DNA from: an uncultured Myxococcales bacterium
Lineage (GTDB): Bacteria; Myxococcota_A; Polyangia; Nannocystales; Nannocystaceae
Assembly (NCBI GenBank): GCA_902826865.1
Contig: CADEGN010000033.1
Location: 1-42,018 of the forward strand
Length of the DNA: 42,018 bases
Direction of reading: 5' to 3'
In this document: positions 1 through 42,018 of the stretch, piece by piece
Numbering within the stretch: the first letter of the stretch is position 1
Layout of the letters: every line of letters begins with the position of its first letter
Program-made: the position numbers and the translations under genes
Notes under the pieces: generated by a model
Seen by the model: only the letters and a program-made list of their open reading frames with translations
The model's database searches: none
What the model was told of the DNA's origin: nothing

Positions 1-378
1 TGGGCGCCGCTCGCGAACCTCCGCGGGCCGTTGATTGTCGGCGCGTTGATCGCTCTGCAGGCGCTCTGGCCCCGCACGCGCAGACCCGCGCCCCCAGCCG
101 CCCACTATTTCAACTTGGCCCTCGCCTACGAGCGAGTGGCGGAGTTTGGACCGGCAATGGCGGCGCTTGATCGCGCGGTCGAGCGGGCACCAGAGCACGC
201 TGTGATTCGGATGGAGCGCGCCGTGATGCGTCGCCGATTGGGGGCCAATGAAGCGGCGCGGGCGGATCTCAGGGTGCTTGCTCGCCAAAGCGACGTGCCG
301 ATATGGATACGCGAGCGAGCGGCCGCCGAGGCGGTGACGCTCGGTCTGTCGCTCGGTTCGCCGGGACTGCCGCCGTGA
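1..378 (+). CDS. C-terminal part of a TPR-containing protein (5' end outside window)
   Basis: The reading frame is open from base 1, so this is the 3' end of a longer gene. A TTG at 31 could serve as a start but is probably internal. The visible 125 residues begin with a hydrophobic stretch (GALIALQALWP) that may be a last membrane segment. After it come helical TPR-like units: YFNLALAYERVAEFGPAMAA has the Leu/Ala/Tyr/Ala spacing of a tetratricopeptide repeat, and a second unit follows. This looks like the soluble tail of a membrane protein with C-terminal TPRs, a layout common in myxobacterial glycosyltransferase-like membrane proteins. The function cannot be told from this fragment. Confidence 0.6.
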   Translation, partial: WAPLANLRGPLIVGALIALQALWPRTRRPAPPAAHYFNLALAYERVAEFGPAMAALDRAVERAPEHAVIRMERAVMRRRLGANEAARADLRVLARQSDVPIWIRERAAAEAVTLGLSLGSPGLPP

Positions 379-452
379 AGCCGCCGATTCGCCAACGTTC
401 GCGTGGGTATGAGGACGCGGTGGATTTGCAGTTCCGCGTCGCTCCGTAACGT

Positions 453-1553
453 TCACCCCGGCGCACCGACGGCGACGTCGTTGATCCCCGAAGCCACCGA
501 CGTGTAGACCGGCTCCCACGTCACGAGATCGTCGGACGCCAGGAGACCTGGCGAGGCGATCGAGAGGGTTGTTCCGCGGATGTCGGCGACGGGCGCGTAG
601 ACGCTGGACGAGGGGAGGAGCTCCCACGCCATGCCGTCCTGTGAGGCCCAATAGCCACCGTCGCCGTCGGCGAGAAAGCCGTTCTCCGTCGCGATCACGC
701 GGTGGAGCCCTGCGGGCAGGGTGGTGTCGGCATCTTGCCAATTCACCCCGTCTGCGGAGACGTGAATCGTGCCTGCCCCGTCCAGCGCCACGAACACGCC
801 GGGGTGCGCGGCGATCGAGGTGTAGCCAGGGCCGCCGATCTGTGGGGGACTCCAGCTCGCGCCATCGGAGGTGGTCGACACCACGCCCTGGATCGGATCG
901 CCGCCGTAGGTGCTGCCGACTGCGACCGCAATCGTCCCGTCGCTCGCGATCGCGCGAAAGTGGGCCGACAGGCCCATGCTCGCGTCCTGCCACGTCACGC
1001 CCTGATCGAGCGACCGCATGCGCAGGCCATTGCCCCCGGCCGCCACGAAGACACCGCCGACGAAGGCGACGTCGGAAAGGAAGCTCGCGGGCGTGCGATT
1101 CTCGTCGGTCCAGTTGATCCCATCGACCGATCGCAGGGAGAAGCCCAGGGCCGCGCCACCGACCGCGATGAACACGCCTGAGCCGTAGCCGACACCGCGC
1201 AGGACGTTCTCATCGTCGCCTCCCTGCGGATCCACCACCTGCATGTCGGTCCAATTGCGGCCGTCGCTGCTTCGCACCGTTTGCACCCCGTATCCGACGG
1301 CCACAGCGATCGCGTCGGGATCAGGACCGGTGGTCGACGCCGTCGAGTTGGCGCTCGACCCGGTGCTCGTGTCGATCGCGCCGCTCGTCTCGATCCCGCC
1401 GCTTGTCGCGACGGGACCCGAGGTCGATGTCGTCATCGCGGTGCTCGTCGAGTCCGCCGCCGATGTCCCCGAGACGTCACTGGCTCCCCCACCGCACGAG
1501 ACCACGAGCGCGGATGCGAGCGAAGCGACGCGGCGGCGGGGCAGTTTCGACAT
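453..1553 (-). CDS. Secreted lipoprotein with BNR/WD-type beta-propeller repeats
   Basis: 366 residues. The N-terminus is basic then hydrophobic and ends in VVSC, a good lipobox, so the mature protein should be lipid-anchored at Cys20. About 55 residues of Ser/Thr/Gly-rich linker follow (TSG and STTG runs). The rest is a repeated pattern in which a sentence-like motif recurs roughly every 40-45 residues (SSDGRNWTD, SVDGINWTD, SLDQGVTWQD, TSDGASWS, SADGVNWQD, SQDGMAWE). These S-x-D-G-x-x-W units are Asp-box/BNR-like blades of a beta-propeller related to sialidase or YCF48-type folds. No sialidase catalytic residues are visible, so a surface binding or structural role is more likely. It is convergent with the gene upstream and divergent from the LytS kinase. 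No clear Shine-Dalgarno sequence precedes the ATG. Confidence 0.82.
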   Translation of the reverse strand: MSKLPRRRVASLASALVVSCGGGASDVSGTSAADSTSTAMTTSTSGPVATSGGIETSGAIDTSTGSSANSTASTTGPDPDAIAVAVGYGVQTVRSSDGRNWTDMQVVDPQGGDDENVLRGVGYGSGVFIAVGGAALGFSLRSVDGINWTDENRTPASFLSDVAFVGGVFVAAGGNGLRMRSLDQGVTWQDASMGLSAHFRAIASDGTIAVAVGSTYGGDPIQGVVSTTSDGASWSPPQIGGPGYTSIAAHPGVFVALDGAGTIHVSADGVNWQDADTTLPAGLHRVIATENGFLADGDGGYWASQDGMAWELLPSSSVYAPVADIRGTTLSIASPGLLASDDLVTWEPVYTSVASGINDVAVGAPG

Positions 1554-1691
1554 CGGTCATCACTAGTGCACCGCCGGCGAGGTGGCGTCAACCGTGGCAC
1601 GCATTGCGCCGTCGCCCCTTGGTCTCCCAGGGCAGTGCTGGGCGGCGAGTCTGGAAAGCTGCGATCCGCCTGGTACCCTCGCTGGGGCTCC

Positions 1692-2747
1692 GTGGTTCGA
1701 CCTTCCCTGTTGCGCAGCACGCTGATCGCGCTGGCCGTACCCAAGCGTGCGCTCGCCATCGCCGTGGTCGCCATACCGCTGCTGCTGGCGCAGGTCCGGC
1801 TCTCGCGCGAGCCGCTGGCCGGTTTGGTCGGCGCTGCCATGATCGGTGCGTTCATCCTGTTGGGCCCGCTGACCTGGCGCGCGCTGTTTCGCGACCCAGA
1901 CGCGTCACCGAATACCTTTGACGCGCCGTTCGGTCGGTTGGTCGTGTTTGCGACCATGGGAGCCGGCACAGTTGCGCTCACCGGTGTCGTGTTCCCGCGG
2001 CTATTCGGCCTCGGTCCGACGTTGATGACGACCAACGCGAGCTTGATCGTCTCGATGGCGTTGTTTTGGGTCGGTGGCTATGGCCTCGGACGAGACATCG
2101 ATCTCGAGGCCGGGCTTGCCCGAGCGCGGGCCCGTGCCGACGACCTCGGGCGTCAGGCCGAGCACGCTCGACTGTTGGCCCTGCGCAGCCACCTCGATCC
2201 CCACTTCCTGTTCAACACCCTCAATGCCATCGCCGAATGGTGCCGCGAGGATCCCGAGATGGCCGAACGATCGATCATGCGCCTCTCGCAGATGCTGCGC
2301 ACGATCCTCGGCGCCAGCCGGCGGACCTCGTGGTCGTTGCCCGAGGAGCTCGCCGTTTGTCGCGAGCTTTTCGAGCTCCATCTCGTCCGAGATCCCGATC
2401 TTTTCGAATTAGAGATCGCGAGTGGGATGGATTTCGCCGACGTGCGCGTACCACCCCTTGTGCTTCTGCCGCTGTGCGAGAACGCGGTCAAGCACGGGCC
2501 GCGCGGCTCGCGGCGGGGTCGTATCGTCGTGAGCGCCGAGAAGAAGGGCGAGGGGGTGGAGGTCACGGTGGAAAACCCGGGCGGCTACGCCGGCCCCCGT
2601 GCGGGCGGCGAGGGGATCGCGCTCGTCGAGCAGCGCCTCGCCCTGGCCCACGGGGCCCGCGCAACGCTGCGCCTCCGCGATCTCGGCGACCGCACGCGCG
2701 CGACTGTCGAGCTGCCCCGTGGACGCGAACCGGAGGTCGAAACATGA
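1692..2747 (+). CDS. LytS/YehU-family sensor histidine kinase
   Basis: About 351 residues from the GTG at 1692; a TTG at 1710 is the alternative start. The frame is open further upstream, but there it runs antisense into the neighbouring lipoprotein and becomes Arg-rich, so I excluded it. Residues 10-130 hold about four hydrophobic segments (membrane sensor part), and a short coiled coil lies around 135-160. The HisKA_4-type phosphoacceptor box is LDPHFLFNTLNAI with His171. The N-box is LLPLCENAVKHG with Asn264, and the G-box is GGEGIALVEQRL near 305-316, as in GHKL ATPases. This subfamily pairs with LytTR regulators, and the next gene is exactly that, overlapping by 4 bases (ATGA). The signal sensed is unknown; no extracellular domain of useful size is present. 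Confidence 0.88.
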   Translation: MVRPSLLRSTLIALAVPKRALAIAVVAIPLLLAQVRLSREPLAGLVGAAMIGAFILLGPLTWRALFRDPDASPNTFDAPFGRLVVFATMGAGTVALTGVVFPRLFGLGPTLMTTNASLIVSMALFWVGGYGLGRDIDLEAGLARARARADDLGRQAEHARLLALRSHLDPHFLFNTLNAIAEWCREDPEMAERSIMRLSQMLRTILGASRRTSWSLPEELAVCRELFELHLVRDPDLFELEIASGMDFADVRVPPLVLLPLCENAVKHGPRGSRRGRIVVSAEKKGEGVEVTVENPGGYAGPRAGGEGIALVEQRLALAHGARATLRLRDLGDRTRATVELPRGREPEVET

Positions 2748-3514
2748 GTGAGGTCGGCGAGCTCGAGCTTCGTGTGATCGTGGCCGACGACGAGCTGCAG
2801 GCGCGCAAACGCCTGGTCCGACTGCTCGAGGCGATGCCGGGGGTGAGGGTGATCGGCGTGCACGAGGGCGGCGAAGGAGTGCTCGCGCAGTTGCGCAGCG
2901 ACAGCGCGGACGTGCTCGTGCTCGATGTCCAGATGCCCGGACTGTCCGGAACCGATGCCCATGCGCTCTTGCCAGAGGACGGTCCCTACGTGATCTTCGC
3001 GACCGCCCACCCCGAACACGCCGTCGCCGCATTCGATCTTGGCGCCGTCGACTACGTACTCAAGCCGATCGATCCGGCCCGGCTCACCAAAGCCATAGAG
3101 CGCGCCCGCGGCAACATCCTCGGTCGCCGCTCGGGTTCGTCGCCCATGCCCCAAGACGATGAGGCCCCGATCCGCTTGCCGAGGATCCCGGTCGCCACGC
3201 GCCAGGGAATCGTGCTGGTCGACCCCGAGGATATCGGCCACGCCGAGTTTGATGGCACGCTCGTGAGCCTGCACCGGCTCCAGGGCGAGACGTTGCTCCT
3301 CGACATGAGCCTGCAGGATCTCGTGGCGCGGTTGCCCAGCGATACATTCGAGCGGGTGCATCGCCGAGCGATTCTCAATCTCCGGGCCGTGGTGATGCTC
3401 GAGCCGCAGCCAACCGGCGGGTATGTTGCGATCACCAAGACGGGTGCCCGGGTCAGCGTGTCACGCCAGTGCGCGCGTCGGTTGCGGCGGTGGCTTGGGA
3501 TCTCGAAGGAGTGA
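2744..3514 (+). CDS. LytTR-family response regulator (LytR/AlgR type)
   Basis: 256 residues, starting at the ATG that overlaps the kinase stop codon. Residues 9-125 form a receiver domain with the acidic pair Asp15/Asp16, the phosphoacceptor Asp61 in VLVLDVQMPG, a Thr in FATAH, and Lys in DYVLKPID. A linker rich in Arg, Ser and Pro follows. From about residue 150 the protein is a LytTR DNA-binding domain, with TRQGIVLVDPEDIGHAEFDG at its start and FERVHRRAILNLRAV in its second half. LytTR domains bind direct repeats through a beta-fold rather than a helix-turn-helix. The target genes are not visible. The overlap with the kinase means the two are co-translated and surely partners. Confidence 0.92.
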   Translation: MSEVGELELRVIVADDELQARKRLVRLLEAMPGVRVIGVHEGGEGVLAQLRSDSADVLVLDVQMPGLSGTDAHALLPEDGPYVIFATAHPEHAVAAFDLGAVDYVLKPIDPARLTKAIERARGNILGRRSGSSPMPQDDEAPIRLPRIPVATRQGIVLVDPEDIGHAEFDGTLVSLHRLQGETLLLDMSLQDLVARLPSDTFERVHRRAILNLRAVVMLEPQPTGGYVAITKTGARVSVSRQCARRLRRWLGISKE

Positions 3515-3550
3515 GGAGCTCGGCAGCCGGTTCAACGCGGTCGGCTCCTC
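3513..3550. terminator. Imperfect hairpin between convergent genes
   Basis: GAGGAGC at 3513-3519 pairs perfectly with GCTCCTC at 3544-3550, and part of the sequence between extends the stem (CCGG/CGG). It starts at the stop codon of the LytTR regulator and lies between two convergent genes, so it could terminate from either side. No T-run follows on either strand, so termination is only a suggestion. Confidence 0.3.
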
Positions 3551-3577
3551 ACGCGCGAAGCGGCGTGCGAGCCTTCG

Positions 3578-4918
3578 TCAGGGATCGTCGCGGACCACGC
3601 CGAGCTCGCGCTGCTCGTTGACGTCGGCTGGCTCACTGCCAAACACGCCCTCCCACTTGGCGATCACTACGGAGGCGAGCCCGTTGCCGATCACGTTGAT
3701 CATCGTGCGGGCCATATCCATGACCTCGTCCACCGCGAGCAGCATGGCCACGCCCGCGTCGCCGGGCAGATCGAAGCTGGCGCACGTGCCGGCGATGATC
3801 ACGAGGGTGGCGCGGGGGACCCCGGCCACGCCCTTTGACGTGAGCATGAACGTCAGCAGCATCGCCAACTGCGTTCCGATGTCCATGTCGATGCCGGCGG
3901 CTTGGGCGATCGTGATCGATGCAACCACCAGATAAAGCGTCGAGCCGTCGAGGTTGAACGAGTAGCCCGTCGGGATCACGAAGCTGGCGACCCGCCGTGG
4001 CACACCGAACGCGACCACGTCCTCGAGGAGGCGCGGCAGCGCGGCCTCGCTCGATGCTGTGGAAAATGCGGTTGCGGCCGGCTCGCGAATCGCTTTGATG
4101 AAGCGAATCACCCGGATGCCAGCGATGAGCATCACCGGGAGAAACACCAGCACAAATAGGAGCGCCAGTGCGAGGTAGAGCGTTCCCACGAGGGCGGCAT
4201 AACTGCCAACGAGGTGGACAACCGCAGGCCAGCCCTTGACGAACACTCCGTCGATCTCGCGACCGGCGGCCATGTGGCTTACGTTATATGCCATCGCCCC
4301 GAACACGCCCAGCGGCGTGAGTCGCATGACGATGTCGGTGTACTTGAACATCACCTGCGACACCGCCTCGAAGAACCCGACCACGACCTTGCGATGGTCG
4401 GCGCGCACGCGCGTGAGCGAGATTCCGAACAGGGTGGCGAACACCACCACCGGCAGGATGTCGCCCTTGGCGGCGCTCTGGATCAGGTTCTCGGGGAACA
4501 AGTGGAGCGCGATATCCCAACCCGTCTTCTGCTCGGCGAGCGGGACCTGCGGGTGTTCGCGCAGGTCGAGCGGCAGGCCCTTGCCCGGCTCCAACCAGTT
4601 CACCACGCCGAGACCGATGAAAAGGGCGGCGGTGGTGACGACCTCGAAGTAGAGCAGCGCCTTGCCGCCCATGCGGCCCACGGCCTTGAGGTCGCCGGTC
4701 TGGGCGACGCCGACCACGATGGTCGCGAACAGCAGCGGAACGATGAGGCCCTTGATCAGTTGGATGAACGACTTCGATAGGAAGCGAAACAGCTTGTACG
4801 CAGTCGGGTACTGGTCTTCGGGGAGAAACCCGCCGAGCACCACGCCGAGGGCGAGACCGACGAAGATCCAGAACGTGCTCCGCAGATAAAACGGCTTGGG
4901 GCTCGGGAACGCCGCCAT
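3578..4918 (-). CDS. Glutamate/aspartate-type cation symporter (DAACS/SDF family, GltP-like)
   Basis: 446 residues from the ATG at 4918, which has GGGAG 4-8 bases upstream; the frame continues further 5' but that part is Arg-rich. About eight transmembrane segments and two re-entrant loops are expected. Family motifs are all present: a Ser-rich hairpin STASSEAALPRLLED (residues 286-300), GYSFNLDGSTLYL (318-330, the NMDGT sodium/substrate motif), SKGVAGVPRA (361-370), and VDEVMDMARTMINVIGNG (396-413). Asp401, Arg404 and Asn408 match the archaeal GltPh residues that bind the amino group, the side-chain carboxylate and a cation. The combination favours glutamate/aspartate over simple C4-dicarboxylates. 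The length is normal for bacterial members. It stands alone upstream of the stress-protein gene, on the same strand. Confidence 0.9.
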   Translation of the reverse strand: MAAFPSPKPFYLRSTFWIFVGLALGVVLGGFLPEDQYPTAYKLFRFLSKSFIQLIKGLIVPLLFATIVVGVAQTGDLKAVGRMGGKALLYFEVVTTAALFIGLGVVNWLEPGKGLPLDLREHPQVPLAEQKTGWDIALHLFPENLIQSAAKGDILPVVVFATLFGISLTRVRADHRKVVVGFFEAVSQVMFKYTDIVMRLTPLGVFGAMAYNVSHMAAGREIDGVFVKGWPAVVHLVGSYAALVGTLYLALALLFVLVFLPVMLIAGIRVIRFIKAIREPAATAFSTASSEAALPRLLEDVVAFGVPRRVASFVIPTGYSFNLDGSTLYLVVASITIAQAAGIDMDIGTQLAMLLTFMLTSKGVAGVPRATLVIIAGTCASFDLPGDAGVAMLLAVDEVMDMARTMINVIGNGLASVVIAKWEGVFGSEPADVNEQRELGVVRDDP

Positions 4919-5116
4919 CGCTCCCGGCACTGTAGCGTGGCCCGCGCGGGCGGCGATAGCTCGGATCGCCGGTCGCCGAGGGACCGATCTGGTCGGCCGT
5001 GCACGACTGCCACGGGCAAGGCGGCGGAACGGTTCAGGCGACAGGCACGGGTAGAACGCCGCCAAATCTGCTGATTGTGCGCGAGCATCGGTTCTGTTGC
5101 CCGCGGCGGGATTCGA

Positions 5117-5962
5117 TCACGGCACCACGAGCACACCGCAATCGGCACGACGGGCGAGCTCAACACCCACGCTAGACGAGAAGATCCGCTCGACGGTGGT
5201 AAGGCGACGCGAGCCACAGACGACGACCGGAGCGCCATGCGTGCGCGCGGCGGCCAGAAGCCGTTCGACGGCGTCGCCTTCGAGCAGCTGCGGGGTTGCG
5301 GGGCCGATTTCGTTCGCGACGATCCACGCCTCGATGTCGGCGGCGCTGTGTCGCGGTTCGGCGAGGGCCAGGCTGGAGGCCGCGCCGAAGAGCGGCTCGT
5401 CCGTTGCCGGAGTGACGTGCACCACGACCAGCCGGCGGCCGATGTCGCTCGCGAACTGGCGCGCGAGCTGACCGGCGCTCACCGATCGTGGTCCGAGGTC
5501 CGTCGCTAACACGATCGGGCCGGCTCCGATGGTGCTACGCACGACATCGGGGGGCACGACCATGACGGGTGCAGGAAGTCGCCGCAGGAGACGACGCGCG
5601 ACGCGTCCAAGCCTCACGGGCGAGATCCCCGCGCGCGGGGCAATGCGACCGACGACGAGAGCGTCGACGGACATGGCCGCCTGTGCGAGCGCGTCCTCGG
5701 CGAAATCGGCGATAACGACGCGCGCCGTCGAAAACGGCGATCCCCCCGGCTGCTGGTCGCTCGTGCGAGCGAGCGCAGCTTCGGCCGACCCGACCACGGT
5801 GTCGAGGACGTCATCGCGCACGCTGACGCGGGCGTGTTGCTCGACGATATGGAGGGCGCCGAGCTCCGCCGACGCGGGCGAGTGCTCCCGCAACCACGCC
5901 GACATCTCCAGGGCTCCATTGCTCCTGGCGCGCAGATCGATGCCCGTAAGCCACCGCATCAT
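5117..5962 (-). CDS. Tandem-domain universal stress protein (UspA superfamily)
   Basis: 281 residues made of two UspA-like alpha/beta domains. The first runs from about 1 to 140, ending in LRRLPAPVMVVPPDV. The second runs from about 145 to 281, with VLATDLGPRSV at its start and VVVCGSRRLTTVERIFSSSV then GVLVVP at its end. Each domain ends in the G-x-R...S...V-x-V-V-P pattern typical of nucleotide-binding Usp proteins. The second domain keeps a G-S-R-R then S-S-S-V loop consistent with ATP binding; the first is less clear (VVGRIAPRAG). No signal peptide, so cytoplasmic. Tandem Usp proteins act in stress and starvation responses, but nothing in the sequence says which stress. The symporter lies 198 bases downstream on the same strand, probably in a separate transcript. 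Confidence 0.87.
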   Translation of the reverse strand: MMRWLTGIDLRARSNGALEMSAWLREHSPASAELGALHIVEQHARVSVRDDVLDTVVGSAEAALARTSDQQPGGSPFSTARVVIADFAEDALAQAAMSVDALVVGRIAPRAGISPVRLGRVARRLLRRLPAPVMVVPPDVVRSTIGAGPIVLATDLGPRSVSAGQLARQFASDIGRRLVVVHVTPATDEPLFGAASSLALAEPRHSAADIEAWIVANEIGPATPQLLEGDAVERLLAAARTHGAPVVVCGSRRLTTVERIFSSSVGVELARRADCGVLVVP

Positions 5963-6128
5963 TTGATCATAGCCGGGGCTCGACGCGGGGTTGCGCGCAT
6001 CTCCTGCCGGCGGCCCACGCCGCGCGGCCGCCGATGTCGTACGGACCGGGCGAGGTCGTCGCGGTGCGGTCGCCCGGCGGGACGCTGTCTTTAGGGTAAT
6101 TCGGCCCGCGGGATCGTCTCTATGGGCG

Positions 6129-6147
6129 GCACAATCACGGGTTGTGC
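6129..6147. promoter_or_regulatory. Inverted repeat GCACAA-N7-TTGTGC upstream of the large secreted protein
   Basis: A perfect 6-bp inverted repeat with a 7-base spacer lies 36 bases before the ATG at 6183, in the divergent region between it and the stress-protein gene. The size and position suit a dimeric repressor or activator operator. It could also be chance in a 220-base gap. Confidence 0.28.
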
Positions 6148-6182
6148 AATCTTGGTGACCCGGTTGCGGTACTGGTGCGCCG

Positions 6183-9100
6183 ATGTCCCGTGGACGCCTC
6201 GCTGCTGCCGTGCTGGTGCTGCTCTCGCTCGCCCTGGCGTCTGTCTGGTGGTGGCGTCAAAAGCAGGGCGCACCGGCGGGCGACGAGACGACGTCGACAA
6301 AGCCCGATCGCGTCGCCATCGTGCGCGACAAGCTGGCAGCGCGCGAGCGCGGCGAGATCGATCAGTCTGCTTCGAGCGTGGGCGGCAAGGTCGTGGGCGA
6401 AGACGGCAAGGGGATCGCGGGGGCGCTCGTGCTACTCACGCCCAAGGGCTTTGGTGAAGCCGAGGGCCGCACACCCGGCAAGCCGGCGGCGCCACAGTAT
6501 GTGACCTCTGACGCTGGTGGCGGGTGGTCGATCGCCGACGTGCGACCCGGCCGATACACACTCGGGGCCAGTGCGAGGGGCTATCTGCCCGGCCGTCTGC
6601 TCGCCGTCAACGTCGAGGCTGGACGCGCGAACACGGGCTTCGACCTCGTCTTGATGACGGGCGGTCACACGCTCAGCGGTACCGTCAGTGACATCGGCGG
6701 TGGCGCCATCGACGGTGCGCTGGTGGCGATCACCCGGGTCGACGAGGGCAACATCTTGTCATTTGATCGCGCCCCGGCCGGGGCGATCACCGATGACGAG
6801 GGGCGCTTCGCATTTCAGGTGAAGAGCGGCCACTACACGGTCACCGCGAAGCACGACGACTACGTCACCGACCACATCGGCGCCGAGGTGGCCGACGGAC
6901 CACGCCATCTGGCGCTCACGCTGACGCCCGGTGCGTCGGTGTCCGGCATTGTTCGCAGTTCACCGGGCGGGGAGCCCGTCGCGGGCGCCGTGGTCATCGC
7001 CGGCGACGGCGATAACAGCGGATTCACAGTGGCGGGGTTTGGCGACCATCGCGTCGTCAGCGATGGCGACGGACGCTTCACGTTCCACGGGCTCTCGTCG
7101 GGCGTGCACGCTCTCACCGCTGTTGCGGACAAACATGCCACCGTCGAGCCGGTGGAGGTTGCGCTCGGTGTGGCCGAGCAAGTCGACGGCGTGGAAGTGT
7201 GGGTTGAAGCGGCGTTCAAGATCTCGGGCTTCGTCGTGCGGCGGGGGCACGAGCAGGAGGGCGGGCTCGAGGGCGTGCTCGTCGGCGCGTTCTCGCTCCA
7301 GCCACCGGCGTTGTTCGCGGCGACCACACCCAGTGCCGCGGATGGCTACTTCGAGGTCCTTGGCGTGCGCAAAGGCAACTACATGGTCGGTGCCGTGGGC
7401 GAGGAGGCACTGCCGAACCTCACCGGCACCAGCGCACAGGTCGACGACGCGGACGTGAACGACGTGCTGGTGGTGATGGATCCCGGCGTCGCACTTCGCG
7501 GGCGCGTGACGCCTGCGAAGCCGGCGACGATCACCGTTGGCGTCGACACGGAGTCACTCGGGCTCTCCAACGTGCTCGCGTCGATCGGCAACGCGTTCGT
7601 GCGGGGTCGCGCCGAGGGCGACGGAGTCTTTGAGCTCGCCCCGGTTGCCGCCGGCAAACTTACCATCACGGCGATCGGTGACGACGGAAGCAAGGGTCAA
7701 CTTACGATCGAAGTGGCCGACGTTGATCAGGACGGGCTGGTGATCGAACTGGCTCCCCGTGCAACGATGTCGGGCCGCGTGGTTGACGCCCACGGTACGC
7801 CCTTGGCCGGCGCCACGGTTCGCGCGCACTCGGAAAAGCCGAGTCCGCGCGACGGTCTTGTCATCAACATGAGGGGCGGCGGCGGCGGAAACCAGGCGAC
7901 CACGACCGAACAGGGCACGTTTGCCCTCCGTGGCCTCGAGGGCGGCGCATACCTTGTGTCGGTGGACGATGGGGGCGCAGCGCTTGGGTGGGCCGACCCG
8001 AAGGACCCGAAGGATCCGAACGCACCGGTCAAGGTCGAGGTCGTGCCGCCGCTGGGAGCAGAGGGGCTCGAGTTGGTGGTCGAGGCTCGCGACGGTCGCA
8101 TTCGCGGCGTGGTGCTCGACAGCGAAGGCGCACCGGTCGTCGACGCGTGGGTGAGCGCGATGCTCGAGGGTTCCGCCAAGGAGGTCCTGTCCGAGCGATT
8201 CGAACGGAGAAACCCCGGCGAGCGGCGGGCCGAGGTGCCCGCGAGTAAAACCATGACCGACCTCGAGGAGACCGGCTTCTTCGCCGAGCGCTCGAAGCCA
8301 ACGCTGACCGACGGCGACGGCGCGTTCGAGATCACGAAGCTGCGGGCGGGGGTGTACACGGTCGTTGCCGAGGCCGGGAAGGGTGCGGCAAAGGTCAGGC
8401 AGCAGGGCGTCGTTCCGGGCAGCAGGGTGAAGCTGGAACTGGCCGCGCTCGCGTCCATTCACGGCGTCGTCGAACGGTCGGGTGCCAAGGCCAGCGATGT
8501 CACGATCTCGGTCGAGGGGCCCAGCGACCGCAGCAAGCGGGCGCATCGCGGCGAGTTCCGCATCGATCGACTTGAGCCCGGCAAGTACGAGGTGAGCGCC
8601 CGATCTTCCGACGGCTTCGCCCAGACCGAGGTGGAGGTCGCGGCCGGTGACGATGTGGAAGTGAAGCTGTCGCTCGCCGGCTTCGCCAGACTCCGTGGCA
8701 AGCTCGTCGACGCAACGGGAGCTCCGATCGCCGGGATCAAAGTGATGGTGATGCCCGACAAGGGCGAGCCGTCGATGTCGGCGGCGCTCTCGCTGCTGAC
8801 GGGCGGAGGCCCGACAACCGACGGCGATGGCAAGTTTGAGGTCGACGAGGTGCCGCCCGGGACCGGCCAAGTCCAGTTCATCGACGGCGACGCGTCCTTC
8901 GGGGGTCAGGTTGCCACAGCCAAATACAAGGTGGGTGGCGATGAAGACGAGGACCTTGGCACGATCACCGGCGTCGCCGCCGGAAAGGTGGCCAAGGGCG
9001 AGCGCGGAGACCTCGGGCTCACGACGCATGTGGCGACGTTCGCCAAACGCCCGCGCGCTTCCGGTGCGAAAGACGACGACCGGCCGGCGCCGGACGACAA

Positions 9101-9362
9101 TGAGCGACTGTGGGTGATCGCCGTCGAGATCGGCGGCGCGGCCGATGCCGCTGGGATCGAGCCGGGCGACGAGATCACCGCGATTGACGGCCAGGGGGTC
9201 GCCGGCCTGGGTTGTGCGACAGCGGCCCTGCTGCTCTCGTCCCAAAACGTGCGCGACGGCCAGGATGTGAGCCTGGTGATCGATCGCGAGGGCAGTTCGA
9301 GCACGATCCGCGTGCGCGCGCGCCCTCAGGACGGTGACAAGGGCCCCGACGCGGGCAAGTAG
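6183..9362 (+). CDS. Large secreted/anchored protein with repeated carboxypeptidase-regulatory-like domains and a C-terminal PDZ domain
   Basis: 1059 residues. Residues 3-24 are a basic start then a hydrophobic segment followed by WWWRQKQ, a signal anchor or uncleaved signal. The body is a chain of about nine beta-sandwich units of the CarboxypepD_reg type. These are recognised by recurring G-x-V-x-D-x-x-G-x-P-x-A-G-A-x-V and D-G-x-F-x-x-x-x-L-x-x-G-x-Y/H-x-L/V-x-A, for example GRVVDAHGTPLAGATVRAHS and GDGAFEITKLRAGVYTVVAE. The end (about 975-1047) is a PDZ domain with AADAAGIEPGDEITAIDGQG. Such domain chains usually act as surface or periplasmic binding scaffolds. The final PDZ could recognise peptide C-termini or link the protein to a protease or secretion complex. 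No catalytic domain is visible. It stands alone between divergent and convergent neighbours. Confidence 0.85.
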   Translation: MSRGRLAAAVLVLLSLALASVWWWRQKQGAPAGDETTSTKPDRVAIVRDKLAARERGEIDQSASSVGGKVVGEDGKGIAGALVLLTPKGFGEAEGRTPGKPAAPQYVTSDAGGGWSIADVRPGRYTLGASARGYLPGRLLAVNVEAGRANTGFDLVLMTGGHTLSGTVSDIGGGAIDGALVAITRVDEGNILSFDRAPAGAITDDEGRFAFQVKSGHYTVTAKHDDYVTDHIGAEVADGPRHLALTLTPGASVSGIVRSSPGGEPVAGAVVIAGDGDNSGFTVAGFGDHRVVSDGDGRFTFHGLSSGVHALTAVADKHATVEPVEVALGVAEQVDGVEVWVEAAFKISGFVVRRGHEQEGGLEGVLVGAFSLQPPALFAATTPSAADGYFEVLGVRKGNYMVGAVGEEALPNLTGTSAQVDDADVNDVLVVMDPGVALRGRVTPAKPATITVGVDTESLGLSNVLASIGNAFVRGRAEGDGVFELAPVAAGKLTITAIGDDGSKGQLTIEVADVDQDGLVIELAPRATMSGRVVDAHGTPLAGATVRAHSEKPSPRDGLVINMRGGGGGNQATTTEQGTFALRGLEGGAYLVSVDDGGAALGWADPKDPKDPNAPVKVEVVPPLGAEGLELVVEARDGRIRGVVLDSEGAPVVDAWVSAMLEGSAKEVLSERFERRNPGERRAEVPASKTMTDLEETGFFAERSKPTLTDGDGAFEITKLRAGVYTVVAEAGKGAAKVRQQGVVPGSRVKLELAALASIHGVVERSGAKASDVTISVEGPSDRSKRAHRGEFRIDRLEPGKYEVSARSSDGFAQTEVEVAAGDDVEVKLSLAGFARLRGKLVDATGAPIAGIKVMVMPDKGEPSMSAALSLLTGGGPTTDGDGKFEVDEVPPGTGQVQFIDGDASFGGQVATAKYKVGGDEDEDLGTITGVAAGKVAKGERGDLGLTTHVATFAKRPRASGAKDDDRPAPDDNERLWVIAVEIGGAADAAGIEPGDEITAIDGQGVAGLGCATAALLLSSQNVRDGQDVSLVIDREGSSSTIRVRARPQDGDKGPDAGK

Positions 9363-9411
9363 GATCGCTTCGCCGAGGTTGGAGCGCGCCCGAGCAGCTG
9401 AACTGACCGAG

Positions 9412-10281
9412 TTAGCACCGAGCAAGCGGCGGAATCGCGATCTCGTCACCGGGCGCAAACGGCCCTCGGACCATGAAGACGTCGGGTGGTTGCATGACCC
9501 GGGTGCGCCAACGTGGACCGGGGAATCGATCGGGCGCGAAGAACAGCTCGACGCGGTCGAATCGCCCCGGGATCCGACGGGTTATCTCGGCCAAGGGCGG
9601 CAGGCTGGGTCCGACGATGTCGTAGATCTGCGCCACCCGGTCGGCGACGTCGAGGGCGATCACGACGTCGAGGTCTTCGGCGAACCATAGGCGACGGAGG
9701 GTCCCGCAGCCCAGGCATTCATCGAGCAAGAAGATGTCGGCGGCGTCTCTCACGCCGAGCACGTGGGACACCGGGGCGCGCGCAACGAACAACCGTCGCA
9801 CCAGCGCGACGTCCTCGGGCGTGGCCGCGAGCCTGCGCAGTGATGGACCGCGCCCCTCGGGCCGGTCGCAGTGGAACACGCGCTGCGCGACCGGGGAGAA
9901 CCCGAAGGGCGCGTACAACTCGGGCGCACTCGCGTGCAGCAGCACGAGGTCGGCCCGATCCTCTGCGTGCGCGATGGCCCGCTCGATGACGCGGCGCGCG
10001 AACCCTCGGCCGCGGTGGGCCTCAGAGGTGCACACCGCGTGGATCCCAGCCGCACGACGTGGCTCGCCCGCCACGAGCAGAGGGATCTCCAGCACGCCGG
10101 CGTGGGCCACCGGGAGGCCATCTTCACGTTCGATGAACGCGGTGGACATCTCGGCCCAGCGCGCGCCGAGATCTGCCGCCGCCGGTACGCGGTCGCACAG
10201 CGCCGGCCAAACCGAGCACAGCAACTCGAATACGTCACTAGCGAGGGTGCTCGAGCCGCTGGCTCGATCCACGATCGGCAT
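9412..10281 (-). CDS. GNAT-family N-acetyltransferase with a second, degenerate GNAT-like half
   Basis: 289 residues from the ATG at 10281. The open frame extends another 120 codons upstream, but that stretch is Arg/Cys-rich and not protein-like. The acetyl-CoA loop is HRGRGFARRVIERAI (R-x-x-G-x-G/A), preceded by GIHAVCTSEA and followed by VLLHASAPELYAPFGF, where the Tyr and Phe near the GF are typical of GNAT motif B. The first 165 residues resemble the catalytic part of Eis-like and related acetyltransferases. The second half (about 170-289) has a weaker GNAT-like pattern ending in DVFMVRGPFAPGDEIAIPPL and lacks an acetyl-CoA loop. The substrate is unknown; small amines or antibiotics are possible by family. 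Cytoplasmic, single-gene unit. Confidence 0.82.
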   Translation of the reverse strand: MPIVDRASGSSTLASDVFELLCSVWPALCDRVPAAADLGARWAEMSTAFIEREDGLPVAHAGVLEIPLLVAGEPRRAAGIHAVCTSEAHRGRGFARRVIERAIAHAEDRADLVLLHASAPELYAPFGFSPVAQRVFHCDRPEGRGPSLRRLAATPEDVALVRRLFVARAPVSHVLGVRDAADIFLLDECLGCGTLRRLWFAEDLDVVIALDVADRVAQIYDIVGPSLPPLAEITRRIPGRFDRVELFFAPDRFPGPRWRTRVMQPPDVFMVRGPFAPGDEIAIPPLARC

Positions 10282-10547
10282 CTTCGCGACGCTACCGTGA
10301 TTGTGCCCGATTGCAACCCTGCGGCGGGCTCGCGAGGTGCTCTTAGTGTCGTGGAGGGCCGCGTTTGCCGGTCCACCACCGGGCGCCCGGAAGCAGCCGC
10401 GCGACCAACCCATGCGGGCCGCGCGGAGGCAGCGGTCCGCCCGGTTCAAGCCGTGGGCGCCGCCGCAGGAGCGTCCGCATGCCTCGCGTGACGAAAAAGC
10501 GACCCCTGCGGTAACGTCTTGGAGCCAACCAGGCATATCAGGGGCAC

Positions 10548-11111
10548 ATGGCCGACGCACCATCGAAGTTCGACGAGGGATCTCCAACGGATTCCCCAAG
10601 TAGTACGCGCCGCGGGATCCTCGGTGCCACCGCCGCGGCACTGGGCGCCGGTCTGGCTGCCACCGTGCTCGGCCCTGCGGTTATTTTCGTCGCGCACCCC
10701 CTCCGGCACGAAACCACCAGCGGCAGCGACGACTTCATTCCGGCCGGGCCGCCAAGCCTGTTTACCACCACCACGCCGATCAAGGTCGATCTGTTCGCCG
10801 ATCGCGTCGACGCGTGGAACCGCGTGGTTCAGGTCAAGGTCGGGTCGGCCTGGGTGATGGAGAAGGGCGGCAAGCTCGTCGCCCTGTCCACCGTGTGTCC
10901 GCACCTCGGTTGCGGCGTCGACTACGACACCAGCCACAACAAGTTCTACTGCGCGTGCCACAAGACTTGGTTCGGTCTCGATGGCAGCGTGGAAGAAGGC
11001 CCTTCGCCACGCGCGATGGACGAGCTTGAGGTCGAGAGCGCCGAGAAACTGGTATCGATCCGTTTTCGGCGGTTCAAGCTCGGGGTGAAGACGAAGGAGC
11101 CGATCGGATGA
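10548..11111 (+). CDS. Rieske [2Fe-2S] protein of a cytochrome bc-type complex
   Basis: 187 residues. AGGGG lies 4-8 bases before the ATG. STRRGILGATAAALGAGLAA (19-38) is a twin-arginine membrane anchor, as expected for a Rieske subunit. The cluster boxes are CPHLGC (117-122) and CACH (135-138). By family knowledge Cys117, His119, Cys135 and His138 bind the cluster, and Cys122-Cys137 form the disulphide. After box 2 the usual G-S-x-Y is K-T-W-F (139-142), so the Ser and Tyr that hydrogen-bond the cluster and raise its potential are Thr and Phe. That predicts a lower potential, as in menaquinol-oxidising systems. The gene overlaps the cytochrome b/c gene by 4 bases (ATGA), so it is the first gene of an operon. 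Confidence 0.93.
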   Translation: MADAPSKFDEGSPTDSPSSTRRGILGATAAALGAGLAATVLGPAVIFVAHPLRHETTSGSDDFIPAGPPSLFTTTTPIKVDLFADRVDAWNRVVQVKVGSAWVMEKGGKLVALSTVCPHLGCGVDYDTSHNKFYCACHKTWFGLDGSVEEGPSPRAMDELEVESAEKLVSIRFRRFKLGVKTKEPIG

Positions 11112-12799
11112 GAATCCTCGAGCTCCTCGAAGAGCGCAGCGGAATCGCGAGCGCGTGGCGCAACTTCGCCGATCGACCGTGGCCGGGCGGGCCGGCCGTG
11201 CGCCACTCGCTGTTCGCCGTGGTTATCTACTTGTTTCTCCAGCAGGCGATCCTCGGCGTGCTGCTGTCGATGTACTACAGCCCATCGTCGAGCGACGCGT
11301 GGGCCAGCACCGCATATCTGGTCGATACCGTCGAACTCGGTTGGTTCATTCGCGGGTTGCACGACCACGGCGCGTCGGCGTTCATCCTCGCGGCGGTGGC
11401 CTACCTGACCTCGCTTGTGGTGTTCAGTGGATATCGCCGCCCGCGCGAGTTGGTGTGGGTGGCCGCGCTGGGCGTGCTGGCGCTCGGCCTCGCCGAGGGC
11501 ATGACCGGCAATCCTCTGCCGTGGGACGAGACGGGATACTGGGCGATCCAAGTTGAGCTTGGCATCGCGGAGCAGACGCCCGGTGGATCGATCATCAAGC
11601 AGCTCGTTCAAGGCGGGAGTCAAGCCGGCAACTTCACGTTGACGCGCCTGTTTGTCTTGCACGCGTTCGTCTTGCCGGCGGTGCTGGGTGCGCTCTTGCT
11701 GTTTATCGCCAAGCAGCGCAATCGTGTCGGCGTGGGCAGTGCGCCGCCGCGGGGGCGGACCGGCACCTACGCCCCCGGTCAGCTCGTGCTCGACATGGCG
11801 GCGATGACGATCGCCGCCGGTAGCCTCATCGCCGCCACGATCTCGAGCCACGGCACCGAACTCATGGCGCCCGCGGATCCGACGAGCGGATTCCAAGCGC
11901 GCCCGGAGTGGTACTTCCTCTTCCTCTACAAGCTGCGGATGTACTTCGAGGGTCCGAACGAGGCCATCGCCACCATGGTGATCCCGGGCCTCGCGGGTGG
12001 GTTCTTGGTGGCGATCCCGGTGATGGAGGCGGTCGCTGGGCGGCTCGGTCGCGTCCTCGCGCTGCTCGGCTATTCGAGTCTGCTCGCCGGCGCGGCGGTA
12101 CTCACGAACGTCGCTCTCCGCGATGACCGCGGCGATGAGAGCTATCAGAAGGCGCTCAAGGAGGCCAACGTCCAGGCCGAGCGTGCGCGTCGGCTGGCGA
12201 AGGAGGGCGTCATGCCCGAGGGCGGCCCCGCGGTGTTTTGGAACGACCCGGAGTTCAAGGTCAAGCAGCTCTATATCGAACACTGCCGCAACTGCCACGA
12301 GCTAGATGGATTTGGCGGCGGGGAAGCCCCGGCGTTGACCGACTACTCGAGTCGAGAGTGGTTGTCGGCGGTGATCCGCAACCCTTCCGACGACAGATTC
12401 TTCGGCAAGACCAAGCACACCGACATGGACGCCTACGGGCCCGACAAGATCGACGCGGAAAAGCTTGCCGCCACGGTGGAGTTTCTCGCGTCGCTAACCG
12501 ATGACATGGGAGCGGACGCGGCGCTGGCGGCCACCGGCGAGAAGCTCTGGGACGACGAGCTCGAGTGCAGCACGTGCCACGAGATCGAGGCCGGCAAGGC
12601 GAGCGACGCGCCGAATCTGTATCGCCACGGCACGCTGGCGTGGGTCGAACGCGTCATCCGAGATTCGAGCCAGCCCGATCTGTTCGGCAAGGCGGCGCAG
12701 ATGCCGAAGTTCACGGACAAACTGAGCGACGAAGAGATCACTAGCTTGGCGAAATTCGTCGTGGCGCGCCGGAGCCCGGCGGCGGCCGACGACTCGTGA
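11108..12799 (+). CDS. Cytochrome b (b6 plus subunit IV type) fused to a diheme cytochrome c; haem bH ligands missing
   Basis: 563 residues in three parts. (1) Residues 30-200: four helices of cytochrome b6. (2) Residues 225-335: three helices like subunit IV, with the quinol-site motif PEWY (266-269). (3) Residues 370-555: two class-I cytochrome c domains with CRNCH (393-397, likely Met440) and CSTCH (487-491, likely Met532). Helix B aligns without gaps to cytochrome b6 from the conserved His to PREL. His85 is kept, but the second His, 14 residues on, is Tyr99. Helix D keeps His185 (VLHAFVLP), but the second His, 15 residues on, is Ile200. So the bL pair is present and the bH pair is absent. 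The b6 Gly-Gly in helix A (here Phe35-Ala36) and the first helix C Gly (here Ala120) are also lost. The c domains should take the electrons from the Rieske protein. Confidence 0.93.
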   Translation: MRILELLEERSGIASAWRNFADRPWPGGPAVRHSLFAVVIYLFLQQAILGVLLSMYYSPSSSDAWASTAYLVDTVELGWFIRGLHDHGASAFILAAVAYLTSLVVFSGYRRPRELVWVAALGVLALGLAEGMTGNPLPWDETGYWAIQVELGIAEQTPGGSIIKQLVQGGSQAGNFTLTRLFVLHAFVLPAVLGALLLFIAKQRNRVGVGSAPPRGRTGTYAPGQLVLDMAAMTIAAGSLIAATISSHGTELMAPADPTSGFQARPEWYFLFLYKLRMYFEGPNEAIATMVIPGLAGGFLVAIPVMEAVAGRLGRVLALLGYSSLLAGAAVLTNVALRDDRGDESYQKALKEANVQAERARRLAKEGVMPEGGPAVFWNDPEFKVKQLYIEHCRNCHELDGFGGGEAPALTDYSSREWLSAVIRNPSDDRFFGKTKHTDMDAYGPDKIDAEKLAATVEFLASLTDDMGADAALAATGEKLWDDELECSTCHEIEAGKASDAPNLYRHGTLAWVERVIRDSSQPDLFGKAAQMPKFTDKLSDEEITSLAKFVVARRSPAAADDS

Positions 12800-12844
12800 C
12801 CAAACGGTGCGACGCTTGCAGGGAACCAGCAATTCGCGCATCTT

Positions 12845-12862
12845 CCTCGGGCCCGCCCGAGG
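12845..12862 (+). other. Hairpin between the cytochrome b/c and multiheme cytochrome genes
   Basis: CCTCGGG (12845-12851) and CCCGAGG (12856-12862) form a perfect 7-bp stem with a 4-base CCCG loop, 16 bases before the next start codon. No T-run follows. In an operon such a hairpin could slow transcription or protect the upstream message, lowering expression of the downstream gene relative to the cytochrome b/c. Confidence 0.4.
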
Positions 12863-12877
12863 CGGTGCCGGCGCTCG

Positions 12878-14611
12878 ATGATCGCACGCGGATCGCTCTT
12901 CTTCTGGGGTGCCCTGGCAGCGTTTGTCGCCGGGCTCGGTTGCAGCAATTGCGGTGGAGCGTCGCCCGCCCATGTCCCCGAGGGTGGCGGGGCTCCCTCG
13001 GCTCCCGTGGCGGCGCGCGCGGAGTTTGAGCTCGTGGCATTCGGTCGCGTGCTCGGCACGATCGCGCCATGTGGTTGCACCACCGAACCCCTCGGCGGGC
13101 TGCAATATGTATTCGGATGGCTGCAGGCCAACACGTCGATGGGTGCGCGCCTGGTTCTTGAGCCGGGCTCGTTCCTGTTTCCCGACCCACGGGGACCGAA
13201 CGCCGCGACCGACAGTGCCGGTTGGGAACAGGCCGAGGCACGCGCGACGCTTCTCAGCCGAACGTTCGCGGAATTGGGCGACGCACTCGTATCGGGCTAC
13301 GGCCCAACCGACGCGTCGTCGCCCGCCGGTGCTGCGGCTGACCTCGTCCGTGCGCGACCCAAGGTCGCGTGCAATGTGACGCCGGGCGATGGCACGTCGG
13401 TCGCGCGCGGCCGGATCGTCGAGCTGCGCGATGAGGGTATGACGTGGAGGGTTGGCGTGACGATGGTGCTCGACCCCGCGCTGCCCGACCTCGCGGCCAT
13501 GGGCGCCGTCGCGCCTGCGGCGGCATCTGTGCGCGACGCGATCGCCGAGCTGCGCGCGCAGGGGGCCGACGCCGTCGTCGTGATGGCCCACGGCGATCGC
13601 AAGTTCGCCGAGGCCCTCGTCCGCGAGGTCGAAGGGATCGATGTCGTTGTCGTCGGCGTGGTCCAGGGGGTCGAACGCGCGCGCACCGGCTTCCCCGCGG
13701 CCCGGCTGGGCAGTACCTGGGTGCTCGAGCCCGGGGATCAAATGCAGACGGTCTCCCGATTGCGGCTGTCGATCGACACCGCCGGCAAGGTCATACCGGC
13801 GCCGACGGCCTGGGAAGCCGTGCCGGCGCGGGCCGACCTTGAGCGCGAGCTAGCCCGCATCGAGGAGCGCCTGGCCAAGTTCGCCAGCGATCCCACCGCC
13901 GATCGGTCGTTCATCGCCCGCTTGGAGGAGGAACGCGCACGCGTGAAGGCCGATATGGATCAGCCGGTCAGCGCGCCGGCGTCGGTGTTGTTCGAGCAGG
14001 TCAAGGTCACCTGCAAGCTGCCCGCGGACCCTGCCGCGAGCCAAGCGCTCACGGCCTACGATCTCCGCGTAGCAGAGTCCAACAAGAGACGCTTCACTGG
14101 CGTCAAGCCGCCGGCCCCTGACAAGGGCAAGGCCGGATTCGTCGGCCTGACAGCCTGCGCCGACTGCCACGAGGACGCAGTCGAGTTCTGGAAGACGACC
14201 GTGCACGCTTCGGCATGGAAGACCCTCGTCGATGGCAAGAAGGACCTTGATCTGTCGTGCGTGAGCTGTCACGTCACCGGGTTCCGCAAGCCTGGGGGCA
14301 GCGAGCTCGTGGAAAACCAGGGGCTTCGCGACGTCCAGTGCGAGGTGTGCCACGGACCGGGAAGCCTGCATGTCGATGACGGCGGCGACAACCTGGCTCG
14401 AATCACGCTCGCCACGCCGGAGAAACTGTGTCGAGGCGAATGCCATACGCCGGAGCACTCCGACACCTTCGACTACGTGCCGTACTTGCGCGATATCCTC
14501 GGGCCCGGCCATGGTGCCGCTGCGCGGGCGAAGCTCGGGGACGGACCGACCGGCGCTGAGCTGCGCAAGGCCGGGCTCGCCAAGGCGGGCGGTCCGTGCA
14601 AGAAGATGTGA
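12878..14611 (+). CDS. Multiheme c-type cytochrome lipoprotein with metallophosphatase/5'-nucleotidase-like N-terminal domain
   Basis: 577 residues. An N-terminal hydrophobic segment ends at AGLGC (Cys22), a probable lipid-anchor site though not a perfect lipobox. Residues 48-310 resemble a UshA-like metallophosphatase fold (VVVMAHGDRKFAEALVREV, IDVVVVGVVQG), but the usual metal-binding Asp/His/Asn set is not evident. It carries an APCGCTTEPLGG motif (63-74) known from multiheme-cytochrome relatives. A coiled-coil-like stretch rich in Glu/Arg/Ala lies at 319-360. The C-terminal part is a cytochrome c554-like multiheme domain with CADCH (427-431), CVSCH (461-465), CEVCH (488-492) and a CXXXCH site, CRGECH (518-523). 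Extra His and Met residues could be axial ligands. Position and haem content suggest it exchanges electrons with the upstream b/c complex on the outer face of the membrane. Its substrate or partner is unknown. Confidence 0.85.
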   Translation: MIARGSLFFWGALAAFVAGLGCSNCGGASPAHVPEGGGAPSAPVAARAEFELVAFGRVLGTIAPCGCTTEPLGGLQYVFGWLQANTSMGARLVLEPGSFLFPDPRGPNAATDSAGWEQAEARATLLSRTFAELGDALVSGYGPTDASSPAGAAADLVRARPKVACNVTPGDGTSVARGRIVELRDEGMTWRVGVTMVLDPALPDLAAMGAVAPAAASVRDAIAELRAQGADAVVVMAHGDRKFAEALVREVEGIDVVVVGVVQGVERARTGFPAARLGSTWVLEPGDQMQTVSRLRLSIDTAGKVIPAPTAWEAVPARADLERELARIEERLAKFASDPTADRSFIARLEEERARVKADMDQPVSAPASVLFEQVKVTCKLPADPAASQALTAYDLRVAESNKRRFTGVKPPAPDKGKAGFVGLTACADCHEDAVEFWKTTVHASAWKTLVDGKKDLDLSCVSCHVTGFRKPGGSELVENQGLRDVQCEVCHGPGSLHVDDGGDNLARITLATPEKLCRGECHTPEHSDTFDYVPYLRDILGPGHGAAARAKLGDGPTGAELRKAGLAKAGGPCKKM

Positions 14612-15240
14612 TGAGCGCCGACGCTCGTCGTTTCTCACCGGCCGCGGCGCGCAACCGCGGGCCGATCCTGGAGGTACTCGCTCGGGTTCTGCCCGCGCAG
14701 GCCCGCGTCCTTGAGATCGCCTCCGGCTCGGGTGAACACGCGGTGCACTTCGCGGCCGCGCTACCCGGCCTCGACTGGCAGCCGACGGACGTCGATGCTT
14801 CGGCGTTGGCGAGCGTTGAGGCGTGGCGGGTGCATGCCGCGACGTCGAACGTCCGTGCGCCGATCCAGTTCGACGTTCACAGCACATCTTGGCCCGTCGA
14901 CAATGTCGATGCGATTTACTGCGCCAACATGATCCACATCGCGCCGCCGTCGGCCACCACCGCGTTGCTCGACGGGGCAGCACGCCACCTCGCGGCGGGC
15001 GGGCTACTTGTGCTCTACGGGCCCTACCGCCTCGGCGACGGGCACACCGCCGCCAGCAACGCGGCATTCGACGAGGACTTGCGCGCACGCGACCCCCTGT
15101 GGGGCGTTCGCGATCTCTACGACGTGTTGGCTCAGGCCGCCGCACGTGGTCTCGCGCATCGCGAGACGGTGGCGATGCCGGCCAACAACTTCGTGGTGGT
15201 ACTCGCGCAACGTTCTTCGCAGTCGCGGTCGTCTCGGTAG
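14611..15240 (+). CDS. DUF938-family SAM-dependent methyltransferase-like protein
   Basis: 209 residues, starting at an ATG that overlaps the previous stop codon by one base (TGATG). A GTG at 14596 is the alternative. The SAM-binding loop is VLEIASGSGEHAVHFA (residues 31-46). The acidic residues after strands 2 and 3 follow (QPTDVDASAL, FDVHS), then DAIYCANMIHIAPP. The ending is typical of DUF938, with LLVLYGPYR, then DPLWGVRDLYDVL and MPANNFVVVLAQR. The family has a class I methyltransferase fold but no firmly known substrate. It is soluble. It sits last in the respiratory cluster by overlap, although a link to haem proteins is not obvious. Confidence 0.87.
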   Translation: MSADARRFSPAAARNRGPILEVLARVLPAQARVLEIASGSGEHAVHFAAALPGLDWQPTDVDASALASVEAWRVHAATSNVRAPIQFDVHSTSWPVDNVDAIYCANMIHIAPPSATTALLDGAARHLAAGGLLVLYGPYRLGDGHTAASNAAFDEDLRARDPLWGVRDLYDVLAQAAARGLAHRETVAMPANNFVVVLAQRSSQSRSSR

Positions 15241-15310
15241 GGGCGGCCGAACAGGCAGCGGCAGCTTGCGATCGCGTGTGCACGCAGGAAGCCGGCCTGG
15301 AAGCGCGCGC

Positions 15311-16693
15311 TCACACACGTATGCGGGTCCACGCCCCGCGCGCGAACACGCGACCCAGCAGGATCGTCCTCATACCCCAGTCGATCGTGCTGGCCCACCA
15401 GATGCCGACCAATCCGAGGCCGAGTCCGGCAGTCAGTCCCCACGCCAGCGAGACCCGCACGACCAAGCCGCTCACGATCGCGGCGCTGAGCGGGCTACGC
15501 GTGTCGCCGGCGCCGCGCAGGCCCTGGGCCAAGACGATCGCAGTCGTCATAAACGGCTGGGCAAGGGCGAGCAGCGGCAACACACTCGCCGCGGCCGCGA
15601 GCATCTCGGGATCCTCGCTGCCCGGCGGCACGAACACAGGCAGCGTGTACCGACCCGTGCCCCAAACCGCGACACCGACCGCGCTCAGAGAAACCACCGC
15701 GATCGTCGTGGCAATCGCTCCACCCCGACGCGCGCGGTTCGGATCGCCCGCTCCGAGGCTCTGGCCCATGATGGTTGCCGCCGCCACGCCAAAACCGTCG
15801 GCGCACATGAAACAGACCGATTCGACCGTCACGAGCGCCTGATTGGCGGCCATCGCCGTCGGGCCAAGGCGGGCGATCGCGCTGGCATACGCGAGAAAAC
15901 CGGCATGGACGACCACGCGCTCGGCGATCGCCGGCAACGACAGGCCGAGGATCTCGCGCCGCGCTTTGGCATCTTCGTCGCGCAACGCTGCGGGACGGGT
16001 CACGAGCCCAGCGATGCACAGCGGATGGGAGCGCCTGCGCAGAACGCCGAGCAGAATCGCCGCCTCGAAACCGAACGCGATCGCCGTCCCGATTGCCGCG
16101 CCGCGAACGCCGAGCGCGTCGACGCGAAGGCCCGCGAACTGAAACCCGTGGATCAGCGCGGCATTGACCGCAATATTGATGCCGTTCGCGACGACACCGG
16201 CGAACAGCGGCGTGCGCGTGTCACCCGAGCCGACGAGAATCATGGCCGCTGCGGTTGCGACGAATGCCAGCGGAAGCGCGGCAATCGTCACGCCGAGGTA
16301 GTCGATCGAGAGTGCGCGTAGATGTGGAACATCCGGGCCGAGGGCCGCCACCAGGGGATCGAGCACCGCGAGCCCCACCGCGCCGACGATCACGCCGAGC
16401 ACGAATGCGATCCGGAGCGCGGCGCGGGCGACCGAGCGCGCCCGCGCCAGGTCACCGGCACCGGTCGATCGGGCCACCAGGGCGACGGTGCCCACGCACG
16501 AGGCCATGAACACCGAGGTGATCGACCAAAGCAGCGGACCTTGCAATTGCATGCTCGCGAGGCCGTCGCGGTGCCAGCGGGCCAACATCATGCGATCGGC
16601 AAGGAACACCAGGGTTCCCACGAGTCCAGTCGCGATCGCGGGGATCGCCAGCACGAGCACGTCGCGCACAATCGATGGGGAGGGGGAACGCAC
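15311..16693 (-). CDS. MATE-family multidrug/toxin extrusion transporter
   Basis: 460 residues from the GTG at 16693. The open frame reaches 16984 but would overlap the divergent agmatinase gene, and the extra part is Arg-rich. About twelve transmembrane helices are visible in two similar halves. Motifs include an opening VLVLAIPAIATGLVGTLVFLADRMMLARW, AMILVGSGDTRTPLFAGVVANGINI in the first half, and VLAQGLRGAGDTRSPLSAAI in the second. The paired GSGDTRTP/GAGDTRSP repeats are diagnostic of MATE exporters. The family moves organic cations and other small molecules outward using Na+ or H+ gradients. The coupling ion and substrate cannot be read from the sequence. It is divergent from the agmatinase-like gene, with about 60 bases between the starts. 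Confidence 0.9.
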   Translation of the reverse strand: MRSPSPSIVRDVLVLAIPAIATGLVGTLVFLADRMMLARWHRDGLASMQLQGPLLWSITSVFMASCVGTVALVARSTGAGDLARARSVARAALRIAFVLGVIVGAVGLAVLDPLVAALGPDVPHLRALSIDYLGVTIAALPLAFVATAAAMILVGSGDTRTPLFAGVVANGINIAVNAALIHGFQFAGLRVDALGVRGAAIGTAIAFGFEAAILLGVLRRRSHPLCIAGLVTRPAALRDEDAKARREILGLSLPAIAERVVVHAGFLAYASAIARLGPTAMAANQALVTVESVCFMCADGFGVAAATIMGQSLGAGDPNRARRGGAIATTIAVVSLSAVGVAVWGTGRYTLPVFVPPGSEDPEMLAAAASVLPLLALAQPFMTTAIVLAQGLRGAGDTRSPLSAAIVSGLVVRVSLAWGLTAGLGLGLVGIWWASTIDWGMRTILLGRVFARGAWTRIRV

Positions 16694-16752
16694 CGGCGCC
16701 CGAGAGTCTCGGCGAGGCGGCGTCGCTGGTCGCTGGCCGACCGGCTTGGGGT

Positions 16753-17859
16753 ATGCTCCGGCCGGTGCTCCGCAAGGTTGACACGTCGCGATTCGATGTC
16801 GCCGGCGCCGGCGATCCCGCCGGCAGTGTGTTCGGGCTCCCGTACGATGAACGCGAGAGCGCGATCGTGCTGGTGCCGGTCCCGTGGGAGGCCACGACGA
16901 GCTATGGTCGTGGCACGGTGCGCGGTCCGTCGGCGATCCGTGCCGCCAGCCTCCAGCTCGACCTGTTTGATCTCGAGCTGGCACAGTGCGGGCTCGGGCA
17001 GCCTTGGACCTACGGGATTCACATGCGCGACGAGTCGCCCGAAGTTCGGGCGTGGAACGACGAGGCTTGCGCGGCGGCGCTGCCGATTGTCGCCGCGGGT
17101 GGCGAGCTCGGGGGTGATCCCGCGCTTGCGCGGGCGCTCGACCGGGTCAACGAGCTCTCCCACCGGCTCGACGCCTGGGTCGAGCGCGAGGTCGCGGCGC
17201 TCTTGGCCGCAGGCAAGATCGCCGGTGTCGTCGGTGGCGATCACTCGGTCGCGCTGGGGGCGATCGCCGCCCATGCGGCGCACTACGGAGAACTCGGCCT
17301 GCTGCACATCGACGCCCACGCCGATCAGCGGCGGGCCTACGAGGGGTTCGATCGCTCCCATGCGAGCGTCCTGTACAACGCGCTTGAGCTGGTGCCGGGC
17401 GTGTCCCGCGTGGTTTCCGTCGGCGTTCGCGATCTCAGCGCGTGGGAGTTCGATCGCTGTCGCTCGCACCCGAAGATCGAGCTGTGGTCCGATCCGAGGA
17501 TGCGCGCAAAATTGGCCGATGGCACCCCCTTGAAGGCGCTGTGCGACGACATCGTGGACGCGCTGCCGCGCGACGTATACGTGACGTTCGACATCGATGG
17601 TCTTGACCCTGCACTGTGCCCCGGGACGGGCACGCCGGTGCCGGGCGGCCTCGCTTTCGCCGAGGCCACCGCGCTGCTCGCCAGTCTTCATCGCCACGGG
17701 AAGCGGCTCGTCGGCTTCGATCTCGTCGAGGTCGCGCCCGGACCCGAGGGTGGCTTCGTAGGCGGCGCGCCGGCCGGGCAGTGGGACGGCAACGTCGGTG
17801 CGCGCGTGCTATACAAGCTATGTGGATGGTCGCTGGCAACTCGAGGTGGACGTGACTGA
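16753..17859 (+). CDS. speB: Agmatinase/arginase-family ureohydrolase
   Basis: 368 residues from the ATG at 16753; the frame opens earlier, but this ATG fits the family length and the divergent neighbour. Family blocks in order are VPVPWEATTSYGRGT (41-55), GGDHSVALG (161-169), HIDAHADQR (185-193), and FDIDGLDPALCPGTGTPVPG (279-298). His164, Asp187, His189, Asp191, Asp280 and Asp282 match the six ligands of the two-manganese centre. The family hydrolyses guanidino compounds to urea plus an amine. The PWEATTSYGRGT block is typical of the bacterial agmatinase-like group, so putrescine formation from agmatine is the best guess. Arginase or guanidinobutyrase cannot be excluded. The 3' end overlaps the start of the HAD-UbiA gene, so the two are translationally linked. 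Confidence 0.85.
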   Translation: MLRPVLRKVDTSRFDVAGAGDPAGSVFGLPYDERESAIVLVPVPWEATTSYGRGTVRGPSAIRAASLQLDLFDLELAQCGLGQPWTYGIHMRDESPEVRAWNDEACAAALPIVAAGGELGGDPALARALDRVNELSHRLDAWVEREVAALLAAGKIAGVVGGDHSVALGAIAAHAAHYGELGLLHIDAHADQRRAYEGFDRSHASVLYNALELVPGVSRVVSVGVRDLSAWEFDRCRSHPKIELWSDPRMRAKLADGTPLKALCDDIVDALPRDVYVTFDIDGLDPALCPGTGTPVPGGLAFAEATALLASLHRHGKRLVGFDLVEVAPGPEGGFVGGAPAGQWDGNVGARVLYKLCGWSLATRGGRD

Positions 17860-19339
17860 CGCCGAGCGCGAACAAGCGGCTGCGGGAGCGGCTCAGGGCG
17901 CGGTTGCGACCGTCACCGATGTGCCACTCGTGGTCGATCTCGACGGCACGCTCATCAAGTCGGACGTGCTGTGGGAGTCGCTGATGCTGCTCATGCGCGA
18001 TCGGCCTTGGGCGTTGATTCGCGCCCTGCGATGGCTGAGCGGAGGCAAAGCGTCGTTCAAGGCCAAGCTGGTGGCTGAGGTTGCGCTTGATCCCGCTGCC
18101 TTGCCGTACCGCGACGACGTGCTTGCCTTCGTCCACGCGGCCCGTGGCGAGGGCCGGCGGGTCGTACTCGCAACCGCCACCCACCAGGCAGTGGCGGACT
18201 TGGTTGCGGGTCACCTCGGCGTGTTCGACGAGGTGCTTGGCACCGAAGGCCAGACGAATCTCGGGGGCGCGACGAAACGCCACGCGCTCGAGCAGCGCTA
18301 CGGCAACAAGGGTTTCGACTACATGGGCGATCATCGCCGTGATATCCCGATTTTCGCGGGCGCACGGTCCGCCCATCTCGTGGGCGCGAGCTCCTCGGTC
18401 GAGCAGGCGGCCCGCACCCACGGCAACGTCGATCGGGTGTTTCCCCGCGCTCGCGGAGGGCCACTCCTGTGGCTCAGGGCCATGCGTATTCATCAGTGGG
18501 TGAAGAACGCGCTCTTGTTTCTGCCCCTCACGCTGGCCCATCGTCTCACCGATTTTCACGATCTCTTGCGCGTATCGATCGCGTTCGTCGCATTTGGCCT
18601 GGTCGCATCCTCGACCTACCAAATCAACGACTTGCGCGACTTGGCGGCCGACCGCCGACACGCGCGCAAGCGGACCCGAGCGCTAGCGTCTGGGGACCTC
18701 AGTATCCCGGCCGGCTTGACTCTCGCCGCCGTGGCGTTTGTGTCGGGGTTTGCCGTAGCCCTCGCTTGGCTCCCGGCGGCGTTCGCTGGAATCCTCGCCG
18801 GCTACACCGTGCTCACGCTTGTCTACTCGTTCGAGCTCAAGCGCCGATTGCTGGTCGACATCATCGCGCTCGCCCTGCTGTACACGCTCCGCATCGTCGC
18901 GGGCGGGGCCGCCGCGGGCGTCGTGGTCTCAGAGTGGTTGCTGGCATTTTCCTTGTTTTTCTTCACCAATCTCGCGTTTCTCAAGCGCTACATCGAATTG
19001 CGGCAGATGCTCCCGACCGCGGGCGGCAAGGTCGCGGGTCGTGGCTACGTCGATACCGACGCCAACATGATTCGTTCGGTCGGTCCGTCGACGGGCACGG
19101 CGGCGGTCCTCGTCATGGCGCTTTACATCAACGGTGCCCAGGTTCAAAAGCTGTATCCCGCGGCGTTTTGGCTGTGGCTGATCGTCCCCATCCTCATCTA
19201 TTGGAACATGCGGGTGTGGTTTCTCGCCGAACGCGGCGAGGTCGACCACGATCCGGTCGTGTTCGCCCTGCGTGACCGGGTGACCTGGGCCGCCACCGCC
19301 GCCGTTGCAGTTATTGCCGTGCTAGCCACGATCGGCTAG
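17852..19339 (+). CDS. HAD phosphatase-UbiA prenyltransferase fusion (DPPR synthase-like)
   Basis: 495 residues from the GTG at 17852, which overlaps the agmatinase stop and has GAGG 6 bases upstream; an upstream GTG at 17798 is less likely. Residues 25-200 are a HAD phosphatase, with DLDGTLIKSD (29-38), LATAT near 107 and GDHRRDIPIF (159-168) as motifs I, II and III/IV. Residues 205-495 are a UbiA-type integral membrane prenyltransferase. It has NDLRDLAADRR (259-269, the first Asp-rich motif), RTRALASGDLS, YSFELKRRLLVDIIALALLY and a VSEWLLAFSLFFF segment like decaprenyl-phosphate phosphoribosyltransferases. By analogy it would join a phosphorylated sugar to polyprenyl phosphate, and the HAD half would remove the phosphate. 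The actual acceptor is unknown. Its stop codon lies inside a tandem repeat. Confidence 0.86.
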   Translation: MTDAEREQAAAGAAQGAVATVTDVPLVVDLDGTLIKSDVLWESLMLLMRDRPWALIRALRWLSGGKASFKAKLVAEVALDPAALPYRDDVLAFVHAARGEGRRVVLATATHQAVADLVAGHLGVFDEVLGTEGQTNLGGATKRHALEQRYGNKGFDYMGDHRRDIPIFAGARSAHLVGASSSVEQAARTHGNVDRVFPRARGGPLLWLRAMRIHQWVKNALLFLPLTLAHRLTDFHDLLRVSIAFVAFGLVASSTYQINDLRDLAADRRHARKRTRALASGDLSIPAGLTLAAVAFVSGFAVALAWLPAAFAGILAGYTVLTLVYSFELKRRLLVDIIALALLYTLRIVAGGAAAGVVVSEWLLAFSLFFFTNLAFLKRYIELRQMLPTAGGKVAGRGYVDTDANMIRSVGPSTGTAAVLVMALYINGAQVQKLYPAAFWLWLIVPILIYWNMRVWFLAERGEVDHDPVVFALRDRVTWAATAAVAVIAVLATIG

Positions 19340-19396
19340 CCACGATCGGCTAGCCACGATCGGCTAGCCACGATCGGCTAGTCACGATCGGCTAGC
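19321..19396 (+). repeat. 14-bp tandem repeat, about 5.4 copies
   Basis: Unit GCTAGCCACGATCG starts at 19321, 19335, 19349, 19363 and 19377, followed by a partial GCTAGC. Four copies are identical; the fifth has one change (GCTAGTCACGATCG). Each unit contains two 6-bp palindromes, GCTAGC and CGATCG. The last codons and the TAG stop (19337-19339) of the HAD-UbiA gene lie in the first one and a half copies. Because the unit is not a multiple of three, later copies fall in other frames and are non-coding. Confidence 0.95.
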
Positions 19397-19500
19397 GCAC
19401 GGTGCTTACACAAACCGTGCGTGCCGATACAACGCGGGCAGCGAGTTCGTGCGTGCCAAATCGCTGGCGGCCGCCCATGTTGAGGGCGTAAGCTGCGAGC

Positions 19501-20544
19501 ATGCAGGCAATGCAATGCGCGGCGTGGGGCGTCGTGCTCGCGTGCGGTTGCGCCAAGGACGGTGGGCGATCCGACGGGACCGATGGCGGTCAGGGGATCA
19601 CAGTGACGGCGGGCGCTTCGGAGGGGGAGGGCATCGGCGAGGTTGACGGCGGGGTGAAGCTCGATGTCGAAGGCGCTGATGGAACGATCGGTGGGGCCGA
19701 GGGTGGCGACGCCGGGTGCAAGAAGGTGGATTTCCTGTTCGTGATCGATAGCTCGCCGTCGATGGAAGACGAACAAGACAACTTGCTCACCAGCTTTCCT
19801 GGATTCATCGATGCCATCGAGCAGACATTGATGATCGATGATTTTCACCTGATGGTGATCGACGCCGGGCCCGTGCCGGGGGGAGGCTGCGACGGCACGT
19901 TAGGCGCCGGTCAACTACAGAGTGCGGCCGGGCAAGACTGTGGCCTGACGGACGGGCGACGCTACGCTGATCAGGATCAGCTCGATCTTCCAGGCACGTT
20001 CGGCTGTATTGGTGCGCGTGGGTTCGCGGGGGATCCCAACGAGCGCACGATGGACGCAACCACGGCGGCGCTCACTGATCTGGCGCAACCTGGCGCGTGC
20101 AACGAGGGGTTTCTCCGCGACGATGCAGTGCTCGTTGTCACCATCATCTCGGACGAAGAGGACAGCCCGGGCGATGTCGGCGTCAACCAGTTGCCAAGCG
20201 GCCAGTGCGAGCCCGTCGACGACGATTCAAATTCGAGTGGTGATCCGGGAGCATGGAAGACGGCCATCGTCGGCGCCAAGGCGGGCAACGAGGACGCTGT
20301 AGTTGTCTTGGGCTTGCTTGGTGACTGTGATGCAGGCGGCGATTGTCCCGGCATTGCCCTCGATCCGTTCGACCCGCTCGTGCCGATCACGGGTGCCGAG
20401 CCGGCGCCGCGCCTGCGGATGTTTGCGCAGTCATTCGGCTATGGCTCTGTCGGTCCGGTGTGCGCGCCGGACTACTCGACGTTCTTCGCCGATGCGGTAG
20501 GCGTGATCGCCACCGCGTGTGGCGAGTTCGTTCCGCCGGGATGA
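19501..20544 (+). CDS. Secreted lipoprotein with VWA-like domain (paralogue of the gene at 40092-41117)
   Basis: 347 residues. A short signal ends at VVLAC (Cys15). A Gly/Asp/Glu-rich linker of about 55 residues follows. The VWA-like part begins DFLFVIDSSPSMEDEQ, with the MIDAS pattern D-x-S-x-S for a divalent cation. CNEGFLRDDAVLVVTIISDE includes the further acidic cluster expected after strand 4. Many Cys residues suggest disulphides outside the cytoplasm. The paralogue shares the order VDFLFVID, GAGQ, CNEGFLRDDA, VVLGL, and C-x-x-x-Y-x-x-F-F-x-D-A-V. VWA domains usually bind other proteins in a metal-dependent way. No protease or partner gene sits beside it. The downstream frame at 20541 overlaps its stop by 4 bases. 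Confidence 0.83.
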   Translation: MQAMQCAAWGVVLACGCAKDGGRSDGTDGGQGITVTAGASEGEGIGEVDGGVKLDVEGADGTIGGAEGGDAGCKKVDFLFVIDSSPSMEDEQDNLLTSFPGFIDAIEQTLMIDDFHLMVIDAGPVPGGGCDGTLGAGQLQSAAGQDCGLTDGRRYADQDQLDLPGTFGCIGARGFAGDPNERTMDATTAALTDLAQPGACNEGFLRDDAVLVVTIISDEEDSPGDVGVNQLPSGQCEPVDDDSNSSGDPGAWKTAIVGAKAGNEDAVVVLGLLGDCDAGGDCPGIALDPFDPLVPITGAEPAPRLRMFAQSFGYGSVGPVCAPDYSTFFADAVGVIATACGEFVPPG

Positions 20545-21107
20545 CGGCTGGCCGCGCGGTTTGCGGGCCTACGCTGCCTGTGGACGTCGTCGGGTTGCCC
20601 GAGCCCGACACGAAGGACGTCGCGTGCCGGATCGCGAGTACGGCGTGGACCGCCAAGGGGCTGCGTCTCGAAGTCGACGGTCCGGCGTTTGCCGGTGTCG
20701 ATGGCGCGCCTTCGACGCTGCTGCTCCCCGTGACGGATGCGCTCGTCACGATGGACGGCGGTGCGGTCTTGGTCCGACCGCGGTCTTCGATCATCGGATA
20801 TTCGCCGAGATCTCGAAGATGGGCGCGTAGAGCCCGCACCAAGTCAACGCGACCAGGCCGGCCCCGACCGCTGCCACGCTCGCCAGACCGACCACGCGCG
20901 CCTTCGCGCCACGCGGCAAACGATCGGCGAACAGCGCGGCCGCGACTAGCCCAGCCAGGCACGTCACCGCATAGGCGCCGGAGGTCACCAGCGAGAACAC
21001 TCGGGGCACGTGCTCCAAACCCAGGTCGGCGACCATCGCTACGAACGTTGGCGCGGAATGGACGAACCACCCGAGCACCATCCACTCGATCAGGACGATC
21101 GCCGTGA
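20541..21107 (+). CDS. Uncertain hypothetical; only the first ~85 codons look coding
   Basis: The ATG overlaps the VWA gene stop (ATGA), which supports translation. The first 85 or so residues have normal composition and high GC at third positions (for example GLRLEVDGPAFAGVDG and LLLPVTDALVTMDGGAVLV). After about 20796 the frame becomes Arg/Pro-rich because it runs antisense to the small membrane-protein gene at 20791-21129. A one-base shift near 20800 would bring a stop at 20828-20830. I therefore suspect a small protein of about 95 residues with a frameshift or truncation at its 3' end. No family recognised. Confidence 0.3.
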   Translation: MTAGRAVCGPTLPVDVVGLPEPDTKDVACRIASTAWTAKGLRLEVDGPAFAGVDGAPSTLLLPVTDALVTMDGGAVLVRPRSSIIGYSPRSRRWARRARTKSTRPGRPRPLPRSPDRPRAPSRHAANDRRTARPRLAQPGTSPHRRRRSPARTLGARAPNPGRRPSLRTLARNGRTTRAPSTRSGRSP

Positions 21108-21129
21108 GGAATCCTCGCCAGAAATTCAT
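20791..21129 (-). CDS. Small integral membrane protein, function unknown
   Basis: 112 residues with about three hydrophobic helices: LTAIVLIEWMVLGWFVHSA, AYAVTCLAGLVAAALFAD, and LASVAAVGAGLVALTWCGLY. A short cytoplasmic loop rich in Arg/Lys lies between the second and third helices (RLPRGAKARVV). It begins MNFWRGFLTAIVLIEW. I do not recognise the family, but the helix pattern and codon use are those of a real gene. It is convergent with the frame starting at 20541, and their 3' ends overlap. Confidence 0.6.
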   Translation of the reverse strand: MNFWRGFLTAIVLIEWMVLGWFVHSAPTFVAMVADLGLEHVPRVFSLVTSGAYAVTCLAGLVAAALFADRLPRGAKARVVGLASVAAVGAGLVALTWCGLYAPIFEISANIR

Positions 21130-21368
21130 CGACCAGCGACCATACCATACTCAGCCGTGCGTTCCGGTCACGGATCGCAGACGCTTGCGCTGGAGCAAGA
21201 CGACGGACGGCGTTCTCCGCGCGCCCCTCGGAACGCTGATCCGCGCCACCCCAGAGGCCTCGAGCAGTCGCGGCAACAGGGCGCGCTGATCGCCTGCGAA
21301 CACCAGCGTCTGCGGCTAGGCGTTTTCTAATGTGGGAACGGTGCCAGCCTGGTCGAGCGCCTCGGGTT

Positions 21369-21385
21369 TCGCCGCGAAGCGGCGA
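21369..21385 (-). terminator. Hairpin just past the Trp-rich lipoprotein gene
   Basis: TCGCCGC (21369-21375) and GCGGCGA (21379-21385) form a perfect 7-bp stem with a 3-base loop, 6 bases beyond the stop codon of the minus-strand gene that ends at 21391. No T-run follows on the minus strand (AAACCC), so it is a termination or 3'-stabilising candidate only. The rest of the gap 21130-21390 shows no convincing gene. Confidence 0.4.
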
Positions 21386-21390
21386 TTCCG

Positions 21391-22104
21391 TCACTCTTCG
21401 ACAACGAGGTTGTAGACAGCCGAGGTCGTGAAGCCCGAGACCTCGCCCTCGCACACCTCGCCACCGAACTCGAGCACGTGCTCGCCGGGCTCGAGCGGGC
21501 GCAACAGCGCCCAGTGGCCGTCGGTGACGGTCGGCGTCGGTCCGCCGAGGAAGCCGAACTGCGTCGCCCAATTGTCGGGATTGATATCGGTCTCGAAGAT
21601 GTCGAGCTGTTTCACGTAGAGCTCTTCGTCGAGGTCCTCGAGGTCGTTGCCGAGCAAGTCCTCGCCGTCGAGGCGCAGCGTGAGCCCGCAGGTGTGGGCG
21701 CGGTGAACCGAGAACCACTCCTCGGCGAACGCGAGGTACTCCTCCTCCGTGGGCCAGAACTCGAATTCAGGATTGATGACCCAGCGGTTCACCAGCGGGA
21801 AGTAGAGGTGCTTCCTCTTCGGGATGGTGCAGGTGCGCTCGACGGGGCCGCCGAACGTGCCCGCGAGATACCAGACCTTGCCGGACTGACCCTCGTCACA
21901 GAACTCGCCGGTTTCGTCCAGGATGGGGGATGCCGTCGAGTGCGGTTGACCGAGTGCCCACGCGAGCCAGCCCTCGGCGTGCTTTTTGTAGGCCTTGGCC
22001 CCAGCGTTGCTGTCCTGGGATACGACGGGATCGTCGCATCCGGTGGCCATCGCGCAGAGGGCGAGCACCATGACAATCGACCGGCATGCGTGGTTGTGTT
22101 GCAT
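21391..22104 (-). CDS. Secreted lipoprotein, uncharacterised Trp/Cys-containing family
   Basis: 237 residues from the ATG at 22104; the frame extends upstream but the signal begins here. A hydrophobic signal ends in MATGC, so lipid-modification at the Cys is likely. The mature protein opens with KHAEGWLAWALGQP. It then has ETGEFCDEGQSGKVWYLAGT, GPVERTCTIPKRKHLYFPLV and LVNRWVINPEF. The run of Trp plus paired Cys and 'VWYLAG...G...R.CTIP..K.LYFPL.N' looks like a conserved secreted beta-rich domain that I have seen only as unnamed. The C-terminal half (LEPGEHVLEFGGEVCEG) resembles a beta-sandwich end strand. No enzyme signature is visible. Stand-alone gene; probable surface or periplasmic binding protein. 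Confidence 0.72.
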   Translation of the reverse strand: MQHNHACRSIVMVLALCAMATGCDDPVVSQDSNAGAKAYKKHAEGWLAWALGQPHSTASPILDETGEFCDEGQSGKVWYLAGTFGGPVERTCTIPKRKHLYFPLVNRWVINPEFEFWPTEEEYLAFAEEWFSVHRAHTCGLTLRLDGEDLLGNDLEDLDEELYVKQLDIFETDINPDNWATQFGFLGGPTPTVTDGHWALLRPLEPGEHVLEFGGEVCEGEVSGFTTSAVYNLVVEE

Positions 22105-22212
22105 GCGTCGGCAGACCCGCGTCGCGCGAAAACGATCACGAGAAAAATCGCAGAATTGCGACGGCCGGGTGAGATCGGCCTTCCCATTCAACGACCCGCG
22201 GCCGGTTGGCCA

Positions 22213-23694
22213 TCACGCCTCGGGTCGCCGACGGGTCCAGCCGTGCGCGAGTTCGAGTTGGTGCCCGAGCTGAAGCAATGTCACTTCATCACCCCACCGC
22301 GCGACGAACTGGATCCCGAGCGGCAGGCCATTCGCGTGGGTTGCCAACGGCAGCGAGATCGCCGGCTGCCCCGTAAGGTTGGCGAGCTGGGTGTTGGGGC
22401 AGGCCGCCAGCTGGGGGCCGTCGATCATCATCTCGCGGGCCAGCCGAGCGCCGGCCACGGTGGGCATTGTGGTGGAAATCGCCATGAGCACGCGCTGAAA
22501 AAAAGGCGGATCAAACGCTCCAACCCGCGCCGGCGGGGCAGCGAGGCTCGAGGTCACGAGCACGTCGTGGTCGGCGAAAAACTCGGCTATGCGCTGGTTG
22601 CAGCGCTGCACGAGATTTTGACAGTCGACGAACTCTTGGGCCGAAATGTTGCGACCGATCATGCGCGCCAGCGCGGTCAACGGCTCGATGTCGTTGCCCG
22701 CGGGGCGACCAAGTTCGCGTTCCCAGTAGCTGACATCCGCCGCGACGTTGGCTGCCACCAGGGTGCACCAGGCGCGGGCGAGGCCGCGACGGTCGAGCTC
22801 GGGTACCGCTTCGCAAACGACGTGGCCGAGCCGCCGCAGGTTCTCGGCGGTGCGTTCGACGGCGGCGGCGCACTCGGGGTGGTTTTCGCCCGGGAAGATC
22901 GACCCGGCGAACACGGCGATGCGCAGTGGCGGTGGCGGCTCCGCGATCGCGGTGGCGTAGGATCTTGGTGCTGGGCTTGGCACCCACGTCGTGCCAGGCT
23001 CACTGCCGGCCTCGACGTCGAGGGCGAGGGCGGTGTCTCGGATCGTCCGTGTCAGGACATGTTGCGCGACCAGCCCAGACCAGCCGTCGACGTTCGGCGG
23101 CCCGTTGGGCGTACGTCCTCGCGTTGGCTTGAGCCCGACTAGGCCGCAACAGGACGCGGGGATCCGGATCGATCCTCCGCCGTCCCCGGCCCCGGCGATC
23201 GGGACCATCCGCGCTGCCACCGCGGCCGCCGAGCCGCCGCTCGATCCCCCGGATGTGTGCGCGGTGTTCCACGGATTGCGCGTGGGTCCATGCAGGGCCG
23301 GTTCGGTCACGCCGACGATGCCGAACTCGGGCACGTTGGTCTTGCCAACCACCACCAGACCCGCCCGTTTCCACCGGCGAACGATCTCGCTGTCTTCGCG
23401 CGGCACCCAATGCTGCAACATGCGCGAACCGTAGGTGGTTGGCACGCCTGCGACGTCCATCAACAGGTCTTTGACCAACATCGGCACGCCGGTGAGCGGC
23501 CCATCGGGAAGCCCTTCGGCGATCTGGCGAGCTGCGCCGTCGAACAATCGTGTCACCACCGCGCCAAGCGTCCGGTCGCGAAGCTCGATGCGTTCGATCG
23601 CCGCCGCGAGCAGCTCGCTCGGTGAGAGTTCGCCACCACGAACAAGCTCGGCCATTGCAGTCGCGTCGAGTTCATCGTACTCGCGGAGCGCCAT
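22213..23694 (-). CDS. Amidase-signature family hydrolase
   Basis: 493 residues from the ATG at 23694 (AGAGCGG just upstream). The catalytic triad is complete and correctly spaced: Lys75 in GVPMLVKDLL, cis-Ser151 in TSGGSSGGSAAAVAAR, and nucleophile Ser175 in GDGGGSIRIPAS. Ser151 and Ser175 are 24 apart, as in malonamidase. Ending motifs LTGQPAISLP and GLPLGIQFVA are also family-typical. It hydrolyses an amide bond, but whether on a small amide, a peptide amide, a nylon-oligomer-like compound or another substrate cannot be read from the sequence. It is not the GatA subunit by context, as there is no gatB or gatC nearby. No signal peptide, so cytoplasmic. Divergent from typA. Confidence 0.9.
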   Translation of the reverse strand: MALREYDELDATAMAELVRGGELSPSELLAAAIERIELRDRTLGAVVTRLFDGAARQIAEGLPDGPLTGVPMLVKDLLMDVAGVPTTYGSRMLQHWVPREDSEIVRRWKRAGLVVVGKTNVPEFGIVGVTEPALHGPTRNPWNTAHTSGGSSGGSAAAVAARMVPIAGAGDGGGSIRIPASCCGLVGLKPTRGRTPNGPPNVDGWSGLVAQHVLTRTIRDTALALDVEAGSEPGTTWVPSPAPRSYATAIAEPPPPLRIAVFAGSIFPGENHPECAAAVERTAENLRRLGHVVCEAVPELDRRGLARAWCTLVAANVAADVSYWERELGRPAGNDIEPLTALARMIGRNISAQEFVDCQNLVQRCNQRIAEFFADHDVLVTSSLAAPPARVGAFDPPFFQRVLMAISTTMPTVAGARLAREMMIDGPQLAACPNTQLANLTGQPAISLPLATHANGLPLGIQFVARWGDEVTLLQLGHQLELAHGWTRRRPEA

Positions 23695-23950
23695 CCGCTC
23701 TGCCCATACCACAGGCCGAAAAATGACGACACGGCCGAACTTGGTGATGTGCGCCCGACCCGGCATCCGATGCGGTTGCTCGACGCGCCCGAGACCATCG
23801 CCGGCTGCCAGGAGCCGAGCGCGCCGCTGTGGCGCGTCCGAAAGCGCTAGTTCGGCGCGGCCCAGCGCGCTGTGACGCGGCCAGGCGCGCAACTGCGGCG
23901 GTTTGGCGAGGCCCGAGAGGGGCTTGGCGGGCCTATACGGGGCTTTGGGC

Positions 23951-23979
23951 TTGCCCCGGATGTGCCCGCCAGGTATGAC
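23951..23979 (+). promoter_or_regulatory. Candidate sigma-70-type promoter of typA, near-leaderless
   Basis: TTGCCC (23951-23956), a 17-base spacer, and TATGAC (23974-23979) match 4 of 6 bases each at -35 and -10. Transcription would begin about 23986-23987, only a few bases before the ATG at 23991. No Shine-Dalgarno sequence is visible there (CCGCCCGCTTC). The rest of the 296-base gap back to the amidase start holds no other clear signal. Confidence 0.42.
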
Positions 23980-23990
23980 CCGCCCGCTTC

Positions 23991-25847
23991 ATGGCCACGC
24001 GCCGAAACGATGTCCGCAACGTCGCGATCATCGCGCATGTCGATCACGGCAAGACGACGATGGTCGATGCCCTGCTGGAGGTCGCCGGCGCCTTCGAGCG
24101 CAGCGAGGTCGGTCGCGAGCAGGCGATGGACTCGGGCGATCTCGAGCGCGAGCGCGGCATCACGATCACCAGCAAGCCTACGGCACTGGTGTGGAACGGG
24201 ATTCGCATCAATATCGTCGACACGCCCGGGCACGCTGACTTCGGTGGCGAGGTCGAACGTGTGCTCAACATGGTCGACGCGGTTTTGCTGCTTGTCGATG
24301 CGGTGGAAGGTCCAATGCCGCAGACGCGCTTTGTCACCGAGAAGGCGGTCAAGCGCGGCCTGCCGATCCTGCTCGTGGTCAACAAGATCGACCGCGCCGC
24401 CGCAAGCCCGCACAAGGCAGTCGATGCCACCTTCGATCTGCTCGTTGCTCTCGGCGCGAGCGAGGCCCAGCTCGACTTCCCGGTGATGTTCGGCAGCGGT
24501 CGTGAACGCTTCGCCACGCGGGATCCCGAGGGTGAGCGTGGTGACGTGACGCTTATCCTCGACATGATCGTCGCGCACGTCCCCGCGCCAGAGGTCGATC
24601 CCGACGGCCCGCCCGCCATGTGGGTCTCAACGCTCCACCACGATCCGTACATGGGGTTCCTTGCCATCGGTCGCATCGCCAGCGGGCGATTCGGGGTGGG
24701 ACAACGCGTGGCGTTGATGCGACCCCTGGCAGATGGTCCGGCCCAGTGCACCGAGGTGTTTCGCGTGCAGAAGGTGCTCGGGTTTCAGGGCTTGCGCCGC
24801 TTCGAGCTCACCGACGCCCAGGCCGGCGACATCGTCGCCGTCGCTGGAATGGAAACGCTCCAGGTCGGCGACACGCTCACCGCCGAAAGTCCCGAGCAGC
24901 GTACGGTGTTCCCGGCGCTGACGGTTGACCCTCCGACGTTGTCGATCCGTATGCGCACCAACGACGGGCCATTTGCCGGGCTCGAAGGGCAATGGGTCAC
25001 GTCAAGGAAGCTGCGAGAGCGCCTATATCGCGAGGTGCGTTCCAACGTCGCGCTGCGCGTGTTCGATACCGATTCTCCCGACGAGTTTGAGGTCCATGGG
25101 CGGGGCGAGCTCCACCTCACGGTGCTGATCGAGACCATGCGGCGCGAGGGCTACGAGGTCTGCGTGGCCCGGCCCAAGGTCATCTTGCGTGAGGAGCATG
25201 GACGGACGCTCGAGCCGTTTGAGCGGGTGCTCGTGCAGTGCGACAGCGAATACGCCGGCGCGATCATCGAGCACATTGGAAAATACGGTGAGATGACGGT
25301 GATGGAGGAAGACGGTCCGGGGCGAACACGGATGGAGTTTGTCGCCCCCACGCGGGCGCTGATCGGCTACCGCTCCGACTTTCTCACCCAGACGCGCGGG
25401 ACCGGCGTCATCTCCTCGGTGTTCGAGCGCTATGGCCCGTTCTCGGGGGCGATCAAATTGCGGCAAAACGGCGTGATGATCGTGATGGAGCGCGGCGAAA
25501 CCTCGACGTACTCCCTCCACCGCTTGCAAGATCGCGGGCCGTTGTTCGTCGGCCCCCAGACGAAAGTCTACGCTGGCATGGTCATCGGTGCGCACGTCCG
25601 CGACGTCGACATCATCGTCAATCCGAATATCGCCAAGAAGCTCACCAACGTGCGCTCCGCGGGCGCCGACGAGAAGCTGTTCCTTACGCCGCCGAAGCAG
25701 CTCTCGCTCGAGCAGGCGCTGTCCTTTATCGCCGACGACGAGCTGGCGGAGATCACGCCCAAGAGCCTGCGGTTGCGCAAGCGGATCCTCGATCACAACG
25801 AGCGCAAGCGACTTGAGAAGCGCAGCGCCGAAATGATCGAGGACTGA
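23991..25847 (+). CDS. typA: Ribosome-associated GTPase TypA/BipA
   Basis: 618 residues, normal length for the family. The GTPase motifs are all present: [14 protein letters not shown] (P-loop), [11 protein letters not shown] (switch I), [16 protein letters not shown] (switch II), and NKIDR (G4). Translation-factor beta-barrel and EF-G-like domains follow, for example [19 protein letters not shown] and ARPKVI near the centre. The family C-terminus ends [20 protein letters not shown], the loop placed near the ribosome A site in BipA structures. TypA acts on 50S assembly and translation under stress and cold. It is a stand-alone gene, convergent with the TonB-like gene (18 bases between stops). 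The start is unambiguous, though no Shine-Dalgarno is seen. Confidence 0.96.
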
Positions 25848-25865
25848 CTTCCGGCGTGGGGCGGC

Positions 25866-26993
25866 TCAGTTGGTTTCGTCGTAGGGCGCGAACTTCTGCT
25901 TGCTCCGCCGCCCGCGGTTGAGGGCCTCGAGTTCGGCGGTGCTATACGCGTCCGCGCTATCGCGCGGGGCATGGCGGCGCACGAATGCGACGATTTGCGC
26001 GCGGGCCTTCTCGCCGGCGCTGTGGCGGAGTTTGTCGATCCGCGAGTCTTCGGCCCCCTCGAAGCCCGGCAAGGCGATCTTCAGCGTCTCCTCGCATTCG
26101 TCCCAGCGCTTGAAGATCGTCTTGCGCCGCGCCACCGCCGGCCGCGCGTCTTCCGACCAAATCTCGACCAAATCGCGGTAAAGCTGCTTGATTCGGCGAT
26201 CGATCTGCGTCTCTGCGAAGGCCACGGCGATCGCCAGACGGAACTCGAACGTGCGTTTGAGGAACTGCGATTTCTCGCGCGCCCACAGCTCTTTCTTCTG
26301 CGCCTTTGAGACGAGGCTGTAGAGGTCAGGCGCATGAACGCCGCCTCCGGTGCTGAACATCCGATCGGAGAAGTGCACGCGGCCGTCGGGCAGAAGCTTG
26401 GCGAAAAACTGACCGCCCGGCGGCGTGTAAACCAACTCGCCCTTCTTGTTGCGGACGAATGTGTCGTCTTTGCCCGAGCCACCCGTGCCGCCCGAGCCAT
26501 CGGTGGCGCTCGGTGCCGCGGGGCCACTCGGGCCAATCATCCTGCGTCGCGTCTCGTCGCTGAGCCGCGGGCTCGTCTTTCCCGCCACGCTCGCGGTGCG
26601 CCCGCGCAAGCCGTCGATTTCGAGCCGCGGCGGCGTTGACGGATCGGAGATGGACTCGGCGGGCGGAGGCGTCGGGCCTGGCGGAGCAGGGGACGGTGCG
26701 GTTGCCGGTGGTGTCGGATCGGCCCGCGCCTTGGTTTCGCGGGCGGATGCTCGGGGCGCCGGCGTCGGCTCTGTGGTTGCGGGTGGCGGTGGTTCGCTCG
26801 AAGGTGGCTGCGTCGAGTTCGGTTGGGCGACCGGTGGGGCTGTGACCGTCGTGAGCTCGATGAGGTCGATCGGCGCGTACACGAGGCCGCTGCTGGTCCG
26901 CAGCTCGGCGGGCGGCAAGATCGCGAGGGTCACTAGCACCGCCGTGTGCGTTGCCAGCGAAGCGACCGCGATCCCAAGCGAGCGCCGCGTCAT
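25866..26993 (-). CDS. TonB-like envelope-spanning Pro-rich protein with helical C-terminus
   Basis: 375 residues from the ATG at 26993, with GGTGGGG upstream. Residues 5-30 are a basic start and one transmembrane helix (SLGIAVASLATHTAVLVTLAIL). A Pro/Thr/Ala/Glu-rich arm of about 80 residues follows, as in TonB-type proteins that cross the periplasm. Residues 150-375 are a mixed region with a beta-like stretch (GELVYTPPGGQFFAKLLPDG) and then a long alpha-helical end rich in charged residues (IDRRIKQLYRDLVEIW, KAQKKELWAREKSQFLK). The standard TonB C-terminal box is not recognisable, and no ExbB/ExbD genes are nearby. It may couple an inner-membrane machine to the outer membrane; the partner is unknown. 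Confidence 0.7.
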   Translation of the reverse strand: MTRRSLGIAVASLATHTAVLVTLAILPPAELRTSSGLVYAPIDLIELTTVTAPPVAQPNSTQPPSSEPPPPATTEPTPAPRASARETKARADPTPPATAPSPAPPGPTPPPAESISDPSTPPRLEIDGLRGRTASVAGKTSPRLSDETRRRMIGPSGPAAPSATDGSGGTGGSGKDDTFVRNKKGELVYTPPGGQFFAKLLPDGRVHFSDRMFSTGGGVHAPDLYSLVSKAQKKELWAREKSQFLKRTFEFRLAIAVAFAETQIDRRIKQLYRDLVEIWSEDARPAVARRKTIFKRWDECEETLKIALPGFEGAEDSRIDKLRHSAGEKARAQIVAFVRRHAPRDSADAYSTAELEALNRGRRSKQKFAPYDETN

Positions 26994-27201
26994 GCCCCAC
27001 CCACCATACCGCCGCACAGAGCCACGGCCAGCCACCCCCGTGACGATTTTCGCGCCCCGTGCGTAGCCCTCCCCCGGGAGCATCTGTGGGGGCGCGCGCG
27101 ACGCTCACGCATGCACCAGGGCGTGGCGTGCGTCGGTCGCCGGTCGTGCGAGACTCCTCCGGGGCGCGCGCGACGGCGCCGGAGAGACCCGCGAACGAAC
27201 C

Positions 27202-27756
27202 ATGGTCCCTCGTCCACGCACAACCCTCCCAGGGGCGATGCCTTCGGCCTATCAGCGGCCCCGTCGTGGGCGCGTGGTCCTGCTCGCCGCGGCTGTGGCG
27301 ATGTATAGCTCATTCCTGCTGCTCGCCTCCCCGGATGCCGGGACCCTCGACACCCGCCTCGCCTACACTCCGAGGAGCGCGATCCAATTCCTCGAAGGAC
27401 TGTCGGTTGGCGATCGCGCAACGTACCGAGTGTTCGCGTTCGCCGATCTAGGGTTCATCCCGATCTATGCCGCGCTGCTGGTGACATGGTTTCGGTTTCT
27501 CCGCGTGCGCGGGGCATTGACGCTGAAGCCAGCCTTCGCGCTCGTGCCCGCCGCGATCGATGTGATCGAGACCACAGCGATCGCCCTCGCCCTGGGACAT
27601 GCGGCGATGCCCGCGGGACTGGGATGGGCGATGGCGATCGCGACACCACTGAAGTGGTTGACTGTCGCCGCCGTGGCGGTCGCGATCGTTATCGGCGAGC
27701 TGCGGTGGTTCAAGGCTTGGCGGTCGCGTCGCGTGGTGCTCGCCGACATCGATTGA
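27202..27756 (+). CDS. Hypothetical four-helix membrane protein
   Basis: 184 residues from the ATG at 27202; an ATG at 27238 is possible. Hydrophobic stretches lie at GRVVLLAAAVAMYSSFLLLA, FADLGFIPIYAALLVTWF, ALVPAAIDVIETTAIALAL and WLTVAAVAVAIVIGEL. The loop between the first and second is about 35 residues and contains many charged residues. This is a plausible integral membrane protein, but I see no family motif. It precedes the TPR protein by about 100 bases on the same strand, so co-transcription is possible. Confidence 0.6.
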   Translation: MVPRPRTTLPGAMPSAYQRPRRGRVVLLAAAVAMYSSFLLLASPDAGTLDTRLAYTPRSAIQFLEGLSVGDRATYRVFAFADLGFIPIYAALLVTWFRFLRVRGALTLKPAFALVPAAIDVIETTAIALALGHAAMPAGLGWAMAIATPLKWLTVAAVAVAIVIGELRWFKAWRSRRVVLADID

Positions 27757-27854
27757 TGGTGGCATGGGCGAGACCGCCCCTCGCTCGCCGTGTACCACTG
27801 GCGGTCGCGATCGCGACATGATCGTCATGGGGGCGGCGGACACTACCTGCGCGG

Positions 27855-28916
27855 GTGCGGAGGCCAGAACATGGGCGCTCGAGGGGGCGGATCTGGCGGC
27901 CCGAGCCGTACTCCCTTTCACGCACTCGACGGCGCTTTCGCGCCGCAGTGCTCCTGGTCGCGCTGCACCTCGCGGTCTGCGTCGCTTTTCCCTGGCGGGC
28001 GCCGCGGCGGTCGGGCGTACTCGCCCTCGCCACGGCCGAGTTTGAAGCGGGGCGCTGGAGCGCGGCGGTGAACTACGCCGAGGCTGCGTTGGCGGGGACC
28101 GACGATGCGGAGGTGCAGGCGTCGGCGTTTCTGATCCGCGGGCGCGCGCTCGATCGCAGCGGCGAAGCCATTCTTGCAGAGGACAGCCTGTGGCGCGCCA
28201 ACGCGCTCGCCTCCCGCGCTCACGCGCCAGGGCTCGGCGTGACTGCCCTGATCCAGCTCACGTACGTCATCGGCCGCAACCCTACGCGTACGAGCGAGGC
28301 CGAGCGGATCGCCGACCTCGTGGCGCTTCGCATCGAGGAGCTCGGCACGCCGCCGCCGGCGCGCGCGCAACTCGACGTCGCACTCGGGGTCGTCGCGCAG
28401 GCGGCGGGCCGTCCGAACGATGCGGTTGGTCACCTGCGGCGCGCGTTGGATACATATGGGCGCACCATCGGCGACGACCACCCGGACGCGCTGCGTGCCG
28501 CCATCAACCTCGGCAATGCCTTGCGCGCCGCGGGGGCACCGCAGGAGGCGGAGGAGGTGCTACGGGGCGCCCACGCGGGTCTCGTGCGGGCGCACGGGCT
28601 TGATCACCTGGACGTCGCTGTGGCCCAGGCCGACTTGGCCCTCGCCGTGATCAGTTGCGGTCGACCGCGTGATGCGGTGGCGTTGTTGCAGGACTCGATC
28701 GCGACGCGCGAGCGGCTGGATCGTCATCATCCTTCGATCGCGACAGCGCGCTACAACCTGGCAATGGCGTGGCAGCGTGCCGGGGAGGCCGCGGCCGCGC
28801 ATGGCCAGTTCGTCGCTGCGCTTGTTCACCGGGCAAGCACGGCCGACCCTGCTGGGCTCGCTCCCTTCGCGCGCGGGTTGGCGGACGCTACGGCCGTGCT
28901 CGGCCGGTCGCGATGA
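27855..28916 (+). CDS. Membrane-anchored TPR-repeat protein
   Basis: 353 residues from the GTG at 27855; a GTG at 27948 would give a cleaner signal anchor. Residues 28-46 are hydrophobic after an Arg-rich start. The rest consists of TPR units with the kinesin-light-chain-like pattern of myxobacterial TPR proteins, such as GDDHPDALRAAINLGNALRA, LDHLDVAVAQADLALAVISC and HHPSIATARYNLAMAWQRAG. In myxobacteria such repeats often follow a protein kinase domain, but no kinase is present here. This may be a stand-alone scaffold or the remains of such a protein. The partner is unknown. The stop is 16 bases from the end of the convergent DUF4261-like gene. Confidence 0.75.
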   Translation: MRRPEHGRSRGRIWRPEPYSLSRTRRRFRAAVLLVALHLAVCVAFPWRAPRRSGVLALATAEFEAGRWSAAVNYAEAALAGTDDAEVQASAFLIRGRALDRSGEAILAEDSLWRANALASRAHAPGLGVTALIQLTYVIGRNPTRTSEAERIADLVALRIEELGTPPPARAQLDVALGVVAQAAGRPNDAVGHLRRALDTYGRTIGDDHPDALRAAINLGNALRAAGAPQEAEEVLRGAHAGLVRAHGLDHLDVAVAQADLALAVISCGRPRDAVALLQDSIATRERLDRHHPSIATARYNLAMAWQRAGEAAAAHGQFVAALVHRASTADPAGLAPFARGLADATAVLGRSR

Positions 28917-28932
28917 CCATTCGCACCCCCGC

Positions 28933-29670
28933 TCAGCTGGGGAGATCGAGCTTGATCACCACGCCGTCGCGTCCGCTCGGGTTCTCGACCCGCGCAATGA
29001 CCAGCTTCTCCTCGGCGGTGCGCCCAAGCGTATCGCCGGTGGGCAGCTGCTTGGTCGGATCGTCGAGCATCCACCGAACCATCGCAAACACGAAGTCGAG
29101 CGCGCCCTTTCCTTTTATGGGGCACGTCACATAGACCTCCTCGCGTCCGTAGCGGGTCATTCCATGGGTCAGAAACGACATGCGGTCGTCGGACTCGGCG
29201 CCGACCGTGACATCGACCGCGAGCTCGGCGGGCAGCTTGCCGCGTTCTCGTCCCACCGCGGCGAGCTCCGCAAACAAGCCGGGGTTATGGAAGACAGCCC
29301 CGTGGCCGAGCATCGCCGCCGCTGCGTTGGTGCCGCGGAGCACGGCCGCGGTGAGCGCGGCCAGCGTGGCGTCGCGCTCGCCGTCGCTCCCCTGGAGGCC
29401 GATCGCCGTGACGATGAGGTGGCCCTTTGCCTCGGCGATGTCTTCGGCCGGCGCCGCCGTCGGTCCGCGTGCCATGCCCGCAGCATCGGGGTGCGGCGCA
29501 TCGACGGCCATCACCACGAGCTGCGCACCGTCGGGCAAGTCGAACATCTGGGGTGACTCGATCTCCGCGACGTGCGTCAGCTCGAGGCCCATCCCGGCAC
29601 CCGCGGCGATCACAGCAGCGACGTCGAGGGGTTGCGGGCGGCGGACGAGGACGAAGGCGATGTCGACCAT
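28933..29670 (-). CDS. DUF4261-like cytoplasmic protein
   Basis: 245 residues from the ATG at 29670; the frame continues 16 codons upstream but the start MVDIAFVLVRRPQPL fits better. Features that recall DUF4261 are DGAQLVVMAVDAPHP near 50, ALTAAVLRGTNAAAAMLGHG near 115, and a conserved-looking tail with GREEVYVTCPIKGKGALDFV and KLVIARVENPSGRDGVVIKL. No signal peptide, membrane segment or enzyme motif is seen. The family has no established role. It is next to the sugar-dehydrogenase gene on the same strand, with 57 bases between them, which may be one transcript. Confidence 0.6.
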   Translation of the reverse strand: MVDIAFVLVRRPQPLDVAAVIAAGAGMGLELTHVAEIESPQMFDLPDGAQLVVMAVDAPHPDAAGMARGPTAAPAEDIAEAKGHLIVTAIGLQGSDGERDATLAALTAAVLRGTNAAAAMLGHGAVFHNPGLFAELAAVGRERGKLPAELAVDVTVGAESDDRMSFLTHGMTRYGREEVYVTCPIKGKGALDFVFAMVRWMLDDPTKQLPTGDTLGRTAEEKLVIARVENPSGRDGVVIKLDLPS

Positions 29671-29727
29671 TCGGCCCAACGTAACACGGACCCGGCACGA
29701 ACTTCCGACACCGGGCACTAGGGCCGG

Positions 29728-31206
29728 TCACCGGACGGGGACAAGCTTGAAGATCTCGTCGCCGAACATGCCGCCGGTGAAGAACACCTCGCCCCAGGCG
29801 TTGGTGCCGCTGCCCGCGGCCGCGAGGTTTGAGGCGTCGATGACGCCCAGATCGGTGAGCGTCTCATCCTCGAATCGCAGGGCCGACACACCGGGAGCAC
29901 AAAAGTCGGCACGAAAGTGCAGGCCCTGCCAGGCGGGGACCTCGCAGCTGTTGTAGATCGGTCCCACGATCACGGCGCAGGCCGGAGCGTGGTCGTACTC
30001 GATCAGGGGTGCGATCACGCCGATATCGTTGGGCTGATTGGGCGCCGCGGTGGTGTCGCAATTCTGGATGGCGGCGCAGTGGTTGCCCTCGAGATAAGGC
30101 CACCCGTAGTGGTTGCCGGGTCGCACGAGCGATACCTCCTCCCAATAATCGTTGCCGACATCGCCGACGTAGATGTCGCCTGTCGTGGGGTGGAAGTACC
30201 AGCGCCAGGGGTTTCGCACGCCCTCGGCCCAGATCTCCGGGGCATAGTCGGGATCTTCGACGAACGGGTTGTCGTCGGGAATCGTGTAGTCGAACGGCCC
30301 GAACTCGGGGCATGCGCCACAGACGATCGGGTCATCCGGCGTACCGTCAGGTTCGACGCCGATGCGGATGAATCGTGAGTGGATCGCGTGGGTGTCGTAC
30401 ACGGCCATGTCATCGGCGCCGTCACCGAGGCCGATCATCAACCATCCAGCGGAATCGAACGCGATCATCCCACCGTAGTGGATGCCTGTTCCGTTGTAGA
30501 CCTCGAGGATCGTGGTGCCGGAGTCCGGATCGATCGGGGTGAGCTCGGCTGGATCGATGAAGTACTCGGCGATCCGGCTGCGGCCGTCGGGCTCCGCCGC
30601 GTAGTAGATATAGAAGCGCGGATCGTCTGGGTAGTCGGGGTGAAACGCGATCGAGAGCAAACCCTGCTCGTTCATGTTGATCACCTGATCCGCAATATTG
30701 AGGATCGGCGTATCTGGGGCGGTATCCTGGCCCGGCTCGAGGACGCTGATTAAGCCGGCCTGCTGAACCACGAACAAACGATCGGGCTGCGTTGGATCGC
30801 CCGCGACATGGGTCACGCGCGAGGTAAATCCGCTCGCAATCGAAACGAAGTTCATTTCGGGATCGCCCGCGACGGGGTCGTAAGGGCAGGGCGGCGACAC
30901 GCTGCCGTCGCTGCTGCTGCCCTCGGTGTTGCCGCCGCTGCTGCCGCCGTCGCTCGTGCCGCTGCCGGTCGTCGTGGCCGTGCCGTCGGCAGGGCCGGAG
31001 CCGCTCGCATCGCCGGTTGTGGTACCGGGTGAGGAGGTCATCGTGTTTAGGCCGGTCGTCGTTGCCGCCGAATCGGTTCCCGCGCCCGGGCCGGTCGAGG
31101 CGCTCTCCTCGCCACCGCCGTCGTTGCCGCCACCGTTGGATGCGCAGCCAGGGATGGCCAACGCCATGCCAACGGTCGAGAGCAGAAGACGGGCCGAGAA
31201 TGCCAT
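29728..31206 (-). CDS. PQQ-type sugar/sorbosone dehydrogenase-like lipoprotein (GSDH family)
   Basis: 492 residues. The signal peptide ends IPGC, a good lipobox, so the mature form is lipid-anchored at Cys21. About 75 residues of Ser/Thr/Gly linker follow. The propeller part includes RVTHVAGDPTQPDRLFVVQQ, GLLSIAFHPDYPDDPRFYIY and HYGGMIAFDSAGWLMIGLGD. It continues with RNPWRWYFHPTTGDIYVGDV and GNHYGWPYLEGNHC. These match the six-bladed soluble glucose/sorbosone dehydrogenase family, including GxGDG and the NPxR/W region. The family oxidises sugars with PQQ, but many members are non-catalytic, and I cannot confirm all PQQ-binding residues. Low-complexity linkers of this kind are shared with the lipoproteins at 453 and 40092. 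Confidence 0.87.
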   Translation of the reverse strand: MAFSARLLLSTVGMALAIPGCASNGGGNDGGGEESASTGPGAGTDSAATTTGLNTMTSSPGTTTGDASGSGPADGTATTTGSGTSDGGSSGGNTEGSSSDGSVSPPCPYDPVAGDPEMNFVSIASGFTSRVTHVAGDPTQPDRLFVVQQAGLISVLEPGQDTAPDTPILNIADQVINMNEQGLLSIAFHPDYPDDPRFYIYYAAEPDGRSRIAEYFIDPAELTPIDPDSGTTILEVYNGTGIHYGGMIAFDSAGWLMIGLGDGADDMAVYDTHAIHSRFIRIGVEPDGTPDDPIVCGACPEFGPFDYTIPDDNPFVEDPDYAPEIWAEGVRNPWRWYFHPTTGDIYVGDVGNDYWEEVSLVRPGNHYGWPYLEGNHCAAIQNCDTTAAPNQPNDIGVIAPLIEYDHAPACAVIVGPIYNSCEVPAWQGLHFRADFCAPGVSALRFEDETLTDLGVIDASNLAAAGSGTNAWGEVFFTGGMFGDEIFKLVPVR

Positions 31207-31259
31207 CGGCCGACCCTAGCAGAGCCGACCGTTGATCTCCACCCGGCGGCGGCGTCCGG

Positions 31260-31688
31260 CTAGGAAAACAACTCGGCCGCCACGGCCTCGGGCGCTCGGC
31301 CGTCGGCTCGGCCTGCGATCGTGGCGGCGTCGTGGCGATTGCATGCGCGCTCGATCAGCTCGAGCCACCACATGCGCTCGAACGTAGTTGCCTGGGCGGA
31401 TCGCAGCTGCCGCACCACTTCCGTCCAATCGGCGAGCGAGGCGCTAACCTGCGGTGCTGGCGGGGAGATCGCCAACTCGGCCACGGTGCGCGCCCCGAAG
31501 CAGGCGGTGCCCTCGAGGACGTCGGCGATCGAAAACTCGTTGGCCGTGCAGTCGTTGAGCGAGTCGATCAGCATTTGGGCATCAAGGCCGAGCCGGTGGC
31601 TTTCGACAATGGCGCTGCACAACCGTTCTATTCGGGTGATCTCGGCGGGGTCGAGGCGCGGCACGGACAGCGCGACGGGTAACGACAT
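31260..31688 (-). CDS. Hypothetical soluble protein
   Basis: 142 residues. It is predicted mostly alpha-helical, with alternating charged and hydrophobic residues (EITRIERLCSAIVESHRLGL, WTEVVRQLRSAQATTFERMW) and a Cys-containing centre (NDCTANEFSIADVLEGTACF). There is no signal peptide or membrane segment. No family recognised. Codon use matches the neighbours. It may form a unit with the sugar dehydrogenase downstream on the same strand (gap 53 bases), but nothing links their roles. Confidence 0.6.
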   Translation of the reverse strand: MSLPVALSVPRLDPAEITRIERLCSAIVESHRLGLDAQMLIDSLNDCTANEFSIADVLEGTACFGARTVAELAISPPAPQVSASLADWTEVVRQLRSAQATTFERMWWLELIERACNRHDAATIAGRADGRAPEAVAAELFS

Positions 31689-32000
31689 TCGGGCAGCAGT
31701 CTAGCGCGCGTAGCCGCGCAAGCGAGAAATCTGCGAACTCGCGGCAGGTACGTCGGCACTCGGTGCGGACGGAAAACCGCAGGACCGCGGCGCGAATCGC
31801 CGCGGACGGAAAACCGCCGGACCGCGGCGCGAACCGCCGCGGCCCGGCGTGCACGGACTGACGATGGACTGATCACAACCCGGCGTCGCAGCGGCCGACG
31901 CCGTCCGGCTCCCACCGGCGCTCGCGGTACGGTGGAGCCGACCGTCTGGATCGATCGATATTTCATGTGGCGTGGTAGGCTCGCCGGCGTGCGTCCCTCG
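31689..32000. other. Divergent intergenic region with a GC-rich 37-bp tandem duplication
   Basis: This 312-base gap between the minus-strand hypothetical and the SCP2 gene has no convincing gene. Its central part (31765-31838) is a tandem duplication, listed separately. A GTG at 31932 and an ATG at 31965 are in frame with the SCP2 gene, so the true start might lie in here. Confidence 0.6.
31765..31838 (+). repeat. 37-bp tandem direct repeat, two copies, hairpin-forming
   Basis: Copy 1 is 31765-31801 and copy 2 is 31802-31838, with two mismatches (A to C at the 17th base and T to C at the 33rd). A GCGG continues the pattern at 31839. Each unit holds GCGGACGGAAAACCGC (GCGG/CCGC arms) and CCGCGG with GGCGCGAACCGCC, so it can fold on itself. 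No reading frame through it looks coding. Confidence 0.9.
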
Positions 32001-32387
32001 ATGCGCGATACCCCGGCGACGGTCGAGGCGATTTTTCACAGCTTGCCAGCCCGATTGCGCCCCGATCGAGTCGAGGGCTTGACTGGGACGTATCACTTCG
32101 ACATTCACGGCGCCGCCGAGCCCCATTGGACCGTGTCGATCGCCGACGGTGCGTGCGTCGTGACAACGGGTTTTGTTGGCGAAGCGACCTGCACAGTTAC
32201 GATGGACGAGGAGACGTTTCTCGCCATCGAAACCAACCAGCAAAACCCGATCTTCGCGTTCGTGAGGGGGCGAATCAGGGTCACGAACGTCGGGCACATG
32301 CGGCGCTACGACCGCGCCTTTTACCGGTTCTACGACGTGCCCGCCGACGCCGACGCCGTCGCGTCGCGTGGGCCCGAAGGTGGCTGA
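32001..32387 (+). CDS. SCP2 sterol-carrier-like domain protein
   Basis: 128 residues from the ATG at 32001; earlier in-frame starts at 31932 and 31965 would add up to 23 residues. The domain starts TPATVEAIFHSLPARLRPDR, has GLTGTYHFDIHG, then the strand-turn-strand VSIADGACVVTTGFVGEATC and DEETFLAIETNQQNPIFAFV, and ends in RGRIRVTNVGHMRRY. This is the typical lone bacterial SCP2 domain, which binds lipids or fatty-acyl groups in a hydrophobic tunnel. It is soluble. The cargo and pathway are unknown, and it lies upstream of the ECF sigma gene with about 160 bases between. Confidence 0.85.
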   Translation: MRDTPATVEAIFHSLPARLRPDRVEGLTGTYHFDIHGAAEPHWTVSIADGACVVTTGFVGEATCTVTMDEETFLAIETNQQNPIFAFVRGRIRVTNVGHMRRYDRAFYRFYDVPADADAVASRGPEGG

Positions 32388-32466
32388 GGTGCTGGCGCAA
32401 CCGCGTACTGCGCCCCGCAGACTCCTACCCTGTGCCCCAAAACGCGATCTTCGCGGCCAAGCGCGG

Positions 32467-32492
32467 TGATCCGCGCTGCTCTGGCGGGCGTA
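32467..32492 (+). promoter_or_regulatory. Candidate ECF sigma-dependent (autoregulatory) promoter
   Basis: TGATCC (32467-32472) and CGTA (32489-32492) are separated by 16 bases, 56 bases upstream of the ECF sigma start. TGATCC is the -35 element known for sigma factors that pair with ChrR-type cupin anti-sigma factors, and CGTA is a common ECF -10. The site is therefore a plausible self-activating promoter for the sigma/anti-sigma operon. Confidence 0.45.
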
Positions 32493-32547
32493 TGACGTCT
32501 GTCGGCCGGCGTGGCCGAAAAGGAGCGGAATCATCGGCCTGAGCGGG

Positions 32548-33180
32548 ATGGCAGAATTGACCGGAGAAGCGCTGGTGACGTACCGTCGCTGGCACGTGAC
32601 GCAAGTCAGGGCAACGCCCGTAAGCTTCGCAGAGCTCGACGATGTCGAGCTTATTCGCGAGGCCGCTCGCGGCGAAGTCGGAGCAATCACCTGCGTCTAC
32701 GATCGCTTCGCGGCCCTGCTGCACGCGATGGCCGAGAAGATTCTCGGGGACCGACCCATGGCGGAAGACCTGGTCCACGACGTATTCCTCGAGGTTTGGC
32801 GCCATGCCGCCAGCTACGACCCGTCGCGCGGAAGCGTGCGGACGTGGATGCTGGTGCGACTGCGAAGCCGAGCGCTCGATCGCCTCCGTTCGGCGCGGAC
32901 GCGACGCGAAGTTGGGACCCCCGACGACACGTCGCTGGCCGCGGCCGAAGTTTGCGAGGATCCGAGCCTCGAGCCGGATCGCAAGGCCATCCGGCGTGCG
33001 CTCGCCGAGTTACCGGCGGAGCAGCGCGAGGTCCTTGAGCTCGCGTACTTCCACGGCCTCACCTCGAGCGAGATCGCCGAGCGCATGGGGTCACCACTGG
33101 GTACGGTCAAGTCGCGCACTGCCGCCGCATTGGCCAAGCTGCGCGCCGTGATGGAGCCCATGAGGGAGGCCGCACGATGA
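32548..33180 (+). CDS. ECF RNA polymerase sigma factor
   Basis: 210 residues; an RBS-like GAGCGGG lies directly before the ATG. Region 2 is about 30-100, with MAEDLVHDVFLEVWRHAASY as the -10 recognition helix area. Region 4 is about 145-200, with LPAEQREVLELAYFHGLTSS and EIAERMGSPLGTVKSRTAAA as the -35-binding helix-turn-helix. There is no extra C-terminal domain. The downstream gene overlaps by 4 bases (ATGA) and encodes a cupin of the ChrR anti-sigma type, so the pair should form a stress-sensing switch. By family, ChrR-type pairs respond to singlet oxygen or related stress. The actual signal here is not known. Confidence 0.93.
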   Translation: MAELTGEALVTYRRWHVTQVRATPVSFAELDDVELIREAARGEVGAITCVYDRFAALLHAMAEKILGDRPMAEDLVHDVFLEVWRHAASYDPSRGSVRTWMLVRLRSRALDRLRSARTRREVGTPDDTSLAAAEVCEDPSLEPDRKAIRRALAELPAEQREVLELAYFHGLTSSEIAERMGSPLGTVKSRTAAALAKLRAVMEPMREAAR

Positions 33181-33707
33181 CCGCGCGTGACGAGGACGAC
33201 GTCCCGACGGACGTGCTCGACTTGCTTGCGCGGGCGCTACCGGTCGGTACCCCGCGGGTCGACCTGCGCGACCGATTGCTCGCCCAGCTGGCGGGACGTG
33301 AGCGGTTCACGCCCTTCCTCGATCGGCTGATGCAGCTATTCGATCTCGAAGAGTCGGCCACGCGTATCCAGCTCGAAGCGATTGTTGACCCTCAGGCGGA
33401 GTGGGACGAGATGGGGAATGGCTGTTCGTTTCGCGACTTCGACGGGGGCCCGGCCATCGGTGAGGCCCACGGCGGTCTGGTGCGGGTCGCGCCCGGGTCG
33501 GTGTTCCCCCAGCATCGCCACGTCGGGGAAGAGCGGATGCTGATCCTCCAGGGCCAAGTGGCGGATGAGCACGGCGGACACTTTCGAGCCGGCGATGAGA
33601 TCGTCATGGGCGACGGGACGACCCACGAGCTGCGCGTGATCGGCGACCAGGAGCTGATCTACGCCGCGGTCATCGTCGCCATCGATTTCGTGGTCCCCGA
33701 GGGATGA
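33177..33707 (+). CDS. ChrR-type cupin anti-sigma factor
   Basis: 176 residues, starting in the ATGA overlap with the ECF sigma gene. Residues 1-70 are the helical sigma-binding part. Residues 75-176 are a cupin with FPQHRHVGEERMLILQGQVA and DGTTHELRV. His113, His115, Glu119 and His150 match the metal ligands of the ChrR cupin. The first 80 residues have no Cys, and the only Cys is Cys83. The usual His/Cys zinc site of the ChrR N-terminal anti-sigma domain is therefore missing. Inhibition is expected to work without that zinc, or in a different way. An intrinsic terminator follows the stop. Confidence 0.87.
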   Translation: MTARDEDDVPTDVLDLLARALPVGTPRVDLRDRLLAQLAGRERFTPFLDRLMQLFDLEESATRIQLEAIVDPQAEWDEMGNGCSFRDFDGGPAIGEAHGGLVRVAPGSVFPQHRHVGEERMLILQGQVADEHGGHFRAGDEIVMGDGTTHELRVIGDQELIYAAVIVAIDFVVPEG

Positions 33708-33712
33708 CGGGG

Positions 33713-33737
33713 GCCCGATTTCGCGGGCGATTTTTTT
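33713..33737 (+). terminator. Intrinsic terminator of the sigma/anti-sigma operon
   Basis: GCCCG (33713-33717) and CGGGC (33724-33728) form a 5-bp stem with a 6-base loop, followed by GA and seven Ts (33731-33737). It begins 6 bases after the anti-sigma stop codon. The T-run is rare in this GC-rich sequence, which supports a real rho-independent terminator. Confidence 0.72.
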
Positions 33738-34045
33738 CGATTGGGTGTCGGTCCCGGGCCGGAAAGCTGCGCTGTCCCGGGGTCTATCCGTCGGGACAAT
33801 GAGCGAGGCCGCGGTCCCGTTCGCACCGGGGGGCGCGGACGGGACCGTAGGCCTCCACCCACTTTTGCTCGCGCGTGCGGTTCGCACACTGGGCGGATCA
33901 ACGCGCACCGCAGGGTGCGCTACCCAGGCGGCGGCCGCTCGCCGATCTCGTGGACGGCTCGTCCGGCCGGCGCGGATGACTTGGCGTGCGATCGGTCCCA
34001 AAACGACTGGCACCCGTGCACTGAGTGAGGCAAGCTCGCCGTGTC
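33738..34045. other. Intergenic region upstream of the Pro-rich protein, no clear gene
   Basis: About 310 bases after the sigma/anti-sigma terminator. Long frames in here are Arg/Pro-rich with no family resemblance, so I regard them as non-coding. It probably carries the promoter of the Pro-rich gene, but I see no strong -35/-10 pair. Confidence 0.45.
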
Positions 34046-35014
34046 ATGGTGATGCTCGCCCGCCGCGCGCGCGTGCCCCTTCGTGGCACGATTTGGGCCA
34101 TTGCGGCGGCGATCGCGATCGCACCGGCGGTCGTAGTGGCCCAGGACCCGGCCCCGCTCGGGCCAACCGCGGTGACCGCTCCGCCCGCCCCGGAACCCGC
34201 AGCACCCGCGCCGGTCGCGGCCCCCGCCGCCCCCGCGGCCGCGCCTCCAGCCGTCACACCTCCTGCGCCCGCGGCGAGCCCGGCGGTGACGCCCCCGCCG
34301 ATGGTCGACCCGTTTCGCCCGGACCGCGTTGCCGACACCCAAGGCGACCCCTTTCGCAGCGGGGACGCGTGGATCGTTCCTGCGCAACCACCGGGGACAA
34401 CGACCCAGACGACCACCGTGGTGGTGACCGAGCGCGTGACGGTCCCGCCACTGCCGCCACCGCCACCGCCTTCACCACCACCCGCGGTGCGCCGTCCGTT
34501 CGTCAGCGGCTACGGCGGCCTGCAGCTCGATCTGAGCACCACCTCGCGGCGGTTCACCACGTTTACCGGCGTCCACGGCGGACTGCTCCTCGGCGAGCGT
34601 CTTTCGATCGGTGCGTCGATTCGCAATCTCACGCGGCGCTTTGGCCCGCCCATCGTCGGCACGAGCGGGAATCAGTATCGGCTGCTCATGAGCTACGGCG
34701 GACTGGAGCTGGGCGCGGTGTTGTTTCGTCGCGATCGCTTCGAGTTCAGCCTCGAGGCTTTACTCGGAGCGGGCGTCGCCTGCATAAGCCGCCAATCCCG
34801 GGAACACCGCCGCGGGAACTGTGTCGACGCCGTACGCATGGCGGTGGTCCAACCCGGTGCGTTTATCCACCTCAATCTCACCAATTGGATGCGGGTGGGC
34901 CTGGGCGGTGGATATCGTTTCGTCGCCCGCCAAAAGTGGAAGACCAACGCGGATTTCAAGCTGGCCGCTCCGTACTTCGGGATGAGCGTCGACTTCGGCT
35001 GGTTCCGCCGTTGA
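34046..35014 (+). CDS. Secreted Pro/Ala-rich protein with C-terminal outer-membrane beta-barrel-like domain
   Basis: 322 residues from the ATG at 34046; GTG 34025 and ATG 34052 are alternatives. A basic, hydrophobic signal peptide ends near PAVVVAQDP. Residues 35-140 are extremely rich in Pro, Ala and Thr, ending in a run of about eight Pro residues. The C-terminal 160 residues alternate hydrophobic and polar amino acids with many aromatics and Gly (FVSGYGGLQLDLSTTSRRF, FGMSVDFGWF), like the barrel of small outer-membrane proteins. The final strand ends Trp-Phe-Arg-Arg rather than in a bare aromatic. The Pro-rich arm may reach through the peptidoglycan. No homologue is recognised, and its function is unknown. 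Confidence 0.7.
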   Translation: MVMLARRARVPLRGTIWAIAAAIAIAPAVVVAQDPAPLGPTAVTAPPAPEPAAPAPVAAPAAPAAAPPAVTPPAPAASPAVTPPPMVDPFRPDRVADTQGDPFRSGDAWIVPAQPPGTTTQTTTVVVTERVTVPPLPPPPPPSPPPAVRRPFVSGYGGLQLDLSTTSRRFTTFTGVHGGLLLGERLSIGASIRNLTRRFGPPIVGTSGNQYRLLMSYGGLELGAVLFRRDRFEFSLEALLGAGVACISRQSREHRRGNCVDAVRMAVVQPGAFIHLNLTNWMRVGLGGGYRFVARQKWKTNADFKLAAPYFGMSVDFGWFRR

Positions 35015-35072
35015 GAGTTCCGCGGTCGCGGCAGCCCCGATCGTAGTGCTCGACGTCGACTCGCGGCGGCTC

Positions 35073-36917
35073 TCACTTGGCTGCGGCTGGTCGGACGGCC
35101 TCGGGCAAGATCGATGACGTGGTCAAGCGGGCGCGGTTTGACGCCGGCGGCTCCAGCCCTTCGAACCAGCCAAAGAACGTCCCGAGCTTGGCCTTTTGCT
35201 CGGGGCTTAGGTAGTCGAAGTTGGAGCCACGGTCGTTGACCTCCCAAAACTCGCGGCTCTCCAACGACTCTAGCTCTTGCCAAATGCTGCGCATTCGCTC
35301 GATGGGCTCCTCGAGCATGTCTTTTTGGATCCGGCGGGCACACGCATCGGCGTCGTGCAGGAGATACGTGGTGGCCAGTTTGACCTGCGCGCGTCGTACA
35401 CCGCGCAGCGATTTCTCCTGCTCTTTGGTCTCGGCGTGTTCGTCGACCGAAAGGAAGACCGAGAGAAACTCGTCATGGGCGCGCGAGCAACGGTCGTAGG
35501 CGATGCCGCAGAGCGTGCCGATGTCGTGGGCGATGACCTCAGAGATGAAGGTCATCCCCCGTTGATAGGCCACGGAGCTGTAGTAGCGCATGAACCGAGC
35601 GACTTGCAGCGCGCGGTGCTCGAGCGTCTCGCGACGTTCGGCCCGCTCGGCGGCGTCGCGGCCTTGCATCAGAACGAACTCGCCGAGCTGACGATACTGG
35701 TGCAGAACGTTGTAGGCCGTGCGAATGTCCGAAGCATTGATCGCGGCCCGCAGGTAGGTATTGAAGAACTTGATCGAGAGATCGAGCGCGTCGAGGTCGT
35801 GACGGCGTCCGGCCGCCTCACCGAGCCGGCGCGTATCGATCGCGATGAGGTAGCAGGTGTCCTTGATCTGGCCAAGCGCCTCGCCAAACAGCATCTGGTA
35901 TTGACGGAGGATCTTCCACTCGAGCCACGTTTCACGCCGGCGCAAGTCGTCGATGGCGTCGTCGGAAAGGCTCACGAAGTCAGGGCTCTGGCGATTCCAC
36001 GCCAAGATAGTGTGCCACTGCTTGCGCATGGCCGCTTTACTCTCGCCATAGCGGATCCCGAACTCGCACAGCGAATCGACAGCCTCGGAGGCGATGCCCT
36101 TATCCTTCTGCTGCAGGGCGTTGAGGCCGATGTTGGCCAGATGCTCGACGGCCTCGACGGCGCGCAGCTGCCGGGCGTCGGTGGCGAGGCCGGCTCGCCC
36201 GCGCATTGGGCTGGCCGCGATCAACCCGTCCCGCATGATGCGGCCGACGATTTTCTCCGGATCGAGGAAATCGAACACGTAGGCGAAGTAGGGAAACAAG
36301 AGCAGCAGGCTCGCTGTCATCAGCGCCATCGAAAACAGGACGCCCCAGTGCGGCAGGTAGTGATCGCCGACCGAGAAGTTGACCCACAAGACATAGATGC
36401 TCGAGGTCACGAAGAACCCGAGGATCATCAAGTTGGTCCGCGCGCGGAAGAAGAGCCCAGTGATGTGCGGCGTGAAGCGCGTGGCCGCCAACTGGACGAT
36501 GATGCTCGAGACTGTCAGCGCGAGGCCCAGCACCGCGGCCATGACCTCGCCGAGTCCGCCCAACGTGTTTCGGGCTTGATCGACGTCTTGGTCGACGATC
36601 GACCCGAAGAGCGCGGGGATGGAGACCGGCTCGTCGCCCTGGCGGTGGACGGCCTCGGTCACGATATCGAGCCAAAACGAGGCGAGGTAGATGATCGTCG
36701 CGATGCTCAGGATCGCGAGAAACGGCAGGGTCCAGCTCGCGCCCGGCAACGAAGCTCGGCGAAACTGAACCAGTAAGCCGCCGATCGTCCGCGCCGCGAG
36801 GGTGTCGCTCGCGTGCGGCGCCTCCTCGGGCTCGCGATCACCGGCGGGCGGCCCGTCGCCCCGGCCGCGGGCGGATCCAGGCCGTCGCGGCGGCGGCTCG
36901 TCGGATCGGGACACCAC
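35073..36917 (-). CDS. DUF2254-family integral membrane protein
   Basis: 614 residues from the GTG at 36917 (GTG 36914 is as likely). The frame continues to 37001, but that extension overlaps the coaX promoter region. About four transmembrane segments lie in the first third (TLPFLAILSIATIIYLASFW, VMAAVLGLALTVSSIIVQLA, LMILGFFVTSSIYVLWV, GVLFSMALMTASLLLLFPYF). The block RFTPHITGLFFRA next to segment 2 resembles the DUF2254 core. The long C-terminal part is helical and cytoplasmic (SIWQELESLESREFW). The family is known only as predicted membrane proteins; a channel or transport role has been suggested by topology but is not shown. Divergent from coaX with about 50 bases between starts. Confidence 0.78.
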   Translation of the reverse strand: MVSRSDEPPPRRPGSARGRGDGPPAGDREPEEAPHASDTLAARTIGGLLVQFRRASLPGASWTLPFLAILSIATIIYLASFWLDIVTEAVHRQGDEPVSIPALFGSIVDQDVDQARNTLGGLGEVMAAVLGLALTVSSIIVQLAATRFTPHITGLFFRARTNLMILGFFVTSSIYVLWVNFSVGDHYLPHWGVLFSMALMTASLLLLFPYFAYVFDFLDPEKIVGRIMRDGLIAASPMRGRAGLATDARQLRAVEAVEHLANIGLNALQQKDKGIASEAVDSLCEFGIRYGESKAAMRKQWHTILAWNRQSPDFVSLSDDAIDDLRRRETWLEWKILRQYQMLFGEALGQIKDTCYLIAIDTRRLGEAAGRRHDLDALDLSIKFFNTYLRAAINASDIRTAYNVLHQYRQLGEFVLMQGRDAAERAERRETLEHRALQVARFMRYYSSVAYQRGMTFISEVIAHDIGTLCGIAYDRCSRAHDEFLSVFLSVDEHAETKEQEKSLRGVRRAQVKLATTYLLHDADACARRIQKDMLEEPIERMRSIWQELESLESREFWEVNDRGSNFDYLSPEQKAKLGTFFGWFEGLEPPASNRARLTTSSILPEAVRPAAAK

Positions 36918-36968
36918 GGATAACGACGGTAGCAGATGGCATCGCCGCGAGGTATCGTCGAGGTCAAG

Positions 36969-37757
36969 ATGCTGCTCGCTGTCGACGTCGGAAACTCGCA
37001 CACCACGTTTGGGGTGTTCGCCGGCGACGAGCTGCGCTGCGAGCTGCGCCTATCGACACGCCACGGGTGGACCCGCGACGAGGTCGCGATCGCGCTGCGC
37101 CAGGGGCTGGAGCTGGCGGGATTTGGCCTCGCCGAGGTCGACGCGGCGATCATCGCCTGCGTGGTTCCACCCGCGCTTGGGGCCCTCCGCGAGGCACTGG
37201 TCCGCTACGCTGGATTCGAGCCGCTGGTGGTCGGGCCGGGGATCCGCACCGGAATGCCGATCCGCTACGACCCGCCGCAGGAGGTGGGCGCCGACCGCAT
37301 CGTCACGGCCGTCGCGGCGCACGAGCGCCACGGAATGGGTGAGCAGGGGCGCACCGGGATCATTGTCGTCGATTTCGGTACCGCGACGACCTTCGACGTG
37401 GTTTCTCCGGCGCCGGAGTACCTTGGGGGTGCGATTGCTCCGGGGATCGGCATTAGTGCCGACGCACTCTTCTCTCGCGCCGCGAAGCTACCTCGGGTGG
37501 AGGCGACCAAACCGGATCGGGTGATCGGTCGCAATACCGTTGGCGCGATTCAATCGGGTCTGGTGAACGGCTATCTCGGGCTGGTCGAAGGCCTGATCGC
37601 GCGCATTCGTGATGAAGTCGATTTTTCCACCCGTGTGGTTGCCACCGGTGGGTTCGCGGCCCGCCTCGCCCCCTACACAGCCTCCATCGACGCGGTCGAC
37701 GAGGCGCTCGTGCTCGAGGGGCTGCGGATCATCTTTGCCCGCAACCGCGCCCGGTGA
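36969..37757 (+). CDS. coaX: Type III pantothenate kinase
   Basis: 262 residues from the ATG at 36969, which has GAGG 5 bases upstream; an ATG at 36936 lacks one. The family motifs are LAVDVGNSHTTFGVF (ASKHA nucleotide loop), GADRIVTAVAAH, IVVDFGTATTFDVV, and YLGGAIAPGIGISADALF, in the right order. CoaX phosphorylates pantothenate, the first step of coenzyme A synthesis, and needs a monovalent cation. The length is normal. It opens an operon with three further genes: the next start is 9 bases after this stop. Confidence 0.95.
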   Translation: MLLAVDVGNSHTTFGVFAGDELRCELRLSTRHGWTRDEVAIALRQGLELAGFGLAEVDAAIIACVVPPALGALREALVRYAGFEPLVVGPGIRTGMPIRYDPPQEVGADRIVTAVAAHERHGMGEQGRTGIIVVDFGTATTFDVVSPAPEYLGGAIAPGIGISADALFSRAAKLPRVEATKPDRVIGRNTVGAIQSGLVNGYLGLVEGLIARIRDEVDFSTRVVATGGFAARLAPYTASIDAVDEALVLEGLRIIFARNRAR

Positions 37758-37766
37758 GTCGCGCCT

Positions 37767-38999
37767 ATGGTCTACGCCCATCGTCCGCTCGAACAAGACG
37801 ACGTCAGTCCCGCCGCGTGGAAACTCGTGGGCCCCGAGGCACCGAGCCCGTTGCGCGGCATGGTCGCGCGCGGTCTGGCTCCGTTACCACCGCGAGATCT
37901 CGTGATCGCGCTCTACCAGATCTGGGTCACGAACGACCCCGATCACGCCACCTTGGCTGCCAAGACGACCGAGGCGCTGCCGAAGCCGATCCTCGGCGGT
38001 GCCCTCGATGACCCGGGGCTCCACCCGGGGGCCCTGGATTTTCTTGCGCGCAAGTTGCCCAACAACGCCGAAGCGCTCGAGCGCATCGTTCGTCACCGCA
38101 ACACCAACGATCATACCCTGGCTTCGATCGCTCGCATCTGTCCTGAGTCGGTCTGCGACGTCCTCGCCGACAATCAGGAGCGGTGGCTGCGATTTCCGGC
38201 CATCGTCGAGGAGCTGTATCAGAACCCCGCGTGTCGCATGAGCGTGATCCATCGCATGCTCGAACTCGCGGTCCGCGAGAACGTGGACGTGCGTCTGCCG
38301 AACATGGAGGAGATTCGGCTCGCACTCCTCGAGGGCGGCGCGGCGGAACCCGAACGCGACGAAGTCTTCAAGGCCGCCACGGGCGGTGGCATTGCCCAGG
38401 CCCACGCCCGGGTCGTCGAGAAGGTGAAGTCATCTACCGCCGACGACGAGCTGGCCCTCGATCGGGCCGCCGAGGACACGAGTTCTCCGGACCTCAAGGC
38501 GCTCTTGGCCCAGGCCGCCAACGACGACTTGAGCCTCGATCTGCTCGAAGACGGTGCGGCCAACGCCGCGACCGACGGCCCAGCTGCGCCAGGCGAAGAA
38601 CGTCGAACGCGGCGCGCCGACCTCAAGCCGATGGAGAAGATCCGCCTGGCCCTCCTCGGCGACGCCTTCGACCGTTTTGAGCTTATCCGCGACAGCAACA
38701 AGATCGTTGCGATGAGTGCGATCAAATCGCCACGGGTGACGGACAACGAGGTGGTCGCCTATGCGGCCAATCGCACCCTCGCGCGCGACGTGATCCAGTA
38801 CATCGCGAAACGCAAGGAGTGGGTCGGACTGTATGCCGTCAAGCTCAACCTCGTGCTCAACCCCAAGACGCCGCTGGCGCAGGCGATGAACTTCCTCACC
38901 AGCTTGCACGCGCACGACATCAAGAAAGTCGCGTTTTCGAAGAACATCCCGTCCGCGCTGGCGGTGGCCGCTCGCCGACGAATGGAGCAGCGGCGGTGA
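37767..38999 (+). CDS. Helical-repeat (HEAT-like) conserved hypothetical protein
   Basis: 410 residues. The N-terminal 180 residues look like short alpha-helical repeats with repeated L-x-x-L/I-A patterns (LARKLPNNAEALERIVRHRN, LASIARICPESVCDVLADNQ). A charged, low-complexity link follows (about 210-285). The C-terminal part is highly regular: VTDNEVVAYAANRTLARDV, VKLNLVLNPKTPLAQAMNFL, LHAHDIKKVAFSKNIPSALA. The 'NPKTPL...F...L...D.K..A.SK..P..L...ARR' pattern is a conserved block that I associate with unnamed deltaproteobacterial proteins. No enzyme motif is present. It is cytoplasmic and lies in the coaX operon, overlapping the next gene by 4 bases. Confidence 0.78.
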   Translation: MVYAHRPLEQDDVSPAAWKLVGPEAPSPLRGMVARGLAPLPPRDLVIALYQIWVTNDPDHATLAAKTTEALPKPILGGALDDPGLHPGALDFLARKLPNNAEALERIVRHRNTNDHTLASIARICPESVCDVLADNQERWLRFPAIVEELYQNPACRMSVIHRMLELAVRENVDVRLPNMEEIRLALLEGGAAEPERDEVFKAATGGGIAQAHARVVEKVKSSTADDELALDRAAEDTSSPDLKALLAQAANDDLSLDLLEDGAANAATDGPAAPGEERRTRRADLKPMEKIRLALLGDAFDRFELIRDSNKIVAMSAIKSPRVTDNEVVAYAANRTLARDVIQYIAKRKEWVGLYAVKLNLVLNPKTPLAQAMNFLTSLHAHDIKKVAFSKNIPSALAVAARRRMEQRR

Positions 39000-39472
39000 C
39001 TTCCGCGTTCGCGGCTTGGCTTGACCGCCAGGGCGGGATGCTGGTTGCACCGCGGGCGACCGCCGCCGCACTTGCGCCTGACGTGGGCGCGCGCGATGCC
39101 ACGTTGGCATTGGTGGCGTTCTTCGTCGGATGCCGGGTCCCGGTGGCCGTGTCGGCGATGGCGCGGATCGTCTCGCTCGGCAACCTCGACGGGGTGATGG
39201 TCTCGGTCGCCGATCTGGCGCTGGCCCTCTTGGCTCCGTTTCTTGCCCTCGTGGCGATCGAGCTCGTGCTCGGGAAGCCGCGATCGTATCGGGCTGGATC
39301 CTGCTTGATCGCCATGGTCACGGTGGCGACCTTGCTGCATGGGGCGACGCTGGTGGCGGGGTACGAGTTCGATCCGGCGTGGATCGCCGATGTGATCGCG
39401 GGTGCGGCAGGGCTCGCGCTCGCGGCGTGGATTCGGCCGGTCGTCCCGGAGATTCGCGAGGCAAAATCATGA
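38996..39472 (+). CDS. Four-helix membrane protein in the coaX operon
   Basis: 158 residues from a GTG that overlaps the previous stop (GTGA). Its helices are ATLALVAFFVGCRVPVAVSA, VADLALALLAPFLALVAIEL, CLIAMVTVATLLHGATLVAG and ADVIAGAAGLALAAW. No signature or known family is visible, though the size and helix count recall YIP1-like proteins. The stop overlaps the thioredoxin start by 4 bases (ATGA), so all four genes here should be co-translated. Confidence 0.72.
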   Translation: MTSAFAAWLDRQGGMLVAPRATAAALAPDVGARDATLALVAFFVGCRVPVAVSAMARIVSLGNLDGVMVSVADLALALLAPFLALVAIELVLGKPRSYRAGSCLIAMVTVATLLHGATLVAGYEFDPAWIADVIAGAAGLALAAWIRPVVPEIREAKS

Positions 39473-40020
39473 GCGCTGCGCGGTGGGTCGGTGCGCTCGC
39501 GCTCGGGCTCGTGGTCGCGGTTGGCAGCGCCGACGCTGTGACGAGCGTGGGTCGCTGGGGGGACCTCGGTCCACTCGGGCCCGGCGGTGAGATCCCGGAG
39601 TTTGCGGTGGCCTTGATCGACGGTGGCCGTTTCACCGACGAGGACTTGGCCGGCCGCGTGCACGTGGTGGCGTTCTGGGCGACATGGTGTCCCTATTGCC
39701 GTGACGAGCTCGAGGAAATCGACGAGTTGATCCCCACGTATGATCCACAGGTGGTTCGATTCGTTGCGGTCAACCGCGAGGGTGGGGGGCTCAGTCCACG
39801 CGAGGCCACGCAGATCTCGCGCGCCTATCGCGATCGCACCGGACTCGATGCGATGGTCGCGGTCGATGGCGGGGCAATGGCGAGGGCGTTCGGGGTGGGG
39901 CCGATCCCGCATACGGCGATCTTCGATCGCGAGGGCCGCCTGCGATTCGTCCACCAAGGACGCACGAGCGGCGCCACCTTGGCGGAGGAGATCGACGAGC
40001 TGTTGGCGGAGGGGTCGTAG
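39469..40020 (+). CDS. TlpA/ResA-like secreted thioredoxin
   Basis: 183 residues from the ATG in the ATGA overlap; the frame extends upstream but is antisense-like. Residues 1-23 are a signal peptide or anchor. The thioredoxin core has WATWCPYCRDELEEIDEL (Cys74, Cys77) and the cis-Pro region VGPIPHTAIFDREG with Pro147. The CPYC active site differs from the CxPC of ResA and is closer to DsbA/glutaredoxin types. It would reduce or rearrange disulphides outside the cytoplasm, perhaps in cytochrome c maturation or cofactor protection. Whether it serves the membrane protein encoded just before it is unknown. Last gene of the coaX operon. Confidence 0.88.
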   Translation: MSAARWVGALALGLVVAVGSADAVTSVGRWGDLGPLGPGGEIPEFAVALIDGGRFTDEDLAGRVHVVAFWATWCPYCRDELEEIDELIPTYDPQVVRFVAVNREGGGLSPREATQISRAYRDRTGLDAMVAVDGGAMARAFGVGPIPHTAIFDREGRLRFVHQGRTSGATLAEEIDELLAEGS

Positions 40021-40091
40021 ACCCTACGACTGCGCCTACGCCGTGATCAGGATCCGGCGTGGTCGCGCCGCACGGGGTTGTTCGCGAGATC

Positions 40092-41117
40092 TCAGCCCTC
40101 GGGCACGAACTCGTCGCAGGCCGTATCGATGAGAGCAACCGCGTCTTGGAAGAAACTGTTGTAGTCGTTCGAGCAGACGGTGCCCGTGACCCCGCGGTCG
40201 CCAAACATCTCGGTGAACTCGATGAACTTCACAGATTCGTTGGGTCCAAAGCCGATGCAGCTCTGGTCCTCGGCCAGGGCAAAGAGGCCGAGAACCACGA
40301 CGTTTTCGGGCTTGTCTTTGATCTGCACCACCCCATCGAACGAAGCCTGCGGATTGCCGATCTTGGCGTCATCTTCTCCCAACCACCCGGTGTGGTCGTC
40401 GCTGATGATCACCACCACAAGGATCGCGTCGTCGCGGAGGAATCCCTCGTTGCATTCCCCAGCGCCGTTGAGCGGCCCGATCGCCTCCAGCATGGCTGTC
40501 ATCGGCAGCTCCAAGGCACTGCCGAAATCGCCGACGTTGGCAACGCACTGAAACGTCGTCTTGAGGGACGCGAGATCCAGGTCCGAGGTCAAGTAGCGCA
40601 CCCCGCCGGGAACGTTGCAATTGCGCACCTGGCCGGCGCCCAGCACATCGTCGCAGCCCGACGGCATGCAGAAGCTATTCATCGTGGCGCACGCGTCGGA
40701 GTCGATCGCCATCACGTGGTAGTCGGTGCCGGCGACCTGCGCGGCGATGGTGTCCATGAACGGGCCGAAGTTCGAAATGAGGTTCTGTTGATGGGCGGCC
40801 ATCGAGCCCGAGTTGTCGATGACGAAGAGGAAGTCGATCTTCTCGCAGCCCACACCGCCACCGCCCTCGGCCGTGGGCGATCCCGCGGGGGTATCGAACT
40901 TGATACCGCCGGTCGCATCGACGCCATCGCCCGCGGCGCCGCTGCTGGTGGCGCTGTCGACCTCAGCTGTGCTGCCCCCGGCGGTGGCGCCCGCGCTCGC
41001 GCCGGCGGACGCGGTGGCGACCGTTCCGCCCCCGAACAAGTCCGAACCCCGGGGCTCGCCGCACGACAACGCCAGCGCGCACGCCCACAGACCGCCGTGA
41101 ATAGACCTCGCCATCAT
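40092..41117 (-). CDS. Secreted lipoprotein with VWA-like domain (paralogue of the gene at 19501-20544)
   Basis: 341 residues. A short signal ends ALALSC, a probable lipobox Cys. A Ser/Thr/Ala/Gly linker of about 60 residues follows. The VWA domain begins CEKIDFLFVIDNSGSMAAHQ with a full D-x-S-x-S MIDAS motif. It continues with HVMAIDSDACATMN, CNEGFLRDDAILVVVIISDD, ENVVVLGLF and a Cys-rich end (VCSNDYNSFFQDAVALIDTA). The same blocks occur in the same order in the paralogue, so these are two members of one family placed 20 kb apart on opposite strands. No enzyme motif. The metal-dependent site suggests a ligand-binding or adhesion role on the cell surface. Confidence 0.83.
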   Translation of the reverse strand: MMARSIHGGLWACALALSCGEPRGSDLFGGGTVATASAGASAGATAGGSTAEVDSATSSGAAGDGVDATGGIKFDTPAGSPTAEGGGGVGCEKIDFLFVIDNSGSMAAHQQNLISNFGPFMDTIAAQVAGTDYHVMAIDSDACATMNSFCMPSGCDDVLGAGQVRNCNVPGGVRYLTSDLDLASLKTTFQCVANVGDFGSALELPMTAMLEAIGPLNGAGECNEGFLRDDAILVVVIISDDHTGWLGEDDAKIGNPQASFDGVVQIKDKPENVVVLGLFALAEDQSCIGFGPNESVKFIEFTEMFGDRGVTGTVCSNDYNSFFQDAVALIDTACDEFVPEG

Positions 41118-41428
41118 CGGACTGGATGTTAGCTCCGAGTCGAGGGGGCGGGTTTTGTCGCCTCGCGAATCTCCGTGGAAGTCGCGGTCACCGGCCGCGT
41201 CGCCGAGCAGGAACGGTTGCCAATCCTACGAGTTTTCCGGGTTGTCGTGGCTGACCGGTCGCCGCGATCGCTTCTGCATGAACGGATTGCGGATCACATC
41301 GAAAAAATAGCGCCGCCGCCTCCGGGGATGCGCCGCCCCGGCCGCTGCGCTTCATCTCTCGCTCCGCAGGTCACGCGGCCTGGTTGGCACCTCGGTCCCC
41401 AAGCACCGAGGTACGGCGCGTGGCGGCG
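41118..41428. other. Intergenic region without a supported gene
   Basis: About 310 bases between the VWA lipoprotein start and the end of the small cytoplasmic gene, both on the minus strand, so it should contain the VWA gene's promoter. A short minus-strand frame ending at 41226 (YFFDVIRNPFMQKRSRR...) looks protein-like for about 27 codons, but its upstream part is a run of Arg codons, so I did not call it. Confidence 0.5.
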
Positions 41429-41845
41429 TCACTTCGCGCGCACGCGGTTGTTCTTCGGATTGTGCTCGAGCTCGACCAAGCCGAGGGCTTCGAGCAAGGG
41501 CGGGAGGTACATGCCAACCCGGCCGCGATAACCCTTCTTCTGCCCGTACCAGCCGCCGACGGGGTTGGTCTTCGCCCGACCCCAGGCCTCGATGGTGCCG
41601 TCGGCGGCGTCCTTTTGTTCATCGGCGGCGCCGAGTGGCATCCAGTCGCCGTGGCGTTTCAGCATCGCGTGCATGTCTTCGATAACGCGGGCGAGGTAGG
41701 TCAACTTGGTTGAACCGACCTGACACACCAGCAGAGGTGGATCGACGGTTTCGTCGCGGAAGATCGTGAACTCCGACGCGAGCGGCGGCGTCTTCAACCG
41801 CCACGGATCGTCCTTGGTGCCCTTGCCGGACCAGTTCTTCGCCAT
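41429..41845 (-). CDS. Small conserved cytoplasmic protein, function unknown
   Basis: 138 residues from the ATG at 41845 (MAKNWSGKGTKDDPWRLKTP). The open frame extends upstream, but that part is Arg-rich. Blocks are LVCQVGSTKLTYLARVIEDM, HAMLKRHGDWMPLGAADEQK, NPVGGWYGQKKGYRGRVGMY and LPPLLEALGLVELEHNPKNN. The clear order of invariant-looking residues (HGDWMPLG, NPVGGWYG, EHNP.NNR.RA) marks a conserved family that I know only as a domain of unknown function. It is soluble, with no signal or membrane segment. The Gly/Trp/Tyr-rich centre suggests a compact beta-rich fold. Stand-alone gene. Confidence 0.75.
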   Translation of the reverse strand: MAKNWSGKGTKDDPWRLKTPPLASEFTIFRDETVDPPLLVCQVGSTKLTYLARVIEDMHAMLKRHGDWMPLGAADEQKDAADGTIEAWGRAKTNPVGGWYGQKKGYRGRVGMYLPPLLEALGLVELEHNPKNNRVRAK

Positions 41846-41970
41846 GGTGCGGCCGAGGCTAGGCGCTGGACGGCGACGGGATCTTGTACGAATGCGACAC
41901 GAACAGTGTGGGCCGGCGAGGGCTTCGGATGATGGCGTTCTCACGCCGCGGGGTTCCGCCACAGGCTGCT

Positions 41971-42002
41971 AGGAGCGTGACCCCGTAAGGGGTCACGCTC
42001 CT
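41971..42002. repeat. Perfect 14-bp-stem hairpin near the right edge
   Basis: AGGAGCGTGACCCC (41971-41984) and GGGGTCACGCTCCT (41989-42002) are exact inverted copies with a GTAA loop. Then comes a GTGCCC tandem run to the window edge. The stem is longer than a typical terminator and has no T-run, so a dispersed palindromic (REP-like) element or a termination hairpin for an unseen gene on the right are both possible. Confidence 0.85.
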
Positions 42003-42018
42003 CCGTGCCCGTGCCCGT

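Follow-up and report, generated by a model that had tools for sequence, protein, structure and literature searches.

The fused cytochrome b6/subunit IV/dihaem cytochrome c encoded in this stretch of DNA (42,018 nucleotides, analyzed whole and called the window here) carries neither of the histidines that hold haem bH in cytochrome b6 and, as judged from the alignment of its relatives, is one case of a recurrent loss of bH ligands in this fusion family. Loss of the normal bis-His bH site is well supported by the aligned sequences. From the recurrence of the loss in many unrelated lineages, it would seem that evolution has done away with half of the energy-saving Q cycle and kept the rest of the enzyme. 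The fusion is probably part of a derived Rieske/cytochrome b complex without haem bH and a Qi site, acting as a linear quinol:cytochrome c reductase.

The window fusion and its haem-ligand positions

Residues 37-198 of the fusion were assigned by Pfam to cytochrome b/b6 (PF00033; E 1.3e-32) and its C-terminal part to two class I cytochrome c domains (PF00034/PF13442), and no cytochrome f domain was found by Pfam in the fusion ORF. The top match among solved structures was cytochrome b6 (2zt9_A; phmmer E 8.6e-36), and the haem-free AlphaFold2 model (mean pLDDT of 94.9) had a cytochrome b fold (Foldseek E 7.7e-14). The ORF is free of internal stop codons. Upstream lies the Rieske gene, the 3' end of which overlaps the start of the fusion by 4 bases; its product has all cluster ligands, and its best NCBIfam models are b6f PetC-like. 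By homology, the fusion belongs to the Rieske/cytochrome b complexes, and we regard it as a derived variant because the bis-His pair for haem bH is missing. In the dihaem part, Met440 and Met532 are the likely axial ligands of c haems 1 and 2, respectively, as read from the alignment (Table 1).

An earlier note on this DNA had aligned helices B and D to cytochrome b6 without gaps and had placed Tyr99 and Ile200 at the two bH ligand positions. The phmmer alignment of both helices to 2zt9_A likewise contained no gaps and confirmed both placements. The bL pair, the PEWY motif and the Rieske partner proved intact as had been claimed, and the helix A and helix C glycines beside bH, described as bulky or lost, are Phe36 and Ala120. 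Haem bL thus retains its bis-His pair (His85 and His185), the residues at the bH site are Tyr99 and Ile200, and the bL-side glycines Gly50 and Gly131 are kept.

Table 1. Positions in the window of the fusion, its functional residues and the adjoining genes
Feature	Positions	Strand	Basis
Rieske [2Fe-2S] subunit, 187 aa, CPHLGC...CACH motif	10548..11111	+	PF00355, E 5.9e-10
Cytochrome b6/subunit IV/dihaem cytochrome c fusion, 563 aa	11108..12799	+	Translation, Pfam, phmmer, AlphaFold2
Phe36, replaces bH-side glycine of helix A	11213..11215	+	Alignment to b6; relatives
His85, bL ligand, helix B	11360..11362	+	Matches b6 bL ligand; invariant, 153 rows
Tyr99 (TAC), replaces helix B bH ligand	11402..11404	+	Alignment to b6
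Ala120, replaces bH-side glycine of helix C	11465..11467	+	Alignment to b6; relatives
His185, bL ligand, helix D	11660..11662	+	Matches b6 bL ligand; invariant, 153 rows
Ile200 (ATC), replaces helix D bH ligand	11705..11707	+	Alignment to b6
PEWY motif of Qo site, residues 266-269	11903..11914	+	Translation and alignment
First CXXCH (CRNCH), residues 393-397	12284..12298	+	PF00034/PF13442; invariant in relatives
Met440, invariant	12425..12427	+	Alignment of relatives
Second CXXCH (CSTCH), residues 487-491	12566..12580	+	Pfam and alignment of relatives
Met532, almost invariant	12701..12703	+	Alignment of relatives
UshA-like protein, cytochrome c554-like multihaem C-terminus (3 CXXCH, 1 CXXXCH)	12878..14611	+	PF13435, E 1.8e-16; UshA_like_PCGU

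Recurrent loss of bH ligands among related fusions

Relatives were gathered from phylum, family and class searches and from GTDB contigs, and 153 fusions with the same architecture and both halves readable were analyzed. Most of the genomes sampled are metagenome-assembled (MAGs); the assembly that holds the window comprises 8.5 Mb in 628 contigs and is 91% complete. Aligning the relatives in search of the same loss, as the earlier note had advised, revealed 34 fusions without at least one bH ligand (deficient) and 119 with both (intact), and the bL ligands were invariant in 153/153. Among the 34 deficient proteins, the helix D His was absent in 33 and the helix B His in 16, with His99 still present in 18. 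The residues found at position 200 in deficient proteins were varied (R, I, S, W, G, V, M, F and A). No consistent replacement His common to the 34 was found in the alignment of the 153 fusions; an alternative His for a second haem b was what the earlier note had named as grounds for giving up its reading. His33 of helix A was considered as an alternative ligand and set aside: it is enriched in deficient proteins (13/34 versus 6/119) but is unsupported by independent pairs.

On a tree of the 153 rows built without the four trait columns, the bH-ligand state required 11 changes, 9 of them forced by well-supported branches. A single ancestral loss was rejected: in a 38-row subset that included 18 deficient rows, holding the latter together cost 865 log-likelihood units (p-AU 2.6e-9).

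Three MAGs of the window's own genus (L003, L032 and L033) keep His99 and have Val or Ile at position 200, together with Phe36 and Ala120. Within the family, the isolate Paraliomyxa miuraensis SMH-27-4 (L034, the same as L059) and L035 have Tyr99/Ile200, and Trp99 is combined with Val200 or Ile200 in L036 and L037; both His are present in most other family members, Nannocystis included, and many members of the class are without any fusion. P. miuraensis SMH-27-4 is reported to be difficult to culture (PMC10051162). Because of the comparison inside the window's genus, we conclude that ligand loss was stepwise and not simultaneous. The earlier note had argued for a coordinated change and not a sequencing error; agreement among independent genomes upholds the latter part, but the same-genus loci contradict simultaneous loss.

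Intermediates in which the helix D ligand is lost and His99 is kept also occur in L175/L199, L015/L193, L021/L024/L204, L202, L207/L208 and L166/L168/L172/L176/L177, and the reverse state (Tyr99 with His200) was seen once, in L047. These states suggest that the helix D His and the helix C Gly are normally lost first and the helix B His later. In the Verrucomicrobiota, L253 has His99/Arg200/Ala120, and its nearest relative, L252 (the L070 gene), retains neither ligand and has Trp36/Ala120; the 23 other fusions of that order are intact. Judged by these residues, the Verrucomicrobiota go through the same steps of loss. Intact b6-IV-c fusions (Nannocystis MAG L062/L045, Gemmatimonadota L064-L067 and Verrucomicrobiota L254-L276) have the domain order of the window fusion and, where checked, an adjoining Rieske gene as in the window; they have both bH ligands and the glycines, whereas the window fusion is without them.

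The surroundings of the bH pocket have changed as well. Gly120 of helix C was changed in 30/34 deficient versus 6/119 intact proteins, and 6 to 8 of 9 independent pairs were concordant (mean of 7.4; 0 opposite; median P = 0.016). Gly36 of helix A was changed in 19/34 versus 0/119, with about 4 of 9 independent pairs (not significant alone), and the bL-side Gly50 was never changed among the 153 fusions. The N-side positions 107, 108 and 205 drift too in deficient proteins (median P of 0.06 for 107 and 0.13 for 205 in independent pairs). The deficient/intact ratio of conservation was 0.60 in the N half and 0.82 in the P half of the four-helix bundle, a contrast that is moderate because the deficient rows are more diverse; it was 0.92 in the Qo region and 1.12 in the c domains.

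Several individual variants were observed at these sites. L175 combines His99 with Met200, a possible natural His-Met b haem; according to PMC4807273, no such haem had been reported for integral membrane proteins. The clade of L166, L168, L172, L176 and L177 (genomes of 7 to 15 Mb) has PAWY and Ser or Arg at 200, and its retention of His99 throughout hints that this residue may still do something; in L172 and L176, helix C position 120, which adjoins the bH pocket, is occupied by Lys. In a clade with both bH ligands intact (L171, L173, L174, L178, L183, L185, L187, L188, L190, L191, L194, L195, L203, L206 and L219), the Glu of PEWY is lost (PLWY, PLWF or PLWP).

Selection, genomic setting and alternative explanations

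A Rieske gene with a complete motif adjoins the fusion in 34/34 deficient loci, and both CXXCH motifs are preserved in all deficient proteins. Pairwise NG86 estimates of dN/dS, which are rough because codon use is G+C-rich, ranged from 0.13 to 0.57 for two deficient clades and from 0.07 to 0.21 for two intact clades. Purifying selection is thus weaker in the deficient clades than in the intact clades compared, yet dN/dS remains below 1; given this and the intact Rieske ligands, the gene is not dead.

PF00033 proteins numbered one per genome in 14/14 genomes checked, deficient or intact, including the complete single-contig genomes G525 and G527. A second cytochrome b copy as relief in the window's genome was therefore discarded, the single PF00033 protein being the only one found. 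This genome carries aa3-type and cbb3-type oxidase genes and, separate from the fusion ORF, an Alternative Complex III (ACIII) cluster (L243; ActB versus 6lod_B, E 3.4e-225; ActC versus 6f0k_C, E 1.7e-209). ActC was present in 252/318 genomes of the class and in 28 of its 32 deficient genomes, and was not found in the remaining deficient genomes of the class, G301, G445, G460 and G472. ACIII was rejected as a predictor of bH loss since it occurs in intact genomes too; its relation to the loss is at most permissive. A second NrfD-type cluster in the same genome (L244, contig C209), with molybdopterin-like and CXXCH-bearing proteins, differs from the ACIII cluster.

A gene for the UshA-like multihaem protein lies 3' of the fusion in the window, L055 (the same as L003), L229 (L033) and L060 (L036). 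These four loci, all bH-deficient and from two genera, were the only ones in which it adjoins the fusion. The other deficient loci, P. miuraensis L059 included, yielded no such neighbor, some of them being short. The protein is a possible partner or extra acceptor of the fusion. Elsewhere in the window, positions 17798-19339 encode a fusion of HAD hydrolase and UbiA prenyltransferase domains, and positions 6183-9362 encode a protein of 1059 aa that has seven carboxypeptidase-regulatory-like repeats and ends in a PDZ domain.

These data bear on other explanations of the missing ligands. A haem might still occupy the bH position through an unusual or single ligand, as a high-spin centre that reduces N-side quinone. 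Tyr99 in the window protein, the retained His99, and Met200 (L175) or Lys120 (L172/L176) in relatives are candidate ligands; the 18 of 34 proteins with His99 may in some cases keep a five-coordinate haem, and an engineered bc1 works with His-Lys ligation (PMC4807273). We nonetheless judge this account unlikely, if plausible, as Tyr99 and Ile200 are not usual b-haem ligands, Phe36 and Ala120 have taken the place of the packing glycines in the window protein, the varied residues at 200 offer no common alternative, and no consistent new His was found in the deficient proteins. Distinctly unlikely, in our view, is decay, in which ACIII makes the complex redundant and pseudogenization starts with the loss of bH. 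The preserved bL ligands, P-side residues, Rieske motif and both CXXCH motifs of all deficient proteins, the dN/dS below 1, the maintenance of the deficient form by whole clades spanning several genera and the uninterrupted window ORF oppose it, although ACIII is present in most of these genomes, dN/dS is higher in the deficient than in the intact clades compared and the fusion is missing from many class members.

Electrons on bL could instead leave to another acceptor, such as the neighboring c554-like multihaem protein or O2. This would suit the window, L055, L229 and L060, all bH-deficient loci with the multihaem gene after the fusion, but not the remaining deficient loci (some short), including P. 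miuraensis L059, where the gene was not found, and we consider it highly unlikely. That the pattern stems from misalignment or from sequencing or assembly error is close to inconceivable, even with genomes that are mostly MAGs: the alignment to solved b6 is gapless, and independent genomes agree, among them an isolate and complete genomes.

Proposed electron flow and relation to known complexes

In bc complexes, quinol is oxidized at Qo, with one electron passing to the Rieske cluster and one to bL, and without bH the second electron cannot reach Qi. Quinol oxidation at Qo without Qi, with linear flow to cytochrome c, would be the most economical reading of the deficient sequences. In this linear reductase, the Rieske cluster would deliver the first electron to the fused dihaem c domain, from which it would reach cytochrome c or an oxidase. 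The second, on haem bL with no route across the membrane, would return to the high-potential chain via Qo of the same monomer or, through bL-bL contact, of the other. Both electrons would then end on cytochrome c, with protons released on the P side, no Q-cycle charge movement and half the proton yield. A distance of 14 A separates the bL haems of two monomers, and electron exchange between them takes milliseconds (PMC4330944); therefore, both Qo sites can share electrons. Loss of bH would be tolerated because most such bacteria also carry ACIII. We infer that the protein is without the haem, that electrons take this route and that ACIII provides relief. For the deficient proteins as a natural class (a single b haem, no Qi, at least nine origins, linear quinol:cytochrome c reduction, and ligands lost from helix D and then helix B), we see the case as evenly balanced.

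Cytochrome b6f complexes (b6 of 2zt9 and 1q90) share with the window fusion the helix A-D bundle and the bL bis-His pair, and have in common with its complex the b6-type helix D spacing (15 residues), PEWY, a Rieske partner and a c-type acceptor. In b6f, however, b6, subunit IV and cytochrome f are separate, whereas the window has a single fused ORF with a dihaem c domain; b6f keeps the bH ligands and bH glycines, both of which the window protein is without; and Cys35 of b6, which binds haem cn covalently, corresponds to Ser34.

In Rhodobacter capsulatus bc1 H212N, as in the window, the helix D bH ligand is replaced and the Qo side is intact (PMC4807273, PMC4330944). This "heme bH knock-out" is impaired in bH/Qi electron transfer (PMC4807273), and it is a single engineered change, unlike the natural, selected, multi-residue change of the window. 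By analogy, the impairment of laboratory knock-outs at bH/Qi would count against a linear mode unless that mode is fast enough. Malnoe and colleagues are said to have reported, in Nature Communications in 2011, photosynthetic growth of Chlamydomonas with a b6f whose Q-cycle is broken; that complex is engineered and photosynthetic, unlike the window's. No earlier report of natural haem bH loss was found in the literature searched, which covered myxobacterial bc complexes and ACIII and left key journals outside, and priority for it cannot be claimed.

To our knowledge, complex III-type enzymes are regarded as defined by a Q cycle with two haems and two sites, which is considered nearly universal among them. 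Repeated removal of bH ligands, with bL, the Rieske subunit and the c haems guarded, would mean that natural selection can dispense with the second half of this cycle. Related enzymes of one family, some with bH ligands and others without, form pairs in which bifurcation, short-circuit control and coupling may be tested, and the co-presence of ACIII suggests when a cell can afford to lose bH.
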